A stretch of DNA of 64,000 bases from the NCBI GenBank assembly GCA_947458405.1, contig CANGZW010000004.1:23701-87700 (forward strand). Direction: 5' to 3'. The notes beneath the pieces were generated by a model. It searched no databases and was not told the DNA's origin. It saw only the letters and a list, made by a program, of their open reading frames with translations. A program made the translations under genes and the position numbers. The DNA comes from Leptospiraceae bacterium. GTDB taxonomy: Bacteria > Spirochaetota > Leptospiria > Leptospirales > Leptospiraceae. The number at the start of each line of letters is the position of its first letter. The first letter of the stretch is position 1. This document shows positions 1 to 64,000 of this stretch, piece by piece.

Positions 1-2
1 AT

Positions 3-380
3 TTTATCTCTGGTCATGCTACATGGACAATAAATTCTTTGGCTCATGTATTTGGCTCTCAGAGATTTAAAACAGGGGATACAAGTAGAAATAATTTTTG
101 GTTAGCAATTATTACATTTGGTGAAGGATGGCATAACAATCATCATTATTATAGGCACTCTGCAAATCAGGGTTTTTATTGGTGGGAAATTGATTTAACT
201 TTTTATGTCCTAAAACTTTTCAGTTACATAGGGCTTGTTTGGGATTTAAAAACTGTTCCTGATCATGTTTTAGAGGAAGGATTAAAACTAAACGCCATAG
301 CAAAAGGCAAAAAAGAATTCAAAAGTATAGATGGTAGTATAAAATTAATTGAAGCACCTATTACTTCAATAGCGGCATAA
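3..380 (+). CDS. Fatty acid desaturase (stearoyl-CoA/delta-9 type), C-terminal part, truncated at window start
   Basis: Frame open from window edge; FISGHATWTINSLAH and GEGWHNNHHYY histidine box typical of acyl-CoA delta-9 desaturases. Confidence 0.9.
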   Translation, partial: FISGHATWTINSLAHVFGSQRFKTGDTSRNNFWLAIITFGEGWHNNHHYYRHSANQGFYWWEIDLTFYVLKLFSYIGLVWDLKTVPDHVLEEGLKLNAIAKGKKEFKSIDGSIKLIEAPITSIAA

Positions 381-436
381 TTATCTATAGATATTAAACC
401 AACCATCTTTATAAGAGTAATTATAGGGTGGTTTTT

Positions 437-1318
437 TTAGTTTCCGAAAGTGATACCACTACCCTGTTCAATGAGAAATATTCGTTCTTTTAACCCACTT
501 GATTCAATAGCAGATTTTACATAAACTATTTCTTTATCGGGATTAGAGTAAAAAGTTCCATGATGAATGGGTATCATTTTTTTAGCTTTTGTATCTCGAA
601 ATATTTGTATAGCACCAATTGGACTAACATGAACTCGATTTCCATTATCATCTCCAAATATTTTTCCCCTGTATGGTCCGACAGGAATAAGTGCTAAATC
701 AATTTTATACTTTTCACCAATTTCTTTAAAATCTTTTGAATTATATCCTGTATCCCCAGCAAAATAAACCTGACTACCTTTATTTGATACTATATATCCA
801 TTATATGGCTCTCCATCCCATAAATTATCGATTGCCCATCTTCCTCCAAAATGCTGTGCAACAACAGCCGTAATTTTAAGATTCTCAGACTCAATAAATT
901 CATCTTTAGATAAATAAGAGATTTTTTTAAAATTATATCCCGAAAAATCAGGAGCACCTTTAGGTAATATTAGATGAGCTTTTTTGGATAATTTTTTTAA
1001 AGTGTATGTATCAAGATGATCCAAATGCACATGAGAAATAATTATATAATCTATGGGAGGAATATTTTCTAAATCTATTCCTGGCTCAACATGCCTTCCT
1101 AATGTATAAAGCAGATTATCATTCCAAATTGGATCAGTTAGAATCCATTTGTCATACATTTTAATTAAAACAGTTGCATGACCTATCCAATATGCCTTTA
1201 AATCTACATTGAGGGTTTCATTAAGAGGATTAATTTTATTATTAACTTTTCTTGTTGAATTAAGTAAATAACAGGAAGAAATAATAGTAAATAACATTAT
1301 ATATTTGATATATTTCAT
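437..1318 (-). CDS. MBL-fold metallo-hydrolase (UlaG/NAPE-PLD-like)
   Basis: WIGHATVLI, TDPIW, SHVHLDHLD, FAGDTGY and IHHGTF motifs; N-terminal signal/lipoprotein-like segment. Confidence 0.85.
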   Translation of the reverse strand: MKYIKYIMLFTIISSCYLLNSTRKVNNKINPLNETLNVDLKAYWIGHATVLIKMYDKWILTDPIWNDNLLYTLGRHVEPGIDLENIPPIDYIIISHVHLDHLDTYTLKKLSKKAHLILPKGAPDFSGYNFKKISYLSKDEFIESENLKITAVVAQHFGGRWAIDNLWDGEPYNGYIVSNKGSQVYFAGDTGYNSKDFKEIGEKYKIDLALIPVGPYRGKIFGDDNGNRVHVSPIGAIQIFRDTKAKKMIPIHHGTFYSNPDKEIVYVKSAIESSGLKERIFLIEQGSGITFGN

Positions 1319-1335
1319 GGAATATCAATCTCACT

Positions 1336-2787
1336 TTATTTTATATTTAACGCTGGAATACCTATAAAAAGAATTATAATAGTAATTACAAATATAAAGA
1401 TTATATTTAGCATAAAACCTGCTTTGGTCATATCAGAAATTTTAACCAAACCTGATGCATAAACAATAGCATTTGGAGGTGTTGCTACCGGTAACATAAA
1501 CGCACAACTTGCTGAAATAGTAGCAGGTATTACAAATAAGAGGGGGTTTTCTCCTAAATTTATAGCTATTGAAGAGAGAATAGGAAGAAATACAGCAGTA
1601 GTAGCGATATTACTTGTTAATTCGGTAAGGAATATAATTAAAGTTACAATGAGAAGAATCTGAAAATAAAGAGGTAATACACCTATAAATCCTAATTCTT
1701 TTCCCATCCATTCCGCCAACTTAGTTTTTTCAATAGAGGATGCGATACTCAAGCCTCCTCCAAATAAAAGAATAGCATCCCAGGGAATTTTATTGATTGA
1801 TTTTTTTTCTAAAATAAAAATCCCTTTTTGCCAATCAACAGGAATAATAAATAATAGCATTGCACATACCATAGCAATTACTCCATCGCTTAGATTCTTG
1901 ATAAATTTAGAGATAAAGGGTTGGAATATCCACATAAAAACAGCAAGTAAAAAAACTATAAGAACGATATATTCCTCCTTCTTCCAGAATCCAAGGTTTT
2001 TATATTCATCTTTAAAATAATCTCGACTATCAAAATCCTTATCACTTGTAATAGGAAATAATAGTTTATTTAGAACTATGTAAATAAGTGTATTACTTAT
2101 TATTAGCAATGGAATACCAATATATAACCAATCTATAAAATGAATTTGTAATCCTAAGGTTGTATTTATAAATCCTGCCATAAAAATATTAGGGGCTGTT
2201 CCTATTAATGTCGTAATACCTCCAACACTAGCCCCATAGGCAATTGATAATAATATACTTACTGAAAAGTTACTTATATTATGATTATCAACTAATAATT
2301 TACTATCCTTTAATACATTAATTACTGATAATGCTATAGGTAGCATCATCATTGCTGTTGAAGTATTATTGACAAAACTGCTAATAAATGATGTTGTCAA
2401 TAAAAATCCCAGTATTAGAGAATTTGGACTTTTCCCTAATATTTGCAATGTTTTTAAGGCAAATCTTTTATGAAGACCTGTATTCTCCAAACCCACCGCT
2501 AGAAAAAATCCACCTAAAAATAAAAATATAATTTGATTAGAAAATGGTGTTGCCGCCTCTTGAAAACTAACTATTTCAAAAAGTGGGGAAATAACCAAAG
2601 GTAATAAGGCAGTTGCATAGATTGGAATGGGTTCAAATATCCAAAATATTGACATAAGTACTCCCAAGCCTGCAGTTCTCCATGCAGATATTTCCATTCC
2701 TTCTGGATGCGGAATAAGTAATATAATAATAAAAAATATTATTCCAGAAATTAATGAGATTTTCTTTAAATTAGAATATGAATTCAT
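1336..2787 (-). CDS. SLC13/DASS family sodium:anion symporter
   Basis: Polytopic; FVNNTSTAMMMLPIA and LTSNIATTAVFLPI signature hairpins; TPPNAIVYASG. Confidence 0.88.
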   Translation of the reverse strand: MNSYSNLKKISLISGIIFFIIILLIPHPEGMEISAWRTAGLGVLMSIFWIFEPIPIYATALLPLVISPLFEIVSFQEAATPFSNQIIFLFLGGFFLAVGLENTGLHKRFALKTLQILGKSPNSLILGFLLTTSFISSFVNNTSTAMMMLPIALSVINVLKDSKLLVDNHNISNFSVSILLSIAYGASVGGITTLIGTAPNIFMAGFINTTLGLQIHFIDWLYIGIPLLIISNTLIYIVLNKLLFPITSDKDFDSRDYFKDEYKNLGFWKKEEYIVLIVFLLAVFMWIFQPFISKFIKNLSDGVIAMVCAMLLFIIPVDWQKGIFILEKKSINKIPWDAILLFGGGLSIASSIEKTKLAEWMGKELGFIGVLPLYFQILLIVTLIIFLTELTSNIATTAVFLPILSSIAINLGENPLLFVIPATISASCAFMLPVATPPNAIVYASGLVKISDMTKAGFMLNIIFIFVITIIILFIGIPALNIK

Positions 2788-3959
2788 TTTAAATCTTCTA
2801 AAATAGATTTTTCAAACTCAAGAGTAAATGAAGAAGCACTCTTTTCTCTTATTGGTGAACTTCCAAAAATTCTAAATGGCTTTCGATAAGCCTCGGATTG
2901 ATTAATTACTACCATATCAACTTTGTTTTGTGATACTAATGAAGTTATTTCTATAAAACTTCCCTGTCCGGATGAACCTTTAAAAAGCATATCAAAATAA
3001 CCTTTAAAGTAATCATTCATATTTCCAGGAATAAATACATCTATAAGACCCGGTGGAAGTATATGCCATAACCTTCCGGATATTAATATTTTAGGATATA
3101 TATTATAATTTCCTTTTAAGGAAATTAAATTTTGTTTTTTTTCAATAAAAAATCTATAACCTATATCTATTAAATTAATTTTCAATCCGTAATAATCCAA
3201 ATTAATTGAAGTTAAAATTTGAAAATTTCCAAATTTATCAGATGTTTTTAATTTAGGTACTTCAATAATAAAATTATCTTTTGTATTACTTAAAGAGAAA
3301 ATTATATCTCCAGATGGAGAGTTTATTTTTAGATCAATCTTGGTTAACTCTAGGAATTTCTTCATTCTGTTGTATTGTGAAGAATCTGCATCCCTCAATT
3401 TATTATTTGGTGAGAATAAAAATATTAAGTTTGTATCAGAGCTATTTAAACTACATGTATAATATCTACAAAAAGTGTTATATGTACTACTTTTTTTTAA
3501 TATTTCATCATTAGAATTATTCATAAAAAAGTAGTACCAATCGATAAAATCAATCACTGAATATTCTTTTCCTGAAAAATGGGAAGTTCTTCTAATTAAG
3601 TAAGTTTCTTTTGTATTAATCTGTTTGAGGGTATATTTAGTGTGTATATGCAATATATCATCCTTTGTAGGATAGATATCTGTTTCTGTATTTTTAAAGT
3701 ATTTATCTCCTTTTTTTGATATAGATGTTGTTAAATATAAATCACCATCTGTGTTCTTTTTCATAATAGCTTCTTTTTCAGGATTTAATCCACCGAATAA
3801 TATTTCATATTCACCTCCCATAAAAGAAGAATTTCTAATCTCATTGTGTGCTGAAAAATACTGTTCCCAATATTCATAATGATTTGAATTTTTATTATTA
3901 CAATTTGTTGTAATCATAATTAATATTATGTAAATTAAAGTATGAAAAAATTTAATCAC
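2784..3959 (-). CDS. Putative lipoprotein of unknown function
   Basis: N-terminal hydrophobic segment followed by Cys (MITTNCNNKN); 391-aa ORF overlapping the downstream DASS gene by 4 nt. Confidence 0.6.
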   Translation of the reverse strand: MIKFFHTLIYIILIMITTNCNNKNSNHYEYWEQYFSAHNEIRNSSFMGGEYEILFGGLNPEKEAIMKKNTDGDLYLTTSISKKGDKYFKNTETDIYPTKDDILHIHTKYTLKQINTKETYLIRRTSHFSGKEYSVIDFIDWYYFFMNNSNDEILKKSSTYNTFCRYYTCSLNSSDTNLIFLFSPNNKLRDADSSQYNRMKKFLELTKIDLKINSPSGDIIFSLSNTKDNFIIEVPKLKTSDKFGNFQILTSINLDYYGLKINLIDIGYRFFIEKKQNLISLKGNYNIYPKILISGRLWHILPPGLIDVFIPGNMNDYFKGYFDMLFKGSSGQGSFIEITSLVSQNKVDMVVINQSEAYRKPFRIFGSSPIREKSASSFTLEFEKSILEDLK

Positions 3960-4169
3960 AGGCTTTCCAATCTTTTTCTACTATTTTCCTTTGACATAAA
4001 AATACCAACCATAGCTATATTTAATCCAAGACAGTCTTTGGTAAATAAGAATCCAAATTTATCGAATACCAAATAGCCGTAAATTTAGAAAAAATTAGAT
4101 TTCCAAACTAGCCCACTATAATCTATTGTTAATCTGAATTTATTTATTCCAATTAATATTTCCTAATAA

Positions 4170-6629
4170 ATGCAAAAAATTTTACCTATATATGAGATTC
4201 TTGATCAAATTAAAAATGGATTAACAAATAATAGTACTGTAATACTTTCTTCTCCACCTGGTTCTGGAAAAACTACAATAATTCCTATGGAGTTACTCCG
4301 AGAAGATTGGTTACATAAAAAGATTTTAGTTTTAGAACCAAGAAGATTAGCGGCTCGAAATTCTGCAATTCGAGCCTCAGAGTTATTAGGGGAAAATGTA
4401 GGGAGTCAAATTGGTTATCGTATAAGATTTGAATCCAAAATTTCTTCAATTACTAGGATCGAATACATAACAGAAGGGATATTTTTAAAAAAAATTCAAA
4501 ATGATCCCAACTTAAGTGATACAGATTTAGTTATTTTTGATGAATTTCACGAAAGAAGTCTAGATACAGATTTAGCATTGAGTCTCCTGGAATTTTCAAG
4601 AAGTATTTTTAAAAATAATATTAAAATTTTAATTATGTCTGGAACTCTAAATCAATCCGAACTGATGGAATTTTATCCATCTGCTGTATTTTTAAATTCA
4701 AATGGGTCAAATTTTCATGTTGATATTAATTATCTCAAAGAAGAGAAAAAGTTTAGTCCCGATTTAGTAAATAATATTATAAAAAATTTAGATGAAAAAC
4801 AGGGTGATATTTTAGTTTTTTTACCAGGTAAATATGAAATTGATAAAACGTACAACTTATTAAATTTATCAAATTTTAATAATATAATTTTATTTAAATT
4901 ATATAGTGAACTTCCATTTGATGAACAGAAAAAAGTCTTTTATCCCTTACAAAATAAGAGAAAAATTATATTGTCAACAAATATAGCTGAAACAAGTATT
5001 ACAATTGATGGTATTACTATTATTATTGATTCAGGTTTAAAAAGAAGATTAAAATTTGATATTCGATCAGGAATGAATAGACTTATTACTGAAAGAATTG
5101 GATTAGATTCAGCTGAACAGAGAAAAGGAAGAGCAGGAAGAACAAAAAATGGAGTTTGTTTTAGATTATGGACAAAGTATGAGGAGAAAGATTTTTTAAC
5201 TATAACTCCCCCTGAAATAATATATTCTGATTTATCTAATATTTTATTAAATATAAAGAAATTTGGAACTAATTTCAACGAATTAAAATGGATAACACAA
5301 CCTCCTCTTCAGGCTATGAGTAAAGCAGAGGAACTACTCATTGATTTAGGAGCGATAGATAAATCTGGAAATATAACACTACTAGGGGAAAGAATGGCTG
5401 ATTTACCTATTGAAGCTAGACTTTCAGCAATGATACTTAAATCTTCTGAATATGGGTTTAATTCAATTGCTATTCAACTTGGCGTGCTACTATCTGATAA
5501 AATTTTTAGTAAAACAGAAATTAGTAGTACAGATTTATCTTATAAAATAGATTATATTAATTCCCACCTTTTCAAGAATCATCCTTCATTTGTTAAATTT
5601 AATAATTTATATAAAGACTTATCATTATTTATGAAAAAATCTTCATTAAAAAATGATTTATCTGTTGGTGTTATATTAGCCTTTGCATTTCCAGATAGAA
5701 TTGCTAAAAATAGAGAAATTGGAAAGGAAAAATTCAAGCTAAGTTCAGGAAAAGGAGCATTCCTATCAAAAGAAGATCCTCTCTGCAACACTGAATTTAT
5801 TGTAATAGCTGAATTAGATGGTGATCTGCAAAATTCTAAAATTTATCAATGTGTTTGTATAACAAAAAATGATATAATTAAGTATTTTTCAGAATATATT
5901 GATAAAAAAGAAATATTTTCATTTGAGGGAAATAAGATTAAATATGTACTACAATTTTATCTTAAAGAACTTTTAATAGAAGAGAAAGTACTAAATCCCT
6001 CTAAAGATATGGACTATTCGAAAGCAATACTTCATTACTTAAAAAATAATAAATGTAAAGATTTAAATTGGAGTGATGATTTAATTAATTTTATCAATAG
6101 AGTTAATTTAATTTCTAAATATTCTGCTAAATTTACTCCTATACAAATTGATGACTTTAAAGAAAATCCTGAAAAATGGCTAAGTAGTTTTATAATAAAT
6201 TTCAATAGTATTTCCCAACTAAATTCCTTAAATTTACTTACTATATTTAAATCATTTTATACCTATCAACAAATTATTGAATTAGACAAAGAAATTCCTG
6301 AGTACTTTTTATCTCCTGCAGGAAATAAAATTAAGATTGATTATACAGATAATGAGGTTATTATTCAAATTAAATTACAGGAACTTTTTGGACTTTTGAG
6401 AGCAAAAACATATGCTTATGGTAATATTTTGCCCACTTTTCATCTACTTTCTCCAGCGGGAAGACCGATTCAAGTTACAAAAGATTTGGAAAGTTTTTGG
6501 AAAAATACTTATCCAGAGGTAAAAAAAGAATTAAAGGGTAAATATCCTAAGCACCCTTGGCCCGAAGATCCTTATTCAGCAGTACCTACCGCCAGAACAA
6601 TAAAAGGTCATCTGAGAAACTCATTGTAG
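4170..6629 (+). CDS. hrpB: ATP-dependent RNA helicase HrpB (DEAH/RHA type)
   Basis: SSPPGSGKTT, DEFHER, SGTL, STNIAETSITIDGI, QRKGRAGR; C-terminal YPKHPWPEDP typical of HrpB. Confidence 0.93.
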   Translation: MQKILPIYEILDQIKNGLTNNSTVILSSPPGSGKTTIIPMELLREDWLHKKILVLEPRRLAARNSAIRASELLGENVGSQIGYRIRFESKISSITRIEYITEGIFLKKIQNDPNLSDTDLVIFDEFHERSLDTDLALSLLEFSRSIFKNNIKILIMSGTLNQSELMEFYPSAVFLNSNGSNFHVDINYLKEEKKFSPDLVNNIIKNLDEKQGDILVFLPGKYEIDKTYNLLNLSNFNNIILFKLYSELPFDEQKKVFYPLQNKRKIILSTNIAETSITIDGITIIIDSGLKRRLKFDIRSGMNRLITERIGLDSAEQRKGRAGRTKNGVCFRLWTKYEEKDFLTITPPEIIYSDLSNILLNIKKFGTNFNELKWITQPPLQAMSKAEELLIDLGAIDKSGNITLLGERMADLPIEARLSAMILKSSEYGFNSIAIQLGVLLSDKIFSKTEISSTDLSYKIDYINSHLFKNHPSFVKFNNLYKDLSLFMKKSSLKNDLSVGVILAFAFPDRIAKNREIGKEKFKLSSGKGAFLSKEDPLCNTEFIVIAELDGDLQNSKIYQCVCITKNDIIKYFSEYIDKKEIFSFEGNKIKYVLQFYLKELLIEEKVLNPSKDMDYSKAILHYLKNNKCKDLNWSDDLINFINRVNLISKYSAKFTPIQIDDFKENPEKWLSSFIINFNSISQLNSLNLLTIFKSFYTYQQIIELDKEIPEYFLSPAGNKIKIDYTDNEVIIQIKLQELFGLLRAKTYAYGNILPTFHLLSPAGRPIQVTKDLESFWKNTYPEVKKELKGKYPKHPWPEDPYSAVPTARTIKGHLRNSL

Positions 6630-7298
6630 TACATTTTTATTTTTCCTTGTAATTTTAATAGAATCTTTACTACGCCATCCCGATCTAAGTAGTTCAGAAA
6701 AAATTGCAATACCTTCTTCTAAAGGATCAGAATTACTTTTTCCTGTCCGTAAAACTCCAGTTAAATCCAGAACCATCAATCCGTATATCCATGACCACAT
6801 CGTTCTAGCTACGGAAGGATAGAAATGTCTATCAAAATGAAAATCTCCTCTTTTTAATCCTTTTTTAATCATAGATAAGAAAACTCTATAACTTATTGGC
6901 ATAACATTAAGTACTTTTCTATGTATTAGTCCATCTCCCGAATGAAACATTAGCTTATGTAGTTCTTTATTTTCTTGAGCAAATCTCCAATATGATCTTG
7001 CAATCGCCCCTAATTCTTCATAGGAGTCCTTACTGGAATTTACAGCTTCTTTTAACATTCCGGTAAGGATAACTTCTCCTCTCATAATTAAACTTTTAAT
7101 TATTTCCTCTAAGTTTTCAAAATGAGCGTAGGGACTTGCAACACTGCAGGAAAGTTTGTCTGCTATATTTCGCATTGAAAGTCGGGCAATGCCTTCTTGT
7201 CTTACGATCTGCTCAGCCGCATCTAAAATTTCATCTCGGCTTAAACTATTTCTCATTCTTCTAATTTTTCCGGGCATTATTCCTTCCTGTTTTAACAT
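6621..7298 (-). CDS. TetR/AcrR family transcriptional regulator
   Basis: N-terminal HTH: SRDEILDAAEQIVRQEGIARLSMRNIADKLSCSVASPYAHFENLEEI. Confidence 0.88.
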   Translation of the reverse strand: MLKQEGIMPGKIRRMRNSLSRDEILDAAEQIVRQEGIARLSMRNIADKLSCSVASPYAHFENLEEIIKSLIMRGEVILTGMLKEAVNSSKDSYEELGAIARSYWRFAQENKELHKLMFHSGDGLIHRKVLNVMPISYRVFLSMIKKGLKRGDFHFDRHFYPSVARTMWSWIYGLMVLDLTGVLRTGKSNSDPLEEGIAIFSELLRSGWRSKDSIKITRKNKNVLQ

Positions 7299-7352
7299 TT
7301 AATTGAATAGGATTTTTTTTGCAAGCAGTGGAATGAATAGAAAAAAGAAAAA

Positions 7353-7391
7353 ATATTCGAGCTGCAACTTAATTCCGGAAGTTAGCTCGAA
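7353..7391 (-). terminator. Rho-independent terminator downstream of the desaturase (minus-strand reading)
   Basis: Inverted repeat attcgagct(gc)aactt ... aagttagctcgaat; on the minus strand followed by a T-rich tract. Confidence 0.65.
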
Positions 7392-7417
7392 TTTATTAAG
7401 ATTTTAAATAATTTATT

Positions 7418-8512
7418 TTAAATATCACCAAATTTTTTATATTTATTATTAACTTCATCCCAGATATGACAACTGTTTACCTGATTTAGATAATATTTTA
7501 TGCTAAATTTATTCTCTAAAATATCATCCTTATAAACAGAGTTTTTTAATTGCTTATATGCATTTCTCAAATAATAAGAAGGAATAGCTGTAGATAAGTG
7601 ATGAGGAGTATGTATGTCGATATTAAAATGAAGAAAAGAAAGCCATCTTGGAAATAAAGAATTATAGGTTGAACTAATTTGAGCTTTATATGGATTCCAA
7701 TCATCTTCTTTGTAAAATTTCATATCCTCAGATGTATGATGTTGATATGTATAGATTGACATCCAAAATTGAAAGAATAAAGCAGGAATTATATAAAAAT
7801 GAAAAAAAGCATATATAGAATCATAATATATACTAATTAAAAATATACTTACTATAGAAATAGCTAACATAATTTGAGATAATATAACTTTTTTTCTTTG
7901 CGATTCATTAAATTTAGAAGGAACAAAATGTGTAATTATATTATGAAAAAAAGAACCAATTGGTGGAAAATATCTTGATAATTTATATAAAAATGCAAAA
8001 AATGAATTATTCTTTTTTAACTCTTTATATCTATCAATTGTCAGAGGAATCCATGCATTATCATAATAAATATCATTTGAATTAACTACTAATTTGTTAG
8101 TATATTTATGATGTGCATTATGAGAAAACTTCCATCCATAATATGGATACATCGGTGTAATAAAAAATAAATGTCCTAATATATCATTTAATTTATTATT
8201 TTTGAAGAATGATTGATGTCCACAATCATGTCCTAAAACAAATAAAGAAGTGACAGCGGTGCCAGCTAAGAAATATGCAAATGGCCATGCCCAATATAAA
8301 TTATTTATATAAGTATATGCTAATATTAATATTGAAAATAAATAAAAAGCCATCCCTGAAAAAGTATAAAATAAAGCTAATCCTGAGTTAGGTTTAAAAT
8401 ATTCTTTAGAAATTACTTTACGAATTCCTTCTAGTGTAGATTTATCTAATTTATTATTTTCAATCTCATTGAAATTTTTTTCGAGTGTGATACTCATAAC
8501 AACCTCTGCCAA
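7418..8512 (-). CDS. Fatty acid desaturase (DesA/omega-6-like, membrane-bound)
   Basis: Three His boxes: HDCGHQ, HNAHH, HTPHH; start may be the internal Met (MSITLEKN). Confidence 0.9.
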   Translation of the reverse strand: MAEVVMSITLEKNFNEIENNKLDKSTLEGIRKVISKEYFKPNSGLALFYTFSGMAFYLFSILILAYTYINNLYWAWPFAYFLAGTAVTSLFVLGHDCGHQSFFKNNKLNDILGHLFFITPMYPYYGWKFSHNAHHKYTNKLVVNSNDIYYDNAWIPLTIDRYKELKKNNSFFAFLYKLSRYFPPIGSFFHNIITHFVPSKFNESQRKKVILSQIMLAISIVSIFLISIYYDSIYAFFHFYIIPALFFQFWMSIYTYQHHTSEDMKFYKEDDWNPYKAQISSTYNSLFPRWLSFLHFNIDIHTPHHLSTAIPSYYLRNAYKQLKNSVYKDDILENKFSIKYYLNQVNSCHIWDEVNNKYKKFGDI

Positions 8513-8551
8513 TTTAAAGAAAAATTTGACCCTATAAGTCTAAACCTCCAT

Positions 8552-8574
8552 CAAATCTAACGATGTTAAATTTG
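8552..8574. promoter_or_regulatory. Candidate operator palindrome upstream of desaturase
   Basis: caaatctaac-gat-gttaaatttg, 10-bp arms with one mismatch, 40-60 bp upstream of the minus-strand desaturase start. Confidence 0.35.
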
Positions 8575-8609
8575 CAACTCTGATTTGTATTTTGGAAGGA
8601 AAGGAATTT

Positions 8610-8792
8610 TTAAACTTTATCCTGTCTAAAAAACTCCCTAATTTTATAGTCTCTAGAGGATTCTGCCAAAAGTGTAAGCTCAAAAATCGACTCTAACCAG
8701 AGAAGTCTTTCATGAATACTAAGAAAAGAGTATTTTCTTAGATCATCTTCTTCTAACTCATAAAAGAAATTTGCCTGCATTTTTTTATTCAT
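8610..8792 (-). CDS. Small protein paired with nucleotidyltransferase, unknown function
   Basis: 60 aa ORF overlapping the upstream NTase gene by 8 nt; charged helical composition. Confidence 0.5.
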   Translation of the reverse strand: MNKKMQANFFYELEEDDLRKYSFLSIHERLLWLESIFELTLLAESSRDYKIREFFRQDKV

Positions 8793-9276
8793 TAAATTCT
8801 TTTGCTTTATTTAAAAATTCAATATCTTTCATATCTTTTGGTCTTGCAGATACTCTTTTCATTGTAATTAAATCTTCAATACAGGCTAAATAGAGTTCAA
8901 AATCTTCAATGGGTTTTATTAGTTTTCTTTTAAATGCCTCTTGAAAATCCAAAGGATGTTTTATTATTATATCCACTACTTGATGAGAATGTTTTTCATT
9001 ATAAAAACTAAATGCAATTAAATTCTTCTCTTTAATCCAATATTCTACTTTTTTCGGATCAGCCAAATGAATTGGATCTTCGGGAAGGGAAGGAATATAA
9101 TTTCCTTCGCCCAATACTTTTAAGAGTGAAAGAATATTTGATTTATCAGTAGAAATTACAAGATCAAAATCAAATGTAGCACGTGGAACCCCGTGTAAAT
9201 TGACCGCTACACCACCAACTATTAAATATTCAATTTTATTTTCATAAAGTGACTTTAATAAATCTATATAAAACAT
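8785..9276 (-). CDS. Nucleotidyltransferase-fold protein (DUF6036/MNT-like)
   Basis: YLIVGGVAVNLHGVPRATFDFDLVIS: GG...R.T.D.D(L) NTase signature. Confidence 0.75.
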   Translation of the reverse strand: MFYIDLLKSLYENKIEYLIVGGVAVNLHGVPRATFDFDLVISTDKSNILSLLKVLGEGNYIPSLPEDPIHLADPKKVEYWIKEKNLIAFSFYNEKHSHQVVDIIIKHPLDFQEAFKRKLIKPIEDFELYLACIEDLITMKRVSARPKDMKDIEFLNKAKEFNE

Positions 9277-9279
9277 AAG

Positions 9280-10107
9280 CTACTTTACACACCTTACGTA
9301 TGCTTTAACATCAGCATTTTCAAAATTTAAAATTTCACCAGTATATAGTGATACTACCAAAACTTTTTCCGGAGGAGTTGTGGATACTGATGAAGTCCAA
9401 AACCATCCAAAGTCTTTTAATTCTTTCCAAGAAGTTGTAAGCTCTTTACTTGTAGGGAGTCTCTTTTTTAATCCTTTGCAATACAAATCTGCCTCTTCCT
9501 TTGATAAAGATAATTTATTTGAATTACCATCCCAACTTAATCCAGCTATCAGCACATCCCCTAATTTTTTTTCTGGAATTAAAATATATTTATTATCTTT
9601 TTTTATTGGAAGTTTTGAAGTTTCTATACTTTCCTTTTTTACTATTTCCTTGGTTTCTTGTAACTTTTCTGTTGATTTTAACGGATTTTCTTTTAACAGC
9701 GATTCTATTTTTTCATCAACACTTTCTAATACAATATCTTCTTTGGCAGAATTTACTTTTTTCTTATTTCCTTCTATTTTTATTAATTCCTTATCCAATT
9801 TACTTAATACCTGATCATCATACTCTAAAATGATTTCTTCGTTAAAAATTTGATTATTCTCAATATATATATTTATCTTTTTATCTACATAACCTTTTTT
9901 ACTAATTATTATTGAGTAAATACCTCCCTCTAGATAGAATTCCGTAGGAGTTGTTGCCTTAAAAACTTCCGAAGAATGTGAATATATTTTGACCATAGCA
10001 CCAATTGGATTTGATTTTAAAAATATATTGTTGGTTAAATTATTTTCTTTTGAAAATATAGAAAAACTTAAAAATATAAGTAAGATTAAAATATTATTTA
10101 ATAACAT
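9280..10107 (-). CDS. Exported PEGA-domain protein with C-terminal DUF1566 (Lcl_C)-like domain
   Basis: Signal peptide; FLKSNPIGAMVKIYS...TTPTEFYLEGGIYSIIISKKGYVDK (PEGA); LYCKGLKKRLPTSKEL...FWTSSV...AYVRCVK (DUF1566-like). Confidence 0.7.
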   Translation of the reverse strand: MLLNNILILLIFLSFSIFSKENNLTNNIFLKSNPIGAMVKIYSHSSEVFKATTPTEFYLEGGIYSIIISKKGYVDKKINIYIENNQIFNEEIILEYDDQVLSKLDKELIKIEGNKKKVNSAKEDIVLESVDEKIESLLKENPLKSTEKLQETKEIVKKESIETSKLPIKKDNKYILIPEKKLGDVLIAGLSWDGNSNKLSLSKEEADLYCKGLKKRLPTSKELTTSWKELKDFGWFWTSSVSTTPPEKVLVVSLYTGEILNFENADVKAYVRCVK

Positions 10108-10128
10108 AACTTAATATCCATATATTTA

Positions 10129-11304
10129 TTAATATAGAACATTTGTTGCTTCATTAATATATTTTTCAATATCAACTCTATTTTCTTCCCCGATAGTTTG
10201 AATAAATTTCTCAAATATAATATGCTCAGAAATATTTAATGCTAATGAGTGGCACCCATCAATAATCAATAATCTTTTTAAAAAATCAACTCCCTTATAA
10301 TCACCCGATAAGATTTGATTTTCTAAAATATATCGAATTGTCATTGGGTGCCAGCCTTCTAGTACATAGGTCAGTCCCATTTTTAAGTAAAAGAAATCTT
10401 CTGAATTTAGCATGCCTAAAATCTCTAGAGAATCTTTAAATCCAACTTCTCTTATTTTCCCTGAAATACCCAAGAAAATTAAAATTACTTCTTTAATTTG
10501 AGCTTTTTGTTTATAGTTTGAATTCAATCGATATGTAAACTCATTCCCCTTATACAATCTACTATAATAATATGATTCCCTCCTTAATTCAAATGAATTT
10601 TGTTCAGTACCATTTAATCTAGCATTGATAAAATCTATAAATTCATTACCTAACATAGAAGTACATTCTTCCGAATTTGCATTTAAATTAATAAGATCCA
10701 AATTAAAATCTGTAAAACAAGATGTAATTTTATTTTTATATTCTTCTGGTAGTACTTTTAGTCCTGCAACAATAAAGAGGGGATTTAAATCGAATAATAA
10801 ATATTCTAGTTGTTTCTGGGATAGGCTTATTATATTTTTTATTTCATCAGTTTTTTCAGATATTTTATTGGTTTTTAAATTTATATTTATATATTTTTGC
10901 TTAAAATATGTTTCTTTATTTTTTATTAAGCTATTAAAAAAAATATATTCTTCCCCTAAATATGAAATTAATTTATGATAGATTTGATAAGGATGTTCAT
11001 TTAATAATATAGATAAAAATGTTTCAACTGCTAATAAGTATTCTAAAAATTTATATCCTCTATAATCAGAGCTTAATAAGTGATACCTCAAAGATTTTTC
11101 AATTATCATGAAAGTTCCGTTTGAATTTTTAATATTTTGTGCTAAATCAAAGATAGGATGAAAACCTTTAGGAAAATCCCCATTCCTATATAAATAAATA
11201 TTATCTATAATTTTATTTATAAATTCAATACATTTATCTTTATCTCCATTAGATAATTGTAATTTTTTAGAAAGCTCAGTGCCCAAATAAAATCGAACCA
11301 TCAC
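10129..11304 (-). CDS. MotA-cytoplasmic-like module + FliG_C-like segment + second MotA-like module (predicted soluble)
   Basis: Repeated FYxGxE...LxSxDYxGxxFLxxxxxI module at both ends; middle LSQKQLEYLLFDLNPLFIVAGLKVLPEEYKNKI resembles FliG_C; no transmembrane segment. Likely ATG start at 11301. Confidence 0.65.
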   Translation of the reverse strand: MMVRFYLGTELSKKLQLSNGDKDKCIEFINKIIDNIYLYRNGDFPKGFHPIFDLAQNIKNSNGTFMIIEKSLRYHLLSSDYRGYKFLEYLLAVETFLSILLNEHPYQIYHKLISYLGEEYIFFNSLIKNKETYFKQKYININLKTNKISEKTDEIKNIISLSQKQLEYLLFDLNPLFIVAGLKVLPEEYKNKITSCFTDFNLDLINLNANSEECTSMLGNEFIDFINARLNGTEQNSFELRRESYYYSRLYKGNEFTYRLNSNYKQKAQIKEVILIFLGISGKIREVGFKDSLEILGMLNSEDFFYLKMGLTYVLEGWHPMTIRYILENQILSGDYKGVDFLKRLLIIDGCHSLALNISEHIIFEKFIQTIGEENRVDIEKYINEATNVLY

Positions 11305-11749
11305 TTTCCTCCTTTGATTTTTCGAATATCAAATAATCCCTACGAAACTTTTCTCCACATAAAGAAAGTATTTTTTCCTTAAATATATTTAAATTATTTT
11401 CTTTTTCTATTCCTTTAAAAAATTCAATAATTATAATTTTTTTTAGAAAAACTAATCCACGATAATTTCCAGATAAAACATAAAATTTAAATATCTTATT
11501 TAATATATAAAATTGTAATGCACTATCATTATCATTTACAAATATTCGATTTGTAATTAATAAATTAAATCCTATTTTCAGTAAGTAGGACTGGTCTATT
11601 ATTTGTGAAACTAGAATATCTTTTTTATTCTTTAAATATTTATTATAAAGCTCTAAAATAGAATAAATATGATCATTTAGCTCAATTTTTTCTTTTTCTG
11701 ATAATTTTGATCTACTATTGAATTCTATCGAATTATAAAAATAATCCAT
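11276..11749 (-). CDS. Single MotA-cytoplasmic-like module protein
   Basis: Shares FY..xEFxxR N-terminus and LSGNYRGLVFLKKIIIIEFFKGI segment with neighbours; overlaps both flanking ORFs. Confidence 0.6.
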   Translation of the reverse strand: MDYFYNSIEFNSRSKLSEKEKIELNDHIYSILELYNKYLKNKKDILVSQIIDQSYLLKIGFNLLITNRIFVNDNDSALQFYILNKIFKFYVLSGNYRGLVFLKKIIIIEFFKGIEKENNLNIFKEKILSLCGEKFRRDYLIFEKSKEESDGSILFGH

Positions 11750-12533
11750 AATCAGAGCCTTCTATTATAACTTCTCCGGATTGAATTAATTTATTTAATA
11801 TAAATAAGATTCTACTTCGGGCTTCTAATTCTTCTTCTGGAGTATAAGCTAATTCCATCTCTTTTTTAAATAAGATTTTTGCCGCTCTCTCTCCTATGCT
11901 ATCATAAAATATTTTTTTGAATCCTGGTTCCAAACTGTTAATTGCCCTAACTATAAAAATATTATCTACTTCTCTGGCAATTTTTTGAATTGACTTTGTA
12001 TCACATTTTAATATTTTTCTAAATTCTTTAGGATTAATAGATAAATTTTCAAAATCTGGTTGCTTTGCTTTTTTTAATGATAGTATATATTTAGTAAATT
12101 TTAATATAAATTCTACTAAGTTCTGAGAATAGTTTTCCTCTTTATTATCTACTATATAGTCCTCTCCAAAAAGGGAGAGTAAAATTTCAATCACAATATA
12201 TGGTGAATACTTATATTGAATAGCCGATATTCCTTCTAATATAATCATTTTTTGTAAAAAATCTTTTCCATGATAATCACCAGATAAAATATGTCTAGAT
12301 AAAATGGAATGAACCTCATTCGGATCAGTTTCTTCAATTACTAATTCTAAACCAAGTTTAAAAAAAGGATCCTCAATATATTTCAATTCTTCAGCTAAGA
12401 AGTCAGCACCTTCATCGCCATATATAATTGAATATTTTAAAACTCTCTCGACAAGGTCTATACTTTCCTCTTTTTCCCGGCTCCTACACCTAATTCTATC
12501 AGTAAACTCATTTCCTTCATAAAACTCTTCCAT
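11733..12533 (-). CDS. MotA-cytoplasmic-like / FliG_C-like fusion protein
   Basis: EGADFLAEELKYIEDPFFKLGLELVIEETDPNEVHSIL + MIILEGISAIQYKYSPYIVIEILLSLF (MotA loop and C-tail pattern); DTKSIQKIAREVDNIFIVRAINSL...GERAAKILFKKEMEL...RILFILNKLIQSGEVII (FliG_C pattern). Confidence 0.72.
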   Translation of the reverse strand: MEEFYEGNEFTDRIRCRSREKEESIDLVERVLKYSIIYGDEGADFLAEELKYIEDPFFKLGLELVIEETDPNEVHSILSRHILSGDYHGKDFLQKMIILEGISAIQYKYSPYIVIEILLSLFGEDYIVDNKEENYSQNLVEFILKFTKYILSLKKAKQPDFENLSINPKEFRKILKCDTKSIQKIAREVDNIFIVRAINSLEPGFKKIFYDSIGERAAKILFKKEMELAYTPEEELEARSRILFILNKLIQSGEVIIEGSDYGLFL

Positions 12534-12558
12534 GTATCACGCACCGTTATGTATTATT

Positions 12559-12873
12559 TTATAATTTTGTGGCTAAGATAATTCTACCACATTTTTTAGG
12601 CTTTCCTGTGGTAAAAATTGCTTCCAAGTTATTCAAATTAGATTTATCTGCGCAGATATAACATTTTTCTTCTCCAGAAGCATTAAAAGGTGGTATCCAA
12701 AAAAATATTTTTTCACAATTCAATGCTGGTGAAATTCTCGCAGAATCTATCTTAAATTCTAATGTAGATACACTACAATACTGATTTAAATTTGCTGTAG
12801 TACAAAATCCATCTGCTCTTAATGAAATTGTAAATATTACACTTAAATAAAAGAATAACTTTCCAAAGAACAT
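12559..12873 (-). CDS. Small secreted Cys-rich hypothetical protein
   Basis: Signal peptide followed by a short region with six Cys; in the same gene run. Confidence 0.5.
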   Translation of the reverse strand: MFFGKLFFYLSVIFTISLRADGFCTTANLNQYCSVSTLEFKIDSARISPALNCEKIFFWIPPFNASGEEKCYICADKSNLNNLEAIFTTGKPKKCGRIILATKL

Positions 12874-12882
12874 TATAAAATA

Positions 12883-13680
12883 TTAATCCTTTCCTCCACC
12901 ATTCAAAAAGGCTGAAATCTTTCTTACTAAGAATCTTGGAGAAAATCTCGTTCCTTCAACTAATAAGAAATTCATAATACCAGCAATTTTAACAACTCTA
13001 CCATTTTTCATCGCATTGAATCCGATCTTGGCTACTTCTTTTCCTGTCATAACTAAAGGACTTTTAAATAATGCTGTTTCTTCCATTTTTGCTCTTAATT
13101 GAAAAGAAGTAATAGTTGGTCCAGGACACAAAGCAGTTGCAGTAACTCCTGTTCCAATTAGTTCCTCTGCCAGTCCCTCTGAATAATGTAATACAAAGGC
13201 TTTTGATGCATAATATCCACTCATATATGGACCAGGTTGAAAGGAAGCTGATGATGCTACATTTAAAATTTTACCTTTTTTATTAGACAACATTGCAGGA
13301 AGGTATCTTTTTGTTAACTCAACAAGTGATGAAATATTTACCTGTATCATTTCGAGTTCTTCATTTAATGGAATCTTAGAAATATGACCCTTAATTCCAA
13401 AACCTGCATTGTTAATTAATGTTTCTACAAATAATTTATTGGTTTCGGTAAACTCAAATAATTTTAATGGAGCAGAGACTTGAGAAAGGTCAAGGGGAAA
13501 GATGTATATCGTAATACCATACTTATCTTTTAGCTCTTTGGATACTTCTTCTAATTTATCTTTTCCCCTTGCGACAAGAATTAAATCTCTTTTCTCTTGT
13601 GCAAATAAATGGGCTAATTCATACCCAATTCCTGTAGATGCCCCAGTTATTAAAACATATTCACTCATTGCTTTCCTCAA
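12883..13680 (-). CDS. Short-chain dehydrogenase/reductase
   Basis: TGASTGIGYELA, NNAGFG, YYASKAF catalytic YxxxK. Confidence 0.9.
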   Translation of the reverse strand: MRKAMSEYVLITGASTGIGYELAHLFAQEKRDLILVARGKDKLEEVSKELKDKYGITIYIFPLDLSQVSAPLKLFEFTETNKLFVETLINNAGFGIKGHISKIPLNEELEMIQVNISSLVELTKRYLPAMLSNKKGKILNVASSASFQPGPYMSGYYASKAFVLHYSEGLAEELIGTGVTATALCPGPTITSFQLRAKMEETALFKSPLVMTGKEVAKIGFNAMKNGRVVKIAGIMNFLLVEGTRFSPRFLVRKISAFLNGGGKD

Positions 13681-13925
13681 TTAATCTTTTAATTATCTTA
13701 AATTTATCATAAGTTGATACTGTCTTTATTATTGAACATTTTATTTTTCAGAAAAATAATAAGAATTCAGAGCTATTTTCTTTTCCATTAGAAACTATCA
13801 AATACCACAATTGACTTATTAAATTGTCAGTTATTGATTTCTACTACTATTTCACCATTTATATTTATCTTTTTTTAGTTTACAATTATAGTTCATGTCG
13901 AATATTTACATAAGAGAGGTGTTCT

Positions 13926-14867
13926 ATGGTTCCTTTTGGTAGAAATTGGATGCAACTACCCGGTAGCTACGAAGTTTCCCTAGCAATTGCCGGTGGTGGG
14001 TGCAAAGCTTTTTATGGTTTGGGAGTTGGCTATCAGCTCAGAAAATTTGGTATAAAATTTAAGGGAATATCGGGAGTTAGCGCGGGAGCCGCGATGATTC
14101 TCGGGATAGTATCAGAATCAGAGGAGCTAGGTTTAAATTATATGGCAAATCTAGCTCAAAGAAATACAAGCAATTTTAAACTTTCTAGGATATTAAAAGG
14201 TCAAACCCCTTTTCCTCACGAAAATATCTATAGAAGAACTATAAGGTACTCCATAGATATAGATAAAATTCGTAATACAAATATTAAAATTTATATACAA
14301 ACAATTGCCGCTATTCCGAAAATAGATAAATTCACTGATATGATAAATAAAACTAAAATTATTCCTCAAACTGCCAGTGCATTTATCTTAGATGAGGCTG
14401 ATAAGCTAAAAGGTATTCCCTGTGATCGTGTAGAAAAAATAAAGGAGAAGTGGAATTTTAGAGAAATTATTTATACAAATGATGACTTACAGGATTCACA
14501 AATTGTGGAACAGATCATCTTAAATTCATCATCAGTTCCTCCTGTAATATCTTTACAAAACAAAGATTCCACATATTTTTTTGATGGTGGACTCGTAAAT
14601 AATCTTCCTCTAGAAGTTTTTTCTACAAAGGAAAAGAAAATAGGAGTATACTATGAGGATTCAACTATTTTCGGAAAAGACCCAGATATACTAAAAAATA
14701 CTTTCTTAATTAGACCTTCAAGAGATTTAAAAGTTAGTTCCTTTGATTATACAAATCCAACTGGTATAATTGATGCATTTGAATTAGGAAAAATGGATGC
14801 TCTTGCAATAAAGGATCAAGTATTAGATTTTTGTAAAGTACATTTCTTTGATTCCTTAGTAGCATAA
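13926..14867 (+). CDS. Patatin-like phospholipase
   Basis: [16 protein letters not shown] oxyanion hole, GVSAG nucleophile elbow, DGGLVNNLP catalytic Asp. Confidence 0.9.
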
Positions 14868-15616
14868 TGATTAAACTTAGCGTAAATATTAATAAGATAG
14901 CTACATTAAGAAATTCTAGGGGTGGAAATATCCCTGATTTAATTGAACACGTAAAAATCATACTTTCTGCAGGAGCTCATGGTATCACGGTTCATCCAAG
15001 AAGTGACGAAAGACATATCACAAAAAAAGATGTAATCTTAGTTTCTGAATTTATAAAAAATTACAATTTAAAAAATAATAAAGATATAGAATATAATATT
15101 GAAGGAGAGCTGTCTGACAGATTTCTTTCAATTGTCCTAGAAGCAAATCCAACCCAGGCTACTCTGGTGCCTGTATCTCCTGGAGAAATTACATCCGACC
15201 ATGGTTTCGATTTGAAAAAAGATAAATCCGAACTACATAAGTATCTAGCCAAAATTAAAGACAAAGGCATTCGTACTGCAATTTTCGTAGAAACTGAAAT
15301 AGAAAATCTTAAAAATCTTTCACAAATTCCAACGGATAGAGTGGAATTTTATACAGGCCCATTCGCAGATGAATTTGAAAAAGGGAATGGAATATCTTCT
15401 TTTGAGAAGTATAAAAAAGCATCTGAAATTGTGTTATCCAATAATATTGAAATCAATGCAGGGCATGATTTAGATCATTTGAATTTAAAATTATTTAATA
15501 AACTCCCCGGATTACAAGAGGTTTCTATAGGTCATAGACTTATCTCTTATTCTCTTCAAGTTGGATTACAAACTACTATTCAGCTCTATCTCAAAACTCT
15601 TGGAGAAGTTGTCTAG
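14867..15616 (+). CDS. pdxJ: Pyridoxine 5'-phosphate synthase
   Basis: [58 protein letters not shown]. Confidence 0.94.
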
Positions 15617-16574
15617 CACTCGAAAAAAAATCATCCTGTTCAATCAATAAATAGGCGGCTTTTTCTATAGATAGTAATTTTTTCTTTTCTGTCTTTTGAT
15701 AAGGATGATTTCTTAATTCTCCTAAAAACAATTTAAGATAAGATTTTGCTTTTTCTAAATCTGCTAATTTTACATTTTTTCTAACTAATTTCCAGTTTAA
15801 AGTGAGAGAATTATTGATTGTTTCTTCATCTTCAAGATGCTTCTTTTTAATATAATAAGAGACATCCCACAATCCAGAAAATGGATCTGACTTAGCTTTT
15901 TCTTGATAATAAATATCTTTATAATTATATTTTACGGGCAGACTATGTGTAATTATTTCCTCTTTCATTTGAGGCGTAATACATTCTGATAGTCCACCTA
16001 TATTTAACATGGATGCATTTAATATTCCCTGTTTTAGGAGTGAAACCATAATTTCCTTAGACTTTTCTTCATCTTTTGAGCAAAGTAATTCTAATCTTGT
16101 AAGGGTTCCCAGTAGTTTTGTTTCTTCTTTTTCTTCCAAGATTTCTGGCTTGCCCAATTGAAGAGCCATAGTTCTCAACATACTTTGATATAGGGGATCG
16201 GAACCTGCAATACTAACTGATTTTCTAATAGCAGAAAAACTCTCATCCATTTGCTTTTGGTTATAAAGTAAGACAGCTAAATTATAACAAGCATGTGCAT
16301 CTTTTAATGTTGTATCATAACATCTAACTTTTAGAGTTTCTAAAGAGCGAGTTCTATCATTTTCATCCCCATAAAAATCTAGAATAATCTTTTCACTCAA
16401 TCCTAAATATTCTGGGTTAATTCCAGGTTTTGCTAATAACCTAATGATTCCAGAATCTTCATTAATTGATGAACAACTACCTACTATACCGAGACATAAT
16501 ACAGATATTAGAATAATCATAAGAAGAATTATTTTTTTAGATTTTATATAATTAAAAAGTGATACAAGAATCAT
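15591..16574 (-). CDS. Putative lipoprotein with TPR/Sel1-like repeats
   Basis: N-terminal hydrophobic helix then [38 protein letters not shown]-like segment. Confidence 0.6.
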
Positions 16575-17043
16575 TTATTTTATCCATTATGTCTATAAAT
16601 ATTTTCTAAATCTCAATTCTTTAGTTATTTACACTAAATTCCACTTACTCACATTCAAATAAAAATTCATTTTATAGTATATAAAATAAACAAATTCGTT
16701 ATTTTTAAAAAAATTAATAAATACAGAGAATTCTTTTATTATATCTATCTATTTATTACTAAGAATACTGAATATATATTCTCCATTTTCTATAATATTT
16801 TCAAAAATATCCTTCTTTCAAAATAAAAATAAATTCCATTTCTATTATACAGAAAAAAATAGATAATCAATGGAAAAAAAATCTTTTATGACTTGCAAAA
16901 AATTTTCAAATATTAGAGCGTCAATTTTATGGGTTTTTTACTGCCCTATTAGCCTGTAAACTGTCTTTACTGAAGACTTTTCATTGGCATAATCACAAAA
17001 TTAAATTTATTAAATAGGTTGTAATAGCCGGAGGAAATGACAC

Positions 17044-17277
17044 ATGGCAGACATGGAAAAAATTAAAGCGATTATCGTTGAACAACTCGGAGTTGACGAG
17101 TCTGAAGTTACTCCTGAAGCACACTTCATCGATGACTTAGGTGCTGACTCTTTGGATACTGTAGAACTAGTAATGGCTCTAGAGGAAGAATTTGGTATCG
17201 AAATCTCTGATGAAGATGCTGAAAAAATTCAGACTGTTGGTGACGTCGCAAAATTTATCGACAAACTGAAGTCTTAA
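17044..17277 (+). CDS. acpP: Acyl carrier protein
   Basis: 77 aa acidic; [36 protein letters not shown] ggagg upstream. Confidence 0.97.
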
Positions 17278-17286
17278 TTAAATTTT

Positions 17287-17319
17287 TAAGATGGGTTTTA
17301 TTTATTAAAGCCCATCTTA
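17287..17319 (+). terminator. Rho-independent-like hairpin after acpP
   Basis: taagatgggtttt / aaagcccatctta 13-bp stem with one G:U, 7-nt loop; no strong T-tract follows on the plus strand. Confidence 0.6.
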
Positions 17320-17398
17320 AAATATTACTCATTCAATAACTACGAAACCTTTATTTAACCCACTAAACTCAGACAGAAAAATTGAACTATCTAACTTT

Positions 17399-18082
17399 TT
17401 GAATAAGCTAGAGGTTCCTTATTCAAATTTAAACTTATTTCAAACCTGTTTTACTCATAAATCTTATTGTAACGAAAATTTTGATTTTCCATATGATAAT
17501 GAGAGACTTGAAATATTAGGAGATTCCGTATTGTCTCTAATTACAGTTGATTTTATATTTAACACCTATCCTGATTTTCCTGAAGGGAAAATTGCAAAGA
17601 TCAAATCTCATGTTGTATCTGAAACAATACTGGCTGAAATAGCAAGTTACTTAGGTCTATCTAATTGTTTGATAATGGGAAAAGGTGAGATTGAAACAGG
17701 CGGTGCTTTTAAATCAGGAAATCTTGCAAATCTCATGGAAGCCTTTTTGGGTGCATTTTATCTGGATTCAGGATTAGAAGTAGTAAGAATATGGTTTACA
17801 CAATACATAGAAAAATACGTTATAGATACAAGAAAATCTGTTGGCCAAAGAGACACCAAAACACGACTCCAAGAGTTTTCTCAAAAGAAATACAAGTCCT
17901 TGCCGGAATACATTTTAATATCCGAAACTGGACCTGATCATGATAAAATATTTACAGTTTCTGTAAAAATTGCTAACTTTAAAGCAATCGGAATGGGAAA
18001 GAGCAAAAGAATAGCCGAAAAAGATGCGGCTTTAAAGCTTTGGAATATATTTAACCCTGATAAAAATCGCAATGGTAATTAA
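17399..18082 (+). CDS. rnc: Ribonuclease III
   Basis: FTHKSYCNE, NERLEILGDSVL, ANLMEAFLGAFYLDSG, C-terminal dsRBD with KRIAEKDAALK; start codon ambiguous (frame open upstream to 17321). Confidence 0.93.
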   Translation: MNKLEVPYSNLNLFQTCFTHKSYCNENFDFPYDNERLEILGDSVLSLITVDFIFNTYPDFPEGKIAKIKSHVVSETILAEIASYLGLSNCLIMGKGEIETGGAFKSGNLANLMEAFLGAFYLDSGLEVVRIWFTQYIEKYVIDTRKSVGQRDTKTRLQEFSQKKYKSLPEYILISETGPDHDKIFTVSVKIANFKAIGMGKSKRIAEKDAALKLWNIFNPDKNRNGN

Positions 18083-18550
18083 ATGGTAAATTTCCTTTAC
18101 AAATATAAAAAACTGAGAGTGAGAGTCGCAGGATTAATAGAAGATGATGACGGTAGAATTTTATTTGTAAGACAAAGAAAGAAAAAAAAGGATTATTGGT
18201 TATTACCCGGTGGTGGTGTTGAATTTGGAGAGACCGCTATTGAAGCTCTAGAAAGAGAGATTAAAGAAGAATTAAATGTTTCAATAGTAAATCCTGAATT
18301 CAAACTATTAAATGAAAATATTGATCCCAAGGGAGGAAAACATTTAATTCAACTTATTTTCTCGGCAAAAATAAGTAATACAGAACCAGAGATATCTAAA
18401 AAAGAAAATAAAATTGTTTTAGAGTATAGATATTTTTCATTAGAAGAGCTTAAGGATTTAGAAATTAGACCAGATATTAAGTCTTACTTACAAAGCGATG
18501 AAAGACATAATAAATCTATTTATATTAAAAGTGATTGGATTCAAGAATGA
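18083..18550 (+). CDS. NUDIX hydrolase
   Basis: Nudix box GGGVEFGETAIEALEREIKEEL. Confidence 0.92.
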   Translation: MVNFLYKYKKLRVRVAGLIEDDDGRILFVRQRKKKKDYWLLPGGGVEFGETAIEALEREIKEELNVSIVNPEFKLLNENIDPKGGKHLIQLIFSAKISNTEPEISKKENKIVLEYRYFSLEELKDLEIRPDIKSYLQSDERHNKSIYIKSDWIQE

Positions 18551-19638
18551 GAATTATCAGAGAAAATTCAGTCAATTTAGAAAATCATAATTATAAAGTA
18601 GTTTTATCTGAATCATTTAGTGGAATAAATGAATATTTAAAAGATATTCAAAATATTTCTTCCTTTCAAATCATTACCGAAAAAAATATTTATGATTTAT
18701 ATAATGCAGAATTATCTAGTCAGCTATCGTCATTAACTATCCCATTTCACTTTATAATTATCAAGGGAAAAGAATCAAATAAGCATATATCTAAAGTGGG
18801 AAATGTCTATAATCAATTAATAAAAAATAGTGCAGATAGAAAGTCTGTGATACTAGCTTTAGGTGGTGGAGTGGTTGGAGATTTTTCAGGATTTATAGCT
18901 TCTACATTTCTAAGAGGGATTCGATTTGTTCAGATCCCTACTACACTACTAGCCTGTGTAGATTCTTCTGTGGGTGGAAAAGTAGCTGTCAATGCAGATC
19001 TTGGCAAAAATATGATAGGATCTTTCCATCAACCCGAGTTAGTTTTTGCTCCTCTAAATACATTAATTAACTCACTCCCTTTAAAAGAATGGAAATGTGG
19101 AATTTCTGAAGTCATAAAGCATTCACTCTTAGATGGAGGTGAATTCTTTGAGAAAATTCAAACTATCAGTAAAAAAGATCTTAAATCTGTAGATAATATT
19201 TCTTTTTATATAACCGAGTCAGTGAAATATAAATCAAAAATTGTGGGAATGGATCCAAAAGAAAATGGTATTCGTGCTGTTCTAAATTTAGGTCATACCA
19301 CAGGACATGCCATAGAATCATTTTTGAATTATAAAAAAATCTCCCATGGAGAAGCGGTTGGAATAGGAATAATTACAGCCTTACTTTTATCTCAACATAA
19401 ATTGGGATTATCAGAAAAAGTAATAAATAATACTATTAAAATCATGAAAAGATTAAGTATTCCTTATAAAACAAATTTAAATCCTACCATTCTAATCGAT
19501 CACATGAAACATGACAAAAAAAATTCCAAAGGTAAAATTTATTTTGTTTTACTATCTTCTCCTGGAGAACCTAAGTTTGGGATTGAAACTGGTGAGTCTG
19601 AAATATCTGATGCAATACACATTCAAAATAAACTATAA
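18547..19638 (+). CDS. aroB: 3-dehydroquinate synthase
   Basis: ALGGGVVGDFSGFIASTFLRGIRFVQIPTTLLACVDSSVGGKVAVN, NLGHTTGHAIES, HGEAV; ATG at 18547 overlaps NUDIX stop. Confidence 0.95.
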   Translation: MRIIRENSVNLENHNYKVVLSESFSGINEYLKDIQNISSFQIITEKNIYDLYNAELSSQLSSLTIPFHFIIIKGKESNKHISKVGNVYNQLIKNSADRKSVILALGGGVVGDFSGFIASTFLRGIRFVQIPTTLLACVDSSVGGKVAVNADLGKNMIGSFHQPELVFAPLNTLINSLPLKEWKCGISEVIKHSLLDGGEFFEKIQTISKKDLKSVDNISFYITESVKYKSKIVGMDPKENGIRAVLNLGHTTGHAIESFLNYKKISHGEAVGIGIITALLLSQHKLGLSEKVINNTIKIMKRLSIPYKTNLNPTILIDHMKHDKKNSKGKIYFVLLSSPGEPKFGIETGESEISDAIHIQNKL

Positions 19639-19646
19639 TTAAACAA

Positions 19647-20543
19647 TTGGATCTATTTAATCCTTACTTACTATTAAAACAAGAAAATAGAGATCTACTA
19701 CAAGATCTATTACTTTATTTTTATATAGTATTAATAATAATCTTGTTGTACAATATTATCAATAATTTAATAAATAAAATATATCCATCTAAAGAAACCT
19801 CAGTTATTTATAATAGAAGTAGAGCTATAAGATATGTATTTTCATTTTTAGGAATAATTTGCGTAATACCAGTTTTCTATAATCGAATTGTATATCTTCC
19901 AACAATATTAGCTTTTACTGGTGCAGGATTAGTAATCTCACTCAAAGATATTACTTTAAATTTTATTGGCTGGTTTTTAATACACAATCATAATGGCTTT
20001 TCACTAGGAGATAGAATAGAAATTGATGGAGTGAAAGGTGATGTTGTTAATATAGGAATAATGAAGTTTACTCTCCTAGAAGTGAATAAAGATGATTTCT
20101 CTGATCAATCAACAAATAGATTAGTTCATATCCCAAACCATTTTACAATTATCAAAAAAATTCTCGTGTCATCGGAAAAAATGGAATTTATTTGGGATGA
20201 AGTAAATATACTTCTAACATTTGATTCTGATTTTGAACTTGCTGAAACTATTTGTAATAATATATTAAAAGATATAATTGGAATTAACGATCATAAGAAA
20301 GAAATTGAAGATAAATTTAGAGGTTTATCTGAAAATTATTGGCTAAAAATAGGTATTACAACACCCATTGTGTATACAAATATTCAAAAAGATGGAATTT
20401 TATTATCCCTTCGTTTTTTGACTAGAGTAATTGAAAAGAGAGATTTACGTTCTAAAATATCTAAACGAATCCTAAAAGAATTTAAAATCACTCCGGGAAT
20501 TGAAATTTTATATAAAAAACATTCCATAATTGTTGACCACTAA
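19647..20543 (+). CDS. MscS-family mechanosensitive ion channel
   Basis: N-terminal TM helices; LAFTGAGLVISLKDITLNFIGWFLI and FSLGDRIEIDGVKGDVVNIGIMKFTLLEV. Confidence 0.85.
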   Translation: MDLFNPYLLLKQENRDLLQDLLLYFYIVLIIILLYNIINNLINKIYPSKETSVIYNRSRAIRYVFSFLGIICVIPVFYNRIVYLPTILAFTGAGLVISLKDITLNFIGWFLIHNHNGFSLGDRIEIDGVKGDVVNIGIMKFTLLEVNKDDFSDQSTNRLVHIPNHFTIIKKILVSSEKMEFIWDEVNILLTFDSDFELAETICNNILKDIIGINDHKKEIEDKFRGLSENYWLKIGITTPIVYTNIQKDGILLSLRFLTRVIEKRDLRSKISKRILKEFKITPGIEILYKKHSIIVDH

Positions 20544-20638
20544 ATAGAATCATTCTATTCTGTAATTGTAACTTGCTTGAAAAATTCCTAGCAAGTATAA
20601 TCTCATTCATTAAAAATTAATTTCTATAAGGATAAAAA

Positions 20639-21139
20639 ATGGCAACTGTAACACTAAAAGGAAACACAATTCATACTTCTGGCGATCTCCCCGGAGTTGG
20701 TTCAAAAGCACCATCATTTAAGTTAACCAAAGCAGATCTTTCTGATCTAAAATTAGACGAACTTAATGGGAAAAAAGTTATTTTAAATATCTTTCCAAGT
20801 ATTGACACAGCAGTTTGTGCTTCCTCTGTAAGGAAATTTAATGAGAAAGCAAGCTCGCTATCTAACACAAGTGTACTATGTATTTCAAGAGACTTACCAT
20901 TCGCTCAAGCTAGATTTTGCGGTGCTGAAGGTTTAAAAAATGTAATTACACTCAGTGAAATGAAAGATAAATCTTTTGGGGAAAGTTATGGAGTAACAAT
21001 TAAGGATGGTCCTTTGGAAGGATTATTAGCTAGATCAGTAGTTATTTTAGATGAGAAAGGAAATGTTATTTACACTGAGTTAGTTCCAGAGATTACTCAA
21101 GAACCAAACTATGAAAAAGCATTATCAGCTTTAGCATAA
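20639..21139 (+). CDS. tpx: Thiol peroxidase
   Basis: [21 protein letters not shown] peroxidatic Cys; [18 protein letters not shown]. Confidence 0.95.
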
Positions 21140-21147
21140 ATCTTATT

Positions 21148-21176
21148 TTTGGGGTTTGTATTACATAAACCCCAAA
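21148..21176. terminator. Bidirectional terminator hairpin between tpx and pgsA-like gene
   Basis: tttggggttt / aaaccccaaa perfect 10-bp inverted repeat between convergent genes. Confidence 0.7.
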
Positions 21177-21752
21177 TCATTCAAATGTATCATGCCTGCC
21201 AGAATAAATTTCTATAAACCTAGGAATATACGTTGAAAGTATATATATTTCGATCAAACCAGAAACAATATATAAAAAATTTAAAATATAATCAAAAAAA
21301 GGAAATATTTTGATTTCCTTAATAAATATTGTACTACATATCAATAGTAATATTAAGAAATTTAATGCAGTTCCAAACTTTGGAATTAATTTAGGCTGAA
21401 CTTTAAACTTAATTTTTTTCCACATAATAAGGATTGGGACCGATAATAATTGAGAAATATCCCTTGTAAGTATTATTAAAAAATATAAATAATCAACTTT
21501 ATTTACTATCAAGAGATATGAAAAAAAAGAAAGTACTACAATTTTATCTACAATTGGATCTAGAATAGAGCCAATGTTAGTAATTAAATTAAATTTTCTG
21601 GCAATTATACCATCCAAGAAATCACTAATAATAATTATAATAATCAAAATTAAAGAGTTTTTATATAAACTTTGATCTAAATAATATAAGGCAGGAAGGA
21701 TTAATATTAACCTCAGTAAAGTTAATAAGTTGGGAACATATAAAAGTTCCAT
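21177..21752 (-). CDS. pgsA: CDP-alcohol phosphatidyltransferase (PgsA-like)
   Basis: ISDFLDGIIARKFNLITNIGSILDPIVDKI matches D-G-x2-AR-x8-G-x3-D-x3-D motif. Confidence 0.87.
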   Translation of the reverse strand: MELLYVPNLLTLLRLILILPALYYLDQSLYKNSLILIIIIIISDFLDGIIARKFNLITNIGSILDPIVDKIVVLSFFSYLLIVNKVDYLYFLIILTRDISQLLSVPILIMWKKIKFKVQPKLIPKFGTALNFLILLLICSTIFIKEIKIFPFFDYILNFLYIVSGLIEIYILSTYIPRFIEIYSGRHDTFE

Positions 21753-21758
21753 AAAGAT

Positions 21759-22376
21759 TTAGGGTTCTTTCACCTCAACAAAGTATTCACGGCGAATTTT
21801 AGCTCCTGTCTTACTTTCTAGAACAAGATCGTAAAAACCTAAATCTAGAGTTGATGAATTAATCGAGATCTCAACCGACTTTGCCTGTAAATTATAAATC
21901 TGTTGATCAATTCCTTTATCCTGACTTTCTAATTGAACTTTTTTTATTGCCTGAAAGTTTTCCCCTTGAAGTCTAATAAGATACGACTTGGAATCTTTTA
22001 AAATTTGATAGTAAGTATTTGTTGTAATAATTGGCTCAGTATTATTGAGATTAGACTTAGTATCAACCAGATTCTTTTGAGTATTAGTTGGAAGATTTAT
22101 GATCTCACTTTTAAATTGATTTGAACTCTGTTTTTCGGTAGCTGGTTTAGTTTGATTTCCGTAACGTAATTTTAAAATTACTTTTTTCTGTATACGTAAT
22201 ACTTCTCCAGAGGTTATTTCTATAAATACTTCTATCGGCGTTTGACCGATTATTTTTCCTTCAATTATTGAACCTTCTTTGTAGATAACTGAATCTGCCA
22301 AAAAAGAGGAGTGGAAAGGGAGAAAAATTAAAATAGAGAGAATTATACTTAATTTACCTATATAAAAGGTTTTCAT
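21759..22376 (-). CDS. Exported hypothetical protein
   Basis: Signal peptide; VIYKEGSIIEGKIIGQTPIEVFIEITSGEVLRIQK beta-rich segment. Confidence 0.55.
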   Translation of the reverse strand: MKTFYIGKLSIILSILIFLPFHSSFLADSVIYKEGSIIEGKIIGQTPIEVFIEITSGEVLRIQKKVILKLRYGNQTKPATEKQSSNQFKSEIINLPTNTQKNLVDTKSNLNNTEPIITTNTYYQILKDSKSYLIRLQGENFQAIKKVQLESQDKGIDQQIYNLQAKSVEISINSSTLDLGFYDLVLESKTGAKIRREYFVEVKEP

Positions 22377-22677
22377 AATGATATTATGATGAGAAAAAGA
22401 AAAAAGTCAATATTTTTTCTTTTGGTAAAAAGTAAGGAATTTCACTTAAAATTATTTCATTCGTTTTATTTACTTTAGAGTTCATGGAAAGTTGTCCTGT
22501 AGTCCCCTTTTTATTCATTATTAATAAATTTAATATTATTCAGCAAAAATATGAGTATATATATTCATAAGGAATTTTAAAATAATTTAGTACTTTTTTT
22601 CTTTATTTAAAAAAAAATAGCTTATTTTTAATTATTTCCTTCTTGCTCTTTTCTCTATTTTCATTCATTTTGATTGC

Positions 22678-23976
22678 ATGAGCGTATCCTATTTTAAAAT
22701 TCAGGGAAAAAATGCCCTCTCGGGAACGATAACTCCTCAAGGAAATAAAAATGAAGCACTTCCTTTGTTAGGGGCTGTTTGTATGATAAGAGGAAAATCG
22801 ATAATTGAAAATATGCCCGACATTAAAGATGTTACAATGTTAATGGATGTACTACAATCTTTAGGCTTTGAAATTAAAGAACTTGCAAAAGGTAAATTTG
22901 AATTTATTAACCCAGAAAGTATTTCTTCAGATCTTCCTGTTGAATTGTGTAATAAAATAAGAGGAGCGGTAACATTAGCTGGACCCATATTAGCAAGAAA
23001 TGGAAGGGTATTTCTGCCTAGACCCGGTGGAGATAAGATAGGTAGAAGAAGGCTGGATACCCATATGCTTGCATTACAAGCATTGGGAGCTCATATAGAA
23101 ATTTTTCCTGATGGTTATGAAATAAAAGCAAGTAAATTAATTGGAACTGATATCCTATTAGATGAGGCTTCTGTTACAGGTACTGAAAATGCAATAATGG
23201 CGGCTTGTTTTGCAGAAGGTACTACAATAATTAGAAATGCTGCTAGTGAACCTCATGTTCAAGGGCTCTGTAGATTTTTAAATCATGCAGGAGCAAAAAT
23301 TACTGGGATTGGATCTAATATTATAACTATCGAAGGTGTTACATCCTTAGAATTTCCTGAAGACCATATCCATAAAATAGGTTCTGATTATTTAGAAGTA
23401 GGAAGTTTTATAAGTTTGGCGGCTGTAACAGGTGGTGAACTATTAATACAAGATGTTAATCCAGATGATATAAGAATGATAAGAATGGTATATTCTAGGT
23501 TAGGAATTGAGATTCGTCATACAGAGAAAGGTGTTTTAGTACCTGCTGATCAAAAGTTAGAGGTTGTACCTGATTATCATGGACAAACACTTAAGATAGA
23601 TGATTCTCCCTGGCCTGGATTTCCGGCAGACATGACTTCTGTTGCTCTTGTAACTGCTACACAGTGTAATGGTACAGTCATGATTCATGAAAAAATGTTT
23701 GAATCTAGATTATTCTTTGTAGATAATTTAATTGCTATGGGTGCACAAATAGTTTTATGTGATCCACATAGAGCATTAGTTATAGGAAAATCTAAACTAT
23801 ATGGACAAAAAGTTGTATCACCCGATATACGGGCTGGTATGGCAATGATAATAGCAGCTCTCTGTGCAGAAGGCACTTCCTATATACATAATATAGCTCA
23901 AATTGACAGAGGATTTCAGGAAATAGATAAGAGACTTCAATCAATCGGTGCACACATAGAAAGGTTGCAGGAATAA
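22678..23976 (+). CDS. murA: UDP-N-acetylglucosamine 1-carboxyvinyltransferase
   Basis: [41 protein letters not shown]; full length. Confidence 0.95.
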
Positions 23977-23983
23977 AATTATA

Positions 23984-24628
23984 ATGTTAGATAGAAAAGA
24001 TTTCTTCAAGAAAGGATTCGTAAATCTTTTTAAAAAAGTAAAAGAAACCCAAGATATGGTTGCTGAAGTACCTTTTCTAATCAAAGAAAGTTTATCTGAA
24101 AAAGTAACACCAGAGGAAGAATCTAATGCATTACGAACTATTCCTGAATTTTCAAAATCAAAAAAGATTAAGAAAAATATTAAGTATCCACCCGGAGCAA
24201 TAAAACCAAAAGAAAAATTTGAATCAAAATGTAACTCCTGTGGAGATTGTATTACGTCTTGTCCATTTGGAACGATTTTCCCTGTTTTTGATTCCAGTCT
24301 AAATCGAAATTTTCCCTTTTTAGACCCAAATTTAATAGCATGTCAACTATGTAAAGATACTCCTTGTATTACTTCTTGTAAAACTGGAGCTTTAAAACCC
24401 TTAAAGAAAAAGGAATCTATTAACTTAGGTCGTGCAAAAATTATTTATACTAATTGTATTAATCATTCATCAGAAGAAGCTAATTGCAAATCCTGTGAAA
24501 ATTCTTGTCCTATCAGTGGAACCATAAATTTCAAAAAAGGGAAACCTATTGTTAGTAAATCATGCACAGGATGTGGTATTTGTGCTCAAGTGTGCCCTAC
24601 TTTTCCAAAAGCTATCATTATTAAATGA
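23984..24628 (+). CDS. Multi-[4Fe-4S] ferredoxin-type protein (NapG/MauM-like)
   Basis: CNSCGDCITSCPF, CQLCKDTPCITSC, CKSCENSCP, CTGCGICAQVCP. Confidence 0.88.
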   Translation: MLDRKDFFKKGFVNLFKKVKETQDMVAEVPFLIKESLSEKVTPEEESNALRTIPEFSKSKKIKKNIKYPPGAIKPKEKFESKCNSCGDCITSCPFGTIFPVFDSSLNRNFPFLDPNLIACQLCKDTPCITSCKTGALKPLKKKESINLGRAKIIYTNCINHSSEEANCKSCENSCPISGTINFKKGKPIVSKSCTGCGICAQVCPTFPKAIIIK

Positions 24629-25995
24629 AGATCAGTAGGAAATTATTTTTAAGGAAATCTTCTCACTTACTTGCCTCTGGAGTTTTTGTATCTCCTTTTT
24701 TTAATTTAGTATCACAAAATAAGAACTCTGATCAAAAAATAATTATTATTGGAGGGGGAATAGCAGGATTGTACTCCGCAAGGCTCTTGAGAGATAATGG
24801 TTTTCAGGTCACAGTTCTAGAAGCTAGCTCTACTCATGGTGGCAGAATCAGACCTCTTTTAACATTTTCAGATTATCCAGTTGAATTAGGTGCTGAAGTT
24901 ATACTTGGAGAAAAATCAGTTTATCATAGAGAAATTCGAGATAAAAATATAAAATTTTTTAATACTTCTATTTCAGAAAATTATTTTGTATGTAATGGAT
25001 TTTTAAAGGACGAATCTGAAGCAGACTCTGATGATAAATTCAATAGAACTCAAAAAATAATTCAAGATATCAAATTTTATAAAGGTCATGATTTGACCGT
25101 AGAAGCCTATTTAACAAATAACAACTTGGATGAAGGTTATAAACATATTGCAGAAGCATTAGTTGGAAATGATCGTGGAACGAATAATAATAAAATAGGA
25201 ATGAGAAGTTTGGCTAAAAGCCTAAATGATTGGAAGGCAGGAAAAAATAACTATCTACTTTTTAATCGTTCTCATTTATCTGCCATAGAAGAAATTACTA
25301 AAATAAAAGATATTAAAATTATTTATGATTTTCCTGTAAATAAGATTGATTATTCAGGAAGAGGAGTAATTTTATTTGATAAAAAAGGAAGATCGGTGGA
25401 AGGTAATAAGGCTATTCTTACTGTTCCGATTAGTATTTTAAAAAATAATGACATCCAGTTTAATCCATCACTTCCCTTAGAAAAACAATCTGCTATTGAT
25501 AAAATTGGGATCGATTCTGGAATGAAGATTATATTAAAATTTAATAAAAGATTTTGGGGAGAATCTAGTGGTTCTATTATATCAGATGGAATTGTTCCAA
25601 CATATACGTCATACGGAAAATCGAGGAGTGTTAATAATAATATTTTAACAGCTTACATCGCTGGAGAAAATGCAAATTATTTAAGTGATTTAGGAAATAA
25701 AGCTACACAAGAAATCCTAAAAGATTTAAATAGAATTTTTGGAAATTCAACTGCATCTAATTTGATAAATGAATCATTTATAATGGATTGGAAGAAAGAG
25801 CAATACATACAGGGATGTTACTCCTATCCTACTTTAAATGAAAATAACTCAAGGGATATCCTAAAGAAATCTATAAAAGAAAAATTATATTTTGCAGGAG
25901 AAGCTACCAACGTGAATGGACATTTTGGGAGTATTCATGGTGCAATGGAGACTGGTAAAGAAGCTGTTAGCGAAATCATTAAAGATTTGTCCTAA
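24625..25995 (+). CDS. FAD-dependent amine oxidase-like flavoprotein
   Basis: IIIIGGGIAGLYSARLLRDNGFQVTVLEA Rossmann motif; LYFAGEATNVNGHFGSIHGAMETGKEA; Tat-like N-terminus SRKLFLRKS; 4-nt overlap with ferredoxin gene. Confidence 0.88.
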   Translation: MKISRKLFLRKSSHLLASGVFVSPFFNLVSQNKNSDQKIIIIGGGIAGLYSARLLRDNGFQVTVLEASSTHGGRIRPLLTFSDYPVELGAEVILGEKSVYHREIRDKNIKFFNTSISENYFVCNGFLKDESEADSDDKFNRTQKIIQDIKFYKGHDLTVEAYLTNNNLDEGYKHIAEALVGNDRGTNNNKIGMRSLAKSLNDWKAGKNNYLLFNRSHLSAIEEITKIKDIKIIYDFPVNKIDYSGRGVILFDKKGRSVEGNKAILTVPISILKNNDIQFNPSLPLEKQSAIDKIGIDSGMKIILKFNKRFWGESSGSIISDGIVPTYTSYGKSRSVNNNILTAYIAGENANYLSDLGNKATQEILKDLNRIFGNSTASNLINESFIMDWKKEQYIQGCYSYPTLNENNSRDILKKSIKEKLYFAGEATNVNGHFGSIHGAMETGKEAVSEIIKDLS

Positions 25996-26231
25996 TTTAA
26001 AAATTCTCTTAACTCTATTGCACTCATGTATAAATTAATATAAGTTGTTAGTTGATTATTTGCATCTAATGATGCCGCTTTGAATAAAATCCCTTTTTGC
26101 ATATTTTCCTTAAATATTAAGATAGGATTTTCTAATTCCATTTCATTTAAATTTTTTTCAAAATCTCTTAACATTTCTAAAGCCTTGTCTCTATCGGTAG
26201 GAATTTTCCAACCATTGCTTAAAGTTTTCAT
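25992..26231 (-). CDS. Small hypothetical protein
   Basis: 79 aa ORF in otherwise non-coding strand interval; ordinary composition. Confidence 0.45.
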   Translation of the reverse strand: MKTLSNGWKIPTDRDKALEMLRDFEKNLNEMELENPILIFKENMQKGILFKAASLDANNQLTTYINLYMSAIELREFLN

Positions 26232-26338
26232 ATCTTCTAATCTTTAAAATAACTACATAAAAATCAATATCTTTTCTTGATTTTTATGTATAGTGAATAA
26301 TTGATGAATTAATATATTAGGATATCATTGAGGTCAAA

Positions 26339-26647
26339 ATGAATTTTGTCAGAATTTGGAAAGAATTAAATACAGAAGAGGTTGAAAAACAATTACTTCT
26401 TGTTGAAGATCTCTATGGCACATGTGCAAGTTGTAAAAAACTTGGTTTGAATTATTTAAAAGATAAGATATGTAGTTCATGTGGTACAACTTTTAAATAT
26501 ATAGCCACTACATTAAATAATCCAGCTGATATTCAAAAATTATTAAACAGAATGAAGTCCAATAATATTGATCTAATTATGATAGAAAGAGATGATTATA
26601 AAAAAGCACAAGCTAAAGATGCTCTTAAAGATTTATTTAAATCATAA
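26339..26647 (+). CDS. Hypothetical protein with zinc-ribbon-like CxxC pairs
   Basis: CASCKKLGLNYLKDKICSSCG. Confidence 0.6.
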   Translation: MNFVRIWKELNTEEVEKQLLLVEDLYGTCASCKKLGLNYLKDKICSSCGTTFKYIATTLNNPADIQKLLNRMKSNNIDLIMIERDDYKKAQAKDALKDLFKS

Positions 26648-26651
26648 TAAG

Positions 26652-27479
26652 TTGATAAAATTATATTTCATTTTTTTTGTACTTCTTTCTTTTTCTATTT
26701 TATCAGATGAAATAACTGATTCCTATAGTTTTCCGGGTGGAAAATTAATTCGAACTAATGGTATTTGGGAAGAAATAAAAGCAAACTCAACTATTATTTT
26801 AAATGAAAGTGGAAGAGATAGAGATTGGATATTACTGTTTGATAGTAATAAGAAAATTTTATATAACCTACCAAGCAAAGGTGGGCAGGCTTATTGGACT
26901 AATGAATTTGGAAAAAATAAATGGAAGCCCTGGCTATTAGTAAAAAGAGAAATAAATTCAAAAGATGAATCACTCTTAACATTATGTATAAACTCAGAAG
27001 AATCAAAATTAGTGAGATTGATAACTCAATATAGAATTTCATTAAATTTAACACCAATACAACTATCTTCCTCTTTAACTACTCTCGCTAAAACACATCT
27101 TAAAGATTTAGAAGAAAATCCACCTACTATTGAATGCAGTCCTCATAGCTGGTCAAAAAAAGGAAATTGGACTCCATGCTGTTATACAGATAATTTAGTT
27201 AGTAGAGAATGTATGTACTACAAAGCTAAAGAAATCGTCGATTATAAAGAAAATTCTTTTGAAATATTTTACTTTGAACACGAAGATAATGTATCACTTG
27301 CAGATAAATCTTTAAAGTCATGGAAATTAAATAATGAAATTAATTATATGATTACTAACCAATTTTCATGGAAAAATTTGAGTTGGAAATCAATGGGAAT
27401 AGCAATAAGTAAAAGATACAGTATTTTATGGTTAGGGACAGAGAAAGATACTAAGGATATTCCAGGTTTATGTAATTGA
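26652..27479 (+). CDS. Exported CAP/SCP (cysteine-rich secretory)-like domain protein
   Basis: TTG start at 26652 gives a clean signal peptide (IKLYFIFFVLLSFSILSDE); LVRLITQYRISLNLTPIQLSSSLTTLAKTHLKDL...CSPHSW...CCY. Confidence 0.6.
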   Translation: MIKLYFIFFVLLSFSILSDEITDSYSFPGGKLIRTNGIWEEIKANSTIILNESGRDRDWILLFDSNKKILYNLPSKGGQAYWTNEFGKNKWKPWLLVKREINSKDESLLTLCINSEESKLVRLITQYRISLNLTPIQLSSSLTTLAKTHLKDLEENPPTIECSPHSWSKKGNWTPCCYTDNLVSRECMYYKAKEIVDYKENSFEIFYFEHEDNVSLADKSLKSWKLNNEINYMITNQFSWKNLSWKSMGIAISKRYSILWLGTEKDTKDIPGLCN

Positions 27480-28678
27480 TACATAAGTTTCTTAGTTTTT
27501 CTCCCAGCAAAGATTATTATACTATATTTTTTGGTTGGATATTGAGTGCAACTAGCATTGGAGTTCTATTACCTTTTATTGCAATTTATTTCACAGAAAA
27601 ATTTTCATTAAGTATTACAGATATAGGTTACTTTTTCTTAATGTCATCAATACTTAGAGCTATCTTTCAAGCATATGGAGGAGAACTATCTGATACCTTA
27701 GGTAGAAAAAATATAATTCTATTTGCTTTGTTTGGAAGAGCCTTTTTTTTAATCCTTTTATTTATTTTTGATTTATTCTTTTTTAATTTAATATATATGC
27801 TTATTTTCTTAGGATTAACATATATGTTTTCAGCAATATTTATGCCCGTAACACAAGCTGCTATTGCAGATTTAGTCCCTGAAAATAAATATCTAGAAGC
27901 ATATTCAATAATTAGAATCGGCGGAAACCTTGGCTGGATTTTTGGTCCTATATTGGGTGGATTGGTATATGAATATTCTAAAAGTTTTTATTTTCTATTC
28001 TCTGCTATTTTTTCTATATTAGGGGGATTTATTTTTTTATTTTCATTCTCAAATTCAAACCAATTAATATTAAGAAATAAAGAAAAATCTTCATACATTA
28101 GTATCTTGAAAAATAGATTATTTATATTTTTTTGTATAATATCATTTTTTATGATGCTAACATCTTCTCAATTATTATCCTCATTACCTTATTTTCTTAA
28201 AAATATAAAACATATTGAAACTTCTTATTTAGGATATATTTTTAGTATGAATGGTATAACAGTTATTCTAGTTCAATATCCAATGCTAAAAATTATTCAA
28301 AAAATTAATCCATTCATTGGAATGTTTTTAGGTTCTTTACTATATGGGTTAAGTTATTCTTTAGTTGGTTTATTAAATAATATTTGGGAATTTTTAATTA
28401 TTATTTTTCTAATTTCAGTTGCAGAAACAATTGTACTTCCTTTAGTTCAATCTGCTATTGTGAATATTTCCTCACGTACTACATATGGTAGATATATGGG
28501 ATTTTTTGGAATCATTTCTGTCACTGGTTGGTCTGTAGGTCCTATGATAGGAACACAAATAATTGGATATATAAAAGATCCTATCTTAGCATGGATTTAT
28601 ATAGCATCCTTTTCCATACTCTCCTCATTCGGTTTTATTTGTTTTTATTATATATTTTCGCATAAAAAAATAAATTGA
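27476..28678 (+). CDS. MFS transporter
   Basis: 12-TM-like; GGELSDTLGRKNII loop motif; RIGGNLGWIFGPILGG; TTG start overlapping the preceding stop. Confidence 0.87.
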   Translation: MIHKFLSFSPSKDYYTIFFGWILSATSIGVLLPFIAIYFTEKFSLSITDIGYFFLMSSILRAIFQAYGGELSDTLGRKNIILFALFGRAFFLILLFIFDLFFFNLIYMLIFLGLTYMFSAIFMPVTQAAIADLVPENKYLEAYSIIRIGGNLGWIFGPILGGLVYEYSKSFYFLFSAIFSILGGFIFLFSFSNSNQLILRNKEKSSYISILKNRLFIFFCIISFFMMLTSSQLLSSLPYFLKNIKHIETSYLGYIFSMNGITVILVQYPMLKIIQKINPFIGMFLGSLLYGLSYSLVGLLNNIWEFLIIIFLISVAETIVLPLVQSAIVNISSRTTYGRYMGFFGIISVTGWSVGPMIGTQIIGYIKDPILAWIYIASFSILSSFGFICFYYIFSHKKIN

Positions 28679-28826
28679 AATAATTCTCTAAACTTGATAC
28701 TCAATAAAATTTATAAAAATATATTCTAAAGAAATTGAATCTTCAAAGATTTTCTTTTTTAATGTAGCATAAAAAAAGGAATATTTTAGTATTGGAATAT
28801 AAATATTTTTACTTGGAGTTATTTTA

Positions 28827-29330
28827 ATGTTAGACTTAGAAGAATTTTACTATTTAGATATTGTTTTGGTCTGTGGTTTACCTGCTTCGGGAAAATCCCA
28901 ATTTGCGAAGTTAAATTTTAAACCTCAAGAATATAAAAGAATAAATCGTAAAGAGATTAGAAGATTACTATTTGAAATGACTACTTTTGAAGACAAATGG
29001 ACAGAAAAAGAATTCGTAAACGTGGACGAAGGTTTGGTCAAGCAAATTGAAAGGAAACTTTTAGAAAACTTTCTTCAAAACAACCAAAAAGTCTTGATAG
29101 ATAATACATCCGTTTCAATTTTATCAAGAAAATCATACATACAGCTTGCAATACAATTGAAAAAATCTATTGGTGTAATATTTATAAATACTCCTGTTCA
29201 AACTTGCATGGAGAGAAATCACAAAAAAACTGATCCTATTCCAGATAGAATCATTTCAAATTTATCAGCAGCAATTGAGTTTCCTGATTCAAGGGAAGGG
29301 TTTAAGGAAGTTGCAATTCTAAAAGAATAA
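28827..29330 (+). CDS. P-loop (polynucleotide kinase/AAA_33-like) ATPase
   Basis: VCGLPASGKSQFAK Walker A; VLIDNTSVS; PVQTCMERNHKKTDPIPD. Confidence 0.75.
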   Translation: MLDLEEFYYLDIVLVCGLPASGKSQFAKLNFKPQEYKRINRKEIRRLLFEMTTFEDKWTEKEFVNVDEGLVKQIERKLLENFLQNNQKVLIDNTSVSILSRKSYIQLAIQLKKSIGVIFINTPVQTCMERNHKKTDPIPDRIISNLSAAIEFPDSREGFKEVAILKE

Positions 29331-29456
29331 ATTATTCTTTTGTATTTTCTATTAGAAAATGATATTTTTTCGTACTTTGCAAATTATAACTATCCCATCT
29401 GAATTGGAGTAGAAAAAGGAACGGTTATTTGGAATATGACATAAGGAGAATTAAGC

Positions 29457-30458
29457 ATGAATTCATCATTTTCAATAGAAAGACATACTATATCTAGAAA
29501 CTCATCCCCCTTTCTAGTTGCTGAAATTGGGTTAAATCATAATAATAATGAAGAAATTGGAAAAAAAACAATCCAAGCCGCAAAAAAATCCGGTGTTCAT
29601 GCTGTTAAATTCCAGTCTTACATAACTGAAGAGTTTATAGACCCTAAAAATTCGGAAGCAAAATTTCTCTTTGATATCTTCAAACAATATGAACTCTCGG
29701 AAGCATTACACCGAAAGTTTCAACAAACTGCAAAGGATGAAGGATTAGTTTTTTTCTCCACACCTCTTTGTGAATCCTCTGTAGATCTTCTTGTATCTCT
29801 GAAAGTCCCTGTACTAAAAATTGCATCAGGAGATATTGTTAATTATTCTTTATTAAAAAAATCTGCCGTTTCTGGATTACCTATTTTTCTCTCTAGTGGG
29901 GCGGCTGATTTTTTTGAAGTAAGTAGAGCAATGGATTTTCTAAAAATCAGTGGTGTCAAAAATATCTGTCTTTTGCATTGTGTATCACTTTATCCTACTC
30001 CAATAAATAAATTAAACTTAAATGTTATCACTACATATAAAAATTTATATGATATACCCATAGGATTTTCCGATCATTCTGCTGGTATTACAGCAGGAAT
30101 TGTTTCTATATCACTAGGTGCAACCGTCTTAGAAAAACATTTTACATTAGATAAAAATTTACCGGGTCCTGATCATACTATTTCAGTAAATCCAGAAGAA
30201 ATGAGACATTTATCCGCGGAATTACAGAATGCTTACACAATGCTCGGAGAAAGTAGTAAATTCGCCCAAGCAGAGGAAATAAATGGAAGATTTTATGGTA
30301 GAAGATCAACTTATTCTTCAAATCATAAACTTTTAACACTTAGACCCGCCTTACACGTTAAGGATAATACAATTCTTGATTCATGGGAAATTGAAAGAAT
30401 TTTAGAAAAAAATATTAATTTTTCCGATGGACCTATTCGTCTAAATAGTATACCATAG
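29457..30458 (+). CDS. N-acetylneuraminate/nonulosonate synthase (NeuB family)
   Basis: FLVAEIGLNHNNN, VKFQSY, KIASGDIVNYSLL, GFSDHSAGI, EKHFTLDKNLPGPDH. Confidence 0.9.
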   Translation: MNSSFSIERHTISRNSSPFLVAEIGLNHNNNEEIGKKTIQAAKKSGVHAVKFQSYITEEFIDPKNSEAKFLFDIFKQYELSEALHRKFQQTAKDEGLVFFSTPLCESSVDLLVSLKVPVLKIASGDIVNYSLLKKSAVSGLPIFLSSGAADFFEVSRAMDFLKISGVKNICLLHCVSLYPTPINKLNLNVITTYKNLYDIPIGFSDHSAGITAGIVSISLGATVLEKHFTLDKNLPGPDHTISVNPEEMRHLSAELQNAYTMLGESSKFAQAEEINGRFYGRRSTYSSNHKLLTLRPALHVKDNTILDSWEIERILEKNINFSDGPIRLNSIP

Positions 30459-30460
30459 TT

Positions 30461-32386
30461 ATGAAATTTTTAACATTCTTAATCAGTTTTATTATATTAT
30501 TTTTTAATATAAATACTATAGTTTCAAGTCCATTAATTCATTTAAGTGAAGGAGATTCAATTAATGTAGTTTCAGACATTGAAATTTCAGAAAACTTTGA
30601 AGAAGAAACTGATATAAATAAATTAATAGTAAGTAGTTCAGAATCATGGCACAGAGCTGGTAGAAATGATATGATTCTTTATAAAGAACCTGGGATACAC
30701 CTCTGGACAAGATTTGATTTATTAAATGATACAGAAACTGAAAGGGAAGTTTTCATCAAAATAAAAGAATTTGTTTTAGATCAAGTTAACTGCTATGTTG
30801 TTTATGATAAAAATAATATTGCTCATTTTAAGAGTGGTATAAAAAAACCTTTAAACGAAAAAATTATTAAAACAGTAGATTCCATTTTCCCCATAGAATT
30901 AAAGAAGGGTGAAAAAGTTTCGGTTTATATCGATGTAAAAGCTGATATTTTCACTGCTTTTTATATAAGTATATATACTACGAATGGAATATTTGATCAC
31001 TTAATAAAACACAATTTTTTAATTGGTATATTTTTTGGATGTGTGATCTTTATGGGAGTACTTTGTATCTCAATTTTGTATTACATGAAAGATTATACTT
31101 ATTTGTACTACTTAGGCTTTTTATTTTCTGACTCCATTTTCCAATTTACAAGAGTTCTCCTTGGGATATATTTTTTATATCCAGAAAATCCTCAATGGAA
31201 CATATCTATTTGGTACTCATCACATGTTATCTCATTCATGTTTGCAACTTTATTCTTTAGAAAATTTTTAAATTTGAAACTTTATAATGCCTCTTTGGAT
31301 AAAATAACTCATTATTTGTCATACATTATCTTATTATTTTTACCGCTTCCTTATATCTTCAACGAGAATACTTTTTACATAGCACTTGGGGTGGGTTTTC
31401 TCTATACAATAATGGTATTCATATCAAGTATTTATGTGTATGGGATGGGATTTAAACCTGCTAAATACTTTTTTATGGCATGGGGATTTTTAATTGCTGG
31501 GGTCATTGCTTCCACTATTGCAACTAAAAATAATTTTATCCGTGAATATGCTTCCATGTTTGGATCTATTTTACAAATGATTTTTATTGTTTTTGCAATT
31601 CTCTCCAAAACAAATAGAATTCAAAAAGAAAAAGACCAAATGTCCCTTGAGATTTCAGGGATTAGAAAAGAATTAAATTTAGCTCAAAAAATTCAACTCT
31701 CCCTCTTACCGGAAAGACCTCCCAAATTAAAGGGTTGTGATATAGGATCGTATTACTTACCTATGAAAGAAATCGGTGGTGACTTTTTTGATTTCTATGA
31801 AAAAGATGAAAAGTCTTTCTCATGTATAGTAGCTGACGTTTCCGGACATGGTCCTGCCGCGGCTTTGATTGCTTCTATGCTTAAAGTTTCCTTTTCTTCA
31901 ACCTCAGAACTTTATGACCAACCATTAAAAGCCCTTTTGAAAATGAATCACTCCCTTTTGGGAAATTTAGGGAAAAAGTTTGTTACCGCAGTTTATGCCT
32001 ATGTAGACCTAAAAGAAAAAATATTAAAATATTCTAGTGCGGGACATCCTGCAATCATTGTACAACGAAGAAGCGAACAGAAAATTATTTATATGGAGCC
32101 CAAAGGACAATTTCTCGGCTGGTTTGAAGACATAAAATTAAGAGAATACACGTTTAATATCATGCCTGGAGATAGAATTTTACTCTATACTGATGGATTA
32201 ATAGAGGCCTTCAATGAAAAACATGAAATGTTTGATTATGATCATTTAGAGGAAGCTTTAATTAAGTACACATCACTAAGTGCTGAAGGAATATCTTACT
32301 TCTTGGGATTCCATGTAAAAGAATGGGTAGGATTTACACGAGACTTTGAAGATGATATTACTCTTGTGACAGTAGACATTCAATAA
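30461..32386 (+). CDS. 7TMR-DISM sensor with SpoIIE/PP2C-type phosphatase domain
   Basis: N-terminal DISMED2-like ectodomain, about 7 TM helices, GGDFFDF...VADVSGHGPAAALIASML...SSAGHPAIIV...LYTDGLIEA. Confidence 0.88.
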   Translation: MKFLTFLISFIILFFNINTIVSSPLIHLSEGDSINVVSDIEISENFEEETDINKLIVSSSESWHRAGRNDMILYKEPGIHLWTRFDLLNDTETEREVFIKIKEFVLDQVNCYVVYDKNNIAHFKSGIKKPLNEKIIKTVDSIFPIELKKGEKVSVYIDVKADIFTAFYISIYTTNGIFDHLIKHNFLIGIFFGCVIFMGVLCISILYYMKDYTYLYYLGFLFSDSIFQFTRVLLGIYFLYPENPQWNISIWYSSHVISFMFATLFFRKFLNLKLYNASLDKITHYLSYIILLFLPLPYIFNENTFYIALGVGFLYTIMVFISSIYVYGMGFKPAKYFFMAWGFLIAGVIASTIATKNNFIREYASMFGSILQMIFIVFAILSKTNRIQKEKDQMSLEISGIRKELNLAQKIQLSLLPERPPKLKGCDIGSYYLPMKEIGGDFFDFYEKDEKSFSCIVADVSGHGPAAALIASMLKVSFSSTSELYDQPLKALLKMNHSLLGNLGKKFVTAVYAYVDLKEKILKYSSAGHPAIIVQRRSEQKIIYMEPKGQFLGWFEDIKLREYTFNIMPGDRILLYTDGLIEAFNEKHEMFDYDHLEEALIKYTSLSAEGISYFLGFHVKEWVGFTRDFEDDITLVTVDIQ

Positions 32387-33181
32387 TTATAAAGTAAATC
32401 CAGCCTTTTTAGCATCTTCTAGAAATATTTTAACAGTATCCAATGATTGTTGCAGTGGTGTAATACTTCCTATTCCATTTAGTTTATTTAAAACATCCTT
32501 AGGAACAGTGATTATATGACAACCGAGATCGTTTGCTTGATAAATATTATATACTTCTCTGGTAGAAGCCCAAAGTAACTCAGTATTTTGCCTCATTGAT
32601 ACCAAAGCAGAAGATGCTATGATACACGGAACTGGATCTGTTCCAACATCAGCCATTCTTCCTGCAAATACTGATATTACAGCAGGGGTATTTTCTTTCA
32701 GAGCAAGAACCGTATCTCGTGTTTGTTCTTTAGTATAGACAGCCGTTATATTTAATTTTACCCCATCCTTGGATAAGTCTGTAATAACTGGATATGTTGC
32801 ATCTCCTTTTGAATTCATAACTGGAATTTTAACATAAACATTTTTTCCCCAGGAAGTAATTATTTTAGCTTGCTTTCTCATTCCATCAAAGTCATCTGCA
32901 AAAATTTCAAAAGAAATATCTCTATCCTGTATCTCAGATAAAACTTCTTTTGCAAATCCAGAATAATCTGATACACCAGCTTTTTTCATTAGGGATGGAT
33001 TTGTGGTAAAACCACTGACTTTTGGATTTTTATATAAATCTAAAATTTCTTTTTTATCAGCACCATCTGCATATATTTTTATATTCAAAGAATCTAATGT
33101 TCTTGTTTCATTTAATGGCATATTCCCACTCCAAACGTATCTGTGTTCATTCGATCTAAATGTATAAAACTTATCTTTCAA
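32387..33181 (-). CDS. tal: Transaldolase
   Basis: IYADGADKKEILDLYKNPKVSGFTTNPSLM; VYVKIPVMNSKGD catalytic Lys; NITAVYT; start possibly MPLNETRTL. Confidence 0.9.
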   Translation of the reverse strand: MKDKFYTFRSNEHRYVWSGNMPLNETRTLDSLNIKIYADGADKKEILDLYKNPKVSGFTTNPSLMKKAGVSDYSGFAKEVLSEIQDRDISFEIFADDFDGMRKQAKIITSWGKNVYVKIPVMNSKGDATYPVITDLSKDGVKLNITAVYTKEQTRDTVLALKENTPAVISVFAGRMADVGTDPVPCIIASSALVSMRQNTELLWASTREVYNIYQANDLGCHIITVPKDVLNKLNGIGSITPLQQSLDTVKIFLEDAKKAGFTL

Positions 33182-33214
33182 GTCACTTAATAATATGCAA
33201 GTATAAAGAGTAAT

Positions 33215-34609
33215 TTAATTCCCCATTCTTCTTTCAAACTCTATAAATCTTTGATTTTCATATTTATTTTTAGGAAACAATGTTGAAAAAAGGAATCCTA
33301 TTAAAAAAATCTGAGGAATTCCATATACACTCCAGTACCATGTATATCCCCCACTTTCTCCAAAATAAACATAACAAAATATTCCCCAAAATAATCCATA
33401 TATTATAGATACTAATACTCCAATCTTACTTGATTTTTTAAAATAGAAAGCTCCCAGTAGTCCGTAAGATAATGCGGCAATTGGAATATTCGCAAGGATT
33501 AATTTATCTAAAATTTTATCTATAAAGTATTCAGACATAAAAAATGAAATAATAATTATAATCAAAGTAATAATGATACTCCTACTTTGAGAATAACTTC
33601 TAGATTCTTTTTTATTTAAAAAATCTGAAACAATCATTGTTGTCATTGAACTCCATACTCCAGCTAAAGTAGTAGTACCTGCTAAAAATATAACTAAATA
33701 ACCAAACCCTCTAAATCCTATAGGAAATTTATTATTAATAATATAAGTTAAACCAACCTCGCCATTAAGTATATTTATATTACTAATTTTTAAATTATAA
33801 ACTGCTAAAATAGGTATAGAGTATAAAACAAAAACAATTATCGATGATACCCCTACAGCGATAAATGCTATATTTTCATTCTCAGCAGAAAATATTTTTT
33901 GCCCATACCATGGTGCTGAAATATAGGTAAACATAGTCAAAATAATTAATGATATTATAAATTTAGGAGGTAAATTATTAATACCATCCGAAAGTTGCAC
34001 TTCACTTATTATTTCATCCGGAATAGAAAAATAGTACAACAATGGAATTAATACTAATGTTGCCAAAAACGACCATACATCCGTTTTTATTATTGATATC
34101 AAGCCTCCTCTCAATGTAATTAATATAGTTAGTATTACTAAAATAATAGAAATCTGCCACCCCATTAAACCGCTTAGGACAGGAGAAAATAATATCTGCA
34201 TAGATTTTAAATAATTTGAGCTGAATCCCAATAATGCGATCAGTAAAAATGAACTGGAAATCTTTCCGAAGGTAGATCCATACCGCAGTGTAAATAATTC
34301 AGCAACACTAGAAGCATTAAATCTTTTCCATTTCTTTGCCACTACAAACGTGTAAAATAACAATCCAAATAAAAAGACAATTGGCAATGTTAATCCCCAT
34401 ACACCTGCTATGTATCCTACAGATGAAAATCCAATCAAGGTTGATGGATTAAATTCAGTCATAACTAAAGTTGCGATTAGAGGAAATAACTTTGTTTTTC
34501 TATCTGCCAATAAATAGCTTGATTCAGTTTTTACTGAAGAAGCATTGACCGATCCTAAAAAAATAGAGCCCAATAAGAATATGCAGAACACCAAAATATC
34601 TAAATTCAT
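33215..34609 (-). CDS. Sodium:solute symporter (SSS) family
   Basis: Polytopic; SSYLLADRKTKLFPLIATLVMTEFNPSTLIGFSSVGYIAGVWGL; RYGSTFGKISS. Confidence 0.82.
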   Translation of the reverse strand: MNLDILVFCIFLLGSIFLGSVNASSVKTESSYLLADRKTKLFPLIATLVMTEFNPSTLIGFSSVGYIAGVWGLTLPIVFLFGLLFYTFVVAKKWKRFNASSVAELFTLRYGSTFGKISSSFLLIALLGFSSNYLKSMQILFSPVLSGLMGWQISIILVILTILITLRGGLISIIKTDVWSFLATLVLIPLLYYFSIPDEIISEVQLSDGINNLPPKFIISLIILTMFTYISAPWYGQKIFSAENENIAFIAVGVSSIIVFVLYSIPILAVYNLKISNINILNGEVGLTYIINNKFPIGFRGFGYLVIFLAGTTTLAGVWSSMTTMIVSDFLNKKESRSYSQSRSIIITLIIIIISFFMSEYFIDKILDKLILANIPIAALSYGLLGAFYFKKSSKIGVLVSIIYGLFWGIFCYVYFGESGGYTWYWSVYGIPQIFLIGFLFSTLFPKNKYENQRFIEFERRMGN

Positions 34610-34712
34610 GTAACCAATAATATTTAATTTCGTCTAAAAAACCTAGTACATATTTTTTTTACATTGAAAAAAAGTATATTGAGCTTATAAGAATTTTTGT
34701 TAAATTGTATAT

Positions 34713-35444
34713 ATGAATAATAAAATGAAAGCACTGATTATTGGTGGAAATGGATCATTAGGAAAAGCTTTTCAATCATCTTTAGAGAAAAGAAACTATG
34801 AAGTTTGTAATACGTATCACTCAAATAAAATTTCCGAAAATAACTCTTACTCTCTTGATTTAGATTCTTCTGAATTAGAAATTGATAAATCCTTAGAGAT
34901 TATTCGAAATAATTTTGGAGTTCCCGATCTTTTAATAATTGCATCAGGCACAGCGTGTTACAATCCTCTAAATAAAACATCAAATGAAGATCTCAATCAT
35001 ACTTACAATGTTGACCTCATTGGTCCCGTTAGAGTTATAAAATATTTTTTACCATATTTTTTAGAGAGAAAATCAGGTATTATTCATGTTGTATCCGCAA
35101 TTGCAGGAGTCATGCCAGCCGTTAAAAATATGAGCATCTATACATCTGCTAAATTTGGTCTGGTTGGTTTTGTTAGGTCTTTAGCCACAGAACTGATAGG
35201 AACCGGAGTCAAAGCCTCTGTAAGCTGTCCAGGAGGTATCAAAACCAATCTCCCTGACAACGCAATTGGAGATAAAGAGTCCCTAATAAAATTCTTCCAG
35301 CAGTACGGTAAATCCTTCCATGAACCTAACGAAATTTCTGAGCTCATCTTGGACAAATTAGATGCAAGAGAAGTTTTAATTTTTCCGACAGAATCAGCAA
35401 AAAAACTATTCGAAGATAACCTAGCCAAACCTTTTTGGACATGA
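34713..35444 (+). CDS. Short-chain dehydrogenase/reductase
   Basis: IIGGNGSLGKAF, SAIAGVMPAVKNMSIYTSAKFGLVGF, CPGGIKTNLPD. Confidence 0.85.
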   Translation: MNNKMKALIIGGNGSLGKAFQSSLEKRNYEVCNTYHSNKISENNSYSLDLDSSELEIDKSLEIIRNNFGVPDLLIIASGTACYNPLNKTSNEDLNHTYNVDLIGPVRVIKYFLPYFLERKSGIIHVVSAIAGVMPAVKNMSIYTSAKFGLVGFVRSLATELIGTGVKASVSCPGGIKTNLPDNAIGDKESLIKFFQQYGKSFHEPNEISELILDKLDAREVLIFPTESAKKLFEDNLAKPFWT

Positions 35445-35677
35445 AAAACAAAATAGACTGGAAACATTTCGAAGGCTCTCATTGGACCTTCGAAGGAGAA
35501 GGATTACGACATTTCTCAGTCATTTCTTATTCAAAAAAAAATAGGCTGGTCTATTTACGAGCAGAGCTTACTGGAGAGGTTCGCTCTGTTTTTTTTTCTG
35601 AAATACAAAATCCTAAATTATGGTCCAGAAATTGGAAATTAATTATAGATAATGTCTCAAAAGCGATGCAAATATAG
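35435..35677 (+). CDS. Small Trp-rich hypothetical protein (TIGR02450-like)
   Basis: GSHWTFEGEGLRHFSVISY...YLRAELTGEVRSVFFSEIQNPKLWSRNWK; overlaps SDR by 10 nt. Confidence 0.55.
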   Translation: MDMKNKIDWKHFEGSHWTFEGEGLRHFSVISYSKKNRLVYLRAELTGEVRSVFFSEIQNPKLWSRNWKLIIDNVSKAMQI

Positions 35678-35753
35678 AAAAATTTTAAAGAATTACTTGC
35701 CAATTTTTAATATTTAAGTAAAATAACACCTTGCTTATAGCATAAGAGGTCCA

Positions 35754-37640
35754 ATGGTAGAGAGAATTTATCAGCTTATTGAAAACATAGCCCAAAAATA
35801 TCCCCATAAAATATCGTTTAGAAAAAGAAATGGCAAAGCCTTAGATGGAAGAACATTTTCTGAAATCAAGGATTTAATTGATAACACTGTTGCTGGATTT
35901 GAAGCCCTAGGAATTGAACGGGGTAAAAAAATAGCATTTTTTTGCGATGCCAGCCCCAATTGGATCATTGGAGATATGTCAATCCTATCAGCTGGATGTG
36001 TAACGGTTCCTAGGGGAACAGATGTGACTGTAGATGACATAATCTACATAATTAATCATTCAGAAGCGACTATTGCCATTGTTCAAAAAGAAAAAGATAG
36101 AAAAAGATTAGAATCATTACGAGATAAAATTCCTAGCATCACAAAAATATTCATTCTCGAAGATGAAAAATCTGAATTGGCTACAGGTAGTGGAACTTTA
36201 GGAGAGATTATTGAATTAGGGAAAGAATTTCGTTTAAAAAATCCTAATGGCTTAAAAAAGAGAGTTGAATCAGTGAATCCCGAAGAACTGGCAACACTTA
36301 TCTACACAAGTGGTACTACAGGAGCTCCTAAAGGTGTAATACTCAACCAAAAAGGATGGCTTACAGCTATCTCCCATACTGTTGAGAGAATGAATTTAGG
36401 CCCCGAAGATTCTGCAATTTCCCTACTACCTCCCTGGCATGCATTTGAAAGAGCTTTGGAATATGCAACAATATCAATTGGTTTAGATTTTGTTGTAACC
36501 GATGCCAAGGTGTTGAAGGAAGACTTGGCTTTGTTCCATCCTACTGTATTTCCCAGTGTTCCTAGAATATGGGAATCGTTATACAATGGAATCATGGCAA
36601 AAATATCCAAAGAGTCTCCAATAAAACAAACTATTTTTAAAATGGCAATGGAGATTGGATCAGAGTGGGCTAACCAAAAAGCTAAATTTTTTGGATATGA
36701 CTTTCATATTGAAGAAAGATCTGTTCTCTCAGTCATAAGTATTAAAATTGCATCAGGTATTACATTAGTTTTATTATTTCCTTTAAAATTATTGGCAGAT
36801 ATAGTTTTCGCACCTATTCACCAAGCCTTGGGAGGACAACTCAGAATTTCAGTTTCCGCAGGTAGTGCACTACCTTCCGTTGTAGATAAATTTTTAACAT
36901 CAATTGGATTGAGAGTATTAGAAGGCTATGGTATGACAGAAACTTCTGCAGTAGTGTCTGTAAGAAATCCTGAATTTCCTATGCCCGGAACTTTAGGTAC
37001 ACCCATTTCTGGTTATTCCATTAAAATTAAAGATGATAAGGGAGTTGAAATAGCAGAAAATATCGGTAAAAAAGGAACCCTCTGGATAAAGAGCGATCAA
37101 ATTTTAAAAGGATATTATAAGAGACCTGAATTAAACAAAGAAGTATTTGATACAGATGGATACTTCAATACAGGTGATTTGATGATTGTTAACTGGAAAG
37201 GAGAATTAATCTTTTCTGGCAGGAGTAAAGATACACTTGTATTAGCAGGAGGAGAAAACATAGAACCCTTACCAATTGAAGATAAACTTTTGGAATCTCC
37301 TTTAATCGATCAAGTATTAGTGATTGGAAATGAGAAAAAATCTTTAGGAGTTATCATAGTACCTAATTTTGAAAATGTAAAATCATCAATTCCTGGTTTA
37401 ACTGATGATACGAAGTTATGGAATTCAGACCAAAAAGCTAGACAGTTATATAAGAATGAAATTTTAAATTTGATCTCTCAAAAAAATGGATTCAAATCCT
37501 TTGAGCAAATTCCAGGTAATTGTTTTTATATTTCTCATAGAGGCTTTGACCCTGATACTGAAATGACAAGAACTCTAAAAGTAAAAAGAAATATTGTTTG
37601 TGAAAATTTTTCATATGAGATTGATAAAATGTTCAAATGA
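35754..37640 (+). CDS. Long-chain acyl-CoA synthetase (AMP-dependent)
   Basis: LIYTSGTTGAPKGVILNQKG, VLEGYGMTETSAVVSV, DGYFNTGDLMIVNWKGELIFSGRSKDTLVLAGGENIEP. Confidence 0.93.
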   Translation: MVERIYQLIENIAQKYPHKISFRKRNGKALDGRTFSEIKDLIDNTVAGFEALGIERGKKIAFFCDASPNWIIGDMSILSAGCVTVPRGTDVTVDDIIYIINHSEATIAIVQKEKDRKRLESLRDKIPSITKIFILEDEKSELATGSGTLGEIIELGKEFRLKNPNGLKKRVESVNPEELATLIYTSGTTGAPKGVILNQKGWLTAISHTVERMNLGPEDSAISLLPPWHAFERALEYATISIGLDFVVTDAKVLKEDLALFHPTVFPSVPRIWESLYNGIMAKISKESPIKQTIFKMAMEIGSEWANQKAKFFGYDFHIEERSVLSVISIKIASGITLVLLFPLKLLADIVFAPIHQALGGQLRISVSAGSALPSVVDKFLTSIGLRVLEGYGMTETSAVVSVRNPEFPMPGTLGTPISGYSIKIKDDKGVEIAENIGKKGTLWIKSDQILKGYYKRPELNKEVFDTDGYFNTGDLMIVNWKGELIFSGRSKDTLVLAGGENIEPLPIEDKLLESPLIDQVLVIGNEKKSLGVIIVPNFENVKSSIPGLTDDTKLWNSDQKARQLYKNEILNLISQKNGFKSFEQIPGNCFYISHRGFDPDTEMTRTLKVKRNIVCENFSYEIDKMFK

Positions 37641-39931
37641 TGAATATACCCTTTGCAATAAGAATTGGTTTGGCGATTTTTGGAATTTGTGGTACTTTAA
37701 CTATTTCAGTATCACTAATTATTTATAATCAAATATCTGGAAGTATTTGGAATGGAATGAGTTCTAGACTAAAAGATTTAAATAGATTAGCTCTTTCTCA
37801 AATTAAGCCAGATCAGATCGAGACAATCATTAATTTAAAATCTTTAATTGAAACAAAATATCCTGTACCTCAAGATATAATGAATAACTTGAATTCTGGA
37901 GAAACTCTTTCTTTGCTACCAAAAGAAGACATTGACAAAATTCAAAGACAAGATGATTTTCAAGATATAATTCAATATCTTAGAAGAGTAAAATTTTCTA
38001 CTGCACAAAATGTAGTACCGAAAGAAAATTTAGCCCAGGCGCCTGCAAATAAATTAGATATTCCTTTAGTAAGATATGTATATATTCTAACTGATATTCC
38101 AGGAGTTAAGGATTATAAAAATTTGCGATTCATTGCAGATGGAGATTATGAAACTATCGACATAGATGATAATGGAATGATAGATAATGACGAAATATCA
38201 ACATCCGTAGGACAACTATATAATACTGCAGGACAACCCGGTATAGAAGAGGCATTCAAAGGATCAGTTTCCTCTAATCCTGAGTACACCATGGATCAAT
38301 GGGGAATATGGATTACATCTTATGGACCGATTTTCGATAATAACGGAAAAATTATTGCTATTCTCGGTATAGATATGAATGCAAAAGGTGAGTTTAATTT
38401 ACTTAGAAAACTAAGAATTGTAATTGTAGTGGTAATTATATTATCTATTTTTTTATCATTTTTAGCAGGATATATCATCTCCATATACTTTAATAAACCA
38501 ATTTCAGCCTTAATTAAAGGAGTAGATTCTGTTTCAAAAGAGAATTATGATTATCATGTTGATATTAAATCTAAGGATGAACTCGGATTATTAGCGAATA
38601 CATTTAACTTAATGGTTGATTCTGTCAAAGAGATGAAATCGAGACTTCAAGATTACACTGAATCATTGGAAGAAAAAGTAGAGAAGAGAACTATTGAACT
38701 CAAACAATCATTAGATGAAATAAATACACTAAAAGTCCAACAAGATGGAGACTACTTTTTAACATCGCTATTATTAGAACCTCTAAGTAAAAATACTGTA
38801 AATTCTGAAAACCTAAAGATCGAGTTTTTACTCAAGCAAAAAAAAGAATTCTTTTTCAAGAATAAAACTCTAAATCTCGGTGGAGATATAAACATTGCTC
38901 ATTCTGTTACTATTGAAAATAAAAAGTATATAGTTTTTCTTAATGGGGATGCGATGGGGAAATCTATTCAAGGAGCAGGAGGAGCACTTGTCTTAGGATC
39001 TGTATTTCAATCAATCATTGCTAGATTAAATTTGTCTCCGATTGAACAATCTAAAAGTCCGGAGAGATGGTTAAAAGATGCATTTGTTGAAATGCATAAA
39101 GTATTTGAAGCATTTGATGGCTCTATGCTTATGTCATCAATAATAGGACTTATAAATGATAGAACTGGATCCTTATATTTTATTAATGCAGAACATCCAA
39201 ACTTAATATTATTCAGAGATAATAAAGCTAAATTTATAGAACCAAATACAAACCTTAGAAAACTTGGAACCGAAGGTATAGATGGTCAGGTATCAATAAA
39301 TGTTATTAATTTAGAAAAAAATGATTCTATATTTATTGGCTCAGATGGAAAGGATGATATATTATTACAAAATGAAAATAAGCATAGAATCATTAATGAA
39401 GATGAATCTGTGATACTTAATATTCTTGAAAAAATAAATGGGAATATTGAAATTTTATTAGATGAAATTTATAAAATAGGTGAAATTTATGATGACTTAT
39501 CACTAATAAAATTGACATATAGCGGGGAAAGACCCTCAGTACAATTTTTAGAACTATTAAGGAATAAAGCTCTCAATTATTATTTTGAAAAAAAATATGA
39601 TAATTGTACATCTATTTTATCTCAATTATTTGAGTATGATCCAACTGATAATGAATTATTATACTACGGATCATATGCGGCTAAATTATCAAGGAATTTA
39701 ACATTAGCCGCTGACTGGGGAGAAAGACTTTATTTAAGAAATCCTAAAAATACTAATAATTTAATAAATCTCATAAATGTTCTATTGATTCAAAATAATT
39801 TATCGAGAGCAAATAGATTTTTAGGAAGACTTGATAAGCTAGAACATGATAAAGAAAATTACAATAAATTGAAATTATTATATATTAAAAAATATGAAAA
39901 ACTAAAATTAAATAATTTATTCATCAATTAA
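37637..39931 (+). CDS. Membrane Cache-HAMP-SpoIIE/PP2C-type phosphatase with C-terminal TPR-like region
   Basis: Two TM helices flanking a periplasmic region; HAMP; GGDINI...NGDAMGKSIQGAGGALVLG...NAEHPNLILF...IGSDGKDDIL; helical C-terminus. Confidence 0.8.
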   Translation: MMNIPFAIRIGLAIFGICGTLTISVSLIIYNQISGSIWNGMSSRLKDLNRLALSQIKPDQIETIINLKSLIETKYPVPQDIMNNLNSGETLSLLPKEDIDKIQRQDDFQDIIQYLRRVKFSTAQNVVPKENLAQAPANKLDIPLVRYVYILTDIPGVKDYKNLRFIADGDYETIDIDDNGMIDNDEISTSVGQLYNTAGQPGIEEAFKGSVSSNPEYTMDQWGIWITSYGPIFDNNGKIIAILGIDMNAKGEFNLLRKLRIVIVVVIILSIFLSFLAGYIISIYFNKPISALIKGVDSVSKENYDYHVDIKSKDELGLLANTFNLMVDSVKEMKSRLQDYTESLEEKVEKRTIELKQSLDEINTLKVQQDGDYFLTSLLLEPLSKNTVNSENLKIEFLLKQKKEFFFKNKTLNLGGDINIAHSVTIENKKYIVFLNGDAMGKSIQGAGGALVLGSVFQSIIARLNLSPIEQSKSPERWLKDAFVEMHKVFEAFDGSMLMSSIIGLINDRTGSLYFINAEHPNLILFRDNKAKFIEPNTNLRKLGTEGIDGQVSINVINLEKNDSIFIGSDGKDDILLQNENKHRIINEDESVILNILEKINGNIEILLDEIYKIGEIYDDLSLIKLTYSGERPSVQFLELLRNKALNYYFEKKYDNCTSILSQLFEYDPTDNELLYYGSYAAKLSRNLTLAADWGERLYLRNPKNTNNLINLINVLLIQNNLSRANRFLGRLDKLEHDKENYNKLKLLYIKKYEKLKLNNLFIN

Positions 39932-40026
39932 TATTTCATTTTAGACTTAATTAAAAAAGGTTAACATAAATAAAACATTTTTCATTGAATTAAATTATAA
40001 GTATTTAAAAATTAGTTATAAAGAAT

Positions 40027-42291
40027 ATGCGAATACTTCCAAAAATAAAATTTCAATTAAAATTATTTTTAAGTAATATATTTTTGACAGCACTAGCCTG
40101 CTTTGCGCTTGGTTTTACAGTTTCAAAAATTTCATCTGAAATCTATTTACAAATGTTTTTAGATGATAAAAAAAATTTGATGTTAAATATAACTGAATTA
40201 ATAGACGGAGATTTACATTCTAAATTTAATTCTCCCAAATCAAGCTCAGATCCGAGATATGAAAAACTTATAAATTATTTTGTAGATTTATCTAGAAGAG
40301 AAAAATTTATAACATGGATTTATAGTTTAAATTATAATAAAAAATCAGAGGATTTTACATATGCGATCGATCCAAGTATCACATATTATGATACAATTTG
40401 GATTGAATCAAATGTATTTGGAATTGAAGTATATAGAAATACAGAAAATAAATTAATTGCAAAATGGAATGATATGGAGTTTGATTCTGACTTTAATATT
40501 ACCTTCCTAGACTTTATCAGTAGTGTGAAAATTGAACAGGGAAATATAAGTAAAATATATATAAATGGACATTTAATTTTAAATGTAATGAGTGATCAAT
40601 CTCTAACAGGAGAAATTAATGGAAATTTAATAGATGAAAATAATGTTAATTTATTATATGAAAAATATATTGAAGAAAGAATTCCATATATAAGGTATAC
40701 ATATTCAAAAAAAGGAGAAGCATCTTCAATTCCTGGTACTCCCTGGGAAGAAACACTAGAATTCAAAAAACTTGCACTAAACGTTGTAAAGACATGCAAT
40801 CATTATTATCCAGAAAAACCAAATCCTATTATATACGGAAATTATTATAATATGATTGCTCCGATAAAAAACTTGGATGGATCTTGCTCGGGTGTAGTTA
40901 TCTTTGCTTTTTCAGATAGAGTATTGAATATTTTTAAATCTTCCTTAAAAGGAGTAATTTTTGAAATTTCATTATTTACCGTAATTATATCTATATTTAT
41001 TTCTTATCTACTCAGTAGATCATTTAGTAAAAATATTAATCAGACACTAGAAGTGGTAAATAAAATTTCTGGGGGAGACTTAAGCATTAGAATTAAATTG
41101 GATACAAATGATGAATTCGGTGACTTAGCAAATAAATTTAATAAAATGGTTGATTCATTACAAAATAGTATGACGACAACAGAAGTATTAAATAAAGAAT
41201 TAAAAGAAGCTATTCAAAAAGAAGAAGAATTATCAGCTAGTTTAGAGAAAAAAGTAATAGAGAGAACTGCCGCCCAAGAACATGCTTATAAAGAATTAAA
41301 GGCTTCACAGAATCAATTAATACAATCAGAAAAGATGGCTGCATTAGGACAATTAATAGCAGGTATCGCACATGAAATAAATACTCCCATTGGAGCAATC
41401 AAAGCTAATGCAGGTAATATCAATAATTCCATTAAAGATATAACCCAAATAACACCAAATTTAATGAAATCATTAGATGATAATGTTATAAATAAAATTA
41501 TTAATTTAATTGATAATACTGGAACCAATAAAGAAATTTTTACTACAAAGGAAGAAAGAAAAATTAAAAAAGAATTGATAGAAAAATTTAATAAAAATGG
41601 AATTGAAAATTCAGATGATATATGTCAATATTTAATAGATATTAAAATAGTAGATCTAAGTATAGAAGATATTATGATCTTTAAGCATCCAAAATCTTCT
41701 GATATTATCAAATATATATATAATATGGGGGGGCTTAAAATTAAAACTAAAAATATTGAGACATCTGTAGATAAAACATCTAAAATTGTATATGCACTTA
41801 AAAGTTATTCTCATAAAGATCATGCCGGAAATAAGCAAAAGGCAAATATAATCAATGGAATTGAAACTGTTCTGATCATTTATCAGAATTATTTAAAACA
41901 GGGAATCGATATAATCAAAGATTATGAGGATATTCCCGAAATTCTATGTTATTTAGATGAACTTAATCAAGTATGGACAAATCTCATTCATAATTCAATT
42001 CATGCAATGAAAAATAAAGGAATCATTTGGATAAATGTCTGTAAAAAATTCATGAATGAAAACGCTTCATCTGAAGGTATTAGTATCACAATAAGGGATA
42101 ATGGTTCAGGAATTCCTGAAGATATATTAGATAAAATTTTCGAACCATTTTTTACAACTAAAAATGCTGGTGAAGGATCTGGTCTTGGACTACATATCTG
42201 TAAACAAATTATTGATAAACATAATGGCATCATATTAGTAAGAACAGGGAAAGATGGAACTGCGATAGAAATTATGATTCCTATTCAATAA
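40027..42291 (+). CDS. HAMP-containing sensor histidine kinase
   Basis: TM-sensor-TM-HAMP; [25 protein letters not shown]-box; [23 protein letters not shown]-box; [19 protein letters not shown]. Confidence 0.92.
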
Positions 42292-42440
42292 TTTTTCTAA
42301 AAAAATATATAAATTTTTAAAAATAATTTAATTGCAAAAATATTATTTCACTGATATATATTAGTTTAAGGGGAATTCAAAATATTTTAGGAAAAATATT
42401 TTCTTTTTTGAATATATAGACTAAAGTAGGTGATTTTTAA

Positions 42441-42803
42441 ATGAAAAAAATTTTAGTTGCGGATGATCAATTTGCAGTAGCAAAGGGACTAAGTGAGCTA
42501 CTCACAAGTGCAGGTTATGAAGTTTTTTTAGCCTCAGATGGAGAGATGGCAATAGACATTGCTATAAAAGAAACACCAAATTTAATTATAATGGACATTT
42601 TAATGCCCAAAAAATCAGGAATTGAAGCAGTTAAATTAATAAGAGTAAATGAAAATCTAAAAGATGTTCATATTATTTTTATTTCTTCTAAAGGACAGTT
42701 CAATGATGAAAAAAAAGCAATGGAAGCAGGTGGAAATAGCTTTGTTTACAAACCTTTTTCTCCAAAGAAAATGCTCCAAGAGATCAATATTATCTTATGT
42801 TAA
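42441..42803 (+). CDS. Single-domain (CheY-like) response regulator
   Basis: KKILVADDQ, LIIMDILMPKKSGIEA phospho-Asp, FISSKG, YKPFSP. Confidence 0.93.
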   Translation: MKKILVADDQFAVAKGLSELLTSAGYEVFLASDGEMAIDIAIKETPNLIIMDILMPKKSGIEAVKLIRVNENLKDVHIIFISSKGQFNDEKKAMEAGGNSFVYKPFSPKKMLQEINIILC

Positions 42804-42864
42804 ATTATTTTTATTATAATTCTAAATTTAAAAGATTTCATTCTGTTAGTTAAAGCCAATCCGT

Positions 42865-43077
42865 TTGTATAGAAATTTTTCAAAAATATTCTCAGAATTT
42901 AAGAATTCGGCGAATAAAAAAGAAGTAATACATTACCCACTTGATCTGAAAAAGTGCCTTCACGGGAACCTCACTAACTTGTTTACTGATCAAAAAGATA
43001 GACTTATTTTTACTGAAAAGGAAAGATTTTATAATAAAAAGAATTCATACTTAAGTAGTTTAATCCTACTCGCATAG
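42865..43077 (+). other. Short ORF of doubtful coding status
   Basis: 70-aa ORF with TTG start in a 440-bp gap; no recognised motif. Confidence 0.15.
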
Positions 43078-43244
43078 TGATTCTAATTTTTTAAACATTT
43101 TAGCTGAATAAAAAAATTTAAATAAAATATACTTTTTTATAAAAATAAATTATATTACTTATATTACGTTTAGTTTAACAATAAAATATAATAGATTTAT
43201 TCTACACTAAATTTTATATATGGAATACTCATACTTATAATACC

Positions 43245-45758
43245 ATGTTTAGATTAATATTAATTACTATTTCAATCTTTTTATTTACCTGTAGTAAAAA
43301 AGAAAAAATAACCTTTCCTCTTGTAGAAAAAGGTATAATTGACCTAAGTAAATGGGATTTTGAGAGAGAAGCTAAATTAAATTTAGATGGCGAATGGCTA
43401 TTTTCTTATAATAATCTTGTATTTTATCCTATTGATAATAAAGAGCTTGGCATCTTTAATTTTGTAAATGTTCCCTCCTCCTGGACAAATTATACTTATT
43501 CAAACAATAAACTACCTTCTTTTGGATATGGAACTTACTCAGTAAAGATTATTTTACCTAAAACAAGAAATTCATTAGTACTTAAGATATATGATTTAGG
43601 AACTGCTTATGAAATTTATGAAAATAAAATCTTAATTGGCTCTAAAGGGATAGTAGGAACCACTCCTGATACTTCACAAAGTCTACTTGTCTCTGATTTA
43701 TATGATATTGATATAAATAATGATATACTTTATTTAACATTCCATATTTCAAACTTCTCACACTCAAGAGCTGGAATATGGAGATCATTATCAATTGGAA
43801 AGAGAGATTATTTTTTAAAAGAAAGAGAAATAAAAATAGCTCTAGACTTATTCCTAATTGGATTTTTCTTTTTAATGAGTATTTATAATTTAAGTTTGTA
43901 CTTTTTTAGACCTAAGGATAAGACTCTACTTTATTTTTCCATATTTTCAATTATTCTTTCTGTTAGAATCTTCATAACTGGTGAAAAATTTATCTATTCG
44001 ATATTTCCTGATTTATCATTTAATTTTGTTATAACTTTGGAGTATTTAACTTTCATTACAGCCCCTTTTATCTTTAATTTATTTTTTTACCACCTTTTTC
44101 CAAAAAACACAAATAATAAAATCAACCTCCTTTTTAAGATTAATTTTTTTATATATGGAATTTTGATTATTTTAACCCCTCTTCATATCTACTCATCACT
44201 TGTAATGTATATGCAAATAAGTATAGTTTTATTTATAATTTATATTATAATAGTAACTATTTATGCATTTATGAAGAAAGCTGATGGATCGTTAATTTTT
44301 ATGTTTGGATCTATATTCATTTCTGGAGCAGTTATATTAGATATATTTGTTCTGAGGAATATAATATCTGTTAATCCTTTACCCTCTATTGGTTTTGTCG
44401 TATTTACCTTTTGTATTGCAATAATATTATCTAAAAAATTCTCAATGGGATTTATACTAGCAGAGGAATTAGCAAAAAGTTTAGAAATTTCCAATAAGGA
44501 CCTAAATAATTTAAAGCTCAATTTAGAGAATGAAGTAATAGATAGAACAATTGAGTTAATGCAATTAAATGAATTTTCAAAAAAAATTAATTCAATGGAA
44601 AGCCTATCTGAAATTATTTCAGAAGTAGAGAAATTCCTATGGGATAGATTTGGGATTAATTCTTTCTTTTATATGTTATACGATAATGAAAGTAAGGAGT
44701 TATTTACTTATGATTATCACTTTTCTATAGAGTTAGATGAGTTTTATAAAAATTATATTAAAAATTTAAGAATTACAAATAAGAAAAATCTCTTATTAGA
44801 ACTTAAAAATAATAAAAATCCATTTTTATTTAGCTCTATACCAAAAGAGTTATTTGAAGATGAAATTAACTTTCAATTAATCAATGAAATTGAAAATAAA
44901 ATAGGGACTTTCACAATCTTTCCTCTAGTAATCAATGATACTCTCGTAGGAACACTTAATATTGCATCCAATATTTATTCATCCAAATTACAGGATAGGC
45001 AGTTTCAATCTTTAATTAGATTTATAGATCAGTTTATAGGAGCAATTAGAGTATCAACCTTAACGATTAAAGCATTAACTGTTCAAGAAAAAATGGCAAA
45101 AATTGGGGGGATAGCTTCAGAAATAATTCATGATTTAAAAAACCCTCTATCAGCTATTAAGTTGTATGCTGAACTTTCATTAAGTGATACTGTGAGTCAT
45201 CAAAAAAGAATTGAATATATGAGTACAATATCTTCAGAAATAGATAGATTATCTAATATTACACAAGAAATATTAGATTTTGTAAAAGATAAATTTAACT
45301 TAGAGAAAGAAGAAGTAGATCTAAAACCTTTTTTGGAATCTATTTTAAAGTTTATATCTCCTGACCTCGAACATAAAGATATTAAATTAAATATGGAAAT
45401 AAATTATATTGGTATTTTATATATAGATAGAGATAGAATAAAAAGATGTATTCTAAATCTCATTTATAATTCCATAGATTCTCTAGATGTAATCACTGAT
45501 AACAGAATTAAGTTAATTAACTTTAGAGCTTATAAAAAAGAAAACTCAATTTATTTTGAAATAGAAGATAATGGATGTGGAATACCTGATGATATTCAAA
45601 AGTACATTTTTTTAAATTTTTTCTCCCATGGAAAAAATAGAGGGACTGGAATTGGATTATACTTAACTAAAAATATTATCAAAGACCATAATGGAGAGAT
45701 AGAATTTGAGAGCCTTGTGAATAAAGGATCTATGTTTCGATTTTATCTTCCTTTATAA
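43245..45758 (+). CDS. 7TMR-DISM-GAF sensor histidine kinase
   Basis: GIIDLSKWDFEREAKLNLDGEWLF ectodomain, 7 TM, GAF-like region, ASEIIHDLKNPLSAIKLYAEL H-box, EDNGCGIP, GTGIGLYLTK. Confidence 0.88.
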   Translation: MFRLILITISIFLFTCSKKEKITFPLVEKGIIDLSKWDFEREAKLNLDGEWLFSYNNLVFYPIDNKELGIFNFVNVPSSWTNYTYSNNKLPSFGYGTYSVKIILPKTRNSLVLKIYDLGTAYEIYENKILIGSKGIVGTTPDTSQSLLVSDLYDIDINNDILYLTFHISNFSHSRAGIWRSLSIGKRDYFLKEREIKIALDLFLIGFFFLMSIYNLSLYFFRPKDKTLLYFSIFSIILSVRIFITGEKFIYSIFPDLSFNFVITLEYLTFITAPFIFNLFFYHLFPKNTNNKINLLFKINFFIYGILIILTPLHIYSSLVMYMQISIVLFIIYIIIVTIYAFMKKADGSLIFMFGSIFISGAVILDIFVLRNIISVNPLPSIGFVVFTFCIAIILSKKFSMGFILAEELAKSLEISNKDLNNLKLNLENEVIDRTIELMQLNEFSKKINSMESLSEIISEVEKFLWDRFGINSFFYMLYDNESKELFTYDYHFSIELDEFYKNYIKNLRITNKKNLLLELKNNKNPFLFSSIPKELFEDEINFQLINEIENKIGTFTIFPLVINDTLVGTLNIASNIYSSKLQDRQFQSLIRFIDQFIGAIRVSTLTIKALTVQEKMAKIGGIASEIIHDLKNPLSAIKLYAELSLSDTVSHQKRIEYMSTISSEIDRLSNITQEILDFVKDKFNLEKEEVDLKPFLESILKFISPDLEHKDIKLNMEINYIGILYIDRDRIKRCILNLIYNSIDSLDVITDNRIKLINFRAYKKENSIYFEIEDNGCGIPDDIQKYIFLNFFSHGKNRGTGIGLYLTKNIIKDHNGEIEFESLVNKGSMFRFYLPL

Positions 45759-45767
45759 TATATAATT

Positions 45768-47777
45768 TTATATGTTATTTAGTTTTATAATAAAATTAGT
45801 TCCTTCATTCAAACTACTTTCTAATATTATTTCTCCTTTATGCATATTTATGACTTTTTGTGAAATGTATAATCCTACCCCAACTCCCTGTATTTCATAT
45901 TGATTTTCCTGATTTAATCTATAAAATTTTTCAAAAACTTTTTGATAATACTCAGAAGAAATACCTATTCCTGTATCTTTAATTGATATAAAGATAGAAT
46001 TATCTTTTTTATAAAAATCAATAATAACTTCTCCATTCTTTTTATTATATAGTATAGAATTTTTTAAAATATTACCAATTGCTTTGTACATTAAAACATT
46101 ATCACAATTTATAATTATTTCTGAATCAACTTTATTGATAATTTGTATATTATTTATTTCAATTATACCATTATAATATTGAATTAAGTTATTAATTAAG
46201 TTATTAAGATTGTTAGGGGTTATATTTAATTTAATCTCACTATCTATCTCCGTAAGTAAAATCAAGTCATTTATGTAATCATTTAATTTACCAATATTTT
46301 GATAAATTTCTATAAAGTATTGTTTATCACGTTCAGATTGAATTGAATCTTTTAGTATCTCTGAATAACCATAAACATAAGAAAGTGGAGTTTTTATTTC
46401 GTGAGATAAATTCGATATAAAAATATCTTTAGTCTTACTCAATTTTTCAACTTCCATTTTAGAATAAATTAGATCAATTTCTTTCCTGGCCAAGAATTTT
46501 CGAGCATCTTCACTATTTCTCAAAGCACTAGTATATCTTACAGATATTAATATAGACTGGGCAAAAATAACTACAAAGAATCCATAGGGAGCCGTATATG
46601 TAGTTTCAATTAAATTTAGGTTATATAAAATATCATTAATAACACATAAAGCAAAAATTACTCCACTAGTTAAAAGATATAATGCATCGTACTCTTTTTT
46701 CTTAATTAAATAGACTAAAAATAATAATGATATTATGACTGTTATAATAGTATATATTTCATAAATAAATAACATCTTCGTTAGATAATAAATATCTCCA
46801 AAAAATACCATATAATTTGAAGGAATATTAAATATAATCGTACCGATTAATACTTTTTTAGAAATATAATTTTTATACGAATAGTATATATATAAAATAA
46901 ATATTGGTAAACCCAAATATATGCTTATGTACTCAATTCTTGTAAGTAATCCATATGATATATTATCAAATAATGTTGAGATAATTAATTCTCCAGAAAA
47001 TAAAATTCTCAAGAACATTAGAGAACAAAATACTCCAAAATAAAAATTTGATTTATCGTCTTGTCTGAGAAAATAAATAAATATATGATAAAAACCCATT
47101 ATTAGCAGACTTCCAGCTAATATTAAATCTAAGGTTGTAAATCTATTTCTATCAGAAACTAAATCATCTATTTTCCCAAATTTTATTGCTCTTCGTAATC
47201 CTCCTTTATTGTGATAAAAGTTTGAAACTTGAAGTACTATATTTAATTCTGAATGAACAGGGATTTCACTAAGTAGAATTTTAGTTTTTGGCTCATAACT
47301 ATCTATTGATTTTCCTATTTTTCCAGAAGAGGCTATTTCAGTATCATTTATAAATAATTTATAGGCTGTTGCTATATATAAATTTCTCAAACCAAGTTTT
47401 GCCTGATTAGGATTTATTATTATTTTTAGTTTATATGTACCGAATGTCCTTCCTTCAATTTTTTCATTCCCTATTACATTATTATTCCATGAATTTGGAA
47501 CTTTTATGTAGCCAAAGTTTTGAGGATTATTAGCTTCTAAAATTTCCTTATTTGATAAAAACTCTTTCCAGTAGAATTCCCATTCGCCTTCAAGATTAAC
47601 GGCTCCATCAACTTCAAAGTCCCAAGCCCTTAAGTCGATCACCCCTAATTTAGCCTTTGGAGGCAATTTTTTATTTTCTCCACAATTACTAAACAGGAAA
47701 AACATAATTCCAAAAACTATGTATATTCTAATTAAATTTGAATAAAATAAATTTAGTTTTTTGTATAAAAAATTCAT
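45768..47777 (-). CDS. 7TMR-DISM sensor histidine kinase
   Basis: GVIDLRAWDFEVDGAVNLEGEWEFYW ectodomain, 7 TM, SNLSHEIKTPLSYVYGYSEIL H-box, DTGIGIS, GVGVGLYISQ. Confidence 0.9.
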   Translation of the reverse strand: MNFLYKKLNLFYSNLIRIYIVFGIMFFLFSNCGENKKLPPKAKLGVIDLRAWDFEVDGAVNLEGEWEFYWKEFLSNKEILEANNPQNFGYIKVPNSWNNNVIGNEKIEGRTFGTYKLKIIINPNQAKLGLRNLYIATAYKLFINDTEIASSGKIGKSIDSYEPKTKILLSEIPVHSELNIVLQVSNFYHNKGGLRRAIKFGKIDDLVSDRNRFTTLDLILAGSLLIMGFYHIFIYFLRQDDKSNFYFGVFCSLMFLRILFSGELIISTLFDNISYGLLTRIEYISIYLGLPIFILYIYYSYKNYISKKVLIGTIIFNIPSNYMVFFGDIYYLTKMLFIYEIYTIITVIISLLFLVYLIKKKEYDALYLLTSGVIFALCVINDILYNLNLIETTYTAPYGFFVVIFAQSILISVRYTSALRNSEDARKFLARKEIDLIYSKMEVEKLSKTKDIFISNLSHEIKTPLSYVYGYSEILKDSIQSERDKQYFIEIYQNIGKLNDYINDLILLTEIDSEIKLNITPNNLNNLINNLIQYYNGIIEINNIQIINKVDSEIIINCDNVLMYKAIGNILKNSILYNKKNGEVIIDFYKKDNSIFISIKDTGIGISSEYYQKVFEKFYRLNQENQYEIQGVGVGLYISQKVINMHKGEIILESSLNEGTNFIIKLNNI

Positions 47778-47797
47778 TTGATTTTAATTAAAATATT

Positions 47798-48181
47798 TTA
47801 TCCAGAATTGGTCAATAATTTCTTAACTTCTTCAACAATTTCTCCCGGAGAAAAAGGCTTTGCCATAAAAGAACTTGCCCCTGAATCCATAGCTGATTGA
47901 TAGTCATTCAATCCACCCTTTGCAGTTAATACAATAATTGGAGTTTTTTTAAAATTATCCAACTCCCTCAATTCACGAATTGCATCTATTCCATTTTTTA
48001 CGGGCATCATAATATCCATTATAATTAAATCTGGATTGATTTCTAAGGCTTTTTTAATACCTAACTGACCATTTGCGGCTATACTTATCTGATAATTTTC
48101 TTTTTTTAAAATATCGGATAGAATCTTTACCATTGGTGCTTGGTCATCAACGATTAGAATTTTTTTCATATTTTTATTCAT
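47798..48181 (-). CDS. Single-domain (CheY-like) response regulator
   Basis: KKILIVDDQ, LIIMDIMMPVKNGIDA, VLTAKGG, AKPFSPGE. Confidence 0.93.
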   Translation of the reverse strand: MNKNMKKILIVDDQAPMVKILSDILKKENYQISIAANGQLGIKKALEINPDLIIMDIMMPVKNGIDAIRELRELDNFKKTPIIVLTAKGGLNDYQSAMDSGASSFMAKPFSPGEIVEEVKKLLTNSG

Positions 48182-50237
48182 TTATTATAGGTAAATATAG
48201 AAAGAAAGTAGTACCCACTCCAATTTCAGTCTGATACTCAATCTTACCTTTATGAGCATCAATAATTGTTTTACACATATATAGACCCAATCCTGTCCCT
48301 TTTATTTTCCCTTCTGAATAAAATGCTTCGAAAATTTTATTTTTCACTTCTTCCCTCAAACCATTTCCATTATCTATAAATTCAAATACAATATAATTTG
48401 GAGTTTTATATAATTTTATGATAAATAAATAATTTTTTAATCCATCATTCATTTCTTCTCTTGCATTATTTGCAAGATTAATTATTACTCTTCTGATTCT
48501 TTCTTTATCCATGTAGATAATGGTATCTGTTAGAATTTCTAAATTAATACTTATTTGCGAATGATCAAAATCTATTTTGATAAATTGGTAAACTTCTTTC
48601 AAAAGTTCAGCAGGATTTACTAACTCAGGGTAGATCTGAATATTTCCTTTTGAAAAGTCTAATATATCATAAGCTAAATCACTTAAACGATCTATTTCTC
48701 TAGCTATGTACGACAAATATTCTTTCTTTTCAATCTCTGTAATATCATCATTTTTAACTAAGTCAGTAAAAGTTTTTATTGTTGAAATGGGATTTTTAAT
48801 ATCATGTACAATTCCAGATGCCATCTCACCAATCATTGATAATCTTTTTCTTGATTCAGATAATTTTTCAATTTCCATATTTGCATTGATTAGATTGTCT
48901 CTTTCCAAAGAAAGCTCTCTTGTCCTACTTTTAACTTGTCTTTCTAAATTCTCAGTTAAGTCCTCTACTCTCGACATTGCAGAGGATGCTCTTTTAGATA
49001 ATAAATATGCTTGGGTAAATATGAAAAAAAACCATGCTATGGTGCTATAATAACCTGTATTTATTATCTTAAAATTATGTAGAACATCATTAATAACAAA
49101 TAAAATAGATATAAATGTTACTACACTAAAAATATAAGCTCCATCTCTATTATTCTTTAATGCTCTCAATGCAGTAGAGAAAACGTAAAAAGAACTAAAA
49201 ATAGTTATAATTTGTAAAGGTCTCAATAAAATTGTATATATATGGATAGGTGCAATTATCCAACTAAAACAAATTATTGAAGAAGATAATATTATATATT
49301 TATAAATTTTTAAATTAAACTCATCTGGAAAACAAGATCTTATATAGGAAACAAATATAGGAACAGCAAAGAAAAAAGTAAAATATTCCAAATTAGCAAT
49401 CACTATCCAAGGAATTTCTGGAAATAATTTCCTTATGATTATCTCCTCAATTAAAATACTTCGAAGAGACATTAATAAACAAAATATTCCAAATAATATA
49501 TTAGATTTATCTTTTCTTCTAAAATAATAATTTGCTATATGATAAAGCCCAATCATCAAAAGACTCCCACAAAAAAATGTATCTCTCGATAATGCAATTT
49601 CCCTTCGGAGTACAATTTTAGATGTGCCACCAATGATTAATGAATCCCAGATTCCCCCTCCCCTAACTGAAAAGTTAGATACCTGTATAATTAAATCATT
49701 TTCTGTTTCTATATCTTCGATTTCTAAAACACCCGGTATCCAATCAGGTAAATACTTATCTTTTGTTTCCCCTACTTTACCAATATGTAATAAATTTTTA
49801 TCATTAAAATATAAATTAAATGATGATCCAATCGTCTTATATTTCAAAGAAATTTTAACTTTTGGCTGGATTAATACTCTTAATCTATAAGTACCATATC
49901 CCATACCATCAGAATTTTTTAAATTAAGTTGTGTATCACTCCATTTTTTGGGGACTTGAATGTACCCAGTCATTTTAGGTTTATCTAATTTTTTAAAATC
50001 GGAATTATCTAATAATTGTGATTCATAAAATTCCCAATTTCCATCTAATTTTACTATTCCATCCTCATTAAAATTCCATTTTCTTAAATCAATTACTCCA
50101 TCAATTACCTTAGGAGATTCTATTTCTTTTTCTTTTGAGCAAAAAAATGTTGAAGAAGTTAGACCTAAAATTAAAATAATAGATAAAAGTTTATTGAGTA
50201 AATATTTTAAGAGATTTAATTTAGGCGAGATTTTCAT
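48174..50237 (-). CDS. 7TMR-DISM sensor histidine kinase
   Basis: GVIDLRKWNFNEDGIVKLDGNWEFYESQLL ectodomain, 7 TM, ASGIVHDIKNPISTIKTFTDLV H-box, DNGNGL, GTGLGLYMCK. Confidence 0.9.
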   Translation of the reverse strand: MKISPKLNLLKYLLNKLLSIILILGLTSSTFFCSKEKEIESPKVIDGVIDLRKWNFNEDGIVKLDGNWEFYESQLLDNSDFKKLDKPKMTGYIQVPKKWSDTQLNLKNSDGMGYGTYRLRVLIQPKVKISLKYKTIGSSFNLYFNDKNLLHIGKVGETKDKYLPDWIPGVLEIEDIETENDLIIQVSNFSVRGGGIWDSLIIGGTSKIVLRREIALSRDTFFCGSLLMIGLYHIANYYFRRKDKSNILFGIFCLLMSLRSILIEEIIIRKLFPEIPWIVIANLEYFTFFFAVPIFVSYIRSCFPDEFNLKIYKYIILSSSIICFSWIIAPIHIYTILLRPLQIITIFSSFYVFSTALRALKNNRDGAYIFSVVTFISILFVINDVLHNFKIINTGYYSTIAWFFFIFTQAYLLSKRASSAMSRVEDLTENLERQVKSRTRELSLERDNLINANMEIEKLSESRKRLSMIGEMASGIVHDIKNPISTIKTFTDLVKNDDITEIEKKEYLSYIAREIDRLSDLAYDILDFSKGNIQIYPELVNPAELLKEVYQFIKIDFDHSQISINLEILTDTIIYMDKERIRRVIINLANNAREEMNDGLKNYLFIIKLYKTPNYIVFEFIDNGNGLREEVKNKIFEAFYSEGKIKGTGLGLYMCKTIIDAHKGKIEYQTEIGVGTTFFLYLPIINE

Positions 50238-50285
50238 ATCTATATAGAGTTTATTTAATTTACAAGATTTTACTAAAACTTTACT

Positions 50286-53078
50286 TTATTTGACTTCAAT
50301 TATACCTATAGTAAAAGTCTTACAAGAAGATAGTCCACTAAAAATATTTATAATTAAACTACCCTTGCCTTTTTTTAATGCAATAAAAAATAATTTATCC
50401 CCAAGAAAATAATATGGATTTACTAAGAATGAATTATGATCTTTAATTTTTAAATAACTAGAATTTAAAACTCTTAAAAAATTTGGAAATTTAATTTGAA
50501 CCAAAGAATGTTTCTCTAAAGTATTTAGAAAAGATATTGAACCGATTTCACCAATTAAAAATGAAAATTTATCTAATTTAAAGTATTCAGTATAGGATTC
50601 AAACTGATTTTCTATATTTGTATTATTTTTACTAATGTAAAACTTTTCCTCTGTTTTACAAGAATTATTTCTAATCAAAATGAGTTCAAAAAGCCTATAT
50701 AAATTAAAAATTTCAATATTATTTGAAAATAAATTGAATTGTAAATCATCTATTAATTTCTTCCTTATATTCTCTATTTTAATTTTCTTAATTTTTTTAA
50801 TATATGTAATTTTCTCAGATTTCAAGCCTACTATTTCTAAAATCCTATTTAATCCGGCTGATCTCTTGATTCTCTTTGACTCCGAAAAACTTCTTTGAAC
50901 TTCTATACTATCTATATTTTTACTAATTAATACTTTCAGTAGAATTATTTTAACTTCGATTAATGAAAAATCACTATCTATTAAAGTTAATTCATTTCCA
51001 TCAAATTTCAAAATTTTATATAAATTATTATATATATAATCTTCAGTTTTAATTTTATTTTTAAATGAATAATTTTGAAAATAAAGAATCTTCTCCCTAT
51101 AATTTTTTATATAATCTAATAATTTCTGTAAATCGAATATTTTATCTTTTATAATTTCTTCCCAAGACTCTAAAATTGAATAGCCTGCTACTGAATAATG
51201 AATACCTTTTGAATCATACTCCTGAACTTTCTGAAATAAATAATCTATATTCTCTTTTATATAACTCTTATTATTTATTTTATATTTTTTTAATAAATAA
51301 TATATCATTACCATAATATTAAAAATATTATCCCCTGATATATTAAAAAAATTATTTTCTATTTTTTTCAGTAAATTTTCTATTTTAATTGATTGCTCTG
51401 AAGAGTTTGTAATTTTATAAGTATCAAATATTTCAATTTTATTTTCATTTTTAAAAATGTATTTCTTAGAATCTATTTCAATTATCATTTCTTCCGAACA
51501 TTTTATATAATATTCGATTTTACTATTTTTAATTAACTTTTCTCTTGGTTTTAAAATCTTCCATTCTTTATTATAATTTTTAGAACAATATACATTAACT
51601 AAACTTTGCTCTGTTTCGATCTGATTACTATTTTCTGAATATACCTGAACACTTTCATCTAATGGTGAATATAACCTTATAATATATTTCAATGTAGTAT
51701 TTATCTCATATATATCTATATATAATGAATTTATATTTTCTTCATTAATTGTACTTATTTTAAGATCCAAGTCTTCATCTGTTATTGTGTGTATGATTAC
51801 TCTATAATTTTGATTTTTTACTCCAAATAACTTAATTTGATTTTCTGTGTAAGATTTTTCAAAAGGTGAAATTACCCCTTTTTTATTTACATTAAATGCG
51901 ATTTCTAAATCTTGTGAACTTTCGATATTCAATGCTAATTCATCTAGGGTTAGTAATTCACTAGATATTAAAAATAAATATTTTATTCCAAATTTTAGTT
52001 TTTCAGAAATTACAATATCCTCTCTACTTCTTCTAAAACTAAGAGCTTGAATTGACTTTAATTTTAGTTGCGAACTATACTTGGGTTTATAAATGACTTC
52101 ATCAGATTCTGACTTAAAATATATATTATATTTTTCACTATGACCTAAAGCCTTATCAGATTTTACAAAAGAAATACTTATCTTATTATCTCTTATATCA
52201 GCTTTCCCAAAATTTAATGCAAGACCACAATCTTTACAATATACTATATACTTTATTTCAGAAGATATTTTTTTTTCTAATTTAGTGTATATTAAACCTT
52301 CTCCAAATATTTTTTTATTATCTTCTATTAACTTAAAATTTCTTATTATTAAATGTGACTCTGACTCTTTTAGAAAGATCAACTCCCTTTGGGAAATAAC
52401 TTTATCTTCATATATTAGATTAATTTTTATCAATCCTTCAAGTGAATCAATCTTAAATTCTCCATAATAATACCCCCATACATCTAAGTGAATTTTTTGA
52501 TTTAATATCTCTTTTTCTTTATTTTCAAACTGGATTTTAATTTTTTGTCCTGCCAATTTTCTAGATATAATAATTATTCTTACTATTTTATTACATTGCA
52601 ATACATCTTCTAAAACTAAAAAATATAGGTCATCTTTATTTATATTTTTCTTTACACAAACTGGAAAGTTAAAATTTAAAATCATTCCATTATAGGAAAT
52701 TTCTCTAGACTCATATAGTCTCAAGATATCCTGAATTATTATTTGAATTGCTTCTTCTTCAGAAATGTTCTTATCAGAGATAGACTTTAACTTTTTTGAG
52801 TCATAAATAATTAAGATAGGTTTTCGAAATTCAAAATATTTATTATATAAAAACTTAACAATTGAACTAGGAAGTGATTTTAGGAATACTTCCATATCCC
52901 CCTCATAGAGCTCTGAAATCAACAGGGGAGGTGAAAACAGTTCTTTACAGAGATAGTCTAGGATTTTCGTATCAAATAGAAAATCCTCCGACATATCCCT
53001 AAGGATCCACCCTATTTCAGAACTATTCATCCTTCTTAAGATTTTAATTAGATGGGAAATGTTTTCCTGATTTTCCAA
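50286..53078 (-). CDS. Large hypothetical protein (930 aa)
   Basis: Uninterrupted 2.8-kb ORF, no clear signal peptide or TM; single YCKDCG motif; no family recognised. Confidence 0.6.
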   Translation of the reverse strand: MENQENISHLIKILRRMNSSEIGWILRDMSEDFLFDTKILDYLCKELFSPPLLISELYEGDMEVFLKSLPSSIVKFLYNKYFEFRKPILIIYDSKKLKSISDKNISEEEAIQIIIQDILRLYESREISYNGMILNFNFPVCVKKNINKDDLYFLVLEDVLQCNKIVRIIIISRKLAGQKIKIQFENKEKEILNQKIHLDVWGYYYGEFKIDSLEGLIKINLIYEDKVISQRELIFLKESESHLIIRNFKLIEDNKKIFGEGLIYTKLEKKISSEIKYIVYCKDCGLALNFGKADIRDNKISISFVKSDKALGHSEKYNIYFKSESDEVIYKPKYSSQLKLKSIQALSFRRSREDIVISEKLKFGIKYLFLISSELLTLDELALNIESSQDLEIAFNVNKKGVISPFEKSYTENQIKLFGVKNQNYRVIIHTITDEDLDLKISTINEENINSLYIDIYEINTTLKYIIRLYSPLDESVQVYSENSNQIETEQSLVNVYCSKNYNKEWKILKPREKLIKNSKIEYYIKCSEEMIIEIDSKKYIFKNENKIEIFDTYKITNSSEQSIKIENLLKKIENNFFNISGDNIFNIMVMIYYLLKKYKINNKSYIKENIDYLFQKVQEYDSKGIHYSVAGYSILESWEEIIKDKIFDLQKLLDYIKNYREKILYFQNYSFKNKIKTEDYIYNNLYKILKFDGNELTLIDSDFSLIEVKIILLKVLISKNIDSIEVQRSFSESKRIKRSAGLNRILEIVGLKSEKITYIKKIKKIKIENIRKKLIDDLQFNLFSNNIEIFNLYRLFELILIRNNSCKTEEKFYISKNNTNIENQFESYTEYFKLDKFSFLIGEIGSISFLNTLEKHSLVQIKFPNFLRVLNSSYLKIKDHNSFLVNPYYFLGDKLFFIALKKGKGSLIINIFSGLSSCKTFTIGIIEVK

Positions 53079-53174
53079 AATTTCTCTCTATTTAAAAAAT
53101 ACTTTTCCTTCTGCCCTATTATAAAGAAAGGTATAAATTATATAAAATTAGAAAGACTAAGAGGCAACCAACAT

Positions 53175-53936
53175 ATGAAAGTTGTAGTGTTAGTTAAGCA
53201 GGTTCCAGATACGGAAACCAGCATTAAGCTCGGTGACAAGTCCATCAACGAAGCGGGAATTAAATGGATCATCTCCCCTTATGATGAATTCGCCATTGAG
53301 GAAGGAATAAAAATTAGAGAAAAAAACGGTGGAGAAGTCATAGCAGTCACAGTAGGACCTGATAGAACACAGGAAGCTCTTAGAACTGCTTACGCTATGG
53401 GAGTTGATAATGCTGTACATATTAAGGTAGATAATTACAATACCTTTGATACTGCCTTTACCTCTGAGCTTCTTTCAAACTTCATACAGTCAATTTCACC
53501 TGATCTTGTAATCTCCGGAAGACAATCAATTGACACTGATAGTTCACAGGTTGGAGTTCAAGTAGCTGAAAGACTCGGTTGGGGACATGTTTCTCTCGCT
53601 CTCAAGTTAGAATTAAATGGCTCAAACGCTAAAATTACCCGTGAAGTTGAAGGTGGAACAGCAGTTGTTGAAGCGGCTTTGCCTTTGGTTATTACAGCCC
53701 AAAAAGGTCTCAATGAACCTAGATACCCTTCATTAAAGGGAATCATGACAGCTAAGAAAAAACCAATCACTTCCAAAACAATTGCAGATTTAGGCAATCC
53801 AGAATCCAAAGTAGAAATTACTTCCCTCGAGCCACCATCGGCTAGAATCGCAGGAAGAAAATTAGAAGCGGCAGATGCAGATGGTTTTGCACAGGTTCTT
53901 GTAAAAGCACTCAGAGAAGAAGCAAAAGTAATATAG
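53175..53936 (+). CDS. etfB: Electron transfer flavoprotein subunit beta
   Basis: MKVVVLVKQVPDTETSIKL start at 53175; GRQSIDTDSSQVGVQVAERLGW; LPLVITAQKGLNEPRYPSLKGIMTAKKKP. Confidence 0.95.
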   Translation: MKVVVLVKQVPDTETSIKLGDKSINEAGIKWIISPYDEFAIEEGIKIREKNGGEVIAVTVGPDRTQEALRTAYAMGVDNAVHIKVDNYNTFDTAFTSELLSNFIQSISPDLVISGRQSIDTDSSQVGVQVAERLGWGHVSLALKLELNGSNAKITREVEGGTAVVEAALPLVITAQKGLNEPRYPSLKGIMTAKKKPITSKTIADLGNPESKVEITSLEPPSARIAGRKLEAADADGFAQVLVKALREEAKVI

Positions 53937-53946
53937 GAGATAAAAT

Positions 53947-54906
53947 ATGGCAAATGTACTTGTAGTTGGAGAAATTAAAGACGGTGCTCTGAAGAAAATC
54001 TCCAAAGAGGTTACTTCTACTGGCAAAAAAATTGCATCTCAATTGGGCGGGCAGGTAGAAGTTCTTTTGATTGGAGAAGGAGCGGATAAATTTGCTTCCG
54101 AACTTTCCGCAGTTGGTGCAGACAAAGTGATTACAGTAAATTTAGCAGACTTCAACCCTGAAGCCTATGCGAATATAATTGCGGGTGTTGCAAAAGAAAA
54201 AGGATCTTCCTTTATAATTTTACCCCATACGGGCCAAGGAAAAGACTATTCTCCCCGGGTTGCTGTTAAATTAGGAGCGGGAATTGTTGCAGATGTGGTT
54301 GAATTAAAAGTAGATGGCGGCAATGTAATCGCCAGAAAACCAATTTATTCTGGAAAAGCCTTTGCAAATATTCAAATTAATACGGGAGTAAAAGTATTTA
54401 CCATCAGACCTAATTCCCAAGAAGTCGGTTCAACAGCAGGAGCTGGTGCAATAGAAGCCTCTTCTCAAACTGCTGGTGATGTTAAAACTAAGATTGCTTC
54501 CACAGAACTCTCTGGTGGCAACAAAGTTCAACTCACAGAAGCATCCATTATCGTATCTGGTGGTAGGGGGCTAAAGGGTCCTGAAAACTTCCCCATGTTA
54601 CAAGAGCTTTGTGACACGATTGGAGCGGCACTGGGAGCTTCCCGGGCGGCAGTTGATGCGGGTTGGATTTCTCACTCTCATCAGGTTGGGCAGACTGGAA
54701 AAACAGTTTCTCCTAATTGCTATATTGCTTGTGGAATCAGTGGAAGTATTCAGCACATGGCAGGTATGGGATCCTCTAAATACATTGTAGCTATTAATAA
54801 AGATGGAGACGCTCCTATTTTTAAAGTTGCTACTTTTGGAGTAGTTGCAGACCTTTTCGAAGTTGTTCCCGCGGTAACCAAAGAATTTAAAAAAGTTTTA
54901 GGATGA
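53947..54906 (+). CDS. etfA: Electron transfer flavoprotein subunit alpha
   Basis: IIVSGGRGLKGPENFPMLQELCDTIGAALGASRAAVDAGWISHSHQVGQTGKTVSPNCYIACGISGSIQHMAGM. Confidence 0.96.
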   Translation: MANVLVVGEIKDGALKKISKEVTSTGKKIASQLGGQVEVLLIGEGADKFASELSAVGADKVITVNLADFNPEAYANIIAGVAKEKGSSFIILPHTGQGKDYSPRVAVKLGAGIVADVVELKVDGGNVIARKPIYSGKAFANIQINTGVKVFTIRPNSQEVGSTAGAGAIEASSQTAGDVKTKIASTELSGGNKVQLTEASIIVSGGRGLKGPENFPMLQELCDTIGAALGASRAAVDAGWISHSHQVGQTGKTVSPNCYIACGISGSIQHMAGMGSSKYIVAINKDGDAPIFKVATFGVVADLFEVVPAVTKEFKKVLG

Positions 54907-54956
54907 TCGACTGTATTCCCTTAATTTTTGCAAAATTATCCTCAGTAAAATCAATG

Positions 54957-54986
54957 TTTTTTCACGTCCCTTGGGGCGTGAAAAAA
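54957..54986 (+). terminator. Rho-independent terminator after etfA
   Basis: ttttttcacgtcccttggggcgtgaaaaaa inverted repeat. Confidence 0.75.
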
Positions 54987-55054
54987 GTTAATTTGGATGG
55001 CCAAAATTTTTTAAATTTTCCTTTTCTTTTAGTTGGAAATAAGTAAGCTAGGTT

Positions 55055-55660
55055 ATGCCAATTCAGTTTCTTCGATTCTTTCTTTTGAAGATTAAAATAT
55101 CTGCTTTTACCTTTTTCCTATTATTTTCGTATTTCCCCTTATCTGCTGAATCTGGAGAGGAATTATTGTCTGCAATACTTTCCAAGATGAGTTCTTTAGA
55201 GAGCATTCGTGCCAATATATCTATCAATGGAACCAGTGGTTTATTGTCCTATAAGTCTCCACATAATTTATATTTAAAATTATCTGACGGTAGAATCATT
55301 TCAGCAAATGGAAGATTCTTATGGTTTTACAATCCTTCTCGAGCAATAGCTGGCAAACAGGATCTTAAAGGCTCAACTGGAGGTTTAAAAGGATTGCTTT
55401 CCGGTTATGAAACCTTGACTGCAAGTGGAAAAACCTTGAGATTGCAATCGGAAAGGAAAAGTTATGAAGAAATACTTGTCTCTGTATCCCCTGACAATAT
55501 TTTAAAAAGTATTCGAATGAAACACAAAGGAGGGAGTGATTTTTATGAAATTTCTCTTTCAGGTGTGCAAACTAATATTGGATTGCCAGCCAGTATATTT
55601 AATTTTCATCCCCCTTCCAGCGCTCAAATTGTGGAAAATCCTTTAAACCAGAGGGAATAG
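55055..55660 (+). CDS. LolA-like outer-membrane lipoprotein carrier
   Basis: Signal peptide; LLSAILSKMSSLESIRANISING...LYLKLSDGRIISANGRFLWFYNPSRA; about 200 aa. Confidence 0.72.
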   Translation: MPIQFLRFFLLKIKISAFTFFLLFSYFPLSAESGEELLSAILSKMSSLESIRANISINGTSGLLSYKSPHNLYLKLSDGRIISANGRFLWFYNPSRAIAGKQDLKGSTGGLKGLLSGYETLTASGKTLRLQSERKSYEEILVSVSPDNILKSIRMKHKGGSDFYEISLSGVQTNIGLPASIFNFHPPSSAQIVENPLNQRE

Positions 55661-55662
55661 CC

Positions 55663-57513
55663 TTGAATGAAAATATAAGTCGTACAGAAGCCCATAAAGT
55701 CTTTGCCAATCTTTATAGAAAAACCAGATCTCCCGAACACCAGGCAAAAGTTGATGAAATCATCACACGTTCTAATGATGTATTTATCCGAATTGATCTA
55801 ATTAAAAAGCTCGACGAAGAATTTGATAAATCTTCCCGACAAACAACAGAAAAAAAACCAACTGGGGGCTCTTCCGCAACAGTATCCAATGTGAGTTATT
55901 CATCATCAAGTGAGTCAGAAAAAAAGGCACCCATCATAAAAAAAGATACCCCCAAACCCCAACCATTACAACCTCTGCCAAAAAATGAAGGAGGTCTGAT
56001 AGATCGAATTTTTGGAGCTGGAGGACAGATTGGAAAATTTGCAAAGGAATCCAAATCAATTGATTTAGGATTATTAGGTAGAAAACCAACTGTATCACCA
56101 AATGTTGAAAAAATATTTAAAACTTTAAAAGAAGAAGAAATTATTGCCACGGCTCAAGCTCTAAAATTTTGCGAGCAGGCTGGTTGGCGAATTTGGACTC
56201 CGAATGAATACAATATTGTTGTTAATTTTGGAAGATTTTTTAGTGCATTTATAAGTTTAGATACTTTATTTAAAGATGAAATTTCCCCAGAGGTATTTTT
56301 GGGTAGATCCACCAAAATGCAAATGTACTACGCTAGGATTATTTCAAATACGAATACTAAAGATATTATACTCGATAAAGTCCCCAGTCTCGTTAAATTA
56401 GATACTAAGTTAGCCCCCAAATTAGATTCAATCATGAAGGGTCTTACCTATATTCTAACCTTAGAATCAAGACGACCTACCTTAAAAGATTCTATAATTG
56501 CTTATCATATAGTTTTGAAAAAAAAATATGTATCTTGGGATGAAGTTGAAAAATCCTTAGCAATTGCACCAATTGATGAGACTAGGTTTAATACTACACC
56601 AGAAATAGCTAAACAAATAGATATGGCATCAGCCAAAATTTATAACGATATAACTACCAAACTAAATGGAATGGAAGAAATTCAAACTATCAAAAAAACC
56701 TACTTCACATTTAAAAATGATGGAGAGGTTGACTATGATTTTACAGAAGGTATTCTCAATGATTACATGTCTCATTACATGCCAGAAAGTTCCCAAAATG
56801 ATTCTGTAAAACAAAGCATAGTTCAATCTCCCCCCAGGTTACTGCAGGTACTTTGTCGGGATTTACAATCTATATACATTCCACTAATTGAAGGATTCAT
56901 AAAAGTAGATTACTTAGGAACATCTAAAGATGCTAGCTTGGTTCAAACAGGATTATTTTTTCCTGAAATAGATAAAATTACAGCGACAATTCGATCCTTA
57001 GAAGGATTCAATAAAAAATTTCCAAGTTTTAGTTATACATTTAAAAAATACTCAGATGATCTAAACAAAGGTACTACAGATCAACTCGAAAATCAACTTT
57101 TAAAAATGATTAGCGAGGCTTCTGAATTTTTTGGTAAGTTTGCAAAAAAATTAACAATCATTATTGAGGCTGATAGACTTGCACAGGAACATGAAAGAAG
57201 CGGTATGTTAAATGAGAAAATCCTTGGCACCAAAGAAAAGCCAATAGATGAAATTAAACTTATGCAGAGATTTATCCCCTTCGGAAAAGGAAAATTAATA
57301 AGCCAAAATAGACTTAACGGAAGATTAGTTCAGGATACTTTATTTGAATTAACCTCCTATCTTTATAAATATGCTGTAATGTTTAAGGATCCTATGGCAT
57401 CGGGATATCTTATGAGTTTTGATGAACTTGAGCTAAGTCTTAAAAAAATGTATGGAGAATACGAAAGACTTTCCTGTAAACCTTATATTCCACCCGGTCA
57501 GGATATGGTTTGA
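55663..57513 (+). CDS. Hypothetical protein (616 aa) with Ser/Pro/Lys-rich N-terminal linker
   Basis: Long ORF between lolA-like and trpS with 4-nt overlap; no recognised domain. Confidence 0.65.
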
Positions 57514-58481
57514 AAAGAATTCTCACCGGATTACAGCCTTCTGGAAAATTACATCTTGGCAATTATTTTGCAGTCATGAAAAAAATGATTTCCTATCAGG
57601 ATCATTTTGATTTATTTTTATTCATTGCCAATCTGCATTCACTCACTACTTTTCAATCAAAAGAACTACAGTTGGATTACACCTATGATGCAGTAGCCGA
57701 TTTTTATGCATTGGGATTAGATGCAGATAAATCTACATTTTGGATTCAATCCGATGTTCCGGGTGTTACCGAATTAACTTGGTATTTAAGCAATTCTATA
57801 ACAGTAAATCAACTTTCCTTAGCCCATTCCTATAAAGATAAAGTATCACGTGGTTTTAATCCTTCAGGGGGACTGTTTTTTTATCCTATCCTGATGGCGG
57901 CTGATATATTAGCATTTGATTCAGATGTAGTACCCGTCGGAAAAGACCAAAAACAACATCTAGAAATTACACGGGATATAGCTCAGAAATTTAATTCGGA
58001 ATTTGGCAATATTTTTAAAATTCCCGAGCCTGAAATCGATGAAGAAACTGCAATTATACCGGGTGTAGATGGTCAAAAAATGTCTAAGTCATACCGTAAT
58101 ACAATAAATATTTTCGATTCTGAGAAGGATTTAAAAAAATCGGTAATGTCAATCGTTTCTGATTCTGCAGGAATTGATGAGGCTAAAGATCCTGACAAAA
58201 GTGTAATTCATTCAATATATTCCTTATTTTTAAATGAATCTGAAAAAAAGATTCTCCGAGAAAGATTTCTTACTCCCGGATTGAGATACGGAGATATAAA
58301 AAAAGAACTTTTTGAATTAATTCTCGAACACTTCTCTCCTTATAGAAAAAAAAGGGATGAATTATTGAAAAATAAAGATTACATAGAGTCTCAATTAAAA
58401 AAAGGAAAAGAAAAAGCAGAAACCGTAATACAACAAAAACTTTCTCAAGTGAGGAAAGTCTTAGGTATTTCTAGAATATAA
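57510..58481 (+). CDS. trpS: Tryptophanyl-tRNA synthetase
   Basis: [17 protein letters not shown] (HIGH-like), [16 protein letters not shown] (KMSKS); start is TTG or similar at 57510. Confidence 0.95.
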
Positions 58482-58482
58482 A

Positions 58483-59439
58483 TTATTTTACTATTCCTTC
58501 AATTCTTTCTATCATTAATTTTTTTATTTTACTATTTGGAAATTGCCCTAAAAATTGAATTAAAAACTCAGTGTCTTTCTCTAGGCCATTGAAAATCTTG
58601 GATTGAATTTTATACTCTTCCATTAAAGACATAATTCTTTGTTCTTCCATTTTTCCTTTTTGGCCCAAGGACAATAATTGAATGATTTCCTTTTGGTGAG
58701 ATTTATTTGAACTTTCCATTAGCAATATTATAGGATGCGTAAACAGACCATTGCTAAAGTCTTTAAATCTTGCTTTTCCCGATTTATCTTGAGATTCAAA
58801 ATAATCGATATAATCATCCTTCTTTTGAAACAAATTACCCATGGTAACCCCAAAGGTATGCAATTCCTTTATTTTTGTATTGGAAATACCTGCAATAATT
58901 CCGGCAGTCTGGGCAACCGCCCCAAAGAGAGAAGATGTTTTTCCATAAATAATTTTATCATAAATTTTAATTGTTATTTTAGGATTTTTTTCCCATTCCA
59001 TTTGTAGTAACTCACCCACAGAAAGATCACGAATCACACTTGTAAATGCACTCATAAGATCGGGATTATTCAAACGATTCAAATGCTCAATTCCACTCGC
59101 CAATAAGTAATCGCCCGCCAAAATTGCGGTCTTGTTTCCATGTAATTTCCCAATAGTAGGCTCTCCCCTGCGGAGTTCTGCTCCATCCACAACATCATCG
59201 TGCAGTAAACTCGCCGAATGTATCAACTCAGCGATTGCCCCAACATCCTGCCATAATTTCCCTTTGTATCCTAAAAGCTGTGACAGAAAAACATGTGTTA
59301 GAGGTCGAATCCTTTTGCCCCCTGACTTAATCACGTGTTTTTTTATGTCTTTTAGGATAGGAAGATCTTCATGAATAATTTCATCCAGTTTAGAATCGAA
59401 TATTTTTATATATCTGCTAACTTCTAGAGAGACGGACAT
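58483..59439 (-). CDS. ispB: Polyprenyl (octaprenyl) diphosphate synthase
   Basis: GGKRIRPL, LLHDDVVDGAELRRGEPT (DDxxD), GNLFQKKDDYIDYF. Confidence 0.9.
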   Translation of the reverse strand: MSVSLEVSRYIKIFDSKLDEIIHEDLPILKDIKKHVIKSGGKRIRPLTHVFLSQLLGYKGKLWQDVGAIAELIHSASLLHDDVVDGAELRRGEPTIGKLHGNKTAILAGDYLLASGIEHLNRLNNPDLMSAFTSVIRDLSVGELLQMEWEKNPKITIKIYDKIIYGKTSSLFGAVAQTAGIIAGISNTKIKELHTFGVTMGNLFQKKDDYIDYFESQDKSGKARFKDFSNGLFTHPIILLMESSNKSHQKEIIQLLSLGQKGKMEEQRIMSLMEEYKIQSKIFNGLEKDTEFLIQFLGQFPNSKIKKLMIERIEGIVK

Positions 59440-59559
59440 ATCCTTTAAAAATGAAGTCCCAAGATAAAATCAATAGATAATTCTAATTTCTATTTTTATT
59501 CTATTGACATTTGTTTAGAATACTATAAAATTCCGAACTATACATATACGGAATGTAGA

Positions 59560-60951
59560 ATGCAGAAAAATCACTCAGAAGACGAAAACTATCCACCAAT
59601 TGGTGTTGAATCATTCTCAAAAAATCCTATGTTAGATTTACAGGATTTAGAAAGTTTCAAAAAAACCTTTATTGATAGTAACAGAGGGAAACCTATCTAT
59701 TTAATAAGATTTGAACATGTTGCTGGAAAAAGTTTAATAGATTTTATCAATCTCCTAAAAAAGGAAATTCGAGCAATTATAGAATGTAAAGATTTAGAAA
59801 TTGGCTTTTATTTTATTGAAAACAAACAAAGTCTTCTTATGGGTGTAGTGCCTCACAATAACCCATTGACTGAGAGCATGCCCAATGTAGATAATTCATT
59901 TGGAAAATTTCATCAAGATTGTATTCGCAAAGGAATATGTAGTTTTGATTTTGGTATTGCGAGAACTCAGAGTAATTATATATCCACTGTTAATGAAATA
60001 TATAATGATCTATATTCGACATCTGAAAAAAATCTAAATGATAATCTTGTAAGATGGAGTTGGACGTATTTCAATCGAGCTAATACCTATATTTCTGGCG
60101 TAACACATGAAGCCATGATTCAACCAACTGTTCTCTACGATCATAAAAAAAGAACCTTTAGTGTAAAAGGTGGAGAGGTTTTCGTAGGGGGTGGTGCATA
60201 TAGGGGATACAAAGATTTAATAGATGACATTCCCGGAGACCAAGATATTAAAAGGATAGAATTATTAATTCTTGAAAAACTAATTATTGCTTGTGATAGA
60301 GCCCCCGGGCTTCTCAAATTTAATATTTCTCCCCAATCATTAATTGATACATTTTCAAATTTTGAAAAAGTAAGCCGATTTAATTTATTAATACGTTCCA
60401 GAGGATTACAACCTCAAAATGTAAGATTCGAATTGATTGAAAAATCTTATGAAGAAGAATCTGATACTCAACTAAAAGATGTATGTCAATGTTTTTGGGA
60501 TTATGGTTTTAGTTTTGCGGCAGATGATTTCGGTGTAAAAAGCTCAAGTCATCAAGTCGTACTAGACTTAGGTATCATGATTCAAGAATTTAAACTCGAT
60601 CCAATCAGTTTTAAATTTAAAGTAAAAGAAGATAAAGTAAAGTTTTTGGATAACTTAGCCTTTATTGATTATTGTAAAAAACTGGCAGATAATAGAGAAG
60701 CTGTAATTACAGCCGAAGCTGTAGAGGATATTGAAACACTAAGATTTCTATTGGCACATCAGATCTGGCAATTCCAAGCATTTATTCTCTTCAGTAAAAT
60801 AAGCATAAATCAATACAAAGATGAATTTGAAGGTCTAAAGGATTTATCCGAAGATGTCGTATTTGAAATACTTTCAGATCCTAAACTTATGAAAGAACAA
60901 AAGAAAATAGGCCATATTTTCAAAGTAGCACAAAAAAATGGACTAATCTAA
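59560..60951 (+). CDS. Degenerate EAL-domain protein
   Basis: IQPTVLYD...GGEVFVGGGAY, NISPQSL, RFELIEKSY, AADDFGVKSSS, FKLDPISF, TAEAVED line up with the EAL motif series. Confidence 0.72.
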   Translation: MQKNHSEDENYPPIGVESFSKNPMLDLQDLESFKKTFIDSNRGKPIYLIRFEHVAGKSLIDFINLLKKEIRAIIECKDLEIGFYFIENKQSLLMGVVPHNNPLTESMPNVDNSFGKFHQDCIRKGICSFDFGIARTQSNYISTVNEIYNDLYSTSEKNLNDNLVRWSWTYFNRANTYISGVTHEAMIQPTVLYDHKKRTFSVKGGEVFVGGGAYRGYKDLIDDIPGDQDIKRIELLILEKLIIACDRAPGLLKFNISPQSLIDTFSNFEKVSRFNLLIRSRGLQPQNVRFELIEKSYEEESDTQLKDVCQCFWDYGFSFAADDFGVKSSSHQVVLDLGIMIQEFKLDPISFKFKVKEDKVKFLDNLAFIDYCKKLADNREAVITAEAVEDIETLRFLLAHQIWQFQAFILFSKISINQYKDEFEGLKDLSEDVVFEILSDPKLMKEQKKIGHIFKVAQKNGLI

Positions 60952-60964
60952 GAGATAGTATTTT

Positions 60965-62011
60965 TTATTTTAATAGGTTTTGTCTTTCTTCTTTTGAAAG
61001 TGATTTTAATTTCATAACTTCATTTTGAAAGACATTTATATTTTTATTGCTCTTTTGAAAGAGGGCATTAAAAAACTCTTCTCCAGAATTGTATCGTAAG
61101 ACACTTAAAAATGTTTCATTGTTTATCTTTGCATTTTTAAAATTTCTAGTATCAATAATTTTAAATTGATTAGATTTCTCGATAATATCTTTTCTGAAAT
61201 CTTCTATAATAATATTTTTATTTACTAACTTTTCTTCATCGGTCTTACTGGAATCGTACAATTCTTTTAACTTTTCGCCATATAATTTTACGGTTTTAAA
61301 TATTATTTTTCTTTCCTGCTTTGCTTTTATTCGTTTATCTAATATAGATAAAGATTCTTCAGAATTCATAGATTTATAGTACATTTCTGTCCCTAAATCT
61401 TCTACAAAACTTGCGTATGACTCATTAAATTTTGAATCTCCATTAAAATAAATTGTTGCATGTGCCATTTCATGAAATACAAGAGCTATTAATTCATCAT
61501 CTCTTAGTTTTAGTTGGGGAGAAAGTAATGGATCCGAAAACCATCCTAGAGTAGAGTACCCGGCAGTTATTCGCACTCTTGTATCTAAGCCCATCTCAAT
61601 CAAAGATTTTTCTTCTTCTTTTGCTTTCTCTAAATCGAAATATCCCTTATATGGCACACTCCCAACAATTGGAAACCACCAAGTATAAGAATCAAACTTA
61701 AGTGGATATGATGCCGTAACATGCCATCCAACCTCATCCCTATCTAATTTGGTAAAGTATTCATAACCTCCATTGGGATTCAAAGCTAAATTCTCTACCG
61801 CAAATTGCTTAGCCCCGGGAATCAACTCTACTTTCTTTCTTATTAAACTATCTGATTCGGATTTTAATAAATCGGAAATTCTTTGTCTATTTAAAATTAT
61901 TTGTGTTTGACCTAATGCTAAATGTCCCAGATATCCTACACAATTATAGAGCAAAGAGGAAGTAATTATTAATAATAAATATATTATTTTTATTTTATAG
62001 TTAGAAATCAA
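60965..62011 (-). CDS. Putative aminopeptidase (PF10023-type), zinc-dependent
   Basis: VGYLGHLALGQTQIILNRQRI; WWFPIVGSVPYKGYFD; ALVFHEMAHATIYF HExxH. Confidence 0.82.
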   Translation of the reverse strand: MISNYKIKIIYLLLIITSSLLYNCVGYLGHLALGQTQIILNRQRISDLLKSESDSLIRKKVELIPGAKQFAVENLALNPNGGYEYFTKLDRDEVGWHVTASYPLKFDSYTWWFPIVGSVPYKGYFDLEKAKEEEKSLIEMGLDTRVRITAGYSTLGWFSDPLLSPQLKLRDDELIALVFHEMAHATIYFNGDSKFNESYASFVEDLGTEMYYKSMNSEESLSILDKRIKAKQERKIIFKTVKLYGEKLKELYDSSKTDEEKLVNKNIIIEDFRKDIIEKSNQFKIIDTRNFKNAKINNETFLSVLRYNSGEEFFNALFQKSNKNINVFQNEVMKLKSLSKEERQNLLK

Positions 62012-62224
62012 TGTTTCCTTCTTCGAGAGTTTATCCTAAAGGAAAAACATAAATTAAATGTTAACTATATGTCATTCAATTTTATTAAAAGAGTAATGAT
62101 TAGTATTTATAATTTGAAAAATTTTAATTTTTATTTTTCAAATTTTTAGATATGGATATTGTATTGTTTTTTATTTGTATTTTACTGTCTATTTTACTAG
62201 AATGGCTAAGAGGAGATTTTTCAA

Positions 62225-63505
62225 ATGTCTAACAAAGCAGAACTGATTATCAATGGTAATAAATATGAGCTGGATATTATCCAGGGAAGTGATGGTAAAT
62301 CAGGTATAGATATATCTACTCTCTATGATAAAACAGGAATGGTTACAATTGATCCCGGATTCTTTAATACTGCCATTGGCAAGAGTAGAGTTTCCAGACG
62401 AGATGCTGAAAAAGGCGAGCTAACATACAGGGGTTACTCTGTAAGAGATCTTGCAACTAATTCCACTTTCGTTGAAACTGCCTATCTATTAATTTATGGT
62501 GATTTACCCAACAAAGATCAACTTTCAGATTTTTCCAAAAGACTCTCCAAACATTCCATGATTCATGAAGACATGATCAATCTCTTTGATGGTTTCCCTG
62601 GTGTTGCCCACCCCCTAGCAGTTTTGTCTACTATGGTAATGTCACTTTCTAGCTATTACTCTGCTGATTATGAGGAATCTGTTGACAAAGGTGTCGATCA
62701 CATATCCCGCCTCCTTGCAAAGGTAAGAACCATCGCAGCATTTTCATATAAAAAAATGATAGGAAAACCTTTCGTATATCCTATAGACAAATATCCTTAC
62801 TGTACAAACTTCCTATATATGCTTTTCTCCCTTCCTGCTGAGCCCTATGAAGTTAACCCTTATTATGATAAAATACTGAATCAGTTTTGGATATTATACG
62901 CTGATCATGAGCAAAATGTGGCAGCTACGACTGTTCAATTGGTCGGCTCCACAAAAGCTAATCTTTTTGCTTCTATTAGTGCTGGTATCTCTGCATTATG
63001 GGGATCTAGAGAGGGTGGACAAAGTGTTGCGGCTTTAGAGTTAGTAGAAGAAATTATTCGAAACAAGGGTGACCATAAGGCAGTATTAGAAAAACTTAAA
63101 ATAGAAGATTCTATTTTTCAATCAACTATCTTTGGGCATTCTGCATACAAAACAGTTAGTCCAAGAGCAATAGTTGCTAGAGAAATTTTTCATGAATTTT
63201 GTAGTAAATATGATTCTGAAATATTACAGATTGCTCTTAAAGTTGAAGAATTTGTATTAAATGATAAATTCTTTAAAGATAATAACCTCTATCCTAACTT
63301 AGAGTTTTACAGTGGAATCATTTTTTATAGTATGGGTATTCCTAAAAATATGTTCACACTCATGCAAGCTATAGGAAAATTACCCGGTTGGTTAGCACAT
63401 TGGAGAGAATTAAGAGTGGTAAGTTCAGATCACAAAAAAGCCAGACCACGACAAATTTATTCAGGTGAAATAAATCGTGTCTATACTCCAATTGAAAAAA
63501 GATAG
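62225..63505 (+). CDS. gltA: Citrate synthase
   Basis: TYRGYSVRDLA, DHEQNVAATTVQLVGSTKANLFASISAGISALWGSREGG, GHSAYKTVSPRA, PGWLAHWRE. Confidence 0.93.
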   Translation: MSNKAELIINGNKYELDIIQGSDGKSGIDISTLYDKTGMVTIDPGFFNTAIGKSRVSRRDAEKGELTYRGYSVRDLATNSTFVETAYLLIYGDLPNKDQLSDFSKRLSKHSMIHEDMINLFDGFPGVAHPLAVLSTMVMSLSSYYSADYEESVDKGVDHISRLLAKVRTIAAFSYKKMIGKPFVYPIDKYPYCTNFLYMLFSLPAEPYEVNPYYDKILNQFWILYADHEQNVAATTVQLVGSTKANLFASISAGISALWGSREGGQSVAALELVEEIIRNKGDHKAVLEKLKIEDSIFQSTIFGHSAYKTVSPRAIVAREIFHEFCSKYDSEILQIALKVEEFVLNDKFFKDNNLYPNLEFYSGIIFYSMGIPKNMFTLMQAIGKLPGWLAHWRELRVVSSDHKKARPRQIYSGEINRVYTPIEKR

Positions 63506-63527
63506 TCAATAACGTAATACAGTTTAG

Positions 63528-64000
63528 ATGGTTATTAAAAATACACTCTTAATATTAGGATGTATTTTCCCTCTAAACTGGATTATTCTCCGAATATTTG
63601 ACCACTCATCTTTTTTTGATTTTTCAGAAAGATTTTTATTATCAACATTTTGTTTTATAATATACTATCTCATTAAATCGAGTGATTACCCCAAAAAAAA
63701 GAACTACATAACATCCGGTTTAATATTATTATTTATATTAACATATTTTGGTATTTATAAATCTTACCTAAATCATTTTTCAATTGAAAGTGTACTCTTG
63801 AGTTTATTAATATTTATTCTTTCAGCTTTATCAATTACAGAAAAATCACTCTTATTTATTTATTTTATTTTAAACTTTTTAGGTAATTTTATTTCTTCCT
63901 CACTTAGCCTTAAAAATGAGTCTTTTATCCAATTTATAATCTCTTATTTTATTACAAATATTGGCTTTCTTATTATCTTATATAATAATATAAATGAGAA
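63528..64000 (+). CDS. Integral membrane hypothetical protein, truncated at window end
   Basis: Open frame from ATG 63528 through window end; several hydrophobic helices. Confidence 0.55.
   Translation, partial: MVIKNTLLILGCIFPLNWIILRIFDHSSFFDFSERFLLSTFCFIIYYLIKSSDYPKKKNYITSGLILLFILTYFGIYKSYLNHFSIESVLLSLLIFILSALSITEKSLLFIYFILNFLGNFISSSLSLKNESFIQFIISYFITNIGFLIILYNNINE

Follow-up and report, generated by a model that had tools for sequence, protein, structure and literature searches.

The window analyzed here, a 64,000-nucleotide stretch of a Leptospiraceae contig, encodes three overlapping open reading frames (ORFs) on its minus strand between positions 12533 and 10129, here termed P0001, P0002, and P0003 (Table 1). 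P0001 and P0002 overlap by 17 bp and P0002 and P0003 by 29 bp, and P0003 begins at a GTG codon that is followed immediately by an ATG. An N-terminal motif resembling FYxGxEF occurs in four copies across the three ORFs (FYEGNEF, FYNSIEF, FYLGTEL, and LYKGNEF), as does the motif LSGDYxGxxFL, confirming the original prediction, made from the DNA sequence alone, that the three overlapping ORFs carry four copies of a single module. The modules are only ~20-33% alike, a case of tandem duplication with strong divergence. The possibility that the ORFs are frameshifted pieces of one gene was rejected because the N-terminal motif recurs at the start of every one of them and because the relatives described below are single full-length genes. 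Downstream of P0003, a gene encoding a protein with PEGA and Lcl_C-like domains is followed, with short gaps, by a gene for a DUF6036 nucleotidyltransferase (together spanning 8785-10107, minus strand). Based on spacing, these two genes possibly belong to one operon with P0003, although any functional link is unknown. No flagellar genes were found near P0001-P0003. Elsewhere in the window, a 930-aa ORF (50286-53078, minus strand) yielded no Pfam match at an E-value of 0.001.

Table 1. Features of the locus in window coordinates, and domain architectures among related proteins.
Feature	Position or locus	Strand	Length or residues	Description
P0001	11733..12533	-	266 aa	Soluble MotA-cytoplasmic module + FliG_C chimera
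MotA cytoplasmic module of P0001	12159..12533	-	residues 1-125	TM3-TM4 replaced by short linker
FliG_C of P0001	11760..12026	-	residues 170-258 (about)	Pfam PF01706, 1.7e-9
P0002	11276..11749	-	157 aa	Single MotA-like module, most divergent, without FliG_C
P0003	10129..11304	-	391 aa	MotA-like module + degenerate FliG_C + MotA-like module
Degenerate FliG_C start in P0003	10711..10842	-	about residues 155-198	Between two MotA modules; no Pfam match
Second MotA-like module of P0003	10153..10572	-	residues 245-384	AF2 + Foldseek
PEGA domain + Lcl_C-like protein	9280..10107	-		22 bp gap after P0003; Pfam PEGA 4e-5
Architecture MotA-FliG_C	several Spirochaetota members			
Architecture FliG_C-MotA	L093			Reversed order
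Architecture FliG_C-LRR-MotA-MotA	L100 6772-9189		805 aa	
Architecture MotA-only tandems	L165			
Tandem pairs	L094/L095			

A family hidden Markov model (HMM) was trained on 21 related proteins from outside the window. Among 90 window ORFs, this model matched only P0001 (132 bits, spanning almost the entire protein), P0003 (76 bits, with residues 67-198 contributing 34 bits and residues 255-384 contributing 36 bits), and P0002 (16.6 bits, E-value of 2e-4, residues 83-147), and the top score among 600 shuffled versions was 5.9 bits. The NCBIfam MotA model independently matched residues 17-83 of P0001 (2.1e-6). The original prediction had proposed that the ORFs fuse MotA and FliG_C segments and that this be checked against PF01706. 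The fusion is clear in P0001, where the FliG_C match scores 38.3 bits against a Pfam cut-off of 23.3 and the domain aligns by sequence to PDB entry 1qc7 (7.8e-7). P0002 and P0003 had no FliG_C match over the Pfam cut-off. P0003 nevertheless aligned up to position 208 of the 256-position family HMM, which reaches into the FliG_C part. A FliG_C in all three ORFs was therefore rejected: P0002 has none, and that of P0003 is degenerate. Neither Pfam nor NCBIfam detected a FliG N-terminal or middle domain in P0001-P0003; the match to the FliG model is confined to its positions 241-329.

The central anatomical claim of the original prediction was that the TM3-TM4 block of MotA is missing and that the cytoplasmic loop runs directly into the C-terminal tail. 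This was borne out by profile-profile alignment (hhalign) of the soluble family with real spirochaete MotA, which gave an E-value of 3e-31 with a single internal gap that corresponds to TM3-TM4. The tail that follows the linker also matched MotA when aligned alone (1e-14, with a reversed control at 0.31). Hydropathy analysis identified no transmembrane helices in the window proteins and none in 20 of 21 relatives (one was borderline), as compared to two to four in full-length real MotA; a true MotA with overlooked transmembrane helices was thereby rejected. Chance or low-complexity resemblance was likewise rejected on the basis of the shuffled sequences, the window-ORF control, and the reversed-profile control. 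The window proteins thus meet the definition of the chimera family, namely a MotA loop connected to the C-terminal tail via ~28 residues, without transmembrane helices and usually with FliG_C. Together, these data demonstrate that the locus encodes three tandem members of a family of soluble proteins in which the MotA TM2-TM3 loop is joined directly to the C-terminal tail, with the channel helices removed and usually with FliG_C thereafter, and they support the description of a cytosolic stator mimic joined to a rotor segment as a statement of anatomy. The chimeras share with the MotA/PomA/MotP stators the TM2-TM3 loop (the R90/E98 region and GTDP motif), the C-terminal tail (EGxLxIQxGxNP), and the fold, but differ in lacking the channel block, in having no evident MotB partner, and in being fused to FliG_C. 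Likewise, they share with the FliG rotor protein its C-terminal, stator-facing domain, but without the N-terminal and middle domains and with a MotA module attached.

Predicted structures agree with this reading, which would have been refuted had neither flank of the linker resembled MotA or had the fold been unrelated; both MotA matches and MotA/FliG_C folds were obtained. The AlphaFold2 (AF2) model of P0001 (pLDDT 87.7, pTM 0.65) aligned in Foldseek with FliG_C (1qc7; rmsd of 1.1 A over 88 columns) and, at a probability of 1.00, with MotA chain 8ucs_C from a FliG-bound stator. When modeled alone and not as part of the full-length protein, the final module of P0003 (pLDDT 87.5, pTM 0.84) also adopted a MotA-like fold: its eight best PDB matches were all MotA or PomA chains, led by MotA 8ucs_C/8ucs_G (probability 1.00, TMq 0.63-0.64). 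The E-values for this module were weak (best of 0.01) because the target includes the membrane block, and weight is therefore placed on the probability and uniformity of the hits.

All three window proteins also matched the NCBIfam model LIC10244_fam (NF047717, "PerRA/PerRB upregulated protein"), at 1.1e-14 for P0001, 2e-9 for P0002, and 1.9e-7 for P0003. Their scores (54.5, 37.2, and 30.8 bits, respectively) fall far below the curated cut-off of 475, indicating that they are homologous to this family over the MotA part but are not members by rule. The same model matches other chimeras, in one case over positions 9-241 of 252, suggesting that LIC10244 of Leptospira interrogans most likely has the chimera build, an inference from model matches and not from the LIC10244 sequence itself. 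The family is annotated only as hypothetical or upregulated. Among the genes tabulated as altered in a perRA perRB double mutant grown in dialysis chambers, LIC10244 appears as a hypothetical cytoplasmic protein with a value of 6.61 (PMC8638967). A 2025 study of Leptospira YcgR homologues counted three FliG and two MotA and did not mention LIC10244 (PMC11800159).

Homologues were sought in Leptospirales, as had been proposed, and were found there, in ~10 families of Spirochaetota, and in Clostridia. Three Leptospiraceae genomes, among them UBA2033 and Go_SlAct_bin_98, carry a single chimera gene of 245-262 residues (MotA/MotP, 1e-19; FliG, 4e-15), and a PDB search with these proteins recovered MotA 6ysf (1e-12), a second, weak match in collinear order to the C-terminal tail of MotA, and FliG_C (5e-12). 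These three were the only carriers among seven other Leptospiraceae genomes examined, revealing a patchy distribution among close relatives. The same three genomes also encode what is apparently a giant relative of FliM/FliN, with a pair of FliMN_C domains in each 769-781-residue ORF (G005:C196, G006:C128, and G007:C493). The wider Spirochaetota members came from a profile search of 395 genomes assigned to this phylum by the named matches. Separately, a collection of 85,462 species was searched with a DNA pattern that combines the GTDP and C-tail motifs at a spacing seen only without the channel block. Of 40 matches, 24 contigs carried an ORF recognized by the family HMM, and these belonged to Spirochaetota and Bacillota/Clostridia (Defluviitaleaceae, Lachnospiraceae, Roseburia, Agathobacter, Acetatifactor, Fusibacter, and others); the remaining 16 (Streptomyces and others) lacked a family ORF and were discarded as chance. 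No full chimera was found in a plasmid collection; the Treponema saccharophilum plasmid pTS2 (L187) encodes soluble MotA ORFs annotated as hypothetical. It should be noted that metagenome-assembled genomes may be incomplete. A phylogeny of the FliG_C domain, based on 93 columns and with long branches, did not resolve whether the fusion arose once or several times, and placed P0001 on a very long branch. No description of soluble or truncated MotA, of MotA-FliG fusions, or of LIC10244 was found in the open-access literature searched, apart from the listing noted above; such absence is not proof, but the scattered family is apparently undescribed.

The torque contact involves MotA residues R90 and E98 and FliG residues R281, D288, and D289 (Escherichia coli numbering). 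These positions were assigned in the chimeras by motif and not via an aligned E. coli sequence. Among 17 non-redundant relatives ranked by charge conservation, E98 was first and R90 third of 123 columns in the MotA part, while R281 and D289 shared first rank and D288 was third of 98 columns in the FliG_C part. Certain residues (GTDP, V, G, Q, G) are conserved because the DNA search pattern requires them; no torque residue is among these. Across 22 sequences, R90 is an arginine in 19 and E98 a glutamate in 21, while R281 is basic in 21, D288 acidic in 18, and D289 acidic in 19. With its torque charges ranking so high in conservation, the family retains both faces of the rotor-stator contact, although this conservation may reflect folding rather than docking. 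Of the five charges, P0001 keeps only that at R281 (G, A, R, K, and K at R90, E98, R281, D288, and D289, respectively), whereas the real MotA and main FliG of this organism, which has three FliG paralogues, have intact torque charges. The family therefore looks built for the rotor-stator interface, whereas the window trio, judged from sequence, looks derived.

An association with flagella is supported by a separate FliG, in addition to the chimera, in all 35 carrier genomes tested and by FliM/FliN in 34 of these 35. In a Lachnospiraceae control, 82 of 150 genomes had any MotA or FliG match and the chimera carriers fell among those 82; this co-occurrence control for Clostridia is limited to one family. 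The chimera genes lie mostly outside flagellar operons. A motif resembling the FliM N-terminus (xLSxDEIDxLL) was observed in eight Treponema and Lachnospiraceae members or neighbors, as compared to 0.03 expected from shuffled sequences; one of the eight carriers is itself a FliM-like protein, and the motif is absent from most chimera members and from the window. The N-terminal peptide of FliM is the binding site for CheY-P, and chemotaxis control is therefore plausible in lineages that bear the motif.

Several further arrangements of motor-related genes were observed. In a Lachnospiraceae genome (UBA3826), a 246-aa gene without Pfam matches (L137 4641-5381) carries the FliM-like motif at its start (MKEGLLSKEEINELLGK) and overlaps the chimera gene start by 4 bp. 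Tandem soluble MotA ORFs at L165 (G203:C12) and on pTS2 have C-terminal FliM-N-like motifs (GGTISADEIDELL), with one soluble MotA ORF having a weak DnaN-like N-terminus; BspA-type LRR proteins and ~280-aa ORFs with the same motif near the N-terminus surround them. At L164 (G276:C31; 4965-6107, 8620-9873, and 17182-17946), a cluster outside a flagellar operon encodes a truncated FliG_C protein together with two additional proteins resembling FliM; these may be another set of derivatives of switch parts.

How might such proteins act? The MotA-like part would dock on the FliG_C of the rotor and the FliG_C part on MotA of the stator, such that one soluble chimera could compete with or bridge stator and rotor, and torque would be lowered, disengaged, or tuned. 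Chemotaxis signaling may control the chimera in those lineages where it, or a neighboring gene, carries a FliM-type CheY-binding motif. The window copies, given the loss of R90, E98, D288, and D289 from P0001, would more likely bind passively, as non-driving competitors, or have come to bind one another, or some new partner, instead. That family members are soluble modulators at the rotor-stator interface (a brake, clutch, or adaptor) is inferred without binding or phenotype evidence, and we consider the chances of its being correct to be about even. Precedent is provided by YcgR, which slows the motor through contacts with MotA as well as FliG (PMC10140304). Among other flagellar brakes and clutches, EpsE acts on the rotor (PMC3000366). 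Like these two and MotI, the chimeras are soluble proteins with a presumed site of action where MotA meets FliG; unlike them (PilZ and glycosyltransferase folds), a chimera regulator would consist of the motor's own stator and rotor parts, and no Pfam match to the c-di-GMP-binding PilZ domain of YcgR-type brakes was found in the window proteins. The YcgR precedent, the charge conservation, the presence of FliG in all carriers, and the FliM-N-like motifs support a modulator, while the location of the genes outside flagellar operons, the charge loss and long branch of P0001, the scarcity of the FliM-like motif, and the one-family Clostridia control count against it.

Alternatively, the chimeras could be stable accessory subunits of the motor that recruit stators to the rotor rim or form an extra C-ring layer, rather than brakes. 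The chimeras carry docking faces of the rotor type and of the stator type, and the variable domain order (Table 1) suits a tether over a fixed machine. An obligatory structural part would, however, be expected to occur more uniformly than among three of seven close relatives, and the chimera genes lie outside flagellar operons; this explanation is considered unlikely. It is also conceivable, if rather improbable, that the two kinds of module, MotA-like and FliG_C-like, associate with one another in the same copy or across copies to form a regulated switch or polymer off the motor, with the window copies the most derived. The charges lost from P0001 while its fold is kept, the divergent tandem copies, and the lack of nearby flagellar genes would fit such repurposing, but the invariable co-occurrence of FliG and the prominence of torque charges in the rest of the family do not. 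That the trio is merely decaying and without function, as the degenerate FliG_C of P0003, its absence from P0002, and the long branch of P0001 might suggest, is very improbable considering the three intact overlapping frames in one run, the confident folds, and the homology to the regulated LIC10244 family (PMC8638967).

Modulation at the rotor-stator interface bears on a central question in motility, namely how MotA drives FliG and by what means cells slow or adjust this contact. The family may represent a new class of motor regulator, a stator minus its ion channel joined to the torque face of the rotor, responsive to CheY in some lineages and with a PerR-responsive member in Leptospira, a tentative proposal that we hold at somewhat less than even odds. 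A natural soluble protein with both contact faces and no channel would offer a minimal, purifiable torque interface and a new type of regulator to test. The findings also provide a structural hypothesis for an uncharacterized L. interrogans family that responds to loss of PerR regulators (PMC8638967) and point to additional unannotated proteins derived from motor parts in Treponema and Lachnospiraceae.
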